A stretch of DNA of 64,000 nucleotides from Mariniblastus sp. Lineage in GTDB: Bacteria; Planctomycetota; Planctomycetia; Pirellulales; Pirellulaceae. This document shows, piece after piece, positions 1 through 64,000 of the stretch. A program made the position numbers and the translations under genes. Below the pieces are notes generated by a model that saw only the letters and a program-made list of their open reading frames with translations, ran no database searches and was not told the DNA's origin. Position 1 is the stretch's first letter; each line of letters starts with the position of its first letter. The stretch lies in contig JAKVBF010000002.1 of assembly GCA_022447555.1 (NCBI GenBank), positions 186,001 to 250,000 of the forward strand, in the 5' to 3' direction.

Positions 1-591
1 AAATAGAATACGCTCAGGTGCCATGCCGATATCGGCGGCGATCTTTTGATAACTGCCGAACTCCCGTTTACCACCGACCTGGGTATCGTAGTGCCCACTG
101 AGCAACGGAAGCAAATCGCCCTCGACGGTGTTGCCAAAAAACATAATCTGAGACGCAACACTTCCCGAGGAATAAATCCGAAGTTCAATCCCTTGCTCCT
201 GCCACCGCCTCAAGGCGTCAGCCACATCGTCGTAGAGATGAGCCACCAGTTCACCCGATTCAAATCCATTCTTCCAAACCAACCCCTGCAACTGCTTGAG
301 ACCGGTGGCTTTTACATCGGCATCCATCAAAGCGATCACTGAATCGTACACCCGGCGCTGCTGCTGCTTAAGGTCACCCTCCAGCCAATCCTCTATCGAT
401 GCTCGCCCGAGATCAGAGGCCAACAAAGGCAAACACTCCTGAACCGATCGATCGTTCCAACTGGTTTCCAAGAACCCCTGAACATTTCCCCGCACGAAAG
501 GAAACATAACTTCGTAGACGAAGCTGATTGACGACGTTGTGCCTTCGATATCAAGCAAGACACAGTCGCAATGGAATTCTATCCCGTTCAT
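1..591 (-). CDS. mtnC: Enolase-phosphatase E1 (MtnC), 3' end cut by window edge
   Basis: HAD-superfamily phosphatase of methionine salvage. It enolises and dephosphorylates 2,3-diketo-5-methylthiopentyl-1-phosphate to the acireductone used by MtnD next door. Translating the minus strand from the ATG at 591 gives an open frame to the window edge (197 codons; the family is about 230). The start reads MNGIEFHCDCVLLDIEGTTS, which contains the family's DIEGTT nucleophile motif. Further on are the helical cap region and the LRIYSSGS segment, the HAD motif II serine region. The frame then continues through KREFGSYQKIAADIG, near the motif III lysine. It lies just downstream of mtnD and is probably co-transcribed with it. 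The C-terminal motif IV aspartates lie outside the window. Confidence 0.93.
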   Translation of the reverse strand, partial: MNGIEFHCDCVLLDIEGTTSSISFVYEVMFPFVRGNVQGFLETSWNDRSVQECLPLLASDLGRASIEDWLEGDLKQQQRRVYDSVIALMDADVKATGLKQLQGLVWKNGFESGELVAHLYDDVADALRRWQEQGIELRIYSSGSVASQIMFFGNTVEGDLLPLLSGHYDTQVGGKREFGSYQKIAADIGMAPERILF

Positions 592-608
592 TTAAATTCT
601 GGTTGAAC

Positions 609-1196
609 CTAGAGTTTTACAACCGGATCAAACTGACCGTCCCGATCGTCGTGCAGGTAGCCTGGACCCATGCAAAGTGGCTGATGCTTTTCATGCACTG
701 CTTCTTCCTTGTAGTGAGGTGCCCAACCGGACACATCCTCAAACAGCCGAATGCAGCGAATTGTGCGATCCCCACACAGATTAAACCAATGGCGGGTCCC
801 ATTGGGAACGCTAATCAGATCACCCGACTCAACCGTTACGCTGAAAACCGGCGCGGTTTCAGGGTTGATGTGAAACAGACCCGTTCCTTTGACCGTAAAA
901 CGGACTTCATCCTCTGTATGGAAATGCTCTTTATCAAATTTAGCAAGCATTTCATCAAGACCCGGAGTCTCAGGCGTCACATTGATCACGTCCGCCGTTA
1001 CAAAACCACCCGCCGCTTTAAGGCGTTCAATCTCGGGCGAATATGCTTCTAAAATCTCTTCATTGGTCGCTTCGGGACCAATCCGGCCTTCGACGTCCCA
1101 TTTTTCGTAATCAATTCCATAAGGCTTTAGGAAATCGGCAATCTCTTGTGGATCGTTGATACGCTGATCGGTATCGGGTACGTAAACACTGGCCAC
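609..1196 (-). CDS. mtnD: Acireductone dioxygenase (MtnD)
   Basis: Cupin-fold metal dioxygenase that cleaves the acireductone made by MtnC. The Fe(II) form yields the keto acid precursor of methionine plus formate; the Ni form is off-pathway. At 195 residues it is family-sized. The metal-binding signature is [10 protein letters not shown] (His, His and Glu ligands), followed by [10 protein letters not shown], which holds the fourth ligand His. The start is a GTG at 1196, supported by a GGAG seven bases upstream; there is no better in-frame ATG. It sits between mtnB and mtnC on the same strand, only 17 bp from mtnC, so the three probably form a salvage operon. Confidence 0.95.
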
Positions 1197-1283
1197 GCTA
1201 TCACTCCAAACTTTGCTGAATTTTCCTGAGCTTTCTACAGACTTTCGGTCTCATTGTATCGAAAACCGCTAGAAGGTTGAGGC

Positions 1284-1973
1284 CTATTTTAGAGGCAAGC
1301 TCATTTTTCTAGCGACACATTCAAACAGAAATTCAAATATTTCGACATGCCGTCGAGCAGCGAACACATCATTCCCCCAAGTATAAAGTCCGTGATTTCG
1401 AATTAAAAATCCGTGCTGCAACGGATCCGTTTCATCGCCCAAGGCTTCGCGAACCTGTGACGCCAACTTCGGTATATCTTGCGTGTTGTCAAAAACTGGA
1501 ACCCATTGCCGGTGTTGATGTGTGTGGATCCCTTCAAGGCCTTTTAACATCTCGTAACCTTCAATTTCAAAGCCGCGTTCCGAATAAAAGTAATCGGATA
1601 ACAGCGTCCCCCAAACGCTGTGCGTGTGCAAAATCGCCCCCGTTTCCGGCATCTCCGCAAGAATCACGTGCAGCATCGTTTCCGCAGACGAACGCGGTTG
1701 ATTTTCAAACGACGGTTTTCCATCACCGCCAACCCGCACGAAGTCATTGCGTTCCAAGCGGCCCTTGTCCATGCCACTCGCCGTCACGATGAGGTCCACC
1801 GGTTCATTGCCGAGCACGACACTGTAATTACTACTAGTCCCGACCGACCAGCCACGAGAGTGAAACAGACGACCGCATTCCCGCAAAGCGTCAATCAAAT
1901 CCTCGTGGCCAGCCAACGGATGCCCCAATGGGATAGGCAAATCTCGCGGTGAATCATCTGATGATGGGTTCAT
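1284..1973 (-). CDS. mtnB: Methylthioribulose-1-phosphate dehydratase (MtnB)
   Basis: Class II aldolase-fold zinc dehydratase that converts 5-methylthioribulose-1-phosphate to 2,3-diketo-5-methylthiopentyl-1-phosphate, the step before MtnC. Features seen: GWSVGTSSNYS near the N terminus (substrate phosphate loop), LIVTASGMDKG, SSAETMLH, the zinc ligands in ILHTHSVWGT, and the third histidine in IRNHGLYTWG. The length of 229 residues is typical. It is the first gene of the mtnB-mtnD-mtnC run. The isomerase and kinase steps (mtnA, mtnK or mtnN) are not visible here and would have to be elsewhere. Confidence 0.94.
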   Translation of the reverse strand: MNPSSDDSPRDLPIPLGHPLAGHEDLIDALRECGRLFHSRGWSVGTSSNYSVVLGNEPVDLIVTASGMDKGRLERNDFVRVGGDGKPSFENQPRSSAETMLHVILAEMPETGAILHTHSVWGTLLSDYFYSERGFEIEGYEMLKGLEGIHTHQHRQWVPVFDNTQDIPKLASQVREALGDETDPLQHGFLIRNHGLYTWGNDVFAARRHVEIFEFLFECVARKMSLPLK

Positions 1974-2089
1974 AAAACTAAAACACTTATCTTGAACGAA
2001 GGTCGATAAAACATTGGGCGGAATAAATGACTCGGACCATCTACGTCAGTCTCCTGAACGCCACACGAATGAATCCAATGCAGAGGAAA

Positions 2090-2752
2090 TCAACTATGCA
2101 TCCGTGGTAATGCGTCACCTCGATTGATGATTTCGGTTTCCAAAGCAGAAAGTTCTTCCAAACGATTCCGCACCACATCCTCTGATCCAAAATACTTCGC
2201 CATCCGCACGTAGGTGGTGTGATGCCTTGCTTCTGATTCAAACAGGCTGTCGTAGAAGGCGGCCAACTCGGTGTCTTTGACATGATTTCGAAGTAAATCA
2301 AAACGTTCACACGATCGGGCCTCGATCAAACTGGCAACCAACAAACGATCAATCGCGCGTTCCGGTTCAGTCTTCCGGACCAAATCATTCAACTGCCGAC
2401 CGTAATTACTGGGCATTTGCCGACGGAACTTGATCCCTCTAGCCTTGAGTAGATCGAGCACCATTTCAAAATGCTCTAACTCCTCTCGCACGATCTCCGC
2501 CATTTCACGGCAGAGTTCCTCGTTGTCGATGTAAGCGAAAATCAAATTCATCGCACAACCTGCTGCCTTTTTTTCACAGTGTGCGTGGTCGATTAAAATT
2601 TCGTCCAAATTCTCGTCCATCGTGACCAACCATCGCCGCGATGATTCTGATTGAAGATTCAACATATTCTGATAACCATCGAAAAAAATGCTGCGAAAGA
2701 GGCCGGAGAACCGACCAGAATGAAATTCGTCATCAATGACGAGAACCGACAC
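2090..2752 (-). CDS. miaE: tRNA 2-methylthio-N6-isopentenyladenosine hydroxylase (MiaE)
   Basis: Ferritin-like diiron mono-oxygenase that hydroxylates the isopentenyl group of ms2i6A37 in tRNA. The four-helix ligand pattern is visible: DHAHCEKKAAG, then REELEHFEMV, EARSCERF and ESEARHHTTY, giving Glu and ExxH pairs on consecutive helices. The longest frame opens with a GTG at 2752. An internal ATG at 2665 (MLNLQSES) would give a protein starting closer to the usual MiaE N terminus, so the true start is uncertain. It is on the same strand as the mtn genes, 116 bp upstream of mtnB, with no clear functional link to them. Confidence 0.9.
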   Translation of the reverse strand: MSVLVIDDEFHSGRFSGLFRSIFFDGYQNMLNLQSESSRRWLVTMDENLDEILIDHAHCEKKAAGCAMNLIFAYIDNEELCREMAEIVREELEHFEMVLDLLKARGIKFRRQMPSNYGRQLNDLVRKTEPERAIDRLLVASLIEARSCERFDLLRNHVKDTELAAFYDSLFESEARHHTTYVRMAKYFGSEDVVRNRLEELSALETEIINRGDALPRMHS

Positions 2753-3006
2753 CTGAGTTATAGGGACGAATTTCTTTAATTTCCAGCGGCAAACTAGGGC
2801 TTAGTGAACCAAAATAGCGATATTCTGAAATCAAAAATTGATTGCCCGACCCGACCACACCAAGTTGAATGGATCGTACTCCATCCATTCCGATGGCTCT
2901 AAGAGTTAACTCTGTCGATGTTCAAGTCTACTCTGCGGCTTGATTTTGAAGTTCTTCCCGTCAAGAATTCAGAGACTTAAAACTCAACCTCCAAACGAAA
3001 GCGAAC

Positions 3007-4482
3007 ATGTTACGAACCAACCTTCGAGCCCTTGGCTGCCTCCTAGTCGCGTCGTTTGCTCACTGCTGGACTGTGAATTCAATCGCTCAGGAAACGGCTT
3101 CCGCAACTAGTCGCCCCAACGTGATCATCATTTTTATTGATGACATGGGATGGGGGGATGTTGGTTTCAATGGCGCCACAGGGCCCCAAACCCCCCACTT
3201 AGATCAAATGGCAAGGGACGGCCGACGATTTAATGATTTTTACGTGGGCTGCAGCGTTTGCACTGGCTCACGTACCGCCTTAATGACAGGCTGCCACTTC
3301 CGCAGACTAGGAATGCAGCCAGTGCTATTCCCTAACTCCAACCAGGGGCTGCACCCTGAAGAGGTCACGATTGCCGACATGCTAAAAAGCTCGGGGTATC
3401 GAACTGCCTGCGTTGGCAAGTGGCACTTAGGCCATCTGCCACCTTGCCTACCAACCTATCAGGGCTTCGATTCCTATTACGGAATTCCCTACAGCAATGA
3501 CATGTGGATCGACCCCGCCAACAAACTGGCCCGTAACATCGTCGTTCGCGAAGGCTTGACATTGGACGAAGTCAAGGCAGGACATAAGAAGCGGAACTGG
3601 GTACCGCTGATGCGAGGTGAAGAAGTGATCGAATATCCGGTCGATCAAACGACGATTACCAAACGCTACACCGAGGAAGCAATCCGGTTTATTGAATCGA
3701 AAACCGAGCAATCGCAGCCCTTTTTCTTGTATCTACCTCATACGATGGTACATCTTCCATTAGCCGCCTCACCCGAATTTTTTGGGCGCACCAAAAAACT
3801 AATCTGGGATTGCATCGAGGAAGTCGATTGGTCGGTGGGGCAAATTTTAGATTGTCTGGAAAACAACGGCCTGGCTGAAAACACGCTTGTGATTTTCACC
3901 AGTGATAACGGGGCTGCGGTCGGATCATCACTCCCCCTACGAGGCCGGAAATTCACCGTTTATGACGGCGGAATCAAGGAGCCCACGTTGATGCAATGGA
4001 AAGGTACCATTCCGGCGAATACGGTGTGTCGTGAAGTCTGTGGCACGATCGATCTACTGCCCACCCTTGCTCAATGGGCCGGCGCAACATTGCCAACTCG
4101 TGAAATCGACGGCCAAGATATCGCGCCTCTGATCTTGGGCGAGGCAGGGGCGAAATCTCCTCATCAGACGTTTTTCGTGGCACATGCAGGTGGAACCGTT
4201 CGAGAGGGTCAATGGAAGTTCTACCCTTGGAAGGAGAAATCTAAAGGACGGGGTTCTGCACAGGAACAGGGCCGAGAGCCGTCAACCATGCCAGTCCAAT
4301 TGTACGATACATCCACCGACATCGCAGAAACAAAGAACGTCGCCGAAGACCACCCCGACGTCGTTAAACGACTCCAGTCAGCTTACGACCAGCATCTGTT
4401 AGAAATGGAGCGCGAAGCCCGTGTACCGGCCGACCTTCAACGCCCCGAAGGTGCGATTGATCCGCGGAATCCGAAGGGATAA
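3007..4482 (+). CDS. Exported sulfatase with variant formylglycine motif
   Basis: Alkaline-phosphatase-superfamily sulfatase, the abundant planctomycete family that cuts sulfate esters from polysaccharides or other organosulfates. Residues 1-28 form a signal peptide ending ...NSIAQ. Metal-site motifs are visible: VIIIFIDDMGWGD (Asp-Asp pair), GKWHLGH, LPHTMVHLPL and FTSDNGA. The residue normally oxidised to formylglycine is Cys85 in SVCTGSRTALMTG. The usual core is C-x-P-S-R; here the proline is a glycine. The C-terminal part (KFYPWKEK to the end) is the small sulfatase subdomain. The length of 491 residues is normal. No dedicated maturase is adjacent. It is convergent with the flavoprotein downstream, leaving a gap of about 50 bp. 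The substrate cannot be read from the sequence. Confidence 0.93.
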   Translation: MLRTNLRALGCLLVASFAHCWTVNSIAQETASATSRPNVIIIFIDDMGWGDVGFNGATGPQTPHLDQMARDGRRFNDFYVGCSVCTGSRTALMTGCHFRRLGMQPVLFPNSNQGLHPEEVTIADMLKSSGYRTACVGKWHLGHLPPCLPTYQGFDSYYGIPYSNDMWIDPANKLARNIVVREGLTLDEVKAGHKKRNWVPLMRGEEVIEYPVDQTTITKRYTEEAIRFIESKTEQSQPFFLYLPHTMVHLPLAASPEFFGRTKKLIWDCIEEVDWSVGQILDCLENNGLAENTLVIFTSDNGAAVGSSLPLRGRKFTVYDGGIKEPTLMQWKGTIPANTVCREVCGTIDLLPTLAQWAGATLPTREIDGQDIAPLILGEAGAKSPHQTFFVAHAGGTVREGQWKFYPWKEKSKGRGSAQEQGREPSTMPVQLYDTSTDIAETKNVAEDHPDVVKRLQSAYDQHLLEMEREARVPADLQRPEGAIDPRNPKG

Positions 4483-4531
4483 ACATCCCCCGATAAAGAT
4501 CCCCTATGTCCGATCGACTACTTTGATCACC

Positions 4532-5794
4532 CTAACTCGCAGTGACTTGGGGGACTTCTTCTCCCGCTCGGACCTTTTCCATCCAAGGGTCCATGTCCTC
4601 GAAGATTTCTCCCGCATTGCCCTCAAAAACGCGGCCGATGAGCAAATCAGTTAGATTGCCGGCGTGTCGTGGGTGAGCCTTCATGAACTGGCCAAAACTA
4701 AACTCTTTGGTGTAGAACGCTCGAACGAGCCGCCGCAACAGATCGACACCCGACTCGTAATCTCCGGTCCATCGCCCAAGTTGTCTCTCCGAAATATCAT
4801 TCTTATGCAAACCATCCGTTACCGCGTCCGCGGCCATCACGGCAGACTTCAAAGCCAGATAAACACCGGATGAATAGATTGGGTCAATGAACCCACCTGC
4901 ATCGCCAACCAACACCCAACCATCACCCGCTTGTTGAGTCGTTCGATAAGAGAACTCTTTGGCAATATTCAACTTCCCAACTTGCTGAGCATCCTGCAGT
5001 CGACTTTTGATGCCAACACATTGCTTGACTTGCTCTTCGAAGGTTTGTTGAGGCGAACCACCCCGTTTCAACAGATAGTCGTTGTCTGCAACCAGGCCAA
5101 CGCTAACCGTCTCATTGCCCAACGGGATGTACCAGAACCAAGCATCTTTAGATTCCGTATGCAAGATACATGTCACTTCGGGGTTCCCCCCCCCGGCTCG
5201 CTTGGCACCTTTAAAGTAGCCCCATATCGCGGCCTTCTTTAGATCCGGATAGTACTCTTTGAGTCCCAAACGAGAGGCAATCATCGCTTGTTGTCCCGAC
5301 GCATCGATGATCACTTTGGTGGAGATGTCTTGTTCTTTGCCACCGGCAGATTTGATCGTCAATCGATGCGGGGATTTTTTACGAATATCTATATCTAAGA
5401 CCCGTGTTTCATCCGCACAGGTCGCTCCTCGGTTGTAAGCCGTTTCGTAGAGCAACTGGTCAAACTTATCTCGCTGAACATGCCAAGACTCACTGCAATC
5501 TCGATCGTCCACGTCGCGGAAAATGAAGGGCGCGGTTTCCTTTCCAGCACTGTTAACGAATTGGACACCGTTCTTTCGGGTGAAACCAATTTTGTCGAGC
5601 TCGTGAAGAATGCCGAGTCGTTCAAAAATCCAATAAGTCTCGGGCATCAATGATTCGCCAACGTGAAACCGAGGCATCTTGTCCCGCTCCAAAAGAAGCG
5701 TTGAAAACCCCTGCTCGGCGACCAATGCTGCCGCAGCGCCCCCGCCAGGCCCCGCTCCGATCACGACACAATCGTAACTTCGATTTGCAATCAT
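4532..5794 (-). CDS. FAD-dependent oxidoreductase of the flavin halogenase/geranylgeranyl reductase type
   Basis: The N terminus has a Rossmann FAD site, VVIGAGPGGGAAAALVAEQG, followed by LLERDKMPRFHVGESLMP, typical of flavin-dependent halogenase relatives. The FAD-ribose motif GDAGGFIDPIYSSG and a DASG segment are also present. Residues around position 215 read AWFWYIPL, which fits the WxWxIP signature that marks flavin-dependent halogenases and blocks mono-oxygenation. Many proteins of this type are annotated only as tryptophan 7-halogenase or geranylgeranyl reductase relatives, so substrate and halogenation are inferences. At 420 residues it is shorter than tryptophan halogenases (about 520) and closer to the phenol/pyrrole type. 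It contains a run of nine G on the coding strand (5186-5194), a possible slippage site. No biosynthetic cluster surrounds it. Confidence 0.8.
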   Translation of the reverse strand: MIANRSYDCVVIGAGPGGGAAAALVAEQGFSTLLLERDKMPRFHVGESLMPETYWIFERLGILHELDKIGFTRKNGVQFVNSAGKETAPFIFRDVDDRDCSESWHVQRDKFDQLLYETAYNRGATCADETRVLDIDIRKKSPHRLTIKSAGGKEQDISTKVIIDASGQQAMIASRLGLKEYYPDLKKAAIWGYFKGAKRAGGGNPEVTCILHTESKDAWFWYIPLGNETVSVGLVADNDYLLKRGGSPQQTFEEQVKQCVGIKSRLQDAQQVGKLNIAKEFSYRTTQQAGDGWVLVGDAGGFIDPIYSSGVYLALKSAVMAADAVTDGLHKNDISERQLGRWTGDYESGVDLLRRLVRAFYTKEFSFGQFMKAHPRHAGNLTDLLIGRVFEGNAGEIFEDMDPWMEKVRAGEEVPQVTAS

Positions 5795-6077
5795 TTTTAA
5801 ATCTCGATGAAAAACGTTTAGAAGCCGGCGCGTTTTCGCTTGCCTCTTTGATTATTACGGCAAAAATGAAGGTCCGTATTAGTTATTTACCGAAAATACC
5901 AGCTGGTTCGTAACGATTTCAGTCTGATTTCATCAAACACCGGATATTTTCACGGAATATCGATCAGCAGTCGTTCGTTTCGACTAGAAAACGGCCGGTT
6001 TTTGGCGGAAAATTCCGTTTTCAACGTGTTTGCTTTTAAGTCTCCTTAATATTGCCGCTGATCCTGGCAAGCTTGAG

Positions 6078-9000
6078 ATGTCTACTATGGCCCTGATTTC
6101 ACCGCATCGCACCCTGAATTCCCTCACTCTTCGACTGGGGTTTGCTTTGCTTTTTAGCTTGGTGTCCAGCAGCAACCTCCCCAAATCGACCCAAGCTCAG
6201 GACAAGAACCAAAAACCGATTGAGTCTAACTTCATTAGCAATCCAAGGCAGGTCACCTTTGATGGCCGGAGGGCGGGGGAGGGCTATTTTGGCGCCGATG
6301 GTAAACAAATGGTTTTCCAGAGTGAACGGAGAGCTGACAACCCCTTCTTCCAAATCTATGTTTTAGATTTTGAATTTGGTGACAGCCAACGAATCTCACC
6401 CGGCCACGGGAAAACAACCTGTGCTTGGCTACACCCTAACGGCAACCAGGTTTTGTTTTCCTCAACTCATGACGATCCCCAAGCTCGCGAGAAACAAAAG
6501 CAGGAAATTGAGTTTCGAGAGTCGGGTCAAACCCGCCGATATGCTTGGGACTATGACGAAAACTACGAAATCTATTCGTTCGACCGAAAAAAATCTTCCT
6601 ACGAACGACTCACTCATACTATCGGCTATGACGCCGAAGGATCTTATTCGCCTGATGGAAAGTTGATTGCGTTTGCTTCCAATCGGAATGCTTACTCCAA
6701 ACCACTTACTGAACGGCAAGCCAAGCTTTTTGAAACCGATCCGGCTTACATGATGGACATCTTCGTCATGAATGCAGATGGCACGAATATTCGTCAGCTA
6801 ACCGAAGTACCTGGTTACGACGGGGGCCCGTTCTTTTCACCCGATGGGAAACGAATTTGCTGGCGGAGATTTTCTGAGAATGGGCTGACCGCCGAAATCA
6901 TGACAATGAATATTGACGGTTCTGACCCGCAGCAACTGACTCGAATTGGGGCAATGAGTTGGGCTCCCTTCTACCATCCCTCCGGTAAATATCTCATTTT
7001 TGCTACCAACCGACATGGTTTCTCAAATTTCGAACTCTACATCGTGGACGCCGCTGGAAAATCGCCTCCAGTACGAGTCACCGAAACCGATGGATTCGAT
7101 GGGCTGGCCAGTTTCTCGCCCGACGGAACGACGTTGACTTGGACGTCTAACCGCAACGAACAAAAAGCGTCCCAAATTTACATTGCTGACTGGAACCACT
7201 CCAATGCCATGACATCCTTAGCCGTGGCACCGACAGACATGGCCAAAGAAGATGGCATGGCAGACGCCATCGAATCGGGCCGAGGCGCAGCGGATTCTAC
7301 CAATCCCAGTTTCGATCAACGGGACTTTATCAAACACGTCGACTTCTTGTGCCGCAAAGAGCTTGGAGGGCGAATGACCGGTTCAACAGGTGAAAGAAAA
7401 GCAACTGCTTATGTCGCGGCTTATCTGGATTCCTTAGGCGTCCGACCCGTCGGTGACCGTGGGGGTTGGTATCAGAATTTTAAGTTCCCTGCAGGCTCAA
7501 GCATGGGTCAAGACAACCATCTGGCAATCCTCTGGGAAGACGACACTCAAAATCAGGCGAAACGCTACAAACTCGATACGGCATGGCGTCCTCTTTCCTA
7601 CTCCAAAACGGGCACGTTACCCGATGGCGATATTGTATTCGCGGGCTATGGCATCGTAGCTCCGGCCGCTGAAGGCCAAGAAGAGTACGATTCTTATGTC
7701 CATCTCGACGTCAAAGATAAATGGGCAATGGTCTTTCGTTACATGCCGGAGAACATCTCGCCCGAGCGCCGTCAGCATCTTCAATATCATAGTAGCCTGC
7801 GAAAAAAAGCGATGGACGCACGTGATAAAGGGGCGCTCGGCATCGTGGTCGTAAGCGGACCTAACTCGAATGTAAAAAAACAATTAGTCGGTCTCGAAAA
7901 CGACTTTGCCCGATCCGGATCCAGTGTCGGTGCGATCAGCATCACCGATGAAGTCGCCAACGAATGGCTCTCCAAAGCAGGGCGGGGAGACCTCCAGAAA
8001 TTACAGAACCGACTGGACGCCGGTGAACCCATGATGGGGTTCCCGATCAAAAACCTGACATTGAACTGCTCGGTTGATGTAAAACAAGTTGTGGGCAAAG
8101 GTCGGAATGTCGTTGGCCGCCTGATGATGGGAGATTCACCATCCGATCAAGCGGTCTTAGTCGGAGCTCACATTGATCATTTGGGACGCGGCACCGGCGG
8201 GTCACTAGCCAAGAATGAGGAACGCGACATGATTCACTTTGGGGCGGATGACAATGCCTCAGGGATCGCGGCCATGCTGGAAATTGCCGAATACCTAGCT
8301 GACTTGAAACGCAAGGGAAAGCTAGATATGAAACGAGACGTCGTTTTTGCCGCGTGGTCGGGCGAGGAATTGGGACTGCACGGTTCACAGCATTTTGTCA
8401 GCCAATTGCTGGGCGGAAGCCTAAAAAACCAGGCTTCGTCAGAGCCGGAAACGACGCCAAAACCAATCCCCGAAGGCTCCAACCCGCACGATATTACGGT
8501 TGATGATATCGGCGATTTGATTGAACAAATTAGTAATGACCTTCCCACCATGGACACCGCAAAGCGGAAAACATCGATTATCGAACTGAGCTTGCTTTCT
8601 CAGTTCATGGAACAGGGAATCCAGTCCTACGACTCTCAAATCAAACAAGCGGGTGAATCGGATGAGATCGCCCAATGGAAACAAGAACGGAATAAGATAT
8701 CAGACACTTGGAATCAAGCGCAAACGGTACTGGACTCGCTTAAGCAAGCCCAAAGATCTGATACTCAACCAGCAGAAGCTGACAATCGTAAATCCATTTA
8801 TCCAGGCATTGCAGCAGCGATCAACATGGATATGGTAGGGCGTTTGGAAAAACAACTCGTCTTGCAAGGCATTGGCAGTAGTGATTACTGGGCCGGAGAA
8901 GTGGAAAAACGAAATGCCGTTGTGGGGCTGCCAGTTAAACTCAGCAACGATACGCAACTCCCGACCGATGCCAGTTCTTTTTATCGTGCAGGGGTTCCTA

Positions 9001-9458
9001 TTCTATCCGCCTTCACCGGCTCACACTCTGACTATCACACCCCCCGTGACACACCTGAGAAATTAAATTATCCCGACGCGACGCGGATTTCAAAGCTGAT
9101 GGGATTAATCACCCGCAGTCTCGTCATCAACGAAGAGATCCCAACTTACATCAAGCAGGCAGCTCAAGATCGAAAGCAATCCCGCGGAGTCATGAGGGCT
9201 TATCTGGGAACCGTTCCTGACTACGCCTCCGATGACGTTGGGGTGCTCATCTCCGAAGCAACCAGTGGCGCTCCGGCTCAGAAAGCCGGCCTGCAAGGCG
9301 GGGATATCATTGTCGAACTGGCGGGACGAAAAATTGAAAACATCTATGACTACACCTATGCGATTGAAGCCTTAAAGATTGGTCAGGAAACGACCATCGC
9401 CGTCCTTCGCAATGGAAAACGACTGGAAATGATGATCACCCCCGGATCTCGTGAGTGA
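6078..9458 (+). CDS. Exported TolB-type propeller / M28 aminopeptidase / PDZ fusion protein
   Basis: A large exported hydrolase. The ATG at 6078 (or 6087) gives an N-terminal signal peptide (RLGFALLFSLVSSS), while an upstream TTG at 6030 would add an unlikely leader. Residues about 55-375 hold WD40-like/TolB propeller blades with repeated YSPDGK-, FSPDGK- and FATNR-type strands. From about residue 415 there is a protease-associated/M28 peptidase part with di-zinc ligands in GAHIDHLG (about 695), GADDNASG (about 721), WSGEELGL (about 760), INMDMVGR (about 915) and SHSDYHTPRDT (about 981). A helical, charged insert of about 115 residues separates the third and fourth ligand motifs. A PDZ domain (about 1043-1126, AYLGTVPDY...GAPAQKAGLQGGDII) ends the protein. 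All metal ligands look intact, so it should be an active aminopeptidase of the envelope or periplasm. Confidence 0.9.
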   Translation: MSTMALISPHRTLNSLTLRLGFALLFSLVSSSNLPKSTQAQDKNQKPIESNFISNPRQVTFDGRRAGEGYFGADGKQMVFQSERRADNPFFQIYVLDFEFGDSQRISPGHGKTTCAWLHPNGNQVLFSSTHDDPQAREKQKQEIEFRESGQTRRYAWDYDENYEIYSFDRKKSSYERLTHTIGYDAEGSYSPDGKLIAFASNRNAYSKPLTERQAKLFETDPAYMMDIFVMNADGTNIRQLTEVPGYDGGPFFSPDGKRICWRRFSENGLTAEIMTMNIDGSDPQQLTRIGAMSWAPFYHPSGKYLIFATNRHGFSNFELYIVDAAGKSPPVRVTETDGFDGLASFSPDGTTLTWTSNRNEQKASQIYIADWNHSNAMTSLAVAPTDMAKEDGMADAIESGRGAADSTNPSFDQRDFIKHVDFLCRKELGGRMTGSTGERKATAYVAAYLDSLGVRPVGDRGGWYQNFKFPAGSSMGQDNHLAILWEDDTQNQAKRYKLDTAWRPLSYSKTGTLPDGDIVFAGYGIVAPAAEGQEEYDSYVHLDVKDKWAMVFRYMPENISPERRQHLQYHSSLRKKAMDARDKGALGIVVVSGPNSNVKKQLVGLENDFARSGSSVGAISITDEVANEWLSKAGRGDLQKLQNRLDAGEPMMGFPIKNLTLNCSVDVKQVVGKGRNVVGRLMMGDSPSDQAVLVGAHIDHLGRGTGGSLAKNEERDMIHFGADDNASGIAAMLEIAEYLADLKRKGKLDMKRDVVFAAWSGEELGLHGSQHFVSQLLGGSLKNQASSEPETTPKPIPEGSNPHDITVDDIGDLIEQISNDLPTMDTAKRKTSIIELSLLSQFMEQGIQSYDSQIKQAGESDEIAQWKQERNKISDTWNQAQTVLDSLKQAQRSDTQPAEADNRKSIYPGIAAAINMDMVGRLEKQLVLQGIGSSDYWAGEVEKRNAVVGLPVKLSNDTQLPTDASSFYRAGVPILSAFTGSHSDYHTPRDTPEKLNYPDATRISKLMGLITRSLVINEEIPTYIKQAAQDRKQSRGVMRAYLGTVPDYASDDVGVLISEATSGAPAQKAGLQGGDIIVELAGRKIENIYDYTYAIEALKIGQETTIAVLRNGKRLEMMITPGSRE

Positions 9459-9641
9459 GCGACGGGATGGCATCGAGAAAACTAAGGAAAAATGATATTC
9501 CCGTGCTCCGCAACGCAACTTAGTCACCCTCAACTGGTTTCATGACATATTGGTCGTGAATTTGAAATGTCCGATCAGTGTTTACGATCGGTTTTTATCA
9601 CCTGCCTCATACCATTGAACATGGTCATCGAAAGAATCGAA

Positions 9642-11597
9642 ATGAACCGAAAATTAGCCTTGGCCACGATGATTTTATTGCTTTCAGCACCTTCCGTTTG
9701 GGCCCAATCAAGGGGACCCGATCGACGCAATAGTCCTGCAGTTCAGAGGATTGAACCGGCCGATCTCGATTTCGAAATGGGAATCGCGGAGATCCCCGAC
9801 CGTGAGACCTTTGAAAAAATATCATACAAAGGTCCCGAAGTCGGACGAGATGCTTACCTTGCCGATTTGGAATTTGTCAAATTCATCATCGATAAAGCCG
9901 ACCCAGAAAATCACAAGGTCTACTTTATGAATACGCGAAACCACCGCGCTCACCCCCCTTGGATGCGAATGATTGGGATCAACAGTCGTGAAAGAGGCGC
10001 AATCACTTATCTGCCGCGATTGACCAACCCCTCAGGAACCGCAGGACTTTATATTTTTGATTTTCAACCCAGTGACTCATATGGTTTTGAAGACATTCAG
10101 CGAATTCAAAATATGCTGATCAAAAAAATGCCACCGCTCAAAGGACGCATTGCGTTTCATCCCTTGCGAGGCAACGTCGATCGTTATGAACAAGAGAAAG
10201 AGCGATATGAAGAGGCCAAGCTGGCCGTCCATCTCGACTCGGAACTGTATCGTAATATCGCGTTTCTACCTCTTAACTCAGCCACTTCATTCGGGAGATT
10301 GCGGCTTATGGAGGGGAATGAACGGCCCTCCCCGCAAGATATCGTGATTTACAAAACGCTCCCCAATCAGATGCCACGAGTCGCTGGTGTCATTACCGAA
10401 ATGCGTCAAACGCCCCTATCGCATGTCAACTTACGGGCCGTACAAGATCAGATTCCCAACTCGTTTGTCAAAGATGCTTCCAGCCAACCCGAGATCGAAT
10501 CGTTCATCGGTCAGTTGGTTCGTTATCAGGTAACGCCCCAAGGCTATCGGATCCAACCTGCCACTCGTTCTGAGGTCGATCAACACCTCAAAGACCTCAG
10601 ACCCAGTCAAAAACAAATCCCTGCGCGAAACTTAGACGTAAAGAGCATCCAACCCTTGGACCAAATTCAATTCAACCAATCGGACAGCTTCGGTGTTAAA
10701 ACCAGCAACTTGGCGACATTACATCGCATCAAACTCCGTGAAGGGGCAGTCCCAGATGGTTTCGGAGTCCCGTTTTATTTTTACGACGAGTTCATGAAGC
10801 ATAATGGACTTTACGATGAGGTTGATCGCATTCTTGCAATGCGATCTAGCGAAACCGATCCCGATCAAATTCGCAACGAATTAAAAGCTCTACGAAGCCA
10901 GATCGAACAGGGCGAGATGCCCTCCTGGATGCTTGAATCGCTCGCCGAGACCCACCGCCAATTCCCGGAGGGATCTTCGGTCCGCTGCCGTTCCAGCACG
11001 AACAGCGAAGATCTACCCGGATTTAGTGGGGCAGGCCTCTACGACTCGTTCACCCACAAGACCAGTGAGGGCCATTTGTCTAAATCAATCAAACAAGTGT
11101 TCGCCAGCCTGTGGAATTTCCGCGCGTATGAAGAACGTCAATTTTACCGCATCGATCACAAAACCAGTGCCATGGGGGTCCTGTTGCATCCGAATTTTAA
11201 GGGGGAGCAACGCAACGGGGTCGCCGTGACCGATGACATCCTCTACGAGACGCAAGGCAACTATTATCTGAACACGCAAATCGGCGAGGACCTCGTCACC
11301 AACCCGGACCAAGATTCCTCGCCGGAAGAGATGTTACTGGGATGGAACGACCGCGATGGACAGGAAATCATCCGCGAATCGAGTGACGCTGAAAATCAGC
11401 AATCACTGCTCAGCCCCTCGCAACTGAGTGAGATGCGAGAAGCTTTAGGTCGGATCCATTACCGTTTCGAAAAACTCTACGGGCCCCAAGATGGCTTGCC
11501 CTTTGCAATGGAAGTGGAATACAAAATAACGAAGACCGGTGAACTCGTCATCAAGCAAGCTCGGCCTTGGGTGTTTGCACCAGAGATTCGGGACTGA
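9642..11597 (+). CDS. Secreted dikinase-like protein: swivelling phosphohistidine domain before a PPDK-type ATP-grasp domain
   Basis: The start at ATG 9642 gives a clear signal peptide (MNRKLALATMILLLSAPSVW then AQ) and a 651-residue product; ATGs further upstream would bury this leader. The C-terminal half (about 370-651) is a PEP-synthase/PPDK N-terminal ATP-grasp domain: SFGVKTSNLATL, SVRCRSSTNSEDLPGFSGAG and the final VIKQARPWVF. Upstream, around His261, is a swivelling-domain motif TPLSHVNLRA with the candidate phosphorylated histidine. No PEP/pyruvate TIM barrel is present. Swivel before ATP-grasp is the order known from plant glucan, water dikinases rather than PEP synthases. A periplasmic ATP-dependent dikinase would be unexpected because ATP is scarce there. 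The function is not established. Upstream M28 and downstream PQQ genes give no pathway clue. Confidence 0.78.
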   Translation: MNRKLALATMILLLSAPSVWAQSRGPDRRNSPAVQRIEPADLDFEMGIAEIPDRETFEKISYKGPEVGRDAYLADLEFVKFIIDKADPENHKVYFMNTRNHRAHPPWMRMIGINSRERGAITYLPRLTNPSGTAGLYIFDFQPSDSYGFEDIQRIQNMLIKKMPPLKGRIAFHPLRGNVDRYEQEKERYEEAKLAVHLDSELYRNIAFLPLNSATSFGRLRLMEGNERPSPQDIVIYKTLPNQMPRVAGVITEMRQTPLSHVNLRAVQDQIPNSFVKDASSQPEIESFIGQLVRYQVTPQGYRIQPATRSEVDQHLKDLRPSQKQIPARNLDVKSIQPLDQIQFNQSDSFGVKTSNLATLHRIKLREGAVPDGFGVPFYFYDEFMKHNGLYDEVDRILAMRSSETDPDQIRNELKALRSQIEQGEMPSWMLESLAETHRQFPEGSSVRCRSSTNSEDLPGFSGAGLYDSFTHKTSEGHLSKSIKQVFASLWNFRAYEERQFYRIDHKTSAMGVLLHPNFKGEQRNGVAVTDDILYETQGNYYLNTQIGEDLVTNPDQDSSPEEMLLGWNDRDGQEIIRESSDAENQQSLLSPSQLSEMREALGRIHYRFEKLYGPQDGLPFAMEVEYKITKTGELVIKQARPWVFAPEIRD

Positions 11598-11618
11598 CCG
11601 GCGACTGCAAGCAAGTCG

Positions 11619-12869
11619 TTATTTTTGTGAGGAAACGCAATACAAATACGAAAAACCTCGCAAGATCATCTGCCCTTTGACGACGGCCGGGGAGGCCTTG
11701 AAACCACTCCCCAGCTTAGACTGAGCCAATGAAGAAAACGCGTCACCCGGTTGCAAAACGTGGACATCACCCGTTTCACTGAACGCAAAAATTTTCTCTC
11801 CGTCAAAAACGGGCGAGGCCGAAAATACGCCTCCAATCCTTTCCTGCCACACGATCTCACCGGTGGCAACATCAATGGCCGATGCAATCCCCTTGTCACT
11901 GACCATATACAAACGATCTTCGATGATTAACTGCGATGACTTTTTAGCAACCCCTTTGGAAATTTGCCACCTCGTATTCGAAGCCGTAATATCACCTACA
12001 CCAGAGGGCTTCACTGCGATCATCTTCCCCATCCCATTGGTCACGATCACCAAACCTGATTTTGAAATTAAGGGACGTGCCGATGCATTCATTCCTTGAT
12101 GATAGACCGTCCAGATCGGCTTTCCCGTCTGGACGTCGTATGCAATCGTCGCCACGGCACTTGGGTAAACAAGTACAGCTCGTCCATCAATATCGAATAC
12201 CGATCCCGTACCATAAGCTTTCATAAGGTCACCATTCTTGGTGCCGTATTTAATGTTCCGTTCTGTCTTCCATACCGTTTTTCCTGTCTGCGTATCCAAA
12301 GCAATCACGTATTGCACGTCAAATCCATCAAATGCGACAATTAATTTATCGTCGTACAAAATAGGAGAGGATGCGGGACCTCGAAAGTGATCACATTCGA
12401 GATCGGTTCGTTGCCAAATGACTTCACCCGTACCGGTGTTTAAGCACGTCGTTCCGTAACTGCCAAAATGCAAGTAGACACGCCCCTCCTGAATGGCTGG
12501 CGTCGGACTGGCATAGCTGTTGGTTGGATGGCAAAATCCCGGCTCCGTGTTTTCATGAATCACCTGATCCCTGATGATTTCGCCCGATTTGAGGTCCACA
12601 CAAATCGCGGACATCTGTTTTCCATCTTCGGTAGCAGTGGTCAGCCAGACCTGATTGCCCCAGATCACCGGGGATGACCAACCCTTCCCATGAATGGGCG
12701 TTTTCCATTTGAGATTAGTAGAAGCACCTACGTTCAACGGCAAGCCAATACCATGAGTGTGGCCATCACCGGTCGGCCCTCGAAACTCCGGCCAATGCTC
12801 TTGGCCTATTAACCGTGAAGCAGATAAGCAGGTCAAAAAAAAGAGGCCATAAACAGTCAATTTATGCAT
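11619..12869 (-). CDS. Exported PQQ-like beta-propeller protein (BamB-like)
   Basis: Secreted eight-bladed beta-propeller of the PQQ/BamB superfamily. A signal peptide (residues 1-22, ending SRLIGQ) is followed by EHWPEFRGPTGDG, the typical N terminus of planctomycete secreted PQQ-repeat proteins. Blade motifs recur as LDTQTGKTVWKTER, YDVQTGKPIWTVY, IDVATGEIVWQER and LNTGTGEVIWQRT, each ending in the docking-tryptophan strand. No quinoprotein dehydrogenase catalytic Asp or vicinal disulfide motif was recognised, so an enzyme role is not supported; binding or scaffold roles are more likely. At 416 residues it is family-sized. It is convergent with the dikinase-like gene, 21 bp between stops, with no clear terminator. 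Confidence 0.85.
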   Translation of the reverse strand: MHKLTVYGLFFLTCLSASRLIGQEHWPEFRGPTGDGHTHGIGLPLNVGASTNLKWKTPIHGKGWSSPVIWGNQVWLTTATEDGKQMSAICVDLKSGEIIRDQVIHENTEPGFCHPTNSYASPTPAIQEGRVYLHFGSYGTTCLNTGTGEVIWQRTDLECDHFRGPASSPILYDDKLIVAFDGFDVQYVIALDTQTGKTVWKTERNIKYGTKNGDLMKAYGTGSVFDIDGRAVLVYPSAVATIAYDVQTGKPIWTVYHQGMNASARPLISKSGLVIVTNGMGKMIAVKPSGVGDITASNTRWQISKGVAKKSSQLIIEDRLYMVSDKGIASAIDVATGEIVWQERIGGVFSASPVFDGEKIFAFSETGDVHVLQPGDAFSSLAQSKLGSGFKASPAVVKGQMILRGFSYLYCVSSQK

Positions 12870-13130
12870 TAGTATTCCATCTTTAGGGTCGAGCTATTTC
12901 CAGTTTACATCATTGCCACGAGACCCGTTCGATTTTCTCGACAATTAGATTTCGAACGCCAAACTCCCACCATCATGACCAAATGACACTTATGCATTCG
13001 GCCTTTTTCACCCCTTTTGAACGGTGCTGTATCCCCAATGGTATCGGAAGCCAAGAATTGCGAGAATCGGGCGAAATAGAAATCGGCATTACCACCGTTT
13101 ACATACCGCTTAGTTTTAGGGAGTCCTCGA

Positions 13131-14696
13131 TTGGCCAAATACTTCTCGTTTGTGCTCTTGTTACTGGTAATTGCCCTTTTGGCGATTTTATTCTTTAAAG
13201 TCATGTTTGGGTTTCTGATACCCATGTTCTTGGCCGCGATTTTGGTCGTCATCTTCGGACCGTTTCACGGCTGGCTGTTCCGGAAAATGGGCGGCCGAAA
13301 AAAACTTGCCGCGCTCACCACGACGATCTCAATCATCCTCGTTGTCCTGCTTCCTTTTGGCGTTTTATTTGGCCTAGCCGCAGCCGAGGCCCGACAATTT
13401 GCTCGTGGTTTCAGCTCTGCAGAATTGGTGCACAGCCTCTCAAAAATACGTGAGCGCATCGGAGTGGATTTCCCATCCGCAAAAGAGTTCAGAGCCATCG
13501 AATCGGATTTCATGGACATGCGGGCGAGTGATCCGCAAAACACTGTTGAGCGGAAATCGGAACTCGATCGACAACAGGTGCTACTCGGTAATATTGCGTC
13601 CAATGGAGATAAACTAGCCACCGCACTGGGACTGAGCCCGATCGCGACAAACGTCAAGCCGCAACTCAGGACAGCCTGGAACGAATTTAAAAGTGAGCTA
13701 GTTGAATTGGAAAAGCTACATCAGTCGATTCAGTTCGAATCAGACCCGGTGAAACTGGCCGATCTTTATCCGGAATACCATTCAAAAATAGGCCAGACCT
13801 TTCGCTCATACGCTAACTTTAAAGACCAGCAACTGGGTGGCAAACTAAAGTCTTGGCTGCGCGAAAACGCCAATCCCACAACCGAACACCTGATCGAAGA
13901 GGCCCAACCCGTCTTAGCCTATGCCCGCGATCAACTGTTATCACTAGGGGCCTCGACCACACTGTTTGCCATAAAAATCCTCCTGGGCACATTGATCACC
14001 ATCATTAGTTTATATTTCTTTCTGGTGGACGGCCCCGGCATGATCGCTTCCATCAAAAATCTATCGCCAATTAATGACTTACACGAAGAGGAGCTGATGC
14101 GAGAGTTCGGACAAGTTTCCAGAGCAGTGGTTCTGGCCACCTTGTTATCGGCGTTAGTGCAAGGAATGCTGGGAGGCGTCGGATACTACTTCGCGGGGCT
14201 TGATTCGATTTTCCTGCTAGCCATGCTGACCAGCTGTTTGGCGCTCGTCCCTTTCGTCGGTGCGGCATCCGTCTGGGTGCCCTGTTGTTTGTACCTGTTT
14301 TTTGTTGACAACAGCCTGCCGGCCGCTCTCGGTTTGGGGATTTACGGTTTGGCCGTGATCTCGTTTGCCGACAACATCATCAAGCCGTTGGTATTACATG
14401 GACAATCAAACCTTCACCCTCTGATCGCGCTACTCAGTGTTCTGGGAGGGATCGCGACGATGGGCCCGATCGGTCTGCTGATTGGCCCGATGATCGTTGC
14501 CTTTCTGCAAACGCTCTTAAAAATTTTGCAACGGGAATTGAGCACCTTGGACTCAGAGGACGCCACCTTATCAGAATCTCAGCGTTCTGAATGGGAACTC
14601 GTCGGGAACCTTCCTACTGATCTGCAGCTGGAATTCCCCATGCTTTCTCGCCCAAACTACATTTTGGCGGGACCGCCCTTGGACGATTTAGCATAG
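13131..14696 (+). CDS. AI-2E family transporter (PerM/YdiK-like permease)
   Basis: Inner-membrane permease of the AI-2E exporter/PerM family. The start is TTG 13131, with GGAG at about 13121; the first ATG would remove most of the first membrane helix. Hydrophobic segments form two N-terminal helices (FSFVLLLLVIALLAILFFKV and LAALTTTISIILVVLLPFGV), then a large charged soluble insert (about residues 85-265). A cluster of C-terminal helices follows, including FALKILLGTLITIISLYFFL-like and GIATMGPIGLLIGPMIVAFL segments. The latter carries the GPxGLLxGP motif typical of the family. Related proteins export signalling molecules, fatty acids or Na+; substrate is unknown here. The long soluble insert resembles that of other planctomycete members. 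Confidence 0.85.
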   Translation: MAKYFSFVLLLLVIALLAILFFKVMFGFLIPMFLAAILVVIFGPFHGWLFRKMGGRKKLAALTTTISIILVVLLPFGVLFGLAAAEARQFARGFSSAELVHSLSKIRERIGVDFPSAKEFRAIESDFMDMRASDPQNTVERKSELDRQQVLLGNIASNGDKLATALGLSPIATNVKPQLRTAWNEFKSELVELEKLHQSIQFESDPVKLADLYPEYHSKIGQTFRSYANFKDQQLGGKLKSWLRENANPTTEHLIEEAQPVLAYARDQLLSLGASTTLFAIKILLGTLITIISLYFFLVDGPGMIASIKNLSPINDLHEEELMREFGQVSRAVVLATLLSALVQGMLGGVGYYFAGLDSIFLLAMLTSCLALVPFVGAASVWVPCCLYLFFVDNSLPAALGLGIYGLAVISFADNIIKPLVLHGQSNLHPLIALLSVLGGIATMGPIGLLIGPMIVAFLQTLLKILQRELSTLDSEDATLSESQRSEWELVGNLPTDLQLEFPMLSRPNYILAGPPLDDLA

Positions 14697-14983
14697 GTCT
14701 AAACCGCGTGAGGAAGGCTTACTGAAAACAGCTCGGCTCCCAGCCTCTGGAAAGTGGCGAAACTCGCCATTCGCCCCGTATCGCGGAGTGACTCGCTACC
14801 GCTTATCTACGAATGCCGCTGGAAACCGTCATATACCTCGGCCTGTATCCAAAAGGAACCTTTCGCAAATGAGAAAAAAATTTTACATTTATCTAAAGGG
14901 TTCGTCAGATGACAACGGTTCGAAGCTATCAACGCACGGGCGTATGACTTCGCAGCCGTTTCGAGTGGTCTTTGGTGTTAAGA

Positions 14984-16285
14984 ATGAGTGAGCGAGAAAC
15001 TCAAGTGCGAAATGATTGTGAGCAGTCCATGGAACCCCGAGTAGCATCATTCCTCTCTGACAACTGCCCACCGATGGGAATCTACGAAACACTCTATGCA
15101 TTTCACGATACCTTTGGTCAATTCATGGGAACAGAGGGGACCCACCCTTGGTCCCAAGGTTTCCCGCTGACAACAACCTTGGAAAAATTCGGAGGTCCTG
15201 CTTTACCCAGCAGCGTCGAGGTGACTTGGGAAGATCGGTTCTATCCCAAAGCCTGGGGCCATCCAGCGCTGCGTGAGGCCATTGTCGAGTACTATAACTC
15301 ACGCTACGGATCGTCGATTACACCTGAGAATGTGATGATTTTCGCGGGTGGTCGCCCCGGAATCTACACCGTGCTGGCCTTTTTAAAGAAGCATATCAAA
15401 GTCCGAATTGGCAATATTGAGTGGCCTGCCTATCTTGATATTTTGACGCAAACGGAAACCGAGTATGAGATTGTTCCCTTCACCAAAGAGAACCACTTCC
15501 ATCCCAGCAACGCCGAGTATTTTGACCGGTCGGGACCAGATACTGGCGGTGGTCTGCTGCCTGTTATCTCCAATCCACAGAACCCTTCAGGTCAGACTCG
15601 CTCAGGTGAAGAACTTCAAGAATTGATTCAAATGGCGGAAGCATCCGGCAACGGAATTTTGCTTGATGAAGCATATGAAATGTTTCACTCGCCTTCTGTC
15701 AGCGGCATTGAGTTCGTTCAAGATTTAGACAATAGCAACGTGTTCATCGCCGGCGCCTGCACCAAGGGGCTCCAATCGCCAGGCATTCGAATTGGATGGA
15801 TGGTTGCCAGTAAGAGCAACATTGAAACCATGGCCAACTATTCCAGCTTTGGTATGGGTGGTGTCAGCCATCCCTCGCAGCATTATGCTGTCAAACTGCT
15901 CGAACCAAAACGTGTCAAGCAGGCTCGTGAAGCCATTGAGAAGCATTACAATTGGCAACGTGAGCGATACGGCCAAGCCTTCGAAGAAATGGGGCTCGGC
16001 GTGTACACGGGTAACGGTGGGTTCTACCACTGGCTGGAATTACCTGAGGGCATGACCAGCGATGAACTCAACAAGCGTTTGTTCAAAAAAGGTGCTGCTA
16101 TCCTGTGCGCATCCGATTGTGACATGGCGCGGCCCCACTCAAAAGACCCTGATTATGTCACTCCCTATGAGCGATTCTTTCGTTTCTCGTTTGGCCCACT
16201 GCTTCCAGAAACGTTTGAGAATGATGTCCGGTTATTCCGAGACGTGTATGAACAATATAAATCGGATGTTGGAGTTGAAGGTTGA
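14984..16285 (+). CDS. PLP-dependent aminotransferase, class I/II
   Basis: Fold-type I aminotransferase. Features seen: the cofactor region VMIFAGGRPGIYTVLAF, VISNPQNPSGQTRS (substrate/PLP Asn-Pro motif), ILLDEAYEMFHS (PLP-pyridine aspartate and Tyr), the Schiff-base lysine in GACTKGLQSPGIRIGW, and the phosphate-binding Arg just after it. The C terminus includes RFFRFSFGPL, with a carboxylate-binding Arg. The chosen start is ATG 14984; a longer TTG start would add four residues. The length is 433. Substrate specificity cannot be assigned. It stands alone between the permease and a small membrane protein. Confidence 0.88.
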   Translation: MSERETQVRNDCEQSMEPRVASFLSDNCPPMGIYETLYAFHDTFGQFMGTEGTHPWSQGFPLTTTLEKFGGPALPSSVEVTWEDRFYPKAWGHPALREAIVEYYNSRYGSSITPENVMIFAGGRPGIYTVLAFLKKHIKVRIGNIEWPAYLDILTQTETEYEIVPFTKENHFHPSNAEYFDRSGPDTGGGLLPVISNPQNPSGQTRSGEELQELIQMAEASGNGILLDEAYEMFHSPSVSGIEFVQDLDNSNVFIAGACTKGLQSPGIRIGWMVASKSNIETMANYSSFGMGGVSHPSQHYAVKLLEPKRVKQAREAIEKHYNWQRERYGQAFEEMGLGVYTGNGGFYHWLELPEGMTSDELNKRLFKKGAAILCASDCDMARPHSKDPDYVTPYERFFRFSFGPLLPETFENDVRLFRDVYEQYKSDVGVEG

Positions 16286-16331
16286 TGAAGAGACCCATTG
16301 GCAAGCAGCAAGGGTTTCATGCAACGGAATT

Positions 16332-16361
16332 TAGAATCTACAAATATAGAATCTACAAAGT
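16332..16361. repeat. 15-bp tandem duplication in spacer
   Basis: The unit TAGAATCTACAAA occurs at 16332-16344 and again at 16347-16359, a period of 15 bp. It lies in the 213-bp spacer between the aminotransferase and the small membrane protein. It resembles the other short tandem duplications in spacers of this window (20210, 20286 and 40379). Confidence 0.8.
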
Positions 16362-16498
16362 TTAAAGCATTGCCTACGAGTTGAAGTTGTGCCAAGCCAA
16401 TCGCACAGCTATCTAGTCTCGTCAATCCTAACCAAATCGAAGTCGCCAACCGGAACCTAAAAATTCGGCGAGCGGCCCAACTGACTGGATCAAGCGTT

Positions 16499-16957
16499 AT
16501 GAGCCTACTGCCTACATTCCTTCTGATACTGAATATTTTCTCGACATTGTTCATGACCGGCTTGATCTGGTTTGTGCAGATCGTTCATTACCCTTTATTT
16601 TCAGAGGTTGGCAAGGAGGGGTTCATTCCCTATCAAGAAAAGCATCAATGGCGAACAACTTGGGTAGTTGGCCCCCCCATGTTGATCGAAGCATTCACGG
16701 CAGTCCTGTTGATCCGATACCCGCCCATTCCCAACACTTCTTTGCTACTGATGGGTGTCGGACTGGTTTTTCTAATCTGGGCGTCGACGGCTTTTCTGCA
16801 AATCCCTTGCCACGGTGAACTCACTCGGGGTTATCAAGCCAAATACCAACGCAGACTCGTTCTCACGAATTGGATCCGGACGGTCGCGTGGACGCTGAGG
16901 TCGATCCTTCTTGGATGGGTCGCTTTTTCCGTATGGAAGTTGGCCGCTGCCCACTAG
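16499..16957 (+). CDS. Conserved four-helix integral membrane protein, function unknown
   Basis: A 152-residue protein with four hydrophobic segments: about 5-27, 55-75, 78-100 and 125-148. The first helix ends in GLIWFVQIVHYPLF, with a conserved-looking His and Tyr at the membrane edge. A later stretch reads FLQIPCHGELTRGY, with a paired Cys-His. Histidines at helix boundaries are reminiscent of small haem- or quinone-interacting membrane proteins such as DUF1772 relatives, but this is only a resemblance. No function is claimed. The ATG start follows the 213-bp spacer directly. A short hairpin (16976-16990) lies just beyond the stop, before the convergent neighbour. Confidence 0.7.
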   Translation: MSLLPTFLLILNIFSTLFMTGLIWFVQIVHYPLFSEVGKEGFIPYQEKHQWRTTWVVGPPMLIEAFTAVLLIRYPPIPNTSLLLMGVGLVFLIWASTAFLQIPCHGELTRGYQAKYQRRLVLTNWIRTVAWTLRSILLGWVAFSVWKLAAAH

Positions 16958-16975
16958 AAGCTTGTCCCGGCGACT

Positions 16976-16990
16976 CCATCGCTTCGATGG
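16976..16990. terminator. Weak hairpin between convergent genes
   Basis: A 6-bp perfect stem, CCATCG/CGATGG, with a 3-base loop lies in the 63-bp gap between two convergent genes and is followed on the plus strand by TTGTCTCT. The stem is short and the T tract poor, so this is only a possible terminator. Confidence 0.3.
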
Positions 16991-17020
16991 TTGTCTCTAA
17001 TGTTCTAGACGGCTCGAACT

Positions 17021-17515
17021 TCAAGACTTTGGATCACATTCGTGCCAACCGAGCTGATTGGTTTCCCACGCTTTGATAACGTTATACTGCTTGTTCAGGT
17101 TGATCACGAATGGATCGAGAACTCGGCCATCGGACGCCGTACCTTTCGAAATGGTCGCTGAATCCACCCACCGAGCGTTGACATCGCGGCCGAGTTGCTC
17201 CAGAGCCGCTGGCCGATAAATGTCCACATTGACGAACGCTACTTTCCAGTGGCACATCTCTGATTGGCCCGGAAACTGGGCATCCAACTCGACATTTAAC
17301 TGAGCCATACTGGAAACGACAAAATCTCGCTTTCGGTTCAACTCCCAACGCCAGGCCACTTCACGACTCAAAGTTTCACGAAGCAACTCACCCTCGAGTC
17401 GCTGGGCAACAATAAAGTTCAAATACTTCGCGTCATCTTCGTCCCGCAGTAGCCAGTGTATACCGTCCCCGTCAATTCGACGGACCAAGGCGATTGCGAT
17501 TTCTAGAACTTCCAT
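17021..17515 (-). CDS. Nudix-fold-like protein with degenerate Nudix box
   Basis: A protein of about 164 residues. The start is the second of two adjacent ATGs (17518 and 17515); AGGAG lies five bases before the second. The N terminus (VLEIAIALVRRIDGDGIHWL) reads like the first strands of a Nudix domain. The helix GELLRETLSREVAWRWEL aligns with the second half of a Nudix box (GETxxEALxREL-xEELG). The catalytic glutamates of the EExG part are replaced by other residues. The C-terminal half (HWKVAFVNVDIYRP...ARWVDSATI) fits the rest of that fold. If the assignment is right, it probably lacks classical Nudix hydrolysis. The function is unknown and the family call is moderate. Confidence 0.55.
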   Translation of the reverse strand: MEVLEIAIALVRRIDGDGIHWLLRDEDDAKYLNFIVAQRLEGELLRETLSREVAWRWELNRKRDFVVSSMAQLNVELDAQFPGQSEMCHWKVAFVNVDIYRPAALEQLGRDVNARWVDSATISKGTASDGRVLDPFVINLNKQYNVIKAWETNQLGWHECDPKS

Positions 17516-17666
17516 CATTTCTCCTGAGCGAGAACATAACTGGTGTAACACCGAGAACCATTGAAAACCGGGCGTGTTTTGGCTTAGACTCGGTTAACCT
17601 AATCATCCGGTTCCGGTTGCTGCAAGGGGCTTGTGAGAAATACCGGCAAAGGGAGGGTGGCTTAAC

Positions 17667-18074
17667 GTGATTGGTAACCGAGTCACCGAAAAAGACATCA
17701 GACTGTGGCTTCAAGCCAATGGCTTCTCCGGACAATCGGCTCATTTCGAAGAATTGGAGTTGTATGCCATCCGTCGTCCCGGATGGCTACAGATTTACCG
17801 TTTCAAAGCCTCTGTGACGCGACTCGCAGGACTCAATAATGAAAGAACCGAGATTTTTGGGGTCGTTCGTGATGATGAAACCAAAATTCATTCCAAGAAT
17901 CGGTTGAAAATCATGGTTTTTGAAGACGCTAATCAATGCAATAATCAATTGACTCAGTGGTCGCAGGGATTGATCCAACTGCGATCGGGGGACACGTCGA
18001 CCGGTTGGTGGTTTTGGCCTGCCTTTTTAATGCTGGTCCTAGTGGGCCTCTGGCTAGTGCAACAACTGTCATGA
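17667..18074 (+). CDS. Hypothetical tail-anchored protein
   Basis: 135 residues from a GTG start at 17667, with GGGAGGGTGG purine-rich sequence about 10-18 bases upstream. Residues 1-105 are soluble (MIGNRVTEKDIRLWLQANGF...). The C terminus holds one membrane helix of about 20 residues (WWFWPAFLMLVLVGLWLVQQ) with two residues after it, a tail-anchor arrangement that leaves the bulk in the cytoplasm. No family recognised. It is followed at 31 bp by the DUF1499 gene on the same strand and may share its transcript. Confidence 0.6.
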   Translation: MIGNRVTEKDIRLWLQANGFSGQSAHFEELELYAIRRPGWLQIYRFKASVTRLAGLNNERTEIFGVVRDDETKIHSKNRLKIMVFEDANQCNNQLTQWSQGLIQLRSGDTSTGWWFWPAFLMLVLVGLWLVQQLS

Positions 18075-18104
18075 GGCTCATTTACTTACCCAGACGGCAG
18101 ACCT

Positions 18105-18578
18105 TTGAATGATTTAAAAACTAGATCCCGCTGGTTCCGTAAGGCAATCGCGCTGGGCTTGATCGGAGTGTTAGGGATGTATTTATTAAGCTTCTCCGCC
18201 AGTCGGCCGACGAATCTAGGGGTCACCAATGGCCAGCTCGCCGAGTTGCCCAATACACCCAATGGTGTTTCGAGTCAGACAGGATCACCCGAGCAGCACA
18301 TGGAACCGATCAAAATGTCGGGTTCCGCAGCCGAGGAAATGCAGCGAATCAAGTTGGCCATTGAATCACAACCCCGTGCTAAAATAGTCGATCAGGACAG
18401 CCATTATCTGCATGCGGAATTCACCAGCTTGATTTTTCGATTTGTTGACGACGTCGAGTTTTTCATCGATGATAAAGACAAAGTTATTCAATTTCGCTCC
18501 GCGTCTCGCGTGGGTCACTCCGACTTGGGGGCCAATCGTCGACGCATGAACCTTTTGTGCGAGAAAATAAACCAATGA
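18105..18578 (+). CDS. DUF1499 family membrane-anchored protein
   Basis: DUF1499 protein of unknown biochemical role. A TTG start at 18105 places a single N-terminal membrane helix ([19 protein letters not shown]) before the conserved [20 protein letters not shown] segment. The family hallmark [20 protein letters not shown] followed by [17 protein letters not shown] is intact. In most members the N-terminal motif reads CPxSPNCVSS; here both cysteines are missing ([12 protein letters not shown]). Its stop codon overlaps the msrB start (ATGA), implying translational coupling with the methionine sulfoxide reductase. The annotated length of 157 residues includes the anchor. Confidence 0.82.
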
Positions 18579-19303
18579 GTAAAATCAACGCGTTGTTTGT
18601 GATTTTAATTTCAGGCATCACAATTTCTTGTTTCGTCCTTAGCCACGAGATGGCCACCAAGAAGGCTGAGGCATTCTCTCCAACCAGTGAGCATAATCCC
18701 TTGAGTAATTTAGATGGCAACGCCGATCAACAAGACCCAAAAGAACAGGATCAGTCAAAAACTAAGCCAATCAAGCGAGAGCCCTATAAACCTCTCACTG
18801 ACAAAGAGCTGCGAAAAAAATTAACCAAATTGCAATACGAGGTTACGCAGAAAGAGGCAACTGAGCGACCTTGGACAAACAAATTTGACAAGCACTTCAA
18901 AGAGGGTATTTATGTCTGTATCATTTCGGGCGAACCACTTTTTTCTTCGAAAGACAAGTATGATTCGGGGTGCGGATGGCCGGCCTTCACCAAGCCGATC
19001 AATCAAAATGAATTTGAAAGCAAGACGGATTACAAACTAGGTTACGCGCGAACTGAGGTTCGGGCAAAAACGGGCAACTCTCACCTAGGCCATGTATTTT
19101 CAGACGGCCCTAAATCGGAGGGCGGGCTTCGCTTTTGCATCAACTCAGCGTCGCTGCGTTTCGTGCCCAAAGAGAAATTGGCCGAAGAGGGCTACGGCGA
19201 ATACGCTTATCTCTTTGAAGACACCAAAAAGAAGCAAGACAAGAAGGAAGACAAGAAGAACGGCACAGGCAAATCGGACAAACCCGATTCGGACGCCCCT
19301 TAA
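18575..19303 (+). CDS. msrB: Membrane-anchored/exported methionine-R-sulfoxide reductase (MsrB)
   Basis: Reduces methionine-R-sulfoxide in oxidised proteins. The ATG at 18575 overlaps the upstream stop; the GTG-frame extension to 18557 is less likely. An N-terminal hydrophobic helix ([18 protein letters not shown]) anchors or exports the protein, followed by a low-complexity acidic linker to about residue 70. The MsrB core includes [26 protein letters not shown] and [13 protein letters not shown], whose Cys is the catalytic residue. The CxxC zinc ligands of zinc MsrBs are absent ([10 protein letters not shown], and no Cys before HLGHVF), so this is the zinc-free type. The C terminus is a Lys/Asp/Gly-rich tail of about 35 residues. 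An envelope repair role is inferred from the anchor. Confidence 0.92.
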
Positions 19304-19347
19304 AGAGAGTGACGCTTTTCTTCAAGCTTGCTCGACTCAAACAACAA

Positions 19348-19372
19348 ACCCGGTTTCTAAGAGGAACCGGGT
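19348..19372. terminator. Bidirectional terminator hairpin between msrB and the MOSC gene
   Basis: Stem ACCCGGTT (19348-19355) pairs with AACCGGGT (19365-19372), extendable by two pairs inward. T-rich sequence follows on both strands (AGTTT on plus, TTTGTTGTTT on minus). It lies between two convergent genes. Confidence 0.65.
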
Positions 19373-19375
19373 AGT

Positions 19376-19900
19376 TTAACTCTCATCGTTTACTTCAGGG
19401 CGGAGAGCTACCTGTGAATCTGCTTTCTGGGGATGTAGCAGTACAGCGTCACCGAGTTTCACCCAACCCGATTGAACCACCCGGGCGGTAATCCCTCCAT
19501 GCCCACGCATCGCGTTGTAACCACCAGGTCCCAGATTTTCTTCCATTCGGCTACATGGAGGGCAGGGGCCCGTACCGTAAAGCAGAGCGTCACCAATCCT
19601 GAACTCCTGCTGTTTCAGTGCTAGTAGGTTAATACCCCGAACAACGATATTGCGACGCAAAGCGGACGGGCAAACCGCATCAACATGCAGTAAATCACCA
19701 ACTGCCGCTAGGTGCTCGTATTGAAAAAGGGTGACTTGTCGCTTAGCCCCAGGGGCCGATCTAAAATGATCTCCGACGACTCCCTGTTCCCTATCCAGTT
19801 GAACCGTTTCGACTTCACCTACAGCAACGCGTCGATCGGGGCGAATACCGAGCCAAACAACGGCTCCAACTTGAGGAAGTGAGTTCAGCAGTTCTTTCAT
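19376..19900 (-). CDS. MOSC domain-containing protein
   Basis: Stand-alone MOSC (molybdenum cofactor sulfurase C-terminal) domain, a beta-barrel found in sulfur-carrier and Moco-dependent enzymes such as YiiM. Recognised pieces: AVGEVETVQL, the GDHFRSAPGAKRQVTL loop, SALRRNIVVRGINLL, and GTGPCPPCSRMEENLGPGG followed by AMRGHGGITARV. The single conserved cysteine region (GPCPPCSRME) is where MOSC proteins carry their sulfur-relay Cys. The ATG at 19900 is preferred over a TTG at 19909, since an AAGGG lies at about the right distance. The partner enzyme is not next to it; the only molybdopterin-type protein in the window is at 42 kb. Confidence 0.85.
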   Translation of the reverse strand: MKELLNSLPQVGAVVWLGIRPDRRVAVGEVETVQLDREQGVVGDHFRSAPGAKRQVTLFQYEHLAAVGDLLHVDAVCPSALRRNIVVRGINLLALKQQEFRIGDALLYGTGPCPPCSRMEENLGPGGYNAMRGHGGITARVVQSGWVKLGDAVLLHPQKADSQVALRPEVNDES

Positions 19901-20209
19901 CACGAGCAACCCTTAGCTTGACCAAACCACCGCACAATCTAACGAAAAATCTTCTGCGGCAAAACATCTCCCGCACGTAGTGTCCCAAGATGGGCCTGAT
20001 TATACGACATGCGGAAATCGGAAGCTTTTGACCCCTCCAATCAGTCTGGCGATTGGGCCCTTAAACGACAAAACTCCATCACTTTCTGAGGCATGCTCGG
20101 TCTACTTCACCAAACACAACGCTTAACGCAACATAGCGATCAGCTCAGGATTGATTGAGGGCCAACCGATTCCCCTATTTTCTCGGGTCATACTTACACA
20201 AAGCAGAAA

Positions 20210-20241
20210 ATCATCCTGTTCTTCGATCATCCTGTTCTTCG
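20210..20241. repeat. Perfect 16-bp tandem duplication
   Basis: ATCATCCTGTTCTTCG occurs twice in direct succession (20210-20225 and 20226-20241) with no mismatch. It lies in a gene-free spacer. Confidence 0.9.
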
Positions 20242-20285
20242 TCTGCCAGAAGGACAGCCAATTTCCATTAGGAACCAAGCCATAA

Positions 20286-20317
20286 TGGGTGGCCTACAAC
20301 TTGGGTGGCCTACAACG
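20286..20317. repeat. 16-bp tandem duplication, one mismatch
   Basis: TGGGTGGCCTACAACT at 20286-20301 is followed at once by TGGGTGGCCTACAACG at 20302-20317 (15 of 16 identical). It is 45 bp after another 16-bp duplication of unrelated sequence. Confidence 0.9.
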
Positions 20318-20439
20318 TGAGTCCAAAGTTGAAAAACCCGGCGATTGGACACGTTAATAGCTAACTGAGGTGAAAAAACCAAGAAATGAGATTCTGAAGA
20401 TCCACCGCAGCACTAAGCTTTTAAAAAAATTTAATATTT

Positions 20440-20476
20440 TTGACATAATCTCTTGTGAGAAATAATTCCGCATAAT
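20440..20476 (+). promoter_or_regulatory. Candidate sigma70-type promoter of the DUF1559 gene
   Basis: A perfect TTGACA (20440-20445) is followed by AATAAT (20461-20466, 15-base spacer) and CATAATAT further on (20471-20478). Spacing is not ideal for either, so the -10 assignment is uncertain. The setting (AT-rich, about 80 bp before an isolated gene) favours a promoter. Confidence 0.35.
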
Positions 20477-20547
20477 ATAAACGAGTATTGCAATTGAGAC
20501 TCAGTATCAACAAACACCAAGAAGATATAAAAAAAGGTTAATATATT

Positions 20548-21588
20548 ATGAAGAAAAAAGGTTTTACACTCGTAGAGTTACTCGTGGTGATTGCCATTAT
20601 CGGCATCCTGATTGGAATGCTTTTACCGGCCGTACAAGCGGTTCGCGAGGCAGCTCGCCGTACAGCATGTCTTAACAAAGTTCGTCAAATCACTTTGGCG
20701 ATGCACAATTACCAGAGTGCACTCTCCCAATTTCCAGCCGCCTCTTTGTACCCGACTCAAAATGCAGATGGAACGCCCATCGATTCGGCAACTAGCCTCA
20801 ATGGTTGGTCAGCTCAAGTTCAGATCCTGCCCTACCTTGAGCAAGCAAACTTGAATTCAGTCATCAACTTTAAAATCGGCTACAAAGAACATCCACTGGT
20901 AAATATCAATGGAGCCTCAGCAATGATTTCACAGTTCCGAATTGATACCTACTTGTGCCCCAGTGAAGTCAGGGACGAGCAACGAGTCTCTGGCAGCACG
21001 CTCTACTACCCACTCAACTATGCTGTTAATGAAGGTGTTTGGTTCGTTCACAGCCCCGCAAACAACTCATATGGTCAGGGAGCCTTTGCTCCTGGTAGGC
21101 ACTGGGACATGAACCAATTCACAAGTGGCGACGGTTCAAGTAACACATTGGCTCTTGCCGAAGTCAAAGCTTACACCCCATACTTCCGAAACCTCGGATC
21201 TACCACCGATCCCGGAATGCCCACTGACCCCTCTACCGTTGGTAGCATGGGTGGTGATTTCAAAACCAGCTCAGGACACACTGAATGGATTGATGGCCGA
21301 GTTCATCAAGCCGGATTCACTACAACCTTCGCGCCTAACACACAAGTCCTTTACACTCACACCGATGGAAATGTGTATGATGCTGACTGGACCAACTGGC
21401 AAGAAGGCAAGAACGGTTCAGCCGCCAATCCAACTTGGGCAGCTGTAACCTCTCGAAGCTATCACCCAGGGGGTGTCAGCACGGCACGCATGGACGGATC
21501 GACTGGATTCGTACGTGATTCGATCGACTTGCTCACCTGGCGAGCGTTGTCAACTCGCAACGGCGGTGAGGTAATCACCGAAGACTAA
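20548..21588 (+). CDS. DUF1559 pseudopilin-like protein with class III prepilin leader
   Basis: Planctomycete-specific surface protein family. The N terminus MKKKGFTLVELLVVIAIIGI is a prepilin peptidase site (cut after Gly5, Phe+1, Glu+5) followed by the hydrophobic assembly helix. Next is the family signature AAVQAVREAARRTACLNKVRQ-type helix, in which AVREAARR and CLNKVRQI are recognisable. The DUF1559 globular domain fills the rest, ending in the usual YHPGGVSTARMDGS motif, where the closing His-Pro-Gly-Gly region is conserved. At 346 residues it is typical. Such proteins are presumed components of type II secretion-like or pseudopilus fibres; the exact role is unknown. It is monocistronic: a candidate promoter lies upstream and a strong intrinsic terminator downstream. 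Confidence 0.93.
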   Translation: MKKKGFTLVELLVVIAIIGILIGMLLPAVQAVREAARRTACLNKVRQITLAMHNYQSALSQFPAASLYPTQNADGTPIDSATSLNGWSAQVQILPYLEQANLNSVINFKIGYKEHPLVNINGASAMISQFRIDTYLCPSEVRDEQRVSGSTLYYPLNYAVNEGVWFVHSPANNSYGQGAFAPGRHWDMNQFTSGDGSSNTLALAEVKAYTPYFRNLGSTTDPGMPTDPSTVGSMGGDFKTSSGHTEWIDGRVHQAGFTTTFAPNTQVLYTHTDGNVYDADWTNWQEGKNGSAANPTWAAVTSRSYHPGGVSTARMDGSTGFVRDSIDLLTWRALSTRNGGEVITED

Positions 21589-21724
21589 TTTAGTGCTGAA
21601 TTCAAATAACTCGTTTCTCCCGATTCGTTTTGAATTCAACAACTGCTTTAAATCGAAGCCCCTGTGTAATCATTCTAATTACCCTAATTCGGTTTAAAAA
21701 AAAGCTCATTTTGGTTATGATGAC

Positions 21725-21758
21725 ACGCGACGTCGGACTCACCGACGTCGCGTTTTTT
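21725..21758 (+). terminator. Strong rho-independent terminator
   Basis: Stem CGCGACGTCGG (21726-21736) pairs perfectly with CCGACGTCGCG (21742-21752) around a 5-base loop and is followed by T6 (21753-21758). It ends the DUF1559 transcript. Confidence 0.9.
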
Positions 21759-21793
21759 AATTCCACAGCATTCACAACCAGAGGGCGTATCCA

Positions 21794-22714
21794 TTGGCTA
21801 TCGAATCCACCAAATCGATATGGAAAGACGGTAAGCTCATACCTTGGGAAGAGGCGACGGTCCATGTCTTAGCTCATGCGATGCACTACGGCACCAGCGT
21901 TTTTGAGGGGATTCGATGCTACAAGACAAATACAGGTCGTGCGATATTCCGACTCGAAGCTCATATCAAGCGCCTGATCGATTCTGCAAAAATATACCGA
22001 TTCCCCGTCAGCTTTGACGAACAGGAACTCGCACAGGCCTGTCGAGATGTTATCACAGACAACGAACTGGAAAGCGCTTACATCCGCCCATTGATCTACC
22101 ATGGATTTGGTACGTTGGCCGTCTTGCCTCCGGCTGACGCGGCAACCGAGGTGATCATTGCCGCCGTCAAATTCGGTGCCTATTTAGGAGAAGATGGTCT
22201 GAAAAATGGCATTGATGTTTGTGTCTCGACATGGAGCCGAATGACCAGCGCCTCCAACCCGGTTTTATCCAAAGCGGGCGGCCATTACCTCAACTCCCAA
22301 CTCGTTGCCAGCGACGCCCGACGCAACGGATACACCGAGGCGATCGTGGTCAATAACGGACTGATCAGCGAAGGTTCGGCAGAAAATATTTTCATCGTTC
22401 GAGATGGAGTGATCTACACCCCTCCGTTGGCAGCCGCCATCCTCGGGGGCATCACTCGTGATTCGGTAATCCAGATCGCCAAGACACAAGGGTTAGAAGT
22501 CCGTGAACAAGCACTCCCTAGAGATCTACTCTATCTAGCCGATGAAATTTTCTTAACGGGGACGGCCGCAGAAATCACGCCTGTGAGAAGTGTTGACGAC
22601 ATTCCGGTGGGGACCGGTAAACCGGGCCCCATCACCCAATCCCTGCAGGCTTCCTTTTTCGGTCTATTTGATGGCTCAACTCCTGATCAATGGGGATGGC
22701 TAGACTCGCTTTAA
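21794..22714 (+). CDS. ilvE: Branched-chain amino acid aminotransferase (IlvE)
   Basis: Fold-type IV PLP enzyme that transfers the amino group between glutamate and the keto acids of Leu, Ile and Val. It carries the family's IWKDGKLIPWEEATVHVLAH, HYGTSVFEGIRCY and IRPLIYHG motifs. The Schiff-base lysine is in PVLSKAGGHYLNSQL, and the substrate/PLP segment is ISEGSAENIFIVRDG then GGITRDSVI. The final GTAAEITPVRSVDDIPVGTG is characteristic of IlvE rather than D-amino-acid transaminases. The start is TTG at 21794. The length of 306 residues matches the family. It is 35 bp after the terminator of the previous gene and stands as an independent unit. Confidence 0.95.
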   Translation: MAIESTKSIWKDGKLIPWEEATVHVLAHAMHYGTSVFEGIRCYKTNTGRAIFRLEAHIKRLIDSAKIYRFPVSFDEQELAQACRDVITDNELESAYIRPLIYHGFGTLAVLPPADAATEVIIAAVKFGAYLGEDGLKNGIDVCVSTWSRMTSASNPVLSKAGGHYLNSQLVASDARRNGYTEAIVVNNGLISEGSAENIFIVRDGVIYTPPLAAAILGGITRDSVIQIAKTQGLEVREQALPRDLLYLADEIFLTGTAAEITPVRSVDDIPVGTGKPGPITQSLQASFFGLFDGSTPDQWGWLDSL

Positions 22715-23013
22715 ACTGCTTTGAACGCCGTGAAATGTGTGACACGCTACATCCTTCTTTTCAACATACCCAAATAATAACGACGCTACCTGCTTTTCTC
22801 GAGCTTATCGTCACAGCGAACCCGGCTTGTTAAAACCGCTCGCTACTTGCGATTTACGCGTTTTTATGCCATATTCCTTGGAACTCTAGTTCGCAACCGG
22901 ATACTTGAAGAAGGTCGTGAACGGGTCTGCTAAGGCAACTGGCCCCACGCCAAAAACGAGACTTCAGGTAATAGTGTTTCCAAACCAGTTCGAATTACAC
23001 CGCGGGAGACAAA

Positions 23014-23751
23014 ATGCGTATTTGGCCAGCCATTGATATTCGTGGTGGCAAGTGTGTCCGACTCGCGCAGGGTGATTACCAACAAGAAACAATCTATGGC
23101 GACAATCCGGCCGATATGGCCCACCGCTGGATTGCCGAAGGTGCAACCGGATTGCACATAGTTGATTTGGATGGAGCCCGTGATGGTTTGAACCCTGACG
23201 GTAGTAGTCCCAACCGAGAGGCCCTTGCCCGAATCACAAGAGAAGTTTCCGTCGATCTCCAAATTGGAGGAGGGATACGTGAAGAATCGACTATCGAAGA
23301 TTACCTAGAAATGGGAATCAATCGTTTGGTGATTGGGACGCGCGCGCTGACAGACCCCGAGTGGTCAACCCGAATGATTGAAAAATTTCCAGGCCATCTC
23401 ATTATTGGCATCGACGCGAGGCAGGGACGGGTAGCCACCAATGGCTGGTTGAAAACATCAGAAACAACAGCCATACAGCATGCAAAACACTTTTCAGAAC
23501 AAGCCATTGCTGGAATTATCTACACGGACATTTCTAAAGATGGAATGTTGAAAGGTCCTAATCTAGTCGGAATGAAAGAGATGGCGGAGGCTGTATCGAG
23601 CCCCATCATCGCCTCGGGTGGAGTGACCACCGCCAGTGACATCGTCGAACTAGCCCAGATGAACTTATCGGGCGCGATCATTGGAAGAACTTTGTACGAA
23701 GGTTTCCTGACCCTGACCGATGCACTTGAAGCTGCTCAAGCTCCCGTTTAA
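23014..23751 (+). CDS. hisA: Phosphoribosylformimino-AICAR phosphate isomerase (HisA)
   Basis: (beta/alpha)8 barrel of histidine biosynthesis that catalyses the Amadori rearrangement of ProFAR to PRFAR. The catalytic aspartates are visible in IWPAIDIRGGKCVRLAQG and in the second half at IIYTDISKDGMLKGPN. The two phosphate-binding loops are LQIGGGIREEST and IASGGVTTASD. The 245-residue length is exact for the family. No other his gene is adjacent. About 300 bp without a gene lies upstream, holding no strong motif. Confidence 0.95.
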   Translation: MRIWPAIDIRGGKCVRLAQGDYQQETIYGDNPADMAHRWIAEGATGLHIVDLDGARDGLNPDGSSPNREALARITREVSVDLQIGGGIREESTIEDYLEMGINRLVIGTRALTDPEWSTRMIEKFPGHLIIGIDARQGRVATNGWLKTSETTAIQHAKHFSEQAIAGIIYTDISKDGMLKGPNLVGMKEMAEAVSSPIIASGGVTTASDIVELAQMNLSGAIIGRTLYEGFLTLTDALEAAQAPV

Positions 23752-24322
23752 GAACGACCGAGTCGGGCTCATTCGAAGAACCCCAACATCTTATAATTTT
23801 TTCCATAAATCTTATCTCCGAAGCCAAATCGCGAGACGACGAAGAGGTGGCTCAACAGCCTTATTCAATCGCCATCTAAACCCTGAAATGCATAGGAGTA
23901 AATCCGTTTTCGTAAGCGTTAACGGTGTCGAAATTAACACTCAGATAGAAGAAAAATCTGTTAACGGACCTGCCTTCCTTGGCCGTATTGCTGTATTTCG
24001 AAAAGGTTTAACATCGTTTAATGCCAAACTAATCTTGAACAAGATGCACGATCAATTTATCGAGGATTCTCTAAATACCGGATTGAAGACATCTTCATTA
24101 TCACACAATGGACGTTACCTCCGCTTATTTTTCCACTACAGGAGTATAAGATTAAGGTCAGCTTTGCTGAGAAGCTGTTCAGGTCCCTTGTAATCCCCCC
24201 AGATTCTCAGTAGCTGTTCCCAAAGTGCAATCACATCGGGGAAATTGAGGTAGATAGCAAAACACTATGGGCCTCAAAGAGTAGGATCAAGTTGATGTAA
24301 CGCTCTGCCCGATTTACTGGAG
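23752..24322. other. 571-bp gene-free region between hisA and cysE
   Basis: An open frame crosses this span from inside hisA (23720-24193), but its product has no recognisable domain and a skewed composition, and its start lies within hisA. I treat the span as non-coding. No hairpin, repeat or RNA gene was recognised. Confidence 0.5.
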
Positions 24323-25339
24323 ATGATGAACAGTTTTGCAATGAAAATTGAACCTTCTCATATTGGCGCCATCAGAGAACTGGCAGATCGACTAACCTGC
24401 GAGCTGGCTTCGACACATCCCAAAGTCACGCGGGTCGAAAACAATCCGATCCCCAAAAGGGACGTGCTGGTGTCGGTGATCGAAGATCTGAAATCCATTT
24501 TGTTTCCGGGTTTCCTCCAAACAGAAAAAGGGAGCGGTAACGATCTCCATCGATTTTTGGAAATCCGCTTACAGGATGTGGCCAAACGCCTCTCCGGACT
24601 CATATCGCAATCACTCGTGCTCGATCGTCGATTTGCCCATTCCGAGAACCGGGACTCTGATTTCGTTGAAACAGCCATCCTCCCAAGCGACCATCGTTTG
24701 CTGGAGCAGGGTCAAGCGCTGGCTTTCCAGTTTTTAGACGGACTGCCCGCAATCAGATCAAGCTTAGCAACTGATGTTCGCGCGACCTTTGATGGAGACC
24801 CCGCCTGCAACAACCTTTTCGAAGTGGTCCTCTGCTACCCAGGGTTAATGGCGATTACGGTCCATCGCCTCGCGCACCAATTACACAAACTTAATATCCC
24901 ATTCCTTCCCCGAATGATGGCCGAGTGGACACACGGTGAAACCGGAATTGATATTCACCCCGGAGCTGTAATTGGCGATCATTTTTTCATCGACCACGGA
25001 ACCGGAGTCGTGGTCGGTGAAACCTGCGTGATTGGTCAGAACGTCAAGATCTATCAAGGGGTTACTTTGGGCGCATTGAGTTTCCCCAAAGACGACCAAG
25101 GTCAACTCATACGAACCCAAAAACGCCACCCTACCATTGAAGACAATGTGGTCATCTATGCCAATTCAACCATCTTGGGAGGTGGCACCGTTGTGGGCCA
25201 TGATTCGGTCATTGGATCGAGTGTCTGGTTGACCAGTAGTGTCGAACCCTTCACAACCGTCGTGATGGAAAAACCGAGCCTTCGAATGAGAAGTGACAAC
25301 CCCGGTGAATTTGAAAGTCCATTGGACTATCAAATCTAG
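24323..25339 (+). CDS. cysE: Serine O-acetyltransferase (CysE)
   Basis: Makes O-acetylserine from serine and acetyl-CoA, the carbon skeleton for cysteine. The N-terminal half is the helical SAT domain (DLHRFLEIRLQDVAKRL, DVRATFDGDPACNNL and VVLCYPGLMAITVHRLAHQL). The C-terminal half is a left-handed beta-helix: GIDIHPGAVIGDHFFIDHGT, GVVVGETCVIGQNVKIYQG, VTLGALSFPK, RHPTIEDNVVIYANSTILGG. The catalytic His/Asp pair is in the FIDHGTGVV region. Adjacent starts at 24323, 24326 and 24341 compete; GGAG sits just before 24323. At 338 residues it belongs to the longer SAT type (EpsC-like). It has no C-terminal Ile-rich feedback tail like E. coli CysE, ending DYQI. Confidence 0.93.
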   Translation: MMNSFAMKIEPSHIGAIRELADRLTCELASTHPKVTRVENNPIPKRDVLVSVIEDLKSILFPGFLQTEKGSGNDLHRFLEIRLQDVAKRLSGLISQSLVLDRRFAHSENRDSDFVETAILPSDHRLLEQGQALAFQFLDGLPAIRSSLATDVRATFDGDPACNNLFEVVLCYPGLMAITVHRLAHQLHKLNIPFLPRMMAEWTHGETGIDIHPGAVIGDHFFIDHGTGVVVGETCVIGQNVKIYQGVTLGALSFPKDDQGQLIRTQKRHPTIEDNVVIYANSTILGGGTVVGHDSVIGSSVWLTSSVEPFTTVVMEKPSLRMRSDNPGEFESPLDYQI

Positions 25340-25658
25340 ACCATTCCATTGGGTCTTTATGCCGGAATTTTAAAGCTGATCAGACCAACCGCTCCCTCTG
25401 CCACTGTGTAAAGCCCGCGGTTTTTAGGCAAACACACTCAACCTTGAAACGTCAATCGGCTTGCGTCATTCGACTTCAAAACGGATCTTCGTTACCGACG
25501 GCTGGATGAATCGCCGCTATCCACGCATAGAAAATCGCCACTTCATAACCCTGCATTCGCCCGTCTGACGTTCAACTCACGCAATTATTAATATTGCCGG
25601 ATTCTTCCATTACTGAGAAACTAAGAGAATCACTCACTCTCACTATGGACTCAAGAAT
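25340..25658. other. 319-bp gene-free spacer
   Basis: No reading frame, hairpin, repeat or RNA gene was recognised between cysE and the sulfotransferase. Confidence 0.5.
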
Positions 25659-26528
25659 ATGCGTGACGTTTGGCTACACGTGCATGTACCCAAAGCCGGT
25701 GGATCCACACTGCGACAACTAATGAATCGCAACTTTGGCGATGGGTATTACAACTCGAATTCATTACTTGAAACCAAGCAGTACACATTTGACGATGTCA
25801 GTGAGATTGTTCGATGTCATCCTTGGGTGAACTGCATGAGTGACCACAAGTTATCTCTGGATCTGCCCTATGCTCATGAACATGCAAAAGTCCATGCGAT
25901 TTGCTTTGTTCGCGATCCGATCGAACGTTTTATCTCTCGTTATTTCTTTCATCGAAACTTCGAGGAAGTCAACTGCATCGCTCAGCGAATGTCATTTCGA
26001 GAGTTTGCCGATGCCGAGTTGGTTCAACAATACGTGCACCCCCAAACCAACAGCCAAATCTACTTTTTAAACGGCGGTGTCGACTCTACCAACATGTCCA
26101 TTATCAATGCTGCCGTAGATACTGGACGCGTCCTACTTTTCCCTATTGAACGATTCGATGAGGCCTGCGCCTGCATTGAACGTATGTTTCCTACTACGTT
26201 TTCAGATCTATCGTATGTCCGCGCCAACGTATCCAAAAAAGATACGAAAATCAGTGATGCTGATCGCGATTTTGCTAGGCAATACCTGACGCAAGATTTT
26301 CCAGTATACGAGCTAGCTCAGCGGCAACTCGACGCGGCAATGAATAAGGCATTTTACTCACCCGACGATCGGGAAAGCGCTCTGGTCGGATTCAAGGACC
26401 GGTGCAGTCGCCGGTACCATAATTTCCACCCACCTCGCGCAGAGGGCGAACCGCTCCCCGAGTATGCAAAAAATGCTGATGATCCGGCCGCGTCATCCTC
26501 CAACCGAAACCGCAAAAGTAAGAATTAG
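25659..26528 (+). CDS. Sulfotransferase family protein (Sulfotransfer_2-like)
   Basis: PAPS-dependent sulfotransferase fold. The 5'-phosphosulfate loop is HVPKAGGSTLRQLM near the N terminus, and the 3'-phosphate segment is FVRDPIERFISRYFF at about residue 85; both are diagnostic. The Golgi-type (heparan/chondroitin-like) family is suggested by HVPKxGGST followed by CFVRDPIERF. At 289 residues it is complete. Target could be a cell-envelope or exopolysaccharide glycan, but nothing in the sequence fixes it. The C-terminal 40 residues are charged and low in complexity. It is convergent with the large membrane protein (stops overlap by 4 bp). The sulfatase at 3 kb is unrelated in position. Confidence 0.85.
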   Translation: MRDVWLHVHVPKAGGSTLRQLMNRNFGDGYYNSNSLLETKQYTFDDVSEIVRCHPWVNCMSDHKLSLDLPYAHEHAKVHAICFVRDPIERFISRYFFHRNFEEVNCIAQRMSFREFADAELVQQYVHPQTNSQIYFLNGGVDSTNMSIINAAVDTGRVLLFPIERFDEACACIERMFPTTFSDLSYVRANVSKKDTKISDADRDFARQYLTQDFPVYELAQRQLDAAMNKAFYSPDDRESALVGFKDRCSRRYHNFHPPRAEGEPLPEYAKNADDPAASSSNRNRKSKN

Positions 26529-28930
26529 GGGAGTGATTGTTTCGGTCTCAAACACAGCTGACGGCGACTGCCAACGAACAACAGCACGACCCAACAAAGC
26601 GACCAACCAAGCCAAGCAGACACACTGATTGCAGCTCCATAAACGAATGAAGACGGCCAGTAGACGTATTGAATCTGCCAACAACCTGATGTGATTTCAC
26701 AGCCCTCTCCTTCATGCAGCCCGGTGCTTTGCTCAGCTTGCCAGCTCTCGTCGTCAAGGTTCACCACATGGACTTTCCAATCTAATCCGGCGGGCATCGG
26801 CAATGACTTGGCTGGAACGTCGCTCGGCACCCTCACCTCCAGCTTCAGCGAGTTGGACGCCACTTCGATCTCCATCAATTCTCCAAACTCATTGCGGCAA
26901 AGATAAAGCAAATCCAACAGCCCGAACTGGGGAGCCCTACCGGCAATCGAAGAAAACGACTGGCGATTAATGATTCGCAAGGGAAGATGGTGTTTAGGGA
27001 AAAGCACTTCCCTCTGCCAAACCACGTTCTCCGCCAGTCGATTGGGCGAAGAGGTACTCGCGAACCGAGCGCCGGAATAAGGGTTGTCATTCTGATGCTC
27101 ACTAATTTTAACCGGCAATGGAATCGCTTCGTCGTTCCAGGGATAGCCGATCGAATAGCGTCGTCCGACTGCAGACTCAAAAGTCTCAACTGGCACCAAC
27201 CCTAACATCCACGTATTGGCAATCAGCAGGTCGACAATCAGAAGACCGACCAGCGCGATCCCTAAGCTCGGACGGGGCAATGTTGCTTTCGCTATACCTC
27301 TCACAATGGGAATCCCCACCAGCAGCACCACCACTGAATGGACCAAGGCCAATAGAATCACCGACTGGAGGCTAGCTGCCTGAAGCGGGCCGAACACCGG
27401 GTCCTGATAATGCGGAACCTCTTCAATCCACCATAGAAAGGCTGCACCGCTAATCATGGTGAACCAAATCACTCCCGCCCCCAATTTGGCAAACTGACTC
27501 CCTGAGAAGGGATTGGATAACGTTCGGCCTGCCAAAATGCAGATCGCCAATCCGGCAATCACAAACAGCTTGGCCGGATAGCGAAACCAGAAGTACTTTG
27601 GCAACGCAATCACCATGAACCAATAGAGCCCACCCACTTGGGGTCCCAGTTTCCACTCACTGGGTTCTAACAAGTCACCGTTAACACGACTTTGACCAAT
27701 CGCACTCAGACTTAATTCCCCGCCGAGCCAAACCAATCCATACCAACCAAATGAGGCCAGCACAAACCAGATGGCGACGCGGGAGAGCCACACGTTTTGG
27801 CGAGATCTACCCCACAGACGAAAACTACAGATTGCAAGCAGCAATGGTATGACACCAAGATAAATTGATGGAACCCACATCAAGTCAGCTCCAGGTAATC
27901 CGCCGACCCACCTCTGATTGATCGGAAAAGGTCGCCCACTCACGTTGGGCCACAAAAGCTCCACCAGAGACCAGGGGGGCTGACTGAACTGGTAAATATG
28001 ATCCCCATGCGTCCCTTGGACGGGTATTCCCAACAAGCCTTCTGCAGCCCGCTCCGTTGCCGATGATTGGCTAGATCCGGGCGAGTCTTGAGAGATCGCC
28101 TGATAGATCGTCACAGGGAGATCCGGGTTGGACGCCCGATGACTGGACAGGACTTGCTCGTAACTGGGCAGTAGCTGAATCGCTGAAAGAGCACTCGTTA
28201 CAAGAATCAAGATCAATAGACGAAACGCATTAGCCAGCAGCCATGGCAGTAATAGCGATTTCTTGTCTGGTCCCGGTTGTTTCAATCCGTTCACCCACCC
28301 ACCGATCAGGGAGGCCACCGCAATCAAACCAACATGATAGACCATCTGAGGATCTCCCCCTAAAATCATCAGGCTGCAGACCGCTCCGCCCAATAACGGC
28401 CAGATCCATCGGCCACTGCGATACATCATCCAGACACAAATGAGCGCCAGTGGCAGCCAGGCTGCGCCAACTAGGTAGATGACATTACTCACTTGAAACA
28501 AAACACTCCCGCCGAACGCGTAGCTGACGGCGGCAACCGTTCTGCCCAATCGATTACAACCAAGTGTCTTGGCCAGACCAAACGAAGTCACCGCAGCCAA
28601 CAACACATGAAGCGACAAGTACCAGCCATAGCGAGTCGGGTAACTCAGAAAACTCAATCCAAAAATCAGCTTTCCAGGATAAAAAACGCTGCTGGAACCA
28701 TCTGCCAGCAAGGACTGGCCTGCACCATCGTAGGGGTTCCATAATGGGATCGCTCCCGCCGCCCACTCCATATCGATCCACTTGAATAGCGGGTAATACA
28801 AATAAGCCGAATCTCGAAACCCAGCAACCGATTGGCCTGTAAGCAAAGGCCAAAAAATCCACAACCAAACCGCCACGATCAGCAATGCAGGCCAAATCGA
28901 CGTCCTGTAATTTCGACGTTGGGATACCAT
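26525..28930 (-). CDS. YfhO-like polytopic membrane protein
   Basis: 801 residues from ATG 28930; a longer frame to 29056 would put an unlikely basic leader in front. About 12 hydrophobic helices fill the N-terminal two thirds, from SIWPALLIVAVWLWIFWPLL on. The extracytoplasmic loop after helix 1 reads FRDSAYLYYPLFKWI...IPLWNPYDGAGQSLL. This is the D-x-x-x-Y-P/LWNP arrangement of YfhO and GT-C-like glycosyl-lipid proteins, which position a catalytic acid there. The C-terminal 150 residues are extracytoplasmic beta-rich sequence ending in one more helix. A role in modifying a surface glycan is plausible next to a sulfotransferase, but this is inferred from position only. Confidence 0.75.
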   Translation of the reverse strand: MVSQRRNYRTSIWPALLIVAVWLWIFWPLLTGQSVAGFRDSAYLYYPLFKWIDMEWAAGAIPLWNPYDGAGQSLLADGSSSVFYPGKLIFGLSFLSYPTRYGWYLSLHVLLAAVTSFGLAKTLGCNRLGRTVAAVSYAFGGSVLFQVSNVIYLVGAAWLPLALICVWMMYRSGRWIWPLLGGAVCSLMILGGDPQMVYHVGLIAVASLIGGWVNGLKQPGPDKKSLLLPWLLANAFRLLILILVTSALSAIQLLPSYEQVLSSHRASNPDLPVTIYQAISQDSPGSSQSSATERAAEGLLGIPVQGTHGDHIYQFSQPPWSLVELLWPNVSGRPFPINQRWVGGLPGADLMWVPSIYLGVIPLLLAICSFRLWGRSRQNVWLSRVAIWFVLASFGWYGLVWLGGELSLSAIGQSRVNGDLLEPSEWKLGPQVGGLYWFMVIALPKYFWFRYPAKLFVIAGLAICILAGRTLSNPFSGSQFAKLGAGVIWFTMISGAAFLWWIEEVPHYQDPVFGPLQAASLQSVILLALVHSVVVLLVGIPIVRGIAKATLPRPSLGIALVGLLIVDLLIANTWMLGLVPVETFESAVGRRYSIGYPWNDEAIPLPVKISEHQNDNPYSGARFASTSSPNRLAENVVWQREVLFPKHHLPLRIINRQSFSSIAGRAPQFGLLDLLYLCRNEFGELMEIEVASNSLKLEVRVPSDVPAKSLPMPAGLDWKVHVVNLDDESWQAEQSTGLHEGEGCEITSGCWQIQYVYWPSSFVYGAAISVSAWLGWSLCWVVLLFVGSRRQLCLRPKQSLP

Positions 28931-29349
28931 TGAAAACAAGTCAACATTCACATTAGAACAAAACTTCCGCCCGCCCAGAGTGGAAGATGGGTCGGGCACC
29001 GGCTCAAAATGCCTCAAACGAAAGCGAATAAAAAGCCACGCATAAAAGGGAACCACCCAACCATCACGGGGATGTCATCACCCGATAAAAAGAAGGAAAC
29101 ATTCCACGAAACATTTGATTCAACCAATCCCATTCTAAGGGACAACACCTCGTTTCACCAAACAATGTCAAAAGAAACAATCGCCTGTAACGCCGGCGAT
29201 GGCAACACAGAATCCTTAACCCATGCCGCACGAGAACTCTTGGTTGTGATAAAATCAGCCACCCTAGAACCAACCTTAAAACGGCTAAAGAGAGTCCCCC
29301 GGTCTCGACAAATAGCTTCCAAGACACCATTCGCCCCATTGGCCCGACC
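28931..29349. other. 419-bp divergent spacer
   Basis: Lies between the divergent YfhO-like gene and the inositol-monophosphatase gene. An open plus frame (29009-29353) gives a basic, domain-less product and overlaps the next gene's start; I consider it spurious. No clear promoter boxes were assigned. Confidence 0.45.
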
Positions 29350-30168
29350 ATGAAACCACCTTTCCCAACGTCTCCGGAACTTGAGGTAGCCATTTTGGCA
29401 GCTCAAAGTGCAGGTGAAATTATCGGCTGCTATTTTCGAAAGGATTTTGAAACCAACACTAAAAGTCATCCCGAAGGGACTGAGGGACTTGTGACGCAGG
29501 CCGATATTGCCGCCGAGCAGTCTATCATTCGAATCATCCAAGAGGCTTTCCCAGACCATGCAATCATGGCGGAGGAATCTGCCCAATCACCAGACGATTC
29601 TGAGCATTTGTGGGTTGTCGATCCACTTGATGGCACCAACAATTTCGCTCACGGAATTCCCCACTTCGCTGTCTCGATCGCTTACTGCTACCAGAGGCAG
29701 CCGATCTGCGGGGTCGTCTATGACCCAATCCGAAACGACTGGTTCGTAGCAGAGCAGGGCAGGGGGGCGTGGCACAACCGGAAACAGGTTCAGGTGAATT
29801 CTCAGCACTCTTTAGCTGAGACCATGGTCGCCGTTGGTTTTTATTATGATCGCGACGAAATGATGCGAACCACCCTATCGGCAATCAGTGATTTTTTTGG
29901 GCAAGGCATTCACGGTATCCGCAGAATGGGCGCCGCAGCCCTAGACATTATCCACGTAGGCACCGGGCAATATGGTGTTTACTTTGAATACACATTATCC
30001 CCGTGGGATTTTGCAGCCGCTTGGATCTTCTTACTTGAAGCAGGCGGCCAGATCACCGATGGAAAAGGCAACGAACTTTGTCTAAAACGATCCTCGGTTC
30101 TCGCAACCAATCGATTACTATTCTCGGAGGCACTTCCAATCGTCCTCGGAAATCACCCCCCAGTCTAA
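29350..30168 (+). CDS. Inositol monophosphatase family phosphatase
   Basis: Mg2+/Li+-sensitive phosphatase fold. Metal-binding motifs: AIMAEESAQ (Glu), LWVVDPLDGTNNFAHGIPHF (Asp-Pro-Leu-Asp-Gly-Thr) and LSPWDFAAAW (third Asp). The length of 272 is typical. Homologues hydrolyse inositol-1-phosphate, PAP, histidinol phosphate or fructose-1,6-bisphosphate; none of the substrate-specific signatures is distinctive enough here. hisA lies 6 kb away and gives no strong hint that this is HisN. A decayed gene begins 45 bp downstream on the same strand. Confidence 0.88.
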   Translation: MKPPFPTSPELEVAILAAQSAGEIIGCYFRKDFETNTKSHPEGTEGLVTQADIAAEQSIIRIIQEAFPDHAIMAEESAQSPDDSEHLWVVDPLDGTNNFAHGIPHFAVSIAYCYQRQPICGVVYDPIRNDWFVAEQGRGAWHNRKQVQVNSQHSLAETMVAVGFYYDRDEMMRTTLSAISDFFGQGIHGIRRMGAAALDIIHVGTGQYGVYFEYTLSPWDFAAAWIFLLEAGGQITDGKGNELCLKRSSVLATNRLLFSEALPIVLGNHPPV

Positions 30169-30213
30169 AACCTTATCATTTCCCTTTAAAAAACGAGAGT
30201 CAGAGAAACCAAG

Positions 30214-30641
30214 ATGCTTAAGTACTCGTTCGCCAAACCGACGGGAGGGGAGGCAGGCCAATCGTATTTGGACCCTCCGCCGGACGCCGAATTTTTCACC
30301 TATCATCACAAACATGTAGGGCAAGCACTCTTAGGAGGCTTAGCGTTTGCAGCAATTATCGAAGCAGCCGCTTTGCACTTGGCGCTTTCCATGTGGAACC
30401 ACTGGATTGAGGTAGCGGTAACCGTCTCGTCCCTTTGGTTTAGACTGCAGAACCTAAATCAAACAGAGGCGCTCTGCCGCCGCTAAATGTGGGATTTCCA
30501 GCCCCTCACAATGTTGTGTTGAAATTAAGAGAGCCCTTTGAAGCAACGATACCGAATCGCACAAAACGCGAGTTCCAAGTTGCCTATCTGGCCATTGATG
30601 ATGCCGACAGGTTTATTGCGGCTGTTGGCCAACAGCAATGA
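30214..30641 (+). pseudogene. Decayed small membrane-protein gene (frameshift plus internal loss)
   Basis: The frame opening at ATG 30214 encodes a plausible N terminus (MLKYSFAKPTGGEAGQSYLD, then EFFTYHHKHVGQALLGGLAF, a membrane helix). It runs into unrelated residues and stops at 30484-30486. A second frame, open from about 30446 to the TGA at 30639-30641, gives LPPLNVGFPAPHNVV, then LKLREPFEATI and FQVAYLAIDDADRFIAAVG. That is a credible C terminus: NVxLxLREPxE followed by a 'VDDPxxF' type ending is what I know from the same uncharacterised family. The stretch joining them is too short for the missing middle (second helix and strand-rich region), so a deletion plus frameshift is likely. 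A short functional protein or recoding event cannot be excluded. Confidence 0.6.
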
Positions 30642-30663
30642 TTTAATCCGGCAAACGTCTGAA

Positions 30664-31059
30664 TTAACTGCCGTTCTCAACCATACGAATTTGGGCTTTG
30701 GCCTGAGCGATCGCCTTGCGCTTTAAGTCCATCAGCTCAACATTAGACGCCTGCTGTCGCTCTGCTGTTTCTAGCTCTTGCCTAGCTGCATCCAAGTCAA
30801 TTTCTTCAACCGGAACGGTTCGCCCAGTCAGCACCGAAACGACGTCGTTTAATATCTGAACAAAACCGCCGTCTACATAAAACCGACTGACGTCACCGCC
30901 ACGGGTCGTGCGCAATTCACCAGGGCCCATTCGACCGATGAGTGGGGCATGACCACGCAGGACACCCAACTCGCCATCAAACATCGGTACCGTAACGGCA
31001 TCAACCTTTTGGTCGAGCGTTGTCTTCTCAGGCGTTACAACGACAATTTGCAATGACAT
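30664..31059 (-). CDS. atpC: ATP synthase epsilon subunit (AtpC)
   Basis: F1 central-stalk subunit that regulates rotation and can inhibit ATP hydrolysis. The beta-sandwich domain is clear: LQIVVVTPEKTTLDQKVDAV, FDGELGVLRGHAPLIGRMGP and FYVDGGFVQILNDVVSVLTG. The C-terminal two-helix hairpin (ARQELETAERQQ to AQIRMVENGS) is shorter than usual but present. It is the last gene of the operon. Confidence 0.95.
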   Translation of the reverse strand: MSLQIVVVTPEKTTLDQKVDAVTVPMFDGELGVLRGHAPLIGRMGPGELRTTRGGDVSRFYVDGGFVQILNDVVSVLTGRTVPVEEIDLDAARQELETAERQQASNVELMDLKRKAIAQAKAQIRMVENGS

Positions 31060-31119
31060 TTAAAAAAACCTTACTAGGCAGACACGAGGTTTCACAACCT
31101 ACTCGTAACCATACATTCC

Positions 31120-32571
<1,452 letters not shown>

Positions 32572-32628
32572 TCAGGAAGTCTCTATATCAGTGATTGGTT
32601 ATTGGTTTCTTATAATGTTTGTTCTTCT

Positions 32629-33540
32629 TTAGCCTTCGAGTGCCTCAACGCCACCGATCACTTCCATGATCTCGCCGGTGATCTGAGACTGTCTCGCTCG
32701 GTTGTACGTTCGAGAAAGATCTTTGATCATCTCGTTTGCATTCTCTGTTGCGTTCTTCATAGCGACCATCCGCGAGATATGCTCACTGACAGCCGCATCA
32801 AGAAAACACTTAAAAAGCTTCACTTTAAAACTGGTTGGAACGACCTCATCCAAAATACTCTTCGCATTCGGAACAAACTCGTAGAGCGATTCTCCATCGC
32901 TCACTCCTTCTTCATCAACGGGTGTGTCTGCACCTTCTAATTCACCCAAGGGCAGAAGTGTTTCGACGATCGCCTCTTGACGAGAACTCGAAATAAACTT
33001 GGTGTAGGTAACGTCAAGTCGATCGAGCTTACCGGATGCGAATTCCCTTAGGTAACGATCGGCAATCTTGTCAATCGTTGCGAATTCGGGATCATCCTCG
33101 ATGTAGGAAACCCCGTCTTCATCGACAAACGATTCGTCAACCGCAATGTCCCGAAATCGAAAACCTGAATTCCCACGTTTACCAACAACCTCGGTTCGCA
33201 CCTCGTTGAAATCCTCTTGCATTTCGATTCGACGATTCAGGGCAGCCCGAATCACATTCCCGTTGTAACCACCGCACAATCCTCGATTGGCCGACAACAC
33301 CAGAACGGTTCCGGACTCATGGGTCTCGCGAGCCTCTAGCAAAGGATGGCTTACTTCCAACCCGGCGCGAGCTAAATCCGCCACAACGGCGGTGATCCGC
33401 TGGGTATAATCCGTCGCTGCCGACGCGCGATCCATCGCCTTTTTAAATCGCGCGGTCGCGATCAGCTCCATCGTTCGCGTAATCTTTTTGATATTGCGAA
33501 TCGATTTTCGACGTTTATCAAGTGCTCTGGCGTTAGCCAT
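32629..33540 (-). CDS. atpG: ATP synthase gamma subunit (AtpG)
   Basis: Rotor shaft of F1. ATG 33540 is chosen over an upstream TTG because it yields the normal MANARALDKRRKSIRNIKKI start. The second conserved part is VLVLSANRGLCGGYN. The C-terminal helix (EHISRMVAMKNATENANEMI then YNRARQSQITGEIMEVIGG) is intact. A central insert of acidic residues (GELEGADTPVDEEGVSDGES) lengthens the globular domain compared with E. coli, giving 303 residues. Confidence 0.96.
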   Translation of the reverse strand: MANARALDKRRKSIRNIKKITRTMELIATARFKKAMDRASAATDYTQRITAVVADLARAGLEVSHPLLEARETHESGTVLVLSANRGLCGGYNGNVIRAALNRRIEMQEDFNEVRTEVVGKRGNSGFRFRDIAVDESFVDEDGVSYIEDDPEFATIDKIADRYLREFASGKLDRLDVTYTKFISSSRQEAIVETLLPLGELEGADTPVDEEGVSDGESLYEFVPNAKSILDEVVPTSFKVKLFKCFLDAAVSEHISRMVAMKNATENANEMIKDLSRTYNRARQSQITGEIMEVIGGVEALEG

Positions 33541-33603
33541 TTGTTTTTCCAAATTAAGGTTTTGACCGGCCTCTGCATCGCAGCAACGACCAACTCGTCA
33601 AGC

Positions 33604-35145
<1,542 letters not shown>

Positions 35146-35221
35146 TTATTTCGATCTCGCCCGCAGGCGATTCATGGATTGTATTATTCTGCTGAATGAT
35201 CTCGTGACAAACCGCCGAGGG

Positions 35222-35857
35222 TTAAGTCATAAACTTCTCTATCGATTGCCGAATCGCATCCGTCGCACGTTTCACGGCCTTAGCGCGAACGCGGCTCAGC
35301 TGATTGACCACGCTGCCGTCATAGACCGTATCGCCTACCCGAACGACCATACCGCCGATGATCTTGTCATCGACTTTGGCTGTCAGGCCAACCTGTTTCC
35401 CCAAAACTGCCGACAACTTGGATTCCAGACCCTGCCGGACGGAATCATCAATTTGATGAGCCGTCGTGACGGTTGCCTGCACGCGACCGGCCATCTCATC
35501 GTGAAAACGATGGGCTGACGAGCGAATCGCGGCCAAGCAATCAAAACGATTTTTTGAGCCAACGATTTTCAAAAAATTGACCAAATCCGAACTGACCTTA
35601 CCACCGAACACCTTTTCGATCAGACGTTCTTTCTCTTCCCCTGCAATTCGAGGGGACTCGAGAGCCATCTGTAACTGTGGTGTTTCAAGGACCGCATCGG
35701 TCACGCCATCCAATTCGTCAATCAATGCATCAACCGAGTCGGATTCCTGCCCAAAACCCAAAAGGGCTTTCGCATAAACGCTCCCCAGCTGCTGCTGATC
35801 AGAGTCAAAAACGGTTGCGTGCTTCACTTCCTGGTCCATCGCTGGATTAAGCTCCAT
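35222..35857 (-). CDS. atpH: ATP synthase delta subunit (AtpH)
   Basis: Peripheral stalk OSCP/delta subunit that binds the alpha N terminus. The N-terminal six-helix domain begins around VFDSDQQQLGSVYAKALLGF and the C-terminal domain reads SAHRFHDEMAGRVQATVTTA...KVDDKIIGGMVVRVGDTVYD, matching the family IGGxxxRVGDxxxD ending. Starts possible at 35884 (TTG), 35857 (ATG) and 35839 (ATG). The first two overlap the end of atpF, a sign of coupled translation; I take 35857. Confidence 0.92.
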   Translation of the reverse strand: MELNPAMDQEVKHATVFDSDQQQLGSVYAKALLGFGQESDSVDALIDELDGVTDAVLETPQLQMALESPRIAGEEKERLIEKVFGGKVSSDLVNFLKIVGSKNRFDCLAAIRSSAHRFHDEMAGRVQATVTTAHQIDDSVRQGLESKLSAVLGKQVGLTAKVDDKIIGGMVVRVGDTVYDGSVVNQLSRVRAKAVKRATDAIRQSIEKFMT

Positions 35858-36395
35858 CGGTAAAACTGCTGATTGAGTCTTCAATCAACTTGTCGTGATC
35901 TTGTTTGTCCAGGGACCGTCCTACGATGCTACCCGCCAACGAGACTGCCGAGTCGACACTCTTCTCCGCTAAATCGCGAACGGCCGCATTTTTGGCAGCT
36001 TCGATATCGGCAAGAGCGCGATCTCGAATCCTTTGGGCCTCTTCCTGAGCCTCTCCCAAGATCCGGTCTTTCACCGCAACTGCATCCTTCTTGGCCTCAT
36101 CCAGAACGGCTTTGGCTTCGTCGGTAGCCAAAGCCAATCTCTCCTCGTATTGACGAAGATTCGCTTGGGCGTTTTCGTTCGCTCTTTCCGCACTCTCAAT
36201 TTGGTTGGCGATATTTTCTTCGCGGGTGTTGAGCCCTTGAATCAAAGGCTTCCAGGCAAATTTCCCTAGAACGAACAACAGCCCCAAGAATATGACCAAT
36301 GTGAACAGGGCCAAATCCGCATCAAATTTGAGCGGATCGGGTTCATGCCCACCTTCGGCCAATATCAGCAACCGCGTATAACAGCTATCCAACAT
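35847..36395 (-). CDS. atpF: ATP synthase b subunit (AtpF)
   Basis: Peripheral stalk b subunit. One membrane helix (ALFTLVIFLGLLFVLGKFAW, then KPLIQGLNTREENIANQIE) precedes a long coiled coil rich in Ala, Glu, Lys and Arg (AQANLRQYEERLALATDEAK and on). The C terminus interacts with delta. The 182-residue length is normal and only one b-type gene is present, so the stalk is probably a homodimer. Its end overlaps the start of atpH. Confidence 0.94.
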   Translation of the reverse strand: MLDSCYTRLLILAEGGHEPDPLKFDADLALFTLVIFLGLLFVLGKFAWKPLIQGLNTREENIANQIESAERANENAQANLRQYEERLALATDEAKAVLDEAKKDAVAVKDRILGEAQEEAQRIRDRALADIEAAKNAAVRDLAEKSVDSAVSLAGSIVGRSLDKQDHDKLIEDSISSFTDGA

Positions 36396-36428
36396 CGCTT
36401 ACTCCAAATCCTACGATCGAGCCAGAAA

Positions 36429-36740
36429 CTACGAGCGAGCGACCAAGAAACAAACGAGCAAGGCAAAGAATGCCGCACCCTCAATCAGGGCAGCGAAAAT
36501 GATACCTGCCGTTTGAACTTTGGCAGCCATATCCGGCTGGCGAGCGATACTCTCACACGCGGAACCACCGATTCGGCCGATCCCCATACCTGCACCCATA
36601 ATTGCCAAACCGGCACCAATCCCAGCAATACCTGGAACCAAAGCACCAGCAACTGCACCACCCGCACCATCTTGTGCCATCAGCGGTGTGCAGAGCAAAC
36701 CAAGACCGAAGAAGGTCGCGATCATTACCCATTTAGACAT
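36429..36740 (-). CDS. atpE: ATP synthase c subunit (AtpE) with leader-like N terminus
   Basis: Proteolipid of the Fo rotor ring. The two-helix hairpin is VPGIAGIGAGLAIMGAGMG...RQPDMAAKVQ, with the conserved polar loop ARQP, then IIFAALIEGAAFFALLVCFL. The ion-carrying acid is the Glu in ALIEGAAFF, in a context without the Ser/Thr-Tyr residues of Na+ rings, so H+ coupling is the inference. The mature helices are preceded by about 22 residues (MSKWVMIATFFGLGLLCTPL then MAQDG) that look like a signal peptide; some planctomycete and other c subunits carry one. An in-frame SD is modest. Confidence 0.95.
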   Translation of the reverse strand: MSKWVMIATFFGLGLLCTPLMAQDGAGGAVAGALVPGIAGIGAGLAIMGAGMGIGRIGGSACESIARQPDMAAKVQTAGIIFAALIEGAAFFALLVCFLVARS

Positions 36741-36806
36741 TTAAAAGTCTCCGTCGTAATTCGTTGTAAATGTAAATCTGCCAATTGGATTCAACACACC
36801 CTCACA

Positions 36807-37874
36807 CTAGTGCGGATGCTGTGCCGCCCCGATAAACAGGGCTGCTAAAAATGTAAAAACATACGCCTGTAAACAGGCGACAAAAAGTTCTAATAGGCTT
36901 AGTGCAACCGCAACCAGGACCACCACTGGGCCCACAGCCCAGACCATCCAACTCGCCCAGGTCACACCAATAAAACCGAGGAAAACGGCCAATACCAAGT
37001 GGCCAGCAAACATGTTAGCAAAGAGTCGAATGGCTAACACGAAATGTTTCACAAACAGGCCAAAAATCTCAATGGCCCAAATGGAAGGAATCAAGATGAT
37101 AGCCAAAGCGGGCGACAGGTCCATATGAGGCACCTGAGCCTTCAAAAAACCAACCACACCCATCTTCTTCATCCCAACGCCCATCACAATCACGAAGGTG
37201 ATTAGTGCCAATACAGCCGTGACGGCTAAGGCACTGGTGGCCGCACCCAATGAGGGGACCATCCCAATCAAATTGAGAACAATGACGAAGAAAAACAGTG
37301 TCAACAAAAACGGCATGAAACGATCGGCATCCTGCTTACCAATCGTCGGTCGGGCAATATCATCACGGATAAAACAGACAATGGACTCGAGGAAATTCCA
37401 AACCTTCCCTTTCGGGGCCTTACCTTCGAGGCTCACTTTACGCGCCAGCCAGATGTAGGCGACGGCGATGATGAGGGCAGCCAATAATTCCAGAGCCATG
37501 AATTTGGTCGGACGCCCGACGAAACCAGGCATCAGAGGAGAATCAACCGTGGCACCTGTCAAATTCGGGATTTTAAACTTCCCCGCTTCTTTAACCGGCT
37601 CCCCATTGGCATCCCGCACCAACTGCCCATGTTCATCAACAGCAGAACCACCCGTCAAAAACCTTGGAAGCTCAATGTAGTAACTGTCTTGGACATGACC
37701 AAATAGATGCCCCGCATCCATGTAGTGAGCCATCCCCTCATCTAAGGAATAACCTTCGCTGGTTGCGTGGTCTGAGTGACCTTCGGCGGACCCATGCGAT
37801 TCATCGTGCGCGTCCAAGTGAGAATTGGCTTTCGCGTCCTTTTCGTCGTTAATGAATGGCACTTTGAACCTCAT
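36807..37874 (-). CDS. atpB: ATP synthase a subunit (AtpB) with long His-rich N terminus
   Basis: Stator channel subunit. The essential arginine is in FVLAIRLFANMFAGHLVL; the flanking helices (LALITFVIVMGVGMKK, ALAIILIPSIWAIEIFGL, and the last helix LLELFVACLQAYVFTFLAAL) are normal. The N-terminal 130 residues are unusual: about 60 of them form a hydrophilic His-, Asp-, Glu- and Ser-rich stretch (SHLDAHDESHGSAEGHSDHA). This is followed by a periplasmic segment before the first membrane helix. The 355-residue length exceeds E. coli (271). The start overlaps the upstream atpI-like gene by 26 bp. Confidence 0.93.
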   Translation of the reverse strand: MRFKVPFINDEKDAKANSHLDAHDESHGSAEGHSDHATSEGYSLDEGMAHYMDAGHLFGHVQDSYYIELPRFLTGGSAVDEHGQLVRDANGEPVKEAGKFKIPNLTGATVDSPLMPGFVGRPTKFMALELLAALIIAVAYIWLARKVSLEGKAPKGKVWNFLESIVCFIRDDIARPTIGKQDADRFMPFLLTLFFFVIVLNLIGMVPSLGAATSALAVTAVLALITFVIVMGVGMKKMGVVGFLKAQVPHMDLSPALAIILIPSIWAIEIFGLFVKHFVLAIRLFANMFAGHLVLAVFLGFIGVTWASWMVWAVGPVVVLVAVALSLLELFVACLQAYVFTFLAALFIGAAQHPH

Positions 37875-38313
37875 TCAAATTTTGCCTGCCTGACGGGTTT
37901 CCCAGTCTAAAAACCGACAGCAAAATACTCGCTATCAATCCCGCAGCGTAAACGGAACCGATCAAGAAAACCATCTGATCTAAAAGTTCGGGTCTAGAAT
38001 AACTCAACAACAGAATGACGAGCAGCGGCATTCCAGTGCGACAAAATGTCGCTCCGCCGATCCTCAAAAAGATAAACTCGTCGCCGCGAGGGAATTCACT
38101 CATAAAAAGTGATAAAACCATCGGAAACCAAATCGTCAAAAAGACGCTTGAAGCACTGATGAGAGTGACGGGTGTTTGACTCAAAAAATTCTGCAAAATC
38201 GTTGAGAAAACAGTCATCAAACCAACCGCGAGCGAGAGGATAAAAGACCGCAGCAGCAAACCCGCCAGACTCTCACGTCTGAGTATCGATTTGGTTGGAG
38301 TTTCAGGAATCAT
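37849..38313 (-). CDS. AtpI-like membrane protein of the ATP synthase operon
   Basis: 154-residue protein with four predicted hydrophobic helices (LLLRSFILSLAVGLMTVFST, LISASSVFLTIWFPMVLSLF, TGMPLLVILLLSYS and MVFLIGSVYAAGLIASILLS). Its place directly upstream of atpB, sharing overlaps with both neighbours, matches the position of AtpI, a non-stoichiometric assembly factor. The sequence itself is poorly conserved, so the assignment rests mainly on location and size. Confidence 0.65.
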   Translation of the reverse strand: MIPETPTKSILRRESLAGLLLRSFILSLAVGLMTVFSTILQNFLSQTPVTLISASSVFLTIWFPMVLSLFMSEFPRGDEFIFLRIGGATFCRTGMPLLVILLLSYSRPELLDQMVFLIGSVYAAGLIASILLSVFRLGNPSGRQNLNEVQSAIH

Positions 38314-38566
38314 CAGATCTGTTTTCGGACGGCAACTGGGCCGTGTTGGGTGGCTCGTCTTGGGCCAACTTGGTTAACTGCCAGACTCCGGCAACAAGCC
38401 CCAAGATCAGGCCCACAATCATCAACAAAGGCAGGGTACCAAAGTAAGCGTCCGCGTAGTAGCCACCAGCGGCTGGCAAAACCATCATCAGACTGATCGT
38501 CGTCACCTGGCTGGCCAAATGCATCCCTTTAGCCGCCGGCGATCGAGTGTCTGAAGTTGGCTCCAC
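38303..38566 (-). CDS. atpZ: AtpZ/AtpI-family small membrane protein
   Basis: 87-residue protein with two helices (ITTISLMMVLPAAGGYYAD-like first segment and LPLLMIVGLILGLVAGVWQL), the ATPase gene 1/AtpZ pattern. AtpZ and AtpI together are thought to form a Mg2+/Ca2+ channel or assist c-ring assembly. GTG start at 38566, the first gene of the operon; its end overlaps the next gene by 11 bp. Confidence 0.78.
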   Translation of the reverse strand: MEPTSDTRSPAAKGMHLASQVTTISLMMVLPAAGGYYADAYFGTLPLLMIVGLILGLVAGVWQLTKLAQDEPPNTAQLPSENRSDDS

Positions 38567-39163
38567 ATCAGCAACCTTGATGAACGTTGAACAAACACTT
38601 TTGGATCACCAAGAATCTATCCGCCACACGTTTACTGACAACCCAACGTTGGGAAAAGATTGAGAAATTTTTCACGAAGTTGCCCTAAAACCCTCTATGG
38701 ATTTGTTTTAGGAAGGCGTCTTAATTTCCTACTGGATCCCCTCAGCGTTCTCTCCTGAAGGGGTTAATCCAAGTGATTTAACTAATTCATTCTATTTACG
38801 CAAACCATTTAAATATAACAACTTAAGGGAAAATAAAGGCCAACTTAAAGCCGCTTAATAGTTGTGAATTTTAAGATTTAGATTATCATGGGAATTGGTT
38901 TGGAACGGGAAATTGATTGCCTTAAAGGGCTAAATAATAAGGCTTCTTTGAACTCAACACCTGCTCGCAGTCTCACATCTTTTCAACGTGCTCGCCGCAC
39001 CAATTGACAGCAAGACCAAGCCAAGACACTCATCGGCGGTATAGCTCGGGAGGATCTGAGCAGAGAGAAAGTTGGTTGGCAGGATTGGGAATCCTTCAGC
39101 TCAAGTAAAAGCGACCTTTGGGCCGCCTATCGGTTTGAGAGAGCATCGAACAGGAGAACTCGA
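38567..39163. other. 597-bp divergent intergenic region upstream of the atp operon
   Basis: No gene on either strand. The middle (38780-38900) is AT-rich with several TATAAT-like and TTAA steps and probably holds the atp promoter(s), but I could not assign a convincing -35/-10 pair. The final 20 bp contain the AGGAG of the DUF4912 gene. Confidence 0.5.
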
Positions 39164-40327
39164 TTGATTACTGCAGCAACTCTTAGGTCCCGTACGTCAA
39201 AAGATCTAGCGCAAATGGCCAAAACCAACGGTGTTCCCGGTTGGCATTCGATGCGCAAAGAGCAACTGGTCAAAGCCCTTTTAAAACAGGCGAAATCGAA
39301 AGCTCGATCGGGTAAGATACCGCGCGGAAGCGTCAAAACCCTCGGTAAGCCGAAGCTTACCAAAGGCGCTGTGTCTCGTAAAATATCATCGAATGGGACC
39401 GACTCCCGGCGTTCTAATCCCACCAAATCAGCCGCTTCCGAATCCCGCATCGCTCGGCAAATCCGTCAAGAGCGGCAACAACAGGAAAGCTTAAAGAATC
39501 TGGCTCTGATCAACAGCCTAGAAAGGGGTGGCACAGAACCAGAACAAGACCGGGTCATTGCCGTGGTCCGTGACCCTTACTGGATTCAAGCATATTGGGA
39601 AGTCAGCAAATCGACCGTCGCGCGAGCCAAGGTTGCTCTAGCAGACCAGTGGCACACAGCCCAGCCGGTCATTCGTTTACTGAATGTCGTGAGTGACAAC
39701 TCGACCACTTCCACGGAGACCATCGTTCGGGAAATCAAAGTCCATGGAGGCGTTCGTAATTGGTTTGTTGATGTACCCGAACCACCCAAAAGCTATCGGA
39801 TAGCGATCGGCTATACAACCGATTGCGGTAAGTTTCACTTGGTAGCCAAAAGTAATTGTGTCACCACACCGGCGCCCAACAGCGACTCCTTCGATCACAA
39901 CTGGATCGATATCGCCGATGATTTCAAAAAGTTCTACGCGTTAAGTGGCGGCTATTCCCCGACAACCACCAACGAATTGCGAGAGGTTTTCGAGGAAAAA
40001 TTACATCGGCCGATGAATCAGCCCGAATTCGTTCGTCTCGGCAACGGAATCAGTAATCAATTACAGTCTTTCGATTTTGAGGTCGACGCGCACATGATCA
40101 TCCAGGGTGTGGCCGACCCAAACGCAAACGTGACGCTTGCCGGGGAACCTATTAAGCTTGAAAATGACGGAACCTTTTCCGTTAAAATGAATCTACCTGA
40201 TCGACGGCAGGTATTGCCAATCGTGGCAGCCAGTCGCGATGGCACTCAACAGCGAACCACAGTCCTAGCCATCGAACGTAATACCAAGATCATGGAACCT
40301 GTCACAAAAGAATTGGACGAACTCTAG
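39164..40327 (+). CDS. DUF4912 domain protein with Rho_N/SAP-like N terminus
   Basis: Residues 1-45 (TAATLRSRTSKDLAQMAKTN, then GWHSMRKEQLVKALL) form a Rho N-terminal/SAP-like helix-extended-helix often used to bind nucleic acids. A basic, Ser/Lys/Arg-rich linker follows to about residue 120. Residues about 125-240 are DUF4912, with VIAVVRDPYWIQAYWEVS and WFVDVPEPPKSYRIAIGYTT recognisable. A C-terminal tail (about 240-387) has VDAHMIIQGVADPNANVTLA. The TTG at 39164 is backed by AGGAG seven bases before it. DUF4912 function is not known; the same Rho_N-DUF4912 layout occurs in other bacteria. It is divergent from the atp operon. Confidence 0.85.
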   Translation: MITAATLRSRTSKDLAQMAKTNGVPGWHSMRKEQLVKALLKQAKSKARSGKIPRGSVKTLGKPKLTKGAVSRKISSNGTDSRRSNPTKSAASESRIARQIRQERQQQESLKNLALINSLERGGTEPEQDRVIAVVRDPYWIQAYWEVSKSTVARAKVALADQWHTAQPVIRLLNVVSDNSTTSTETIVREIKVHGGVRNWFVDVPEPPKSYRIAIGYTTDCGKFHLVAKSNCVTTPAPNSDSFDHNWIDIADDFKKFYALSGGYSPTTTNELREVFEEKLHRPMNQPEFVRLGNGISNQLQSFDFEVDAHMIIQGVADPNANVTLAGEPIKLENDGTFSVKMNLPDRRQVLPIVAASRDGTQQRTTVLAIERNTKIMEPVTKELDEL

Positions 40328-40378
40328 AATCAACGGCGGTCTAGGATGATCGACGCCGACGCTTTGACTAGAGGAACC

Positions 40379-40418
40379 AGCATCGACTAGCCTGTCCCAG
40401 CATCGACTAGTCTGTCCT
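40379..40418. repeat. 20-bp tandem duplication
   Basis: AGCATCGACTAGCCTGTCCC (40379-40398) is followed at once by AGCATCGACTAGTCTGTCCT (40399-40418), 18 of 20 identical. The second copy runs into the stop codon of the next gene on the minus strand. Confidence 0.9.
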
Positions 40419-41277
40419 ATTGCTGCACTCTACGAAAATGGCTGATCACAGCCTGTAACTGCTTGTCTTTTAATGGCGTCTTCGAATTAGCTAACTTTTG
40501 TAGAGCTAAATGCTTCCAGACGGTGTTTGTCCGAAACTCTTCTTCGGATTGCCCAAAATCCCTCGTTTTCTGCTGCATCCATTCCGCCGAGGAAAGGCCC
40601 TGTTTCTTGGCCTCTGAAGAAATTAGGCGGTCAATTTCGCTGGCCCAGATGTACAACCCTTGCCGTTCACATTCTTCCTGCAAACCCAAGATATTGCGCT
40701 CTTGTTGCAAACGTTGCATCTCCTTTCTAACTTTTTTGAAGTCCGGATGACCAGCGGCTAAATTAGAATCCTGCAAAGCAATTAGGTTGATCCTCAACGC
40801 CTCGAGCTGCATGTCTAAGCGAAACAGTTCTTCAGATCCGATTCGTTCTTGTTTTGAGAAAATCCGCCAACGATAAATTTGCTTTCGGAGAGACTTAATC
40901 TTGGGGTGATTACCCGAAAATTCCAATTCCGATTTGGCTAACTCGATCTCTAATTCGATGATTTTTGCCAGGATATCATCCGCAGGCTCGCCGACATATC
41001 GTTTAAGGATTTGCAACTCAGCTCGCAAATTAAGGACGTCCGGGTGCCTACTCCCAAGGACGCGAAGCTGTTTAGCAAGTTCCTCCTGGAGGCGCACAAT
41101 ACGGGTCTCGATGCTTAAATTGGAAACAGGGACCAAATCATCCTGAGTGCATGCAAAAAGTGATCCGTTGGGTACCGGGCTTAATACCAACGTGATCCCG
41201 CACGCTAACAGGGCTGCCGCGAACGATATGCCCCATGCCGGCCCGCGCGCTCGGTTTTTTACAAAAATGAACTTCAT
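40417..41277 (-). CDS. Secreted/anchored coiled-coil protein with three HPxxxxLRxE repeats
   Basis: 286 residues with an N-terminal hydrophobic leader (ISFAAALLACGITLVLSPV). The body is a helical coiled coil built of at least three similar repeats: VLGSRHPDVLNLRAELQILK, FSGNHPKIKSLRKQIYR and LAAGHPDFKKVRKEMQRL. Each has the G-x-x-HP-x(4)-LR-x-x motif also found in the coiled-coil parts of Wzz/GumC polysaccharide co-polymerases. No Walker motif or second TM is present, so a co-polymerase role is not supported. Function unknown. Confidence 0.7.
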   Translation of the reverse strand: MKFIFVKNRARGPAWGISFAAALLACGITLVLSPVPNGSLFACTQDDLVPVSNLSIETRIVRLQEELAKQLRVLGSRHPDVLNLRAELQILKRYVGEPADDILAKIIELEIELAKSELEFSGNHPKIKSLRKQIYRWRIFSKQERIGSEELFRLDMQLEALRINLIALQDSNLAAGHPDFKKVRKEMQRLQQERNILGLQEECERQGLYIWASEIDRLISSEAKKQGLSSAEWMQQKTRDFGQSEEEFRTNTVWKHLALQKLANSKTPLKDKQLQAVISHFRRVQQ

Positions 41278-41437
41278 AGACTGTCACAACCTATGTCCCA
41301 TTAAACAAATCATTCTTTATCTTAGTCTCAACAGGAGGGCGGGTTACCTTTTTATTCATAAGAGGGTCTCTCAAGCTGTATCCCGCCCAATTCAGATTTG
41401 GGACAGCCAAGAAGGGACGGCCAAAAATAAAGCGATA

Positions 41438-41776
41438 TCACCAACCGAAATAGATTCCACCCCAGCTAGGTCGGCTATAATACCCTCCATACGTTCTGCA
41501 GGCCGGTCGGTAGCTCGGTGCGGCATAATATCGCGGGCCTCGATAACCATAGTAGGCTCCGTAGTTCCTGCTGTACAAGCTGAACCCCGAACCACCAATC
41601 TGAATTGAAACCCCTGGACTGGAATACCCATATTGCCCCCCATGGTGCCGATGTGCAGGGTGATGGTGGCCGCGAGCCCCATGATACCGTTGTGCTTGTG
41701 ATTCAGAGGTGATCACCAAAGCCAAAGCCAGCGCAGCCACCAAGACTGCAAAACGCTTGAATGAACAGTGCTTCAT
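41438..41776 (-). CDS. Small secreted His/Tyr/Gly-rich protein
   Basis: 112 residues. A strong signal peptide (FAVLVAALALALVITSESQA then Q) precedes a low-complexity mature part: RYHGARGHHHPAHRHHGGQY followed by Tyr/Gly/Ser/Arg-rich sequence (YYGYRGPRYYAAPSYRP). A single Cys lies near the end. Such composition suggests an envelope or matrix protein, possibly metal-binding through the His cluster. No family assigned. A frame on the same strand offset by one (41392-41682) is a shadow. Confidence 0.68.
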   Translation of the reverse strand: MKHCSFKRFAVLVAALALALVITSESQAQRYHGARGHHHPAHRHHGGQYGYSSPGVSIQIGGSGFSLYSRNYGAYYGYRGPRYYAAPSYRPACRTYGGYYSRPSWGGIYFGW

Positions 41777-42039
41777 AGCCGATTCTCCTTAAAATTACGA
41801 GCGAGATAGAGGGTAAACATTCGTTCGGTGTAACGGAACAGCCGATGAGATTCCATCGTCACCCTCTCTCATTAAGTGCATTTTCCATGCCTCAGCGCTT
41901 GACGGGTAACTGAAACCTTCGGACCTTAATGATTTCGCAGGTTTCGTCCACAATACGACAAACTTTAGTGTAAAAAACATTGTGCTCGATTGAGCCACAC
42001 CTGTAATCACAATGACGTCTAGAAAGTGACTCCGGAATC

Positions 42040-43086
42040 ATGTCTTCTGCTCACAACGATGACCAAGAATCTGGCTTGTTACCACCGGGACAACAACGAG
42101 TTGCCGATGGGAAATGGCCTGTCATTGGTGAACGGAAACCCGCTCCAGTTCATCAACCATGGGAGTTGAACGTTTCGGGAGAGATCGATGAAGCGATACC
42201 ATTTTCGCTGAACGATCTGCATCAACTGAAGCAACACACAGCGGTCATCGACATTCACTGCGTCACGCGATGGTCCAAACCCGGGGTTGAGTTTACTGGG
42301 GTACTATTGGCAGATCTGCTAAAGTCTTGCCCACCGAAACAGGATGCTAAATTCATCTCGTTCGTCGCCCATTCAACCCGCAAACACTCGACCTCACTCC
42401 CTTTGGCGGAGGCGCTGGAACACAAGACGTTGATCGCTCATACCGTTAATGGCGAGCCCCTCGAACCGGAACATGGCGGCCCACTGCGTAATATTGTCCC
42501 GGGAAAGTACTTTTACAAAAGCGTCAAATGGCTACGCCAGATCGAGCTCCTGTCGGAAGATCGGCTGGGATTCTGGGAAGCTGAATCAGGCTATCACAAC
42601 GAAGCCGACCCGTGGAGGGAACAACGGTACATGGCGCCTCAGATCGATCGCCGTACAGCAGCTCGACTAATTGCCGAGAAAAACTTTGCCGGGCATGACC
42701 TCCGCAGCATGGATGCTAAGGGTCGTGAACTTTCGCATTTATTAGCTCAAGGTGCTGCACTACGAGACGCAAATTTCAATAATGCCAATCTTCAATTTGC
42801 AAACTTCTCGCATGCCAATATGTCCAACTGTCACCTTCGCAACGCTGATTTAAGGAACGCAATTTTTATCGGCACTGATCTCGAAGGGGCCAATCTGTCC
42901 GGAGCCGATTTGCGGGGGTCGGATATGACAGGATGTTCGTTGATTGGCAGTTCCTTCTGTGAAACCGATGCGAAGGGCAGGGTAATCCTCGGCGCGCTGA
43001 TCGACCAAACGACCTCACTTCAGCACCACGCGCTCGAACCTCTGACTCCGACACAGCTGGATTACGTCCTGGGAAAAATAAACTAA
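42040..43086 (+). CDS. Molybdopterin-dependent oxidoreductase / pentapeptide-repeat fusion
   Basis: Residues about 10-205 are a sulfite-oxidase/YedY-type molybdopterin domain. The molybdenum-coordinating Cys74 is in VIDIHCVTRWSKPGVEF, and AHTVNGEPLEPEHGGPLRNI is a classical molybdopterin-binding stretch. Residues about 245-310 are right-handed pentapeptide repeats: ALRDANFNNANLQFANFSHA, NADLRNAIF, GADLRGSDM and so on, ending AKGRVILGALI. No signal peptide or twin-arginine leader is present, so it should be cytoplasmic, unlike YedY. The fusion partner usually mediates protein or ligand contact. No Moco genes are nearby. Confidence 0.82.
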   Translation: MSSAHNDDQESGLLPPGQQRVADGKWPVIGERKPAPVHQPWELNVSGEIDEAIPFSLNDLHQLKQHTAVIDIHCVTRWSKPGVEFTGVLLADLLKSCPPKQDAKFISFVAHSTRKHSTSLPLAEALEHKTLIAHTVNGEPLEPEHGGPLRNIVPGKYFYKSVKWLRQIELLSEDRLGFWEAESGYHNEADPWREQRYMAPQIDRRTAARLIAEKNFAGHDLRSMDAKGRELSHLLAQGAALRDANFNNANLQFANFSHANMSNCHLRNADLRNAIFIGTDLEGANLSGADLRGSDMTGCSLIGSSFCETDAKGRVILGALIDQTTSLQHHALEPLTPTQLDYVLGKIN

Positions 43087-43436
43087 GATTCTTGGTCCTC
43101 TATTTGCTCGGGCGACTTCACTTCCTCCTCACTGGAGCAATTTGTCGCATGGATTTTTTTAGCAAAAGAATCTCGAGGCCGTCGGGTGGACTCGGCCAGC
43201 TGACTCAACGAGAGCCCACGGCCGATTAGCTTGGGTGAGAAAACGGCAACAAGGGCCCCAAGACCGCAGATACCCACAAAGCTGAATGCGGCCGACCAAA
43301 CCGCCTCTGACCAGGGAACCGCCCCCACCCAGCCCTTCCGGAGATCAAAGAACGTGACAAACAAACCAAACACCACGAACAACAAACCGTAAAACCGTGT
43401 CGACCGCCGAATTCCAATTCTAACTGTTTTCTTCAT
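43083..43436 (-). CDS. Small two-helix membrane protein, function unknown
   Basis: 117 residues with a first helix (YGLLFVVFGLFVTFFDL) and a second (AVWSAAFSFVGICGLGALVA), then a charged C-terminal tail (LSLSQLAESTRRPRDSFAKK on). No family recognised. Convergent with the preceding gene, whose stop it overlaps by 4 bp. Confidence 0.62.
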   Translation of the reverse strand: MKKTVRIGIRRSTRFYGLLFVVFGLFVTFFDLRKGWVGAVPWSEAVWSAAFSFVGICGLGALVAVFSPKLIGRGLSLSQLAESTRRPRDSFAKKIHATNCSSEEEVKSPEQIEDQES

Positions 43437-43548
43437 CTAACTGCGTCAATGTAGCCGAGGGAAACCAAAGGCGTTCGAGCTTGCCTTTTCAAAGAATTAC
43501 TTATCCAATGATACCAGCTCAAGCGATTCCCATTCACCGGAGTTTTTC

Positions 43549-45330
43549 ATGGCGACCGATCCCTCAATTGAACTAATGAAAAAGCTGTCTCCACGGCGGA
43601 ACTCTACTCAAGCGACCACCGTCGAAGAATTGGTGAGTGAGCAATTGCACCATTTTGGGATCGAGCCCGACGAAGAATACGGCCAAACGCTGCAAAAAAT
43701 CGTTGCGAGGATGTACGAAAGCCAGCACGACATTGAACGATTGTGGCAACTAACGCTTGAATCGATGAATGATCTGGAACAGGCCGATAAAATCCAGCGT
43801 TTTAATGCGAAAAAATTTCTATCCTTTCAGCTCGCCAAACTACTGGACACCCTCCAGCATCCGTTTCGAAAAACCTACCAATCCCTCGGGTATTCAGGGG
43901 CCACACAGACAGCCAAAGGCCCTTACCCAGTTTTTGATAACGTCACCGCACTCTTCTCAGCCACCCCCGTCATTACGCGAACGGCGACCTACATCTACGC
44001 ATGTGCTGAATGGATTGCGGATGCGTTTCGCGGCAAAGAACTGATGCTTGAGATCTACTCCAGATTACTGAATCCGACCAGCGTCTGTTTAGCAAATCAT
44101 ATTGTCGATCTAGAAGCGGGGCCCCATGCAAACGAGTACTTGGCTTGGAACTTCAACAGCGGAATGGCTGCTATCGATGCCGTTTTAGCGCACGTTTTGG
44201 GCCGAGATGACATTCTCATCACCAGTCGCAATATCTACGGTGGTGCCTATCAATTGATCCACGATTGGTATGCCAAAGATGGAAATTTGGAAGTCTCTGT
44301 AGAAACCTTTGACGGTTTCTCTGCAGACGACTTTTCCAAGTGTTTGGAGCACGTTCGTGAGAAACACGCAGATCGCCTAGCTCAGGGGAGAAAAATTTAC
44401 GTCTACATCGAGTCTCCCTGCAATCCACATGGCTACGTCATGGATGTCGCTGAGATCTGCAAGCGAGCCCACTCTGATAATTTAACCGTGGTGTTGGATG
44501 CAACCGTGGGAACTCCATTCCTGTACCGGACGCTCCAACGCGAGAACCCGGTCGAAAGACCGGATTATGTGATCCATAGCTACACAAAGGATCTCAGCGG
44601 ATGTGGCGGGGCCATTGCGGGATGCGTGATTGGTAAAAATGAAAACATGTTTATTCCCAAAGGCGAGACGTTTGGCGAGCACTCATGGGATCAAACGATG
44701 TTTTGGAATGTCTACTACGTTAAGGGAGCCTTCCTTAATGCTGACGCAGCTTTTGAAGTCATGCAAGGGATGCGAACGCTGACCGTTAGGATGCTGCGAA
44801 AGTGTATCAATACGCAGATTCTCGCTAAATTCCTAGATGCCCATCCGAGTATTACCGTGCACTGCAACGCGATCTCGGGAAATGACAACTTCGATCTCTG
44901 CCAAAAATACATGAATCTTGGATTACCAGCGCCGCTGTTTACGATCGATATGGGACAGATCGCACCGGTCACTTTCAAACGGTTTTTCGACGCCCTATCA
45001 CCTACGTTTGGGCACATGATCAGTCTTGGTCAATCCAATACGATCGTCAGCTGCCCCGCCCTCACAACACATTCCGAGCTGAACGAAAAAGCTTTGCTGG
45101 CAGCAGGACTCAGCCCTACAACGATCCGCTTCGCTGTAGGTGACGAAGACCCATTCGATCTGATCCGCCATCTGGTATTTGCTTGTCGAGGCACCATTGA
45201 TTTGGATATACCCAACTTCTCGGAAGGTTTTCTTTCGGACCAAGTAGCTCGGGAACTGGTCCGAAAAACTTACTCCGATACACACTCACAATTCGTGGAT
45301 GTCGAATTAGAAAGCAGTAAGGGCTACTAA
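43549..45330 (+). CDS. PLP-dependent Cys/Met-metabolism-like enzyme with 150-residue N-terminal extension
   Basis: 593 residues. The C-terminal about 440 form a fold-type I PLP enzyme of the cystathionine gamma-synthase type: LAWNFNSGMAAIDAVLAHVL and DDILITSRNIYGGAYQLIHD (cofactor-phosphate region), VYIESPCNPHGYVMDV (Asn-Pro), LTVVLDATVGTPFLY (PLP aspartate), and the Schiff-base lysine in VIHSYTKDLSGCGGAIAGC. The extra N-terminal 150 residues are helical and lack a recognised domain; CGS-type enzymes are usually near 400 residues. Substrate is unknown, but a trans-sulfuration or O-acyl-homoserine role is compatible. The hairpin at 45346-45370 may end the transcript. Confidence 0.8.
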   Translation: MATDPSIELMKKLSPRRNSTQATTVEELVSEQLHHFGIEPDEEYGQTLQKIVARMYESQHDIERLWQLTLESMNDLEQADKIQRFNAKKFLSFQLAKLLDTLQHPFRKTYQSLGYSGATQTAKGPYPVFDNVTALFSATPVITRTATYIYACAEWIADAFRGKELMLEIYSRLLNPTSVCLANHIVDLEAGPHANEYLAWNFNSGMAAIDAVLAHVLGRDDILITSRNIYGGAYQLIHDWYAKDGNLEVSVETFDGFSADDFSKCLEHVREKHADRLAQGRKIYVYIESPCNPHGYVMDVAEICKRAHSDNLTVVLDATVGTPFLYRTLQRENPVERPDYVIHSYTKDLSGCGGAIAGCVIGKNENMFIPKGETFGEHSWDQTMFWNVYYVKGAFLNADAAFEVMQGMRTLTVRMLRKCINTQILAKFLDAHPSITVHCNAISGNDNFDLCQKYMNLGLPAPLFTIDMGQIAPVTFKRFFDALSPTFGHMISLGQSNTIVSCPALTTHSELNEKALLAAGLSPTTIRFAVGDEDPFDLIRHLVFACRGTIDLDIPNFSEGFLSDQVARELVRKTYSDTHSQFVDVELESSKGY

Positions 45331-45345
45331 GACGGAATCCTACAC

Positions 45346-45370
45346 CATGGTGCGTGGCTCTCGCACCGTG
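45346..45370. terminator. Possible hairpin between convergent genes
   Basis: CATGGTGCG (45346-45354) pairs with CGCACCGTG (45362-45370, one G-U) around a 7-base loop. No T tract follows on either strand, so it is only a possible terminator. Confidence 0.35.
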
Positions 45371-45418
45371 AAGCGAAGGCCTTACAGGCTAAAGTAGCAG
45401 GCCTCATCACCCAATCGA

Positions 45419-46660
45419 TCAGTCGGTAAATTCTCTGACAATGATCGATGCGTTATGACCACCAAATCCAAAGCTGTTACTCATCGCCGTTCTGATCTTC
45501 CGCTCTTTAGGAACGTTAGGGGTGTAATCCAAATCGCAATCCGGATCTGGCTCGTCCAGATTGATCGTAGGAGGAACCGTGTTGTTCAAAATCGCTTTGA
45601 GCGAAAAGATCAACTCCACGCCGCCACTGGCACCCAACGAGTGCCCAATCTGACTTTTCGTGCTAGAAACGCTTACCTTGTAAGCATGTTCCCCAAAAAC
45701 AGACTTCATCGCGATCGTTTCGGCTTTATCACCTAGCGGCGTGCTCGTTCCGTGAGCGTTGATGTAATCCACTTCCTCCGGCGCAATCCCCGCGTTCTCC
45801 AAGGCCAAGGTCATCGCTCGCGCGGCCCCACTTCCAGTAGGATCTGGAGAGGTGATGTGGCCTGCATCACAGGTTGTACCAAAACCTATCACTTCACCGA
45901 AAATCTCGGCACGGCGCGCACGGGCGTGTTCGAGCTCTTCAAATATGAGGATTCCCGCCGCTTCGCTAAGAACAAAGCCATCTCGGCCCCGGTCAAAAGG
46001 ACGACTCGCAGCAGCCGGATTGTCATTTCGAAATGAAAGCGCCTTCATGTTTTGAAAGGCGGCCATGCCAATCCGAGTGAGAGCGCATTCAGCCCCGCCC
46101 GTGACAAGCAGATCGCAATCACCTTTACGAATGAGATCCACAGCGTCTCCCATCGCATTACCTGCGCTCGCACAGGCAGTGGCTACGGAGTAGTTGGGCC
46201 CCCGCAGACCGTGTTGGATCGCGATGTTACCACCCCCTGCGTTCAACATCAATTTCGGAATGGTCAACGGAGAAACACGACTGGGACCCTTTAGTATCAA
46301 TCGTTCCATCTGCTCGGAAATGGTGATCAAACCACCAATTCCAGAACCCAAAAGACAACCATACCGAAGATTATCACCCGTCGTAAAATCCATTCCTGAG
46401 GACTGGATTGCTTGATCAGCACCCACGACCGCAAACTGGGAAAACCGATCAACCTTTTTAGACTCTTTCGAATCCAAGTGAGCAGAGCAATCCCAATCGT
46501 ATACATCACCGCCAATCTTGACCTTCAAATCCGAAGTTTCGATTAGACGAATGTCGTGAATACCACTTTCACCGGCAAGGATGCGGTTCCAACAGTCTTC
46601 AACCTCGCTGCTAAGCGAGCTGACCACTCCCCAACCGGTAACAACGATTCGACGCTTCAT
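45419..46660 (-). CDS. fabF: 3-oxoacyl-[acyl-carrier-protein] synthase II (FabF)
   Basis: Elongating condensing enzyme of fatty acid synthesis. The catalytic triad is visible: Cys in SVATACASAGNAMGDA, His in NAHGTSTPLGDKAE and His in IGHSLGASGGVELI. The C-terminal FGFGGHNASIIV is intact. 413 residues, the usual length. It is the last gene of the fabD-fabG-acpP-fabF run, 11 bp after acpP. Confidence 0.97.
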   Translation of the reverse strand: MKRRIVVTGWGVVSSLSSEVEDCWNRILAGESGIHDIRLIETSDLKVKIGGDVYDWDCSAHLDSKESKKVDRFSQFAVVGADQAIQSSGMDFTTGDNLRYGCLLGSGIGGLITISEQMERLILKGPSRVSPLTIPKLMLNAGGGNIAIQHGLRGPNYSVATACASAGNAMGDAVDLIRKGDCDLLVTGGAECALTRIGMAAFQNMKALSFRNDNPAAASRPFDRGRDGFVLSEAAGILIFEELEHARARRAEIFGEVIGFGTTCDAGHITSPDPTGSGAARAMTLALENAGIAPEEVDYINAHGTSTPLGDKAETIAMKSVFGEHAYKVSVSSTKSQIGHSLGASGGVELIFSLKAILNNTVPPTINLDEPDPDCDLDYTPNVPKERKIRTAMSNSFGFGGHNASIIVREFTD

Positions 46661-46671
46661 ATCTAAAAAAC

Positions 46672-46905
46672 TTAGCTACCATTTTCTATGTGATTAATGG
46701 CTTCACCAACCGTCTGAATCTTCTCAGCGGCCTCATCCGGGATACTGATATCGAATTCTTCTTCGAGCTCCATTACAAGCTCAACGGTGTCCAACGAATC
46801 GGCTCCCAAATCATTAACGAAATTAGATTCCGGTTTGATTTTTTCCTTATCGACACCTAGCTGTTCGGCAACAATATCGATTACTTTTTCTTCGACCGAC
46901 GACAT
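46672..46905 (-). CDS. acpP: Acyl carrier protein (AcpP)
   Basis: 77-residue carrier with the phosphopantetheine serine in [21 protein letters not shown] strong AAAGGAGG Shine-Dalgarno precedes the ATG. Classical acidic four-helix ACP that carries acyl chains for FabD, FabG and FabF. The gene is followed closely by fabF. Confidence 0.98.
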
Positions 46906-47099
46906 TGATCGGCCTCCTTTGTTAAATCATTAAAATTTTAAGTTTTACACAGCTTAAACGGCCTGTTTTCACGGCCAGTGTAATTCGCACAAAAGAACCA
47001 AGATAGAGGATTATTGTAAAAAGGGTCAAGGCGTCCAAAACCACTTAAGAACCACTTAGTGTAGCGTTTTCGTTGATTTTGGCACATGCCACCCTATTT

Positions 47100-47861
47100 C
47101 TACCCTGTCATCCCTCCATCTACTGTCAAGACTTGACCTGTAACGTAACCTGCAGCTGGGCTGGCAAGGAATAAAACACACGCCGCAACGTCATCAGGAG
47201 TCCCCAAACGGCGGGCCGGAATGGATTTTTTAACTTCTCCTAAAATCGTGTCACCCAGGGCTTCGGTCATTTCACTTTCAATAAAACCTGGCGCCACCGC
47301 GTTGACGGTCACCTTGCGCTTGGCCAACTCTTTGCTCAAACTCCGCGTCATTCCAATCATTCCAGCTTTGGAAGCGGAATAATTCGTCTGTCCAGCGTTT
47401 CCGATCAGGCCTGAAACACTGGAGATATTGATGATTCGACCTTTTCTAGCTCTCATCATCACCTTGCTCGCGGCCCGACTGAACAGAAAGGTTCCCCGCA
47501 GATTAATATTGATCACGTCGTCCCATTGTTCATCTGACATGGCCGGCAGAAGATTATCTCGCGTGATTCCGGCATTATTGACCATGATATCGAGCTGGCC
47601 CCATTGCTCCGCGACCGTAGTCACAATCGTATCGACCGCTTCACTATCGCTAACGTTGGCTGCCATCACTTCACCCTCACCACCCGCCTCTTTTATCGCG
47701 GCAACGGTGGCAGCTAATTTCTCAGCATTCCTCGCGACACATGCCACCCGAGCACCCGCTCCAGCCAACGCAATCGCCATGGCGCGACCCAACCCCTGTG
47801 AGGCTCCAGTCACGATCGCCGTTTGACCTGTCAAATCAACTTTCAGGGATTCCAGACTCAT
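47100..47861 (-). CDS. fabG: 3-oxoacyl-[acyl-carrier-protein] reductase (FabG)
   Basis: Short-chain dehydrogenase that reduces beta-ketoacyl-ACP with NADPH. Motifs: TAIVTGASQGLGRAMAIALA (TGxxxGxG), DIMVNNAGITRDNLLPAMSD, catalytic Ser in IINISSVSGLIGN and Tyr-x3-Lys in TNYSASKAGMIGMTR. The end, ASPAAGYVTGQVLTVDGGM, is typical. 253 residues. It is 55 bp from fabD and 194 bp from acpP, so acpP-fabF may have its own promoter too. Confidence 0.96.
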   Translation of the reverse strand: MSLESLKVDLTGQTAIVTGASQGLGRAMAIALAGAGARVACVARNAEKLAATVAAIKEAGGEGEVMAANVSDSEAVDTIVTTVAEQWGQLDIMVNNAGITRDNLLPAMSDEQWDDVININLRGTFLFSRAASKVMMRARKGRIINISSVSGLIGNAGQTNYSASKAGMIGMTRSLSKELAKRKVTVNAVAPGFIESEMTEALGDTILGEVKKSIPARRLGTPDDVAACVLFLASPAAGYVTGQVLTVDGGMTG

Positions 47862-47916
47862 TTCATATCCTTAAATAATGATGAGCGACCGATCGAAACG
47901 ATCGCATTATGTTGTA

Positions 47917-48828
47917 TCAACCCAAAACACCGTGACAGGGAGTTTTGCGAGACACACGTTTCATTAAGCCTCGCAACACCCGGCCATAACCCACTTCATA
48001 AAATTCGTCGAAACCGTCGTCTAGTAATTGCTGCATCGAATCGTGCCACAGCACTGGCGAACATACTTGGCGAAGCAATAAGTCACAAAACTCATCCGGT
48101 TCAGTATGTGGTTTGGCATCCACATTTGAACAGACGGGTATCCGCGATGATTTGATTTCGACCTGCTCCAAAGCCTCCCTCAGCTTCTCGACCGCAGATT
48201 CCATGATCGAGGTGTGAAACGCACCCGCCACCGATAACGGAACACTTTTCATGGCACCCGCGGCTTCAGCCGCGTCTGCCACATGATTGCATGATTCCTG
48301 ATGCCCCGAAACGGCCGTGTTACCCGGGCAAAGTAAATTAGCGATCTGCAGGACTTCACCGTCCTGTCTCGCAGAATCACATACAGACGCTACTTGCTCA
48401 CGCTCCAAACCCAAGACGCTCACCATGCCACTCGGGGTCTCATCTGCAGCAGCCTGCATCGCCTCCCCGCGCCGCTGGACCAGACGTAAGCCATCCTCAA
48501 ATGAAAAACCTCCGGCGAATGCGATCGCCGTATACTCACCCAAACTCAATCCCGCCGCCATCTGGCATTGATCAATTAAATCCGGCGATTCGAGTTTTAG
48601 CTTTTCCAACGCCAAAAAGCTGGAGACGTAGAGCGCGGGCTGGCTAACGACCGTCGAATTCAATCGATCCGCTGGACCCTCAAAACAGATTTGGGATAAA
48701 TCATAGCCTAAAACGCTATTGGCTCGGTCCAACAATTCACGAGCTACCGGTAAGGTCTCGCAAATCTCACGACACATTCCAACTTGTTGCGCGCCCTGTC
48801 CGGGGAATAGGAAAGCGATTTTGCTCAC
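47917..48828 (-). CDS. fabD: Malonyl-CoA:ACP transacylase (FabD)
   Basis: Loads malonyl from CoA onto ACP. GTG start at 48828. The N-terminal IAFLFPGQGAQQVGM motif is clear. The nucleophile motif reads AAGLSLGEYTAIAFAG (Ser in GLSLGE); most bacterial enzymes have GHSLGE, and the His-to-Leu change before the nucleophilic Ser is also found in relatives. The malonyl-binding Arg region is RLVQRRGEAMQ and the catalytic His is in SVAGAFHTSIMESA. At 303 residues it is normal. It opens the fab run; plsX and fabH are not next to it. Confidence 0.94.
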   Translation of the reverse strand: MSKIAFLFPGQGAQQVGMCREICETLPVARELLDRANSVLGYDLSQICFEGPADRLNSTVVSQPALYVSSFLALEKLKLESPDLIDQCQMAAGLSLGEYTAIAFAGGFSFEDGLRLVQRRGEAMQAAADETPSGMVSVLGLEREQVASVCDSARQDGEVLQIANLLCPGNTAVSGHQESCNHVADAAEAAGAMKSVPLSVAGAFHTSIMESAVEKLREALEQVEIKSSRIPVCSNVDAKPHTEPDEFCDLLLRQVCSPVLWHDSMQQLLDDGFDEFYEVGYGRVLRGLMKRVSRKTPCHGVLG

Positions 48829-49019
48829 CGAATATGGCCTCTTATGTAACGACTATCGACGATCGACAAATTCTGATTGAGAATGCAAACTTGAAGTAAA
48901 CCGAGAATCGTAAGATTCGGCTGAAAACGTGTCAACGTCCCGATCGCCGGTTGATCTCATTTGCGGCGAGTGTAGAGGGATATTGAGGATTAGGAAAGCC
49001 ATTTCGATTGGCCCGAAAA

Positions 49020-50060
49020 TCAAATTTCCTTCCGAGAATCCGGAAACAACTCACTCGGATCAGGATCTGCTGGTTTTTCGGTACCCAAATGAGCGTGCCC
49101 CTTGACTGTCGCAACACGCCCACGAGGGGTCCTCATGATCAACTCGGTTCGCAACAAAAAAGGTTCGATTTCGTCCACCAGGGTATCCGCTGATGCATTC
49201 ATCGTCGCAGCAATGGTTTCCGCGCCCACGGGACCGCCCATACAAACTCTTACCAATGTTTCCAAGTATCGAATATCCTGTCGATCCAACCCCAATTCGT
49301 CAATTTGCGCCATTTTCAAAGCGGACTTCGCTACCTCCGCAGTGATCACACCATCTGCGCGACTTTGAGCATAGTCTCGCACCCATCGCAGGCGATTGTT
49401 TGCAACTCGAGGTGTATTCCGGCTTCGACTGGCAATTTCCGATGCCGCCGATTCATCGATATCGATATTTAATTTCGCCGCATTCTTTTTGACGATCACG
49501 GTCAATTCTTCCAATGAATAGAAATCCAAATGCTCGCGAATTTGAAAACGATCCCGCAAAGGCCCGGTCAACATTCCAGCTCGCGTGGTTGCTCCGATCA
49601 ATGTAAATGGGCTGAGTTTCATATTGTGCGTCCGCGCGTTGATTCCATCACCAATAATGAGATCAATTCTAAAATCTTCCATTGCCGTATACAAATACTC
49701 CTCGACCGCTTTCGGGACGCGGTGAATTTCATCGATAAACAACACTTGATGTTTTTTAAGATTGGTCAGGCTCGGCACCAGATCCTTGGGAGCCTTAAGA
49801 CTGGGACCCGCGAGGAAATCAACCGGGACATCCATCTCATTTGGAATGCAATGGGCAAAGGTGGTTTTACCGAGTCCGGGCGGACCATCAAACAGGATAT
49901 GGCCCAAAACATCTTTTCGTTTTTTGGCTGCTTCAATCGCAATCCGCAATCGTTCAATCACCCGTTTCTGACCGATCATCTCGCTCATTCGGGAGGGACG
50001 TAACTTGGGATCATCATCTTCGGGATTAGGAGCATTCGAAAGAATTTTTTCGCGCGACAT
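49020..50060 (-). CDS. ruvB: Holliday junction branch-migration helicase RuvB
   Basis: AAA+ motor that, with RuvA, drives Holliday-junction branch migration. Walker A is ILFDGPPGLGKTTFA, Walker B is VLFIDEIHR, sensor 1 is FTLIGATTRAGMLTGPLRDRF, and the C-terminal winged-helix region includes LIMRTPRGRVAT. 346 residues. ruvA and ruvC are not adjacent. It is 191 bp upstream of fabD on the same strand. Confidence 0.96.
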   Translation of the reverse strand: MSREKILSNAPNPEDDDPKLRPSRMSEMIGQKRVIERLRIAIEAAKKRKDVLGHILFDGPPGLGKTTFAHCIPNEMDVPVDFLAGPSLKAPKDLVPSLTNLKKHQVLFIDEIHRVPKAVEEYLYTAMEDFRIDLIIGDGINARTHNMKLSPFTLIGATTRAGMLTGPLRDRFQIREHLDFYSLEELTVIVKKNAAKLNIDIDESAASEIASRSRNTPRVANNRLRWVRDYAQSRADGVITAEVAKSALKMAQIDELGLDRQDIRYLETLVRVCMGGPVGAETIAATMNASADTLVDEIEPFLLRTELIMRTPRGRVATVKGHAHLGTEKPADPDPSELFPDSRKEI

Positions 50061-50327
50061 AACTTAAAACTTTATAGCTGAACGTTTTTCAAACTATAGC
50101 AGAGTCGGTCTGACTTCGCCTAGCTCCATCGTCTTCGCCAAGTTGCCGTTTGTAGGGTCCTGAGGCTACGAATTTTCCTCAAGGACCGCAAAAAATGGAT
50201 CTCGGCCTCGAATTCCACCGGGGATTCAAACAGAATGGTCTTTAGGGGCTGCTAGGGGAATCTGAAATCACCGTTTGAGCATCCCTAACAATTTCCATGC
50301 TGAATTCATTTTACCCCCCACATCCAT

Positions 50328-51758
50328 ATGGCCCAATCTCGAAGTCGAACGCCGTCCGTCGCGAAGCTCGTCGAAGGATCTTCAGCAATTTGTTACCTGA
50401 TGAATTTGAATTTTGAGATTCTTTACGCCAATCAATCCTGCGCTGAATGGGTCGGAATACCTCAAGAAAAATTGATTGGATTGAGATGTGTTTACTCGTC
50501 TACTGAACTGAACAATCACTTGAAAAACCGTATCCGAGGATTGTGCCCACCACCCTCGTTGTTAACCGGGCAATCCGCAAACGCAACGATTTCCCGCCAG
50601 CACGAAAAAGAAACCCACTATCGATCGGCTTTTTTCACCCGATTGGACGATCGACTGCCTGAATCCAAGCAGGTTATTTTAGCGATCGCAGACTCGTCTA
50701 ACCTACTGGATCTTGACTCCCAGAACGGTCTGGCCAGTAAAAAACTCCACGATACATTAGCCGCTCTCAGTGACGAACTAAACGCCGCCCATACAATGAC
50801 CCATCTGGTCGGCCAGTCATCGGCTGCGATACGCATGCGTCGTCAGGCCCAAATCGCCATCGAATGCCAAGCAGATCTGCTCATTGAAGGTCCAACCGGA
50901 ACAGGTAAAGCACATCTCGCTCAGATCATTTTCAATGAACGTCGAAAATCTGAAGACCAACTAGTAACTCTTGAGGGCGCCTTAGTTGATCGGGCAATAC
51001 TACAAAAGAAAATCAAGAATTGGGTGTATGATCAACAAGGCAGCGCCGGTCGAGACTGGTTGCTGATCTTAAATATTGACCAGCTTAGTCCCGCAGCTCA
51101 GGAGGAACTCTATGGTTTCACCCAATTGCCTAATTTTCGCTTACGGATCATCGCTACCAGTTCGCACTCTCTGTTGGAACTGGCTGCTTCAGGTCGTTTT
51201 CTATCCAAGCTGGCATTCTACCTAACGACTATGGTGCTTCAAACGACGGCACTTTCAGAACGGATAGCCGACCTACCGCTTTTAGTGCAAGCCTTTATCG
51301 AGGAACGAAACGCCCAAGCCACAAAACAGATTGGCGGCTGTTCCAAGGAAGCCTTAGAAATGTTGGCCCAATGCCGATGGCATCGAAATATCGACCAACT
51401 TAAGGAAGCCGTTTTCTTGGCTTGGGACAACGCGACCGCTACCACACTGCAGAGCCACGATTTTCCGGAGGAGGTCCAGCAGTTGGGTCGGGCAACTCAA
51501 TTTGAATCCAGAACTGATGTGCAAATTGAGCTCGAATCTTATCTGGAGTCGATCGAGCAACGGTTGATTGCAAGGGCCCTTCACCGGGCAAAGGGAAATA
51601 AATCCAAAGCGGCCAAGTTATTAGGCTTGAATCGCGCTAAACTATTGAGGCGCCTAAACCATTTTAATCTGGAAGAGAGGACGGGCTTGAAAGGCGATCA
51701 TGTCGTTGATTCCTCTGCGTTCCTCGAATCGGACAAAGATGATGAGGCCCAATCATGA
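50328..51758 (+). CDS. PAS / degenerate AAA+ / Fis-type regulator lacking the sigma54 motif
   Basis: 476 residues with the layout of a sigma54 activator. The PAS-like N terminus is at about 12-125 (ICYLMNLNFEILYANQSCAE). The AAA+ domain (about 158-385) has Walker A EGPTGTGKAHLAQI (Lys194). Helix-turn-helix of Fis type at about 405-446 (LIARALHRAKGNKSKAAKLL then GLNRAKLLRRL). Departures: the GAFTGA loop that contacts sigma54 is absent, and the region between Walker A and Walker B is about 45 residues. Walker B reads LLILNIDQL instead of LFLDEI, so the catalytic Asp-Glu pair is missing. Canonical downstream motifs survive as SERIADLPLL and WHRNIDQLK. It probably binds DNA without ATP-driven sigma54 activation. 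The stop overlaps the next gene's start. Confidence 0.8.
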   Translation: MAQSRSRTPSVAKLVEGSSAICYLMNLNFEILYANQSCAEWVGIPQEKLIGLRCVYSSTELNNHLKNRIRGLCPPPSLLTGQSANATISRQHEKETHYRSAFFTRLDDRLPESKQVILAIADSSNLLDLDSQNGLASKKLHDTLAALSDELNAAHTMTHLVGQSSAAIRMRRQAQIAIECQADLLIEGPTGTGKAHLAQIIFNERRKSEDQLVTLEGALVDRAILQKKIKNWVYDQQGSAGRDWLLILNIDQLSPAAQEELYGFTQLPNFRLRIIATSSHSLLELAASGRFLSKLAFYLTTMVLQTTALSERIADLPLLVQAFIEERNAQATKQIGGCSKEALEMLAQCRWHRNIDQLKEAVFLAWDNATATTLQSHDFPEEVQQLGRATQFESRTDVQIELESYLESIEQRLIARALHRAKGNKSKAAKLLGLNRAKLLRRLNHFNLEERTGLKGDHVVDSSAFLESDKDDEAQS

Positions 51759-52240
51759 ATCCCCCTCTTTTCGAACGCAAACCCCCCGTTGCCATTCTTG
51801 AATCGACGGGAAAGTGGCAAACCACTATCAATCTTAATTACCCGCAAATCCGTGCCCAACGAGTGCTGGATTTAAGGCATCTTTCCAGTGAAATACGTTG
51901 CACAACCGGGTTGATTGCAGTTATCGAGCTGACAACCGACAAAGACAATCTTTGGGAACGGCTCAAATTTGCCGGATTCAACGCTTCGAACCCCAATCAA
52001 GCATGTTTCGTCGGCGTTGTAGACGATAGACTGTCAGATTTCGAGCGAGAGCTTAACCGGTTCGGTTTTCGCGAAGTATACAACAATCTATTCCAATTAG
52101 CCAATTTTCGTGGGCTTTATGAAAAGCAGTGCCAAAGAGTTCAATGGCCCAATACCAGTATCGAGCGGCAAGTTGAAACCAATCTGCCTTGGCCAATCGT
52201 TAGCCGCCACAGCGTGGAACCAAAAAATTTACAACGATAA
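51755..52240 (+). CDS. Unknown protein coupled to the PAS/AAA/Fis regulator
   Basis: 161 residues starting in the ATGA overlap with the regulator's stop, so it is almost surely translated together with it. The sequence shows alternating strands and helices (GLIAVIELTTDKDNLWERLK, QACFVGVVDDRLSDFERELN), with no membrane helix or signal peptide. It is reminiscent of a receiver or ligand domain in overall pattern, but no phospho-acceptor Asp signature or known family is recognisable. It may be the partner or input of the regulator (inference from coupling only). Confidence 0.7.
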   Translation: MNPPLFERKPPVAILESTGKWQTTINLNYPQIRAQRVLDLRHLSSEIRCTTGLIAVIELTTDKDNLWERLKFAGFNASNPNQACFVGVVDDRLSDFERELNRFGFREVYNNLFQLANFRGLYEKQCQRVQWPNTSIERQVETNLPWPIVSRHSVEPKNLQR

Positions 52241-52257
52241 GCAAAGTGAACAATCGC

Positions 52258-53337
52258 ATGGGTATTAATTCGGACATCGAAAAGCTGATCCTGACTCAAC
52301 TGCAGGATGTAAAAGATCCTGAAACCGGCCGAAGTATTGCCAAGTCAAAGCAGATTCACGAAGTCAACGAAATCGACGGCGAGATTCAAGTCAAAGTGGG
52401 AATGACTAGTTTCGCGTCGCCTGTCAAGCAAGACTTCCATCAATCGGTCGAAGAAGCGGTCCGGCGAGCCTGCCCCGAACGAAAAATTTCCGTGACAATC
52501 GCTCATCACGACCGCCCTGCGCAACCCATGGGTACGGTGGGACTAACCGCAAAGGCCGTAATCGCAGTAGGATCGGGCAAAGGCGGAGTAGGGAAAAGCA
52601 CTTCAGCCACTTGCTTGGCGATGGCCCTGCAGCGTTCCGGCTGTCGCGTTGGCCTATTGGATGCCGATGTCTATGGCCCGAGTATCCCCCACCTGACAGG
52701 GGTGCGTGGCCAAGTCACCAAAGCAGACGATAAGATTGGCCCCCTCGACTTTAACGGCATACCCTTGATTAGCATCGGTTTTATGGTCCCTCCTGACCAG
52801 GCCGTTATCTGGCGTGGACCCATGTTGCACTCTGCCGTAACGACCTTCGTTCGTGACGTCGCATGGGGTAACCTCGACTACCTGATCATCGATATGCCAC
52901 CAGGCACCGGCGACATTGCTTTATCGCTCTCTCAATTACTACCTATCACTGGAACCGTGATTGTTTGCACGCCGCAAGAAGTTGCCTTGATTGACGCCAT
53001 CAAAGCCGTCGCCATGTTTGAGAAGGTCAACATCCCGATTATTGGAATGATTGAAAACATGAGCAGCTTCATCTGCCCCGACACGGGAAAACAGTACGAC
53101 ATCTTTGGCAAAGGTGGCGCCAAAACTTATGCCGAGCAGGCCCAATTACCCTTCCTAGGTGAAATCCCTATCAACATCCAAATGAGAGAGCGGGGTGACG
53201 AGGGAGCCATGGGGGCGAACTTCGACGATCCTCAGGTGGCACCCTACCTAGAAAAAATTGCTTACCAGTTGGTCAAACACCTATCGCAGCAGGCCGCGGC
53301 CAAGCCGGTTCAGCCGCAGCTACCTGTATTGGGATAA
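52258..53337 (+). CDS. mrp: Mrp/NBP35-family Fe-S carrier ATPase
   Basis: P-loop NTPase that helps load Fe-S clusters onto targets. The N-terminal about 90 residues are a DUF59-like domain (LILTQLQDVKDPETGRSIAK). The deviant Walker A is AVGSGKGGVGKSTSATCLAM, then LLDADVYGPSIPHL and DMPPGTGDIALSL. Most members bind a cluster through a C-x-x-C after the ENMS segment; here it reads ENMSSFICPDTGKQYDIFG, with one Cys only, as in other planctomycete-type sequences. A GTG at 52246 could add four residues. Six to eighteen bases separate it from the upstream gene, so it may be co-transcribed with the regulator pair. Confidence 0.9.
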   Translation: MGINSDIEKLILTQLQDVKDPETGRSIAKSKQIHEVNEIDGEIQVKVGMTSFASPVKQDFHQSVEEAVRRACPERKISVTIAHHDRPAQPMGTVGLTAKAVIAVGSGKGGVGKSTSATCLAMALQRSGCRVGLLDADVYGPSIPHLTGVRGQVTKADDKIGPLDFNGIPLISIGFMVPPDQAVIWRGPMLHSAVTTFVRDVAWGNLDYLIIDMPPGTGDIALSLSQLLPITGTVIVCTPQEVALIDAIKAVAMFEKVNIPIIGMIENMSSFICPDTGKQYDIFGKGGAKTYAEQAQLPFLGEIPINIQMRERGDEGAMGANFDDPQVAPYLEKIAYQLVKHLSQQAAAKPVQPQLPVLG

Positions 53338-53405
53338 AATCTTAGAATTTACGACTCTAAAAAAAGGCCCGCCAAGTTCTCACCTGTCGGGCGGCGCAAA
53401 AAGCT

Positions 53406-53427
53406 AGGGTCACCGTTTGGCGACCCT
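53406..53427. terminator. Bidirectional terminator hairpin after mrp
   Basis: AGGGTCACC (53406-53414) pairs with GGCGACCCT (53419-53427), one mismatch, GTTT loop. T-rich sequence follows on the plus strand (TTCTCGTTGTTT) and AGCTTTTTG on the minus. It separates mrp from the convergent lysine-rich gene. Confidence 0.6.
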
Positions 53428-53454
53428 TTCTCGTTGTTTCGTAGGCGAAAGCAA

Positions 53455-53742
53455 TTACTTCTTACGCTTAGCTTTTGCTTTCTTCTTAGCTACTTTCTTC
53501 TTAGCTACTTTCTTCTTAGCTACTTTCTTCTTAGCTTTTTTCTTAGTAGCTTTCTTCTTCGTAGCTTTTTTCTTAGTAGCTTTTTTCTTCGCTACTTTTT
53601 TCTTGCCAGCTTTTTTCTTAGTAACCTTCTTCTTGGCTACCTTCTTTTTAGCTGCCTTCTTTTTACCACTTTTTTTAGCGGCTTTCTTCTTCACGACTTT
53701 TTTGGCTGCCTTTTTCTTGGCTGCCTTTTTCTTCTTGGCCAC
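53455..53742 (-). CDS. Histone H1-like lysine-rich repeat protein
   Basis: 95 residues from GTG 53742, supported by GGAGG eight bases upstream; a longer TTG frame to 53784 is less convincing. Almost the whole protein is made of AKKK, VAKKK, KATKKK and KAGKKK pentad/tetrad repeats, resembling the C-terminal tail of eukaryotic histone H1 and bacterial Hc1/BpH1-like proteins that compact DNA. The coding DNA contains many 15-bp repeats (GCTACTTTCTTCTTA on the plus strand), so copy number could vary by slippage. The antisense frame (53417-53803, Phe/Leu-rich) is a shadow. Confidence 0.82.
   Translation of the reverse strand: MAKKKKAAKKKAAKKVVKKKAAKKSGKKKAAKKKVAKKKVTKKKAGKKKVAKKKATKKKATKKKATKKKAKKKVAKKKVAKKKVAKKKAKAKRKK
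53460..53740. repeat. 15-bp minisatellite within the lysine-rich gene
   Basis: Variants of TAGCTACTTTCTTCT (plus strand) are repeated about 18 times across the gene, four nearly identical copies in direct succession from 53483. The unit is in frame (five codons), so length changes would keep the reading frame. Confidence 0.8.
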
Positions 53743-54623
53743 AGATGCGTCCTCCGTAAATAGCCTTTGGGAACTCCCTCTCAAGCCTTACTACAACCTT
53801 TGAGCCAGTTCTCCAACAAGAAAGATTAAACGTTCAATCGCCGGTCTCATCTTAACAACTCGTTCGAAGAAATCCCTGACGTATGCCAGTGTTCCTTCTT
53901 GCGAAAGTCCTCAAAAAAATTCCGACGCGTAAGTTGTAGAGAACTGAGTTTTTTTTTCAATATTATTTCCTGCTTTTTTTCCCACCCCAACCATCTAAAG
54001 GGGAGAGTCGTGGTTTCAAAAATAACCAAACACGTAAAACTTTAGGCCATTTCGCTAAAACCAAATAAAATTGTTCAAAAAATCAACTGCAACGAGTTGC
54101 AAATATTCAATCGTAAAGAAGGAGGACTAAAAATTGCTTTGGCAACAGTGATAAAACCATCAGGGACGGGTTCTAAAACCGTTTGCTTCCCCTGTAAGAC
54201 CCAACCTCACGGTCTTTCAGCGAGGCGTTCAGAAACTCGAACGATTGGAAAACAACAACGTTTACCGAAGTTTTTTCGTCGAATCAGTTTTTAACGGAAG
54301 TCGACAAAAGGCAAAAACCAGCATTCGCGACCATTCGCTTCTTTTCCTTCGGTTCGCCGGGCAACACCGCATAGAACGCTCTACAAAGATCTCGGAACCG
54401 GGCAAAACAAGTACCTATGAAAAGTTCAGAATAGTGAAAAACGCTCTTCAACCCATTAAAACAGCCGTCCGCTGCCATGATTTGGATGCGCTTTTTAAGG
54501 TTCCGAGAACACAACAAAAAAAAACGTTTTTTTTTGTTTTTTTTATTCGGAAGAGAGTTTAAACGCTTTCAATACTGCGAACCTAGTTGAAAAACCAGTT
54601 CTTGTTAGTTCAAGACCAACGCG
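53743..54623. other. Gene-free 880-bp region with A/T homopolymers
   Basis: Several open frames (for example 54245-54562 plus, 54284-54517 minus) have no recognisable domain and I do not accept them. The region is AT-rich and contains a 26-bp perfect palindrome (54513-54538) and long T runs nearby. It may hold the upstream control region of the lysine-rich gene; no RNA gene was recognised. Confidence 0.5.
54513..54538. repeat. 26-bp perfect A/T palindrome
   Basis: AAC-A9-CG-T9-GTT is a perfect inverted repeat at the centre of two homopolymer runs, followed by another T8 tract. It lies between the two minus-strand genes (54624 and 53742) and could act as a weak terminator or a structural DNA element. 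Confidence 0.75.
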
Positions 54624-55430
54624 TTACCAAGTTCGGCCACCGCCCATCCCACCACTCATTTGTTTGAGCGTCATGTAATTGGACCACGCCATGAAACCAA
54701 AAAAAATCGCGATGAAGCGATCCTCTCGAAAATTCAAAACCGCAATGACCGCCGCGACGCCAATCGAAAACATAATGCTGAAACGCGTCCCGTTATAAGC
54801 GTCGTATTTTAAAAAAAGCTGCCGCGCGACCTGGCCGCCATCCAAAGGATAAACCGGGGCCAGATTGAGAACATTAATGAAAACATTCGCAAACAAGCTG
54901 ACATTCAATATCATCCGAATCGTGTTGACTTGTCCGGATTCCGCGAAAACAGATTCTTGCAAATCCACGAACAACAATGGCAACAAACCGCGCTGCTCAT
55001 AGACCAACTTTCCACCAGTCGAGTAGATCAAAGCAACGAGCAAACCCGCGAAGAGAAAACCAAAACACGGACCGGCCAGCGAAATGATGATCTGCTGATT
55101 TGACCCGATCGACGCACTTCGGCGGTGGCTCCAGGCACTCCCTCCCTGGTCGGGGATTGCAAGTCCTCCCATCCAATAAATCACGATTCTTGATGCTTGT
55201 CCAAAATATTGAAATGCGGCGGCGTGCCCGAGTTCATGAACCAGAATTGAAACAAAAAAGATCACGATCAAGAACAACAGCATGACACCGGCATTGATTG
55301 CGGGATTCTGCAATAAGCCAGCACCCAAAAGTAAAGGCAACACCAAGAACGCTGGGTGAACACGAACCGGAAATCCGAACAACGAAAAATTCAGGTCATA
55401 TGGGGTGCGACTCGGCTCCGCAAGAAACAA
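54624..55430 (-). CDS. Site-2 protease family membrane metalloprotease (M50-like)
   Basis: Integral-membrane zinc protease. The zinc motif HELGH is in VSILVHELGHAAAFQYFGQ within a helix, and the second motif with the third ligand Asp is LAPVYPLDGGQVARQLF. Hydrophobic segments flank both (LLFLIVIFFVSILVHELGH, IIISLAGPCFGFLFAGLLVA and others). No PDZ or CBS domain is present. TTG start at 55430 with GAGG upstream. Such stand-alone M50 proteins may process regulators or membrane proteins; the target is unknown. Confidence 0.85.
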   Translation of the reverse strand: MFLAEPSRTPYDLNFSLFGFPVRVHPAFLVLPLLLGAGLLQNPAINAGVMLLFLIVIFFVSILVHELGHAAAFQYFGQASRIVIYWMGGLAIPDQGGSAWSHRRSASIGSNQQIIISLAGPCFGFLFAGLLVALIYSTGGKLVYEQRGLLPLLFVDLQESVFAESGQVNTIRMILNVSLFANVFINVLNLAPVYPLDGGQVARQLFLKYDAYNGTRFSIMFSIGVAAVIAVLNFREDRFIAIFFGFMAWSNYMTLKQMSGGMGGGRTW

Positions 55431-55591
55431 TGGACTACCTCAAGGAAGAAGGGATTCAAAAGGAACAGCAATGACCGCCGATCGCGGCAACGTTTACGAA
55501 ACAGTTTACCACATTTAAACAGCTGGCCCGTCACAGAAATACGAGCTAACGGGTAACACTTAACGTGCAGGCGATCGCAACGCGGTTGACT

Positions 55592-56803
55592 TCAGGCTGC
55601 CGACGTACCCTTCATCTCGGTTTTGGGGTCGATCACGGTCATTAGATAATCAGCAGCGCGCTCGGTCGCTCCGGGCTGAACGTAACGTTGAGCAATGGTA
55701 TTCAACTCCTGCCTCTTCTGCTCCAAAAGACGAGGCTCCCGCAGCCAATCATTTAAGGCGCGGGCGAGACGTTCGGGGCAGTCAACTCGGGTTAAAAACT
55801 CTGGCATCGGCGCAGGTTCAGCGCCCGGTTTCTCAGGATGGTAAACACGAACCGCTTTCCGCTTTATATCATGGCAGGCAATCAGATTTACCAATGTGAT
55901 GTATTTACAGCGGAGAAATATCGATTGCAAAAACATTACCAATCTTGAGACCTTGTAAACAATGACCGTAGGTTTTCGGTGAAATAGCAACTCGAGTGAA
56001 ACTGATCCGCTGCATGCGAGGCAGAGATCAGCCATCCGCATCAACTCCGGCGTCCGCCCGACAAAACAGCGAACATCGCAACGCATTTTATCTGCTAATA
56101 TTTGAGCTTGCTCCAAATGCGTTTGGCTATAGCAAGCTACCATGACATTTAGGTCAGGGTGATGTCGCTTCAGCAGAGTGCTGGTATCCAGCATCATCTC
56201 CAAGTGGCGTTCAATTTCCAAATCTCGGGAACCTGGCAATAACACCAACGAACGACCTGACGACTGGTGTTGTTCTATAAAACCTTCATCATATTGCTGA
56301 CTGAATAGCTGGTCAAAATAAGGATGTCCAATATAAGTCGCCTGACATCCACGTTCTGAAAACCAGTCAACTTCGAACGGTAATTTACACAGGACGTGGT
56401 CAACCAGTCGGCGGAGCTTTTTGATCCGCCACGGCGCCCACGCCCACATCTGAGGTACGCCGTAATAGAAAACGGGAATCCCATGTTTTTTTGCCTTGCG
56501 TGCAATCCACCAATTGAAACCTGAGAAATCGATCAACACCACTGCATCGACCTGATGTTTTCCAAAATACCGATCTGCCTCACCAATCAGAACTAGGAAC
56601 GTCTTCAGATTCTTGAGCGCGCCAGCCAAGAACATGACCGCCAACTGTGTCAGGTCGTAAATTAAATTACAGCCCGCTGCCGCCATTTTTGGCCCGCCAA
56701 ATCCAACGCACTCAACATCCGATGAGCGCCGTTGTAGATGCCGAATCAAATTGGACGCATGCAGATCGCCACTGGGTTCGCCAACCGAGAAAAAAATTCG
56801 CAT
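55592..56803 (-). CDS. lpxB: Lipid-A-disaccharide synthase (LpxB)
   Basis: GT19 glycosyltransferase that joins 2,3-diacylglucosamine-1-phosphate and UDP-2,3-diacylglucosamine. From ATG 56803 it reads MRIFFSVGEPSGDLHASNLI, the family N terminus. FVGFGGPKM-like (ECVGFGGPKMAAAG), VLIDFSGFNWWIARKAKKHG, VPQMWAWAPWRIKKLRR and LLPGSRDLEIERHL (UDP-sugar region) are recognisable. 403 residues, close to the family 380-400. A 31-residue extension upstream is not used. It implies lipid A synthesis, as in other planctomycetes. Confidence 0.94.
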   Translation of the reverse strand: MRIFFSVGEPSGDLHASNLIRHLQRRSSDVECVGFGGPKMAAAGCNLIYDLTQLAVMFLAGALKNLKTFLVLIGEADRYFGKHQVDAVVLIDFSGFNWWIARKAKKHGIPVFYYGVPQMWAWAPWRIKKLRRLVDHVLCKLPFEVDWFSERGCQATYIGHPYFDQLFSQQYDEGFIEQHQSSGRSLVLLPGSRDLEIERHLEMMLDTSTLLKRHHPDLNVMVACYSQTHLEQAQILADKMRCDVRCFVGRTPELMRMADLCLACSGSVSLELLFHRKPTVIVYKVSRLVMFLQSIFLRCKYITLVNLIACHDIKRKAVRVYHPEKPGAEPAPMPEFLTRVDCPERLARALNDWLREPRLLEQKRQELNTIAQRYVQPGATERAADYLMTVIDPKTEMKGTSAA

Positions 56804-56896
56804 CCTTGCCGCCTTTAAACATATCGGACCTTCAAAGTATGCCCGTTTTGCGCATTGGAAAACAGACCAATCCACGCCTCCAGCCAGTGCAGGCAT

Positions 56897-56925
56897 AAAA
56901 AAAGCCCGCCAATAAACGGCGGGCT
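56897..56925 (-). terminator. Rho-independent terminator of the Cys-rich protein gene
   Basis: On the minus strand AGCCCGCC (56925-56918) and GGCGGGCT (56910-56903) form an 8-bp stem with a 7-base loop, followed by T7. It ends the gene at 56944. On the plus strand, CTCTATTTTTT also follows. Confidence 0.9.
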
Positions 56926-56943
56926 CTCTATTTTTTCATACCG

Positions 56944-57753
56944 TTAGTTTTTTTCAAAACCTTTGGCAAATGATTTATCTGAAAAAACGAGGCCCGATTT
57001 GGCTGCGTCATTCGCTTGACCGTCAACCTTGTTGACACAGTTTCCGCAACACAATTTCACCTCAATACCGCTGACCGACACCACCTGCTCGTCATCCATA
57101 TCGCCACCGGACAAAGGACAAGCCGTTTGCTTGTATTGACCTGTGGCAACCAGTTGCTGGTTGGCCTTATCGGCGAACTTTTCGGGATTCTTCGTAAATT
57201 TCCCCACGCAACCTTTGCAACAAAAGAATACTTTACCGCCCTTATAGTCGACCGCGTATTTGGCTTTCACGCCTTTGGCAGGCATCAACATGCACTGAAC
57301 GCCCGCAAGGTCGATCTTCTGTTTTAGTTTGAAGGCTCTGGAAAACGACTTTTGGTTAAAAACCATATTAGCCTGGGCAGCCAAGTCCGTGGCGGATTCA
57401 ACCTTTTCCATCTCTTTTTTGTTACAGAAACAAACCTTCACACCACCTACGTTTGTCGACGCGTCTTCAGCACACTTGCCGCCAAACGGACAGGTAACCT
57501 GAACATACTGTCCCGTTAGCGCGAGTTGATGATTGGCTTTGACCGTAAATTTATTTGCATCTGCATCAAACTTGGCTTTGCAGTTACCGCAACAAAAATA
57601 GACCTTGCCGTCAAGATAATTAGAACTTTTCCCGGCCTTGGCTGCTGCGTTACCATTAACGATGCATTTAACCCCCGTCAAATCTGGCCCGTCTTGCGGG
57701 GCCGCCTCTAACGCCGTACCCGCCATCATTAGCATTGCAATCAACAACTTCAT
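56944..57753 (-). CDS. Secreted Cys-rich protein with two YHS/TRASH-like repeats
   Basis: Start ATG 57753 with GGAGAG upstream gives a signal peptide (KLLIAMLMMAGTALEAAPQ). The mature 250 residues consist of two copies of a ~120-residue module: C-N/M-start, then KVYFCCGNCKAKFDADANKF or KVFFCCKGCVGKFTKNPEKF, then GQY...CPxxGG, then VKVCFCNKKEMEKV or IEVKLCCGNCVNKV. The KVxFCCxxCxxKF segments resemble YHS or TRASH-type metal-binding Cys motifs. No haem site. A metal-binding or redox-buffer role in the periplasm is plausible. Confidence 0.78.
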   Translation of the reverse strand: MKLLIAMLMMAGTALEAAPQDGPDLTGVKCIVNGNAAAKAGKSSNYLDGKVYFCCGNCKAKFDADANKFTVKANHQLALTGQYVQVTCPFGGKCAEDASTNVGGVKVCFCNKKEMEKVESATDLAAQANMVFNQKSFSRAFKLKQKIDLAGVQCMLMPAKGVKAKYAVDYKGGKVFFCCKGCVGKFTKNPEKFADKANQQLVATGQYKQTACPLSGGDMDDEQVVSVSGIEVKLCCGNCVNKVDGQANDAAKSGLVFSDKSFAKGFEKN

Positions 57754-57878
57754 TTCTGCTCTCCGTTTGTTTGTATATAGTCTGGTCTCTCTGTGACACG
57801 CCAACACCCCCTTATCTGACACCACACGGCCATTTTGTCAACTGAAAATCAGACAACCAAAAATCTCTGATGGGCGAC

Positions 57879-59195
57879 TCAACCATCGGCCTCAGGACTT
57901 TTTTGCGAAAGGCTATGGCGAGGCTCTTCCAAACTTAAGGTTAATAGCCAACCAATAAAAACCGCAGCAATCACGACGTAAAACGCGGGCTCAAAACCCA
58001 ATCGCTGAACCATCAGACCAACCAATGACGAGGTCACGATCACCGGAACCGCCATGCAAACGCTCATTGTGCTCAGGTAGCTGGGCTGTTGTTCTGGCTC
58101 TGCAATTTCAAGCGTGTAATTACTGAGGGTCCGCATGATAACTGGCGAAAGACCCAACAGGCCGAACACTAAGAGAAACCATTGGTCCCCGTCACTGATA
58201 TTAGCAAACCAAATGGCAAAGACCGGAGCAAAGGTTAACAGCAACATCTGCAACTGCAATACCAACCGATTCCCGTAACGGTCTGCTAACCACCCCAATG
58301 GAATACTGAATCCGGCCGCCCCAATGTTTTGCGCAATCAACCATGGAACCATCGCCTTCAGGCCAACATCCAACCTCCCCCGAGCCAACGCCTGATAATG
58401 CGGAAACAGCGTCATCGACATACCAAACAAAGCGGCGATCATTACCAGCGTTCTAAAATTCCGATCGGTTCGCAACGTGGCCCAACTGCGTCGAAAAACT
58501 TGCCTGATTTTCTGCGTCTCAGCCGTGGGAACATCCGCTTCCTCCTTCAGGAGACATGCCAGCAAAGCGGACAATAGAAACGCCACTCCGGTAAACAGAA
58601 AAATCAGCTCAAAACGGCCAGTTGACTGATCCAGCCAACCGCGCAAAAGAAACCATGAACAGAAAACCGCCAAGCCACATCCCAAGGTCATCGAGACCAA
58701 CATCAAACGGCCTCGCTGGGTCACGGGTATCAGCTTTCCGTACATCAAGCTCATCGACAGATTATGCAAACCGACAAAGATGAAAAAGATCCCGTAAATG
58801 CCGAGGAATGCTGTGGGTAACCAACCCGATGGAGAGAAACTATCCCACTGCCAAGCCAATGATAAACTAACAAAACAAAAACCCATCACCCCCGCGCAAA
58901 CCGCCAATATCCATTTCTTTTGTCTCATTTGGCGGATGTGATCAGAAGCCAGCAGTGGAGGCAGGCTTTGACCAAATCGGTTAAGCATGGGTAAGCATCC
59001 TCGCAACAAGGCATTGCCACCCATCACATCAAGAACGGCGGGCATGATGATGCTCTCTGTTTTAAAGATCCAGCCAGTTCGCATCATGACTTGATATAGC
59101 GTAAGCAACGAAAAGTTACGGCGAAGCGAGCGGGCTTCTTGGCCACATCCCCGTTCATGACGAGCGTTCGAATCTAAAATCTCAGGTTCACTCAT
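57879..59195 (-). CDS. Major facilitator superfamily permease
   Basis: 438 residues with about 12 membrane segments, for instance MGFCFVSLSLAW, YGIFFIFVGLHNLSMSL, FLFTGVAFLLSALLACLL and AVPVIVTSSLVGLMVQRL. The family motif A equivalent in the second half reads GWLADRYGNRLVLQLQML, which is well formed. A central hydrophilic loop (KEEADVPTAETQKIRQVFRR) lies between the halves. Substrate unknown. It is transcribed from the same strand as the thioredoxin-fold lipoprotein, 217 bp downstream of its stop. Confidence 0.86.
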   Translation of the reverse strand: MSEPEILDSNARHERGCGQEARSLRRNFSLLTLYQVMMRTGWIFKTESIIMPAVLDVMGGNALLRGCLPMLNRFGQSLPPLLASDHIRQMRQKKWILAVCAGVMGFCFVSLSLAWQWDSFSPSGWLPTAFLGIYGIFFIFVGLHNLSMSLMYGKLIPVTQRGRLMLVSMTLGCGLAVFCSWFLLRGWLDQSTGRFELIFLFTGVAFLLSALLACLLKEEADVPTAETQKIRQVFRRSWATLRTDRNFRTLVMIAALFGMSMTLFPHYQALARGRLDVGLKAMVPWLIAQNIGAAGFSIPLGWLADRYGNRLVLQLQMLLLTFAPVFAIWFANISDGDQWFLLVFGLLGLSPVIMRTLSNYTLEIAEPEQQPSYLSTMSVCMAVPVIVTSSLVGLMVQRLGFEPAFYVVIAAVFIGWLLTLSLEEPRHSLSQKSPEADG

Positions 59196-59412
59196 GACAG
59201 ATCAATCCAGTGGTAACCAGCCTTGACGAACATGTGGAACACTTGGGCTCGAGAATGAAAAACCGATATGAGAACTGGAGAGGGGATACAAATTAGGCAT
59301 CGCAGAGCGGTGTAGGTTACAAACGTGGCGTGAAGCCAGGTTTCCGACTAGCCTCCAGCCAGCAGGCAACCGCTGCTGAGGGTCGTGCCAAGCACCAGCC
59401 ACAATCCCAACG

Positions 59413-60498
59413 CTAGGGAGTGGGTCTGCCGTGGTTCGAGAGATCGACTTCGTGCCCGAGTTCGGCCAATAAAGCCGTAATCGCTTGATCCATTCCCGGC
59501 CCCCGGACATTTTTATAGCGAATCCTTCCTTCGGCATCCAAAACGTAAATGGTCGGCCAGCTGGTCACACCCCAATCTGTGGAGATGGGGCCGCCTGTCC
59601 CCTGAGGTCCGTTCCAAAAACTGCGCCAGGTAATGTTCTTTTCCTTGACGACCTCTCGCAACCCCTCGAGATCGCGATCACTATTAATCCCAATTAAGGC
59701 AAACGGTTTATCGGCTAGTTGCTTTACGAGCGACCGCTCGTGGGGGTACATGGCCCGACAAGGAGGTCACCAATCACCCCAGAAATCAAGCACTACCACC
59801 TTGCCCCGATAATCACTTAGCTTGAATGCCACACCATCCAGATCGCTTCCAGAGATCTCGGGCGCGATCTTGCCAATCGCAAATTTCATTTTGGCCAACG
59901 CCATTTTGGCCCGCCCTACTAATTGAGGATTGGCACCGTACTGTTCGATGACCATCTCATATAGATCTCTAATTTCCTGTTCCTTCCGATCCCCGGCTGG
60001 AGCGGTGGCCATGTGTGAGGCCAGGGCGCAGGCAGCCATGCCACGGACTGATTCATGGGGGGATTTTTCCATGATCGTCGTGAGTTGATCCTTCGAGCGT
60101 TCACTGAACGGCTGCCGCTGAATCACCTCGCATATCTGAGCAATCGCCGATTGATCAATGTGCTTGTCTAACAGTTGATCAACCGCCTCTGCTTTTTGTT
60201 GAGGGTCTTTGGACATGACAATGACCCAGTTTAGCGCGCCGAAAGCAATCCGATCTTTTGGATGCTCCTTGGCGAGATTCAGAAATTTCTGGGGATAAAT
60301 TGAAACGTCGTTCGCATCATTTCGGACAGCCACCGCATAGTCATCATTCAGTTTTTCGAATTGTTCGGCCGGCGTTAACGCCACGACCACTTCGGCGGAT
60401 GAAGAAGAACCATCTCCATTAGACATTGCCTCCGGCTCTCCCGAATAACAACCCACCAACAAAAGGGGCGACAGGATCAAAAACCCAAAACACCGCAT
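59413..60498 (-). CDS. Thioredoxin-fold lipoprotein with in-frame TGA in the CxxC motif (candidate selenoprotein)
   Basis: One frame from ATG 60498 (GGGAG seven bases upstream) to the stop at 59413, interrupted only by TGA at 59769-59767. The lipobox is FLILSPLLLVGCYSGE (Cys at about 17). A helical region (about 40-190, ...AEQFEKLNDDYAVAVRNDAN) precedes a TlpA/AhpC-like thioredoxin fold from KLSDYRGKVVVLDFWGDW. Homologues read GDWCxPCR at this point; here it is GDW-TGA-PPCRAMYPHERSLV, so codon 244 replaces the first active-site Cys. The frame continues normally (ALIGINSDRDLEGLREVVKE, WGVTSWPTIYVLDAEGRIR). Without recoding, the protein ends before its active site. A UxxC selenoprotein is the simplest reading, with nonsense mutation as the alternative. 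Confidence 0.72.
59726..59741 (-). promoter_or_regulatory. Candidate bacterial SECIS-like hairpin
   Basis: Read on the coding (minus) strand: ACGAGC-GGUC-GCUCGU, a perfect 6-bp stem with a GGUC loop. The loop starts 31 nt after the in-frame UGA. Bacterial SECIS elements place a small G-containing apical loop roughly 16-37 nt after the UGA, and the fdhF element of E. coli has GGUC in its loop. The lower stem is not obvious. The assignment is from the sequence alone. Confidence 0.55.
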
Positions 60499-60780
60499 CA
60501 AATCACTCCCAAAAAAAAGACGGTTGCAACAGTCGTCCGTCGATCCCTATCAGCAAAATCTTTTAGATAATGTAACAGATAGAATTCAGAAAAGCAGCTA
60601 TGTTCTGATCTAACCTATCCCCAGTTGCCTCCACTGCTCAGACCACCGCTCGAAAGTGTGAGCGTCAGTGGTTTGAGCTTTAGACCTGTTCGCCACTTGA
60701 CTCGTCATATTGTATCTCAACCGCGTGCCCCATTTCTGTGAGCAGGTTGGTTAACCAATCGACCTGAGACGCTGAGCGTG

Positions 60781-61845
60781 TTATTCACCCGATCGCGACG
60801 AACTAATAAGCGACTTAAAACGAGCCGCCGCCTGAAACGGCTGCTCCGCACCCACAATTCCTTGCTGGACCGCCGCCCGGCATAGACCTGCTCGCATGAT
60901 CTGTTCGATGTTGTTTTGATTCACTCCACCGATCGCAAAGGCTGGCAATTGAATTTCATCCGCCACTTCGCGGACAAGCTCCAATCCCATGTGAGCATCA
61001 AACTGTTTTGTTCGAGAAACAAACACGGGACCCACGCCGATGTAATTGGCCCCCTGTAAAACGGCCTGCTGCGCTTGTTCAAGACTGTGGGTCGAAACGC
61101 CGACCATCTTTGCTGCCCCCACAATCTGACGGGCTGCGGCCACCGATAAATCATCCTGCCCAACATGCACTCCATCCGCTCCAGCAGCCACGGCTAAATC
61201 CGCCCGATCATTCATGATCCAGCGTGTTGGGGTGTCTCGAGTGAGCGCAGTCAGTTGCAAGCCAACTTTTACCTGTTCACGGTCATTTAACCGTTTCTCT
61301 CGCAGCTGGATGAGGTCGACCTTGGCTTCAATCAACTGTTCCACTAGAGGTTCAAAGTCACCCGATTCGAACCGGGCATCGATGAGCACATAAAGCTGGG
61401 CCTGCTCTAAATTCTGGCGGCTCGAGAGGGTTGTCAGAATAGCCTTCTCGAGCGTGTAAGTTTGGTAACGCAGTTTCTCGACACTCTGCGAGAACTTTAC
61501 CGAAATGGTTTTGCCGTATTCTTCCAGCGTTCGTAAAGACTGCTGGACTCGGGCCAAATTAGCCCGCACGACGTCTTCGTTCGAATCACGGACAAACTCC
61601 GAATCGGCTTGAATGTCACAACCGACGTCGTTGAGCGTGTCACGTGCTGCAATTCTCGCTTGAGCATCTAGCTGCGTAGATGCCACGGTCAACTGGTGGC
61701 GCAGGTCCTTGGTCGTCCGAGCCAAGTATCGATCTGCCAGACTCAGTCGTAAAAAATCCTCGACCACCCTAAAGCCTTCGGCTGCCCGATTAAACGCAGC
61801 ATCGAGGATGCGATAAGTAGCTGATGGCAGTCTGAAAGATTCCAT
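60781..61845 (-). CDS. thiE: Thiamine-phosphate synthase with N-terminal ThiD2-like domain
   Basis: C-terminal about 205 residues are ThiE, joining HMP-pyrophosphate and thiazole phosphate: LIQLREKRLNDREQVKVGLQ, WIMNDRADLAVAAGADGVHV, GQDDLSVAAARQIVG (pyrophosphate loop), IGVGPVFVSRTKQFD and PAFAIGGVNQNNIEQI. The N-terminal about 145 residues (RILDAAFNRAAEGFRVVEDF and SLRTLEEYGKTISVKF) form the ThiD2-type domain seen fused to ThiE in cyanobacteria and planctomycetes. No TPP riboswitch was recognisable upstream. Total 354 residues. Confidence 0.9.
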   Translation of the reverse strand: MESFRLPSATYRILDAAFNRAAEGFRVVEDFLRLSLADRYLARTTKDLRHQLTVASTQLDAQARIAARDTLNDVGCDIQADSEFVRDSNEDVVRANLARVQQSLRTLEEYGKTISVKFSQSVEKLRYQTYTLEKAILTTLSSRQNLEQAQLYVLIDARFESGDFEPLVEQLIEAKVDLIQLREKRLNDREQVKVGLQLTALTRDTPTRWIMNDRADLAVAAGADGVHVGQDDLSVAAARQIVGAAKMVGVSTHSLEQAQQAVLQGANYIGVGPVFVSRTKQFDAHMGLELVREVADEIQLPAFAIGGVNQNNIEQIMRAGLCRAAVQQGIVGAEQPFQAAARFKSLISSSRSGE

Positions 61846-62341
61846 AAGTTTTAAAGCGCCGGCGTTAAATGATTGCAGATTGTGCCACTTTGACAGTCGG
61901 TAAATGGGGCAATTTGACAGTTGAACCCAATTTCATTGGCTTGTAGCGGGTATCAATTTTGAAATGTTTGCCGGAAAAAGAGTGCATTCACCTATAAAAT
62001 GCGGGGTAAATCGACTTTCTTTGCGGTAATTCTTTTGTTCAACGCTTTGGCACTGGCTTTGCTGCATAAATCAAGCCGTTGAAATGCCGAAAACGCGGTA
62101 GTCTTAGTTATACGCACAAACCGGCTGTTCGATAGCATGAAGAGCCGATTGCAGGCTGTAAAGATAAAAGGGTTGCAGCGGTCACCCACGGTATCGCAAC
62201 GAACGCCGCAATCGATTGCAATTGACGTAAGTTCAACTGGGACTAATACTTGGCATAAAATCCCAAAAAACCGTGTAATTTTTGGGCCGTTCATCAGTCA
62301 ACTAAGTGTTATTTTCTAGGTAGGGAAACCGGAGCGACACA
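61846..62341. other. 496-bp gene-free divergent spacer
   Basis: Between thiE and the TPR membrane protein. It contains two similar boxes, TTTGACAG, at 61887 and 61914 (27 bp apart) on the plus strand. Open frames here (61992-62294 minus) are domain-less and not accepted. No riboswitch seen. Confidence 0.45.
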
Positions 62342-63013
62342 ATGCATTTGGGCGAACGAAATATCGGTCAATTGGCGCTTTGTGGATGGCCAGGGCTCGC
62401 CCGATTGTGGCTGCGAGGGACCTGGTCGTCCTTGACGCTGGCAATTGGATTTTCGGTTCTACTAAACGTTGCCATGGTAGCGACGTTTGTATGGCCGACG
62501 TTATTGGGTGAAACATTCCCCGTAATTGCTTGGTCGGCCATTGCGGTGATTTGGATTTGTTCCACTTTGATTTCGTACCGAATGATCGGAGTGTGGTCCA
62601 GTCCACCAGTCATGGCGGCCGAAGCCAAAGTGGTTAATAACGACGACTTTTTATCGGAGAATGAGTGTGACACCTTGTTTAATCGGGCGCAAGGCGAATA
62701 CTTAAAAGGGAATTGGATTGAAGCAGAGGCATTACTGAAACGTCAGTTAAGTAACAAAGAGCGTGATGTAGAATCTCGGTTATTGCTTGCCACTCTCTTT
62801 CGTCATACCAAGCAATTGGATTTTGCGGAAAACGAGCTGGATACAATGCTGGGATTTGATGACTCGGTTCACTGGCAATTTGAGATCCAGTGTGAACGGG
62901 ATTTAATTGACCAGATGAAAATAGACGAGTCAAACGAAGAACAAACTGCGATACCTGCTTCGGTGGGTGCCCAAGATGTTCCAACAACATCGACCGAACC
63001 CAACGAAACTTGA
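62342..63013 (+). CDS. TPR-like membrane protein, function unknown
   Basis: 223 residues. Two N-terminal helices (SLTLAIGFSVLLNVAMVATF then VIAWSAIAVIWICSTLISY) precede a cytoplasmic helical part. FNRAQGEYLKGNWIEAEALL and SRLLLATLFRHTKQLDFAEN form TPR-like helix pairs. An acidic, low-complexity tail ends the protein. It lies 124 bp upstream of clpC; a functional link is not shown. Confidence 0.7.
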   Translation: MHLGERNIGQLALCGWPGLARLWLRGTWSSLTLAIGFSVLLNVAMVATFVWPTLLGETFPVIAWSAIAVIWICSTLISYRMIGVWSSPPVMAAEAKVVNNDDFLSENECDTLFNRAQGEYLKGNWIEAEALLKRQLSNKERDVESRLLLATLFRHTKQLDFAENELDTMLGFDDSVHWQFEIQCERDLIDQMKIDESNEEQTAIPASVGAQDVPTTSTEPNET

Positions 63014-63137
63014 AAAGAAACGAAGCTTTAAACGAACTAAAAAGATTCAAGCCGCTTGGCGGGGAAACCCACCTTGATGGCTTTTAGATAGCAGCAGGCA
63101 ACTACGCCGACTGCAAATTTAGAATGGGACAATCAAT

Positions 63138-64000
63138 ATGTACGAACGCTTTACCGACCGCGCCCGCAAAGTGATGCAGCTGGCCAATCAGGAAGCTCAG
63201 CGGTTCAATCATGAATATATCGGTACCGAGCACATGTTGCTGGGGCTGGTTAAGGAAGGCACCGGCGTAGCGGCCAATGTTCTAAAGAATCTGGAAGTCG
63301 ATCTGCGCAAGATTCGTATCGAAGTGGAAAAGCTCGTTCAGAGTGGTCCCGAGATGATCACCATGGGCAAGCTTCCCCAAACGCCTCGAGCAAAAAAAGT
63401 CATCGAGTATTCGATGGAAGAAGCTCGCAACCTGAATCACAACTTTGTCGGAACGGAACATATTTTGTTGGGCCTCCTGCGAGAACAAGAGGGGGTTGCA
63501 GCTCAAGTTCTGATGAATTTAGGACTGAAACTTGAGGAAGTCCGCGAAGAAGTTCTTAACCTTTTGGGTAATGGCCTCGAAGGGGGTGAAGGGGGTGAAC
63601 GAGGTGGACGTGAAGGGGTAGGTGCCAGTGAAAGCACGAGTTCTAAAAGCGGCAAATCCAAAACACCAGCTTTAGATAGCTTCGGTAGAGATCTCACCGA
63701 ATTGGCGCGACAGGGCAAGCTAGACCCCGTGATTGGTCGTCAAAAAGAAATTGAACGGGCCATTCAGGTCCTCTGTCGGCGCACTAAAAACAATCCTGTT
63801 TTGTTAGGTGAAGCTGGAGTCGGTAAAACGGCGATCGTCGAAGGATTTGCCCAACGGGTGATTGATGGTGAAGTTCCTGAAATATTAGCCGATAAGCGAA
63901 TTGTCGTGCTAGACCTCGCCATGATGGTCGCCGGAACGAAGTATCGTGGGCAATTTGAAGAACGTATCAAAGCGGTCATGAACGAAGTACGACGTGCCAA
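63138..64000 (+). CDS. clpC: ATP-dependent Clp protease ATP-binding subunit ClpC, 5' part
   Basis: AAA+ unfoldase for ClpP, open to the right edge of the window (287 codons visible of about 840). [20 protein letters not shown] opens the two Clp N repeats: [20 protein letters not shown] and [21 protein letters not shown] Gly/Glu/Ser-rich linker ([15 protein letters not shown] and on) precedes the first AAA+ module, with [20 protein letters not shown], Walker [21 protein letters not shown] and [20 protein letters not shown]. No clear SD stands before the ATG at 63138. The UVR linker and the second ATPase module are beyond the window. Confidence 0.95.

Follow-up and report, generated by a model that had tools for sequence, protein, structure and literature searches.

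The window analysed here is a 64,000-nucleotide stretch of a Mariniblastus sp. contig (GCA_022447555.1, JAKVBF010000002.1, positions 186,001 to 250,000), and it contains a minus-strand gene whose frame, beginning at 60498, is interrupted by a single internal TGA at codon 244 (Table 1). In the frame translation this codon falls in the context ...VVVLDFWGDW-U-PPCRAMYPHERSLV..., the start of a thioredoxin-type motif, where it takes the place of the leading Cys in a WCxxC motif of TlpA/ResA type and is followed by the rest of the fold. Specifically, 117 sense codons lie 3′ of the TGA before a TAG stop, and the read-through C-terminal part scores above the gathering threshold for both AhpC-TSA (PF00578, 66.2 bits; cut-off 26) and Redoxin (PF08534, 62.5 bits; cut-off 26.6). 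Bases and translation therefore bear out what a sequence-only reading of this DNA had claimed, namely an in-frame TGA at this codon and an open frame beyond it with a thioredoxin-fold C-terminal half. A table-11 ORF list splits the gene into a 244-residue ORF running from TTG 60501, one codon upstream, up to the TGA, and a 112-residue ORF from ATG 59751, 3′ of the TGA. As the standard code cuts the gene in this way, gene callers probably misannotate the family as truncated proteins. Two ORFs downstream of the gene, at 56944-57825 on the minus strand, an ORF of 293 residues carries repeats of a CC-x-x-C motif (VYFCCGNCKAKF and the like).

Table 1. Features of the predicted selenoprotein gene (window coordinates) and two further UGA genes of the same genome.
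Feature	Position	Strand	Remarks
Predicted selenoprotein gene	59413..60498	minus	361 residues with UGA as Sec (U244), TAG stop; Pfam AhpC-TSA 66.2 bits, residues 208-328
Putative signal peptide with lipobox-like LVGC (residues 14-17), ending at Cys17	60448..60498	minus	read by eye
N-terminal domain, nine helices (residues 43-204)	59887..60372	minus	AlphaFold2 model mb3c2ed1960d5, mean pLDDT 86.3
TlpA/ResA-like thioredoxin-fold domain (residues 209-347)	59458..59874	minus	Pfam, AlphaFold2 model, structure matches
Sec codon TGA (codon 244)	59767..59769	minus	first position of WUxxC motif; TGA in 101/122 aligned frames, Cys in 21
Cys247 codon TGT, presumed resolving Cys	59758..59760	minus	Cys codon in 117/122 aligned frames, TGA in 5 (UxxU)
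SECIS hairpin ACGAGC-GGUC-GCUCGU, 6-bp stem	59726..59741	minus	within codons H-E-R-S-L-V; all six pairs in 89/97 Sec loci, 0/21 Cys loci
Deiodinase-like gene L269	G000:C4 about 168834-169220	minus	UGA gene
Deiodinase-like gene L270	G000:C3 about 108978-109367	minus	UGA gene

With respect to architecture, an AlphaFold2 model built on a 21-row alignment consists of a helical N-terminal domain and a thioredoxin-fold domain, the best PDB match of the latter being 4grf (E 3.1e-9, TM 0.82 by target length). Among solved structures, the best matches mostly bear the names of ResA/TlpA-type thiol:disulfide oxidoreductases or of thioredoxin family proteins. Normalised by query length, the Foldseek TM of the full two-domain model falls to ~0.34, because the helical N-terminal domain is unmatched; the match to 4yod covers 292 columns, but at an rmsd of 12.6. 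Going by the lipobox-like LVGC, the protein may be anchored to the membrane on its non-cytoplasmic side, and many relatives have N-termini that look exported by eye.

Homologues of the protein were found at E<=1e-30 in 73 of 199 genomes of the same taxonomic family, with ~150 matches when summed from the results table. The comparison took in 117 loci, 109 from these genomes and eight from the window's own, the leftover matches being mostly weaker or Cys forms. From these, phmmer gave 124 frames (some loci overlap), of which two are cut off and 122 align over the site. TGA occupies the site in 101 of the aligned frames (97 distinct), TGC in 12 and TGT in nine, and the only further stop within 95 codons is a second TGA, three codons later, in five frames (UxxU). 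The sequence-only reading had proposed asking whether Cys stands at this codon in homologues and whether relatives keep the TGA, and had regarded frameshifts or other stops in the fold as evidence against it; both codon types were found, and the frames are otherwise open over these 95 codons. A sample of 294 genomes from the phylum gave matches in 61 at E<=1e-40, and 98 of the 103 matches have an internal TGA while five do not, as counted by hand on unaligned positions.

Substitution patterns point the same way. Between the query and seven same-genus relatives, dN is 0.15-0.17 after the TGA, where synonymous sites are saturated (pS about 0.8), and 0.60-0.67 before it. Among the seven relatives themselves, the part after the TGA gives dN 0.003-0.033 and dS 0.05-0.46, with dN<dS in all 21 pairs. 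Judged from these rates, purifying selection acts on the part 3′ of the TGA, the reverse of the relaxed selection that had been put forward as the mark of a recent nonsense mutation.

The occurrence of the TGA form also follows that of the Sec machinery. Across the 199 genomes, selB (E<=1e-60) is present in 40 of the 43 with a TGA form versus 54 of the 156 others (Fisher p 1.7e-12, which is not that of independent trials because the genomes share ancestry), the 40 including G153, with a selB fragment under the cut-off. The corresponding counts are 38/43 versus 69/156 for selA, and 42/43 versus 70/156 for either gene. The three TGA genomes without selB (G095, G024 and G063) are all 78-84% complete; two of them have selA, and G063 has neither gene. 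Genomes with Cys forms only carry selB in 15 of 30 cases, and four of 13 same-genus genomes have selB and no family match at E<=1e-30.

In the window's own genome (4.19 Mb, 62 contigs, 97.5% complete), the full set of genes that had been suggested as a check, selA, selB, selC and selD, was found above the cut-offs: selA at 569 bits (cut-off 268), selB at 357.9 (242), selD at 273 (125) and tRNA-Sec at 68.6 (gathering 47), the last with anticodon TCA by ARAGORN. The selD (L028, G000:C3:79091-79999, minus) lies in a 733-residue frame whose N-terminal part looks oxidoreductase-like by eye; this frame has no internal stop, and the gene therefore appears to be a Cys form. Of the seven close copies of the protein in the genome, L004 has TGC at the site, and the query itself, L002, L003, L005, L006 and L007 all have TGA. 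Searched with AhpC-TSA, the genome gave 23 matches, eight with an internal TGA, and six of these eight belong to the query's family. The other two, which carry the motif T-U-P-P-F, read as deiodinase-like genes: they score 114.9 and 32.5 bits with PF00837 (cut-off 27) and 145.6 and 72.9 bits with NCBIfam deiodinase_rel, under its cut-off of 250; one of them has EF-hands, and in both a short hairpin with a G-rich loop follows the UGA. With six family copies and two deiodinase-like genes, the genome thus holds at least eight UGA-Sec candidates. The best formate dehydrogenase alpha match in the genome (237.7 of 666 bits) lies under the cut-off and has no internal stop, which suggests that selenium demand does not rest on this enzyme.

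In terms of the RNA signal, the sequence-only reading had pointed to a 6-bp stem with a GGUC loop, the loop starting 31 nt after the A of the UGA, and this element is indeed present. Folded by itself, the 20-nt hairpin has an energy of -8.7 kcal/mol, equalled by 2 of 200 shuffles. When the UGA and hairpin are folded together, the MFE structure differs and uses loop bases, and shuffles equal it in 13 of 200 cases at 58 nt and 31 of 200 at 70 nt. Because this UGA-inclusive fold is another, unexceptional structure, folding alone is weak evidence for a SECIS element. An Rfam search of the window gave no match; Rfam is not known to contain a general bSECIS family. A pattern of TGA, TGH and hairpin, derived from the selenoprotein family itself, matches once in the window versus 0.00 expected from shuffles. 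Elsewhere in the genome, three near-copies of the hairpin (two mismatches) were rejected, there being no UGA suitably placed in a long frame, and a reversed control pattern gave five matches. PMC13188914 gives limits for bSECIS elements in a figure legend (loop of 3-9 nt, stem of 4-16 bp, G in the first two loop positions, UGA spacing 16-37 nt, MFE <= -7.5), and the hairpin, with its 4-nt GGUC loop, 6 bp, spacing of 31 and -8.7 kcal/mol, falls within them.

Comparative sequence evidence lifts the hairpin above chance. The 97 distinct Sec loci behind these statistics were gathered by protein similarity and not by the hairpin pattern, and their codon choice within the hairpin is nearly frozen: Glu is GAG in 97/97 (versus 32% of Glu elsewhere in the same genes), Arg is CGG in 96/97 (versus 16%), Leu is CTC in 96/97 (versus 23%), and Ser is TCG in 90/90 (versus 17%), with Thr as ACG in all six loci that have it. 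The third base of the Val codon after this Leu, which lies outside the stem, varies freely. All six stem pairs are complete in 89 of the 97 Sec loci and in none of the 21 Cys loci, one of which has five; the Cys loci are without codon fixation at this place and have Glu instead of Ser in 12 of 21, while most Sec forms read Ser-Leu-Val after HER. At six slid in-frame positions, no locus forms all six pairs. On the 20-nt piece and at the same spacing, 87 of the 97 Sec loci lie within the stem, loop-G and energy limits; the other ten miss -7.5 kcal/mol, eight of them with five instead of six pairs. The loop is GGUC in 90 loci, GGAC in six and AGUU in one, the GGAC loops being those of six same-genus loci (L099 and L101-L105) and AGUU that of L003, a TGA paralogue in the window's genome. 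The stem varies so little that RNAalifold found almost no covariation there, an uninformative result. Many folds also contain a GGG...CCC hairpin located 3′ of the UGA and 5′ of the SECIS stem; it was dropped since its register shifts between sequences, and in the best register pairing is limited to three positions, with pairs in 75, 92 and 85% of 91 sequences.

Taken together, UGA/Cys alternation, the near-frozen hairpin, the machinery and purifying selection make the Sec decoding step well supported by comparative data, and with the selB co-occurrence they sustain the Sec insertion that had been proposed from the DNA letters. In this account the SelA/SelB/SelD/tRNA-Sec system of the cell would insert selenocysteine at UGA 244, with the hairpin 31 nt further on as its signal. 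The product would be an exported lipoprotein, with its helical N-terminal domain and TlpA/ResA-like thioredoxin domain outside the cytoplasm. Judging by the fold, Sec244 would act as the attacking low-pKa nucleophile and Cys247 would resolve the selenenylsulfide, so that the enzyme would work as a thiol:disulfide (or peroxide) reductase. We hold with high confidence that this account as a whole, a UGA read as Sec via the hairpin in a putative exported lipoprotein reductase, is the best explanation of the locus.

The alternative that survives best accepts the Sec reading and differs on function, making the protein mainly a peroxide reductase. Although the best Pfam match, AhpC-TSA, would fit such a role, we consider it unlikely, as the WUxxC motif is that of ResA/TlpA, as against the TxxU of Sec peroxiredoxins (PMC13188914), and the names of the closest solved relatives mostly speak for thiol:disulfide exchange or the thioredoxin family. 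Reading of the UGA as another amino acid (e.g. Trp), or unspecific readthrough, is very improbable: UGA also serves as a stop codon in this genome (it closes the L007 frame), homologues without the TGA have Cys instead in 21/21 cases, the hairpin is fixed in TGA forms only, and TGA accompanies selB. A recent nonsense mutation or sequencing error in a broken TlpA has still less to recommend it and can practically be discounted. An internal TGA is the usual sign of a pseudogene, and one record of the pattern scan described below (L149, a distant UxxU form) retains both TGA and hairpin yet runs into a stop 39 codons beyond the TGA; against this, the TGA stands at the same codon in 101 of 122 aligned frames, in 43 genomes, the 95 codons that follow are free of other stops (UxxU excepted), and selection 3′ of the TGA is purifying. 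Just as scarcely credible are two products, one ending at the UGA and a second of 112 residues starting at ATG 59751 right after it, since the Met at +6, found in 80/97 Sec loci, is equally common in the stop-less Cys forms (17/21), the two active-site residues would be separated, and the selB association and fixed hairpin would be left unexplained.

Beyond these genomes, a scan of public genomes for the UGA plus hairpin, whose figures are lower bounds and not frequencies, gave at least 121 matches in at least 118 stretches. Among the matches listed, all but L207 and L230, which were set aside as chance, sit by eye in frames of the query's family, several of which run off the end of the sequence. 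Going by their record titles, the 116 listed family stretches comprise 87 from Planctomycetota, 17 from Verrucomicrobiota, seven with no phylum given, two from Bacillota (one assembly) and one each from Pseudomonadota, Myxococcota and Melainabacteria; the last few may be misbinned or transferred. A quick tree (147 columns, 212 rows), omitting L207, L230, exact repeats and short-frame rows including L149, was read only for the query's nearest row and for a single UxxU clade; its Sec/Cys ratio is biased because 94 of the rows came from the pattern scan. The nearest row is L216, also from a Mariniblastus sp. (SH-aLRT 88).

The UxxU genes have UGA at both active-site positions and the same hairpin. 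They comprise L124-L128 from the family genomes and, among the pattern-scan matches listed, L149, L154, L174, L184, L198, L222, L223 and L251; 11 distinct rows, from planctomycetes and verrucomicrobia, form one clade (SH-aLRT 100). Their two UGAs, 9 nt from each other, precede the hairpin loop by 31 and 22 nt, and as both distances lie within 16-37 nt, one hairpin could serve both. The active site would then carry two selenocysteines decoded via a single element. We lean slightly towards the broader view that one near-invariant hairpin has been carried through Planctomycetota and Verrucomicrobiota, partly dictating the protein sequence and serving both UGAs of the UxxU forms.

What is distinctive in the query's family is its wide spread in the phylum, its multiple copies, a hairpin held in common with Verrucomicrobiota, and the UxxU clade. 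Paralogues with the fixed hairpin beside Cys paralogues without it constitute a natural experiment on the requirements of SelB and on the constraint that an RNA element within a gene places on the protein. UxxC redoxin/TlpA selenoproteins are of a known kind; the family, its spread and its near-fixed hairpin appear under-described.

Among known systems, ResA, TlpA and DsbE have Cys at the first active-site position. The query is like them in fold and active-site place (4nmu for ResA, 1jfu for TlpA and 3kh7 for DsbE among the solved matches, and the Foldseek results), whereas its helical N-terminal domain lies outside these structure matches, and it scores under the cut-offs of NCBIfam ResA, DsbE and TlpA (ResA NF002854, 63.5 of 170 bits). 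With NCBIfam NF041054 (ResA-like WAxxUGC) and NF053656 (TUGYCR) it shares a thioredoxin fold and Sec in an active-site motif, but the motif is another one and the scores, 28.2 of 300 and 18.8 of 100 bits, are far under the curated cut-offs.

The sequence-only reading had further held the family to be, as far as known to it, undescribed as a planctomycete selenoprotein lineage, a claim that stands in part. A literature search, mostly of papers available without subscription and with the supplementary candidate tables of PMC4807772 outside its scope, turned up no account of the family in planctomycetes: no paper emerged that links planctomycetes with both selenocysteine and TlpA, PMC5029168 and PMC12013277 gave no match to the terms sought, and planctomycet-, pirellul- and verrucomicrob- are absent from the main text of PMC13188914. 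Planctomycete selenoproteins as such are already in print, in that PMC4807772 describes planctomycetes P1 and P2 with Sec machinery and selenoproteins. The window's genome resembles P1 and P2 in phylum, full Sec machinery and in-frame UGA genes, and differs in that the section on P1 and P2 names only fdhA and fmdB.

The further claim that UxxC thioredoxin-like selenoproteins are known in bacteria agrees with Table 1 of PMC13188914, which contains a Prx-like thiol:disulfide oxidoreductase family (PF00578, UxxC/UxxU), a thiol-disulfide isomerase-like family (cd02966, UxxC) and a redoxin family (PF08534, UxxC). The query's family is like these in its Pfam matches (PF00578 and PF08534), in the UxxC motif and in the presence of UxxU forms. 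It may overlap with one of them; going by their descriptions, what sets it apart is a helical N-terminal domain, one near-fixed hairpin and six TGA copies in the window's genome.
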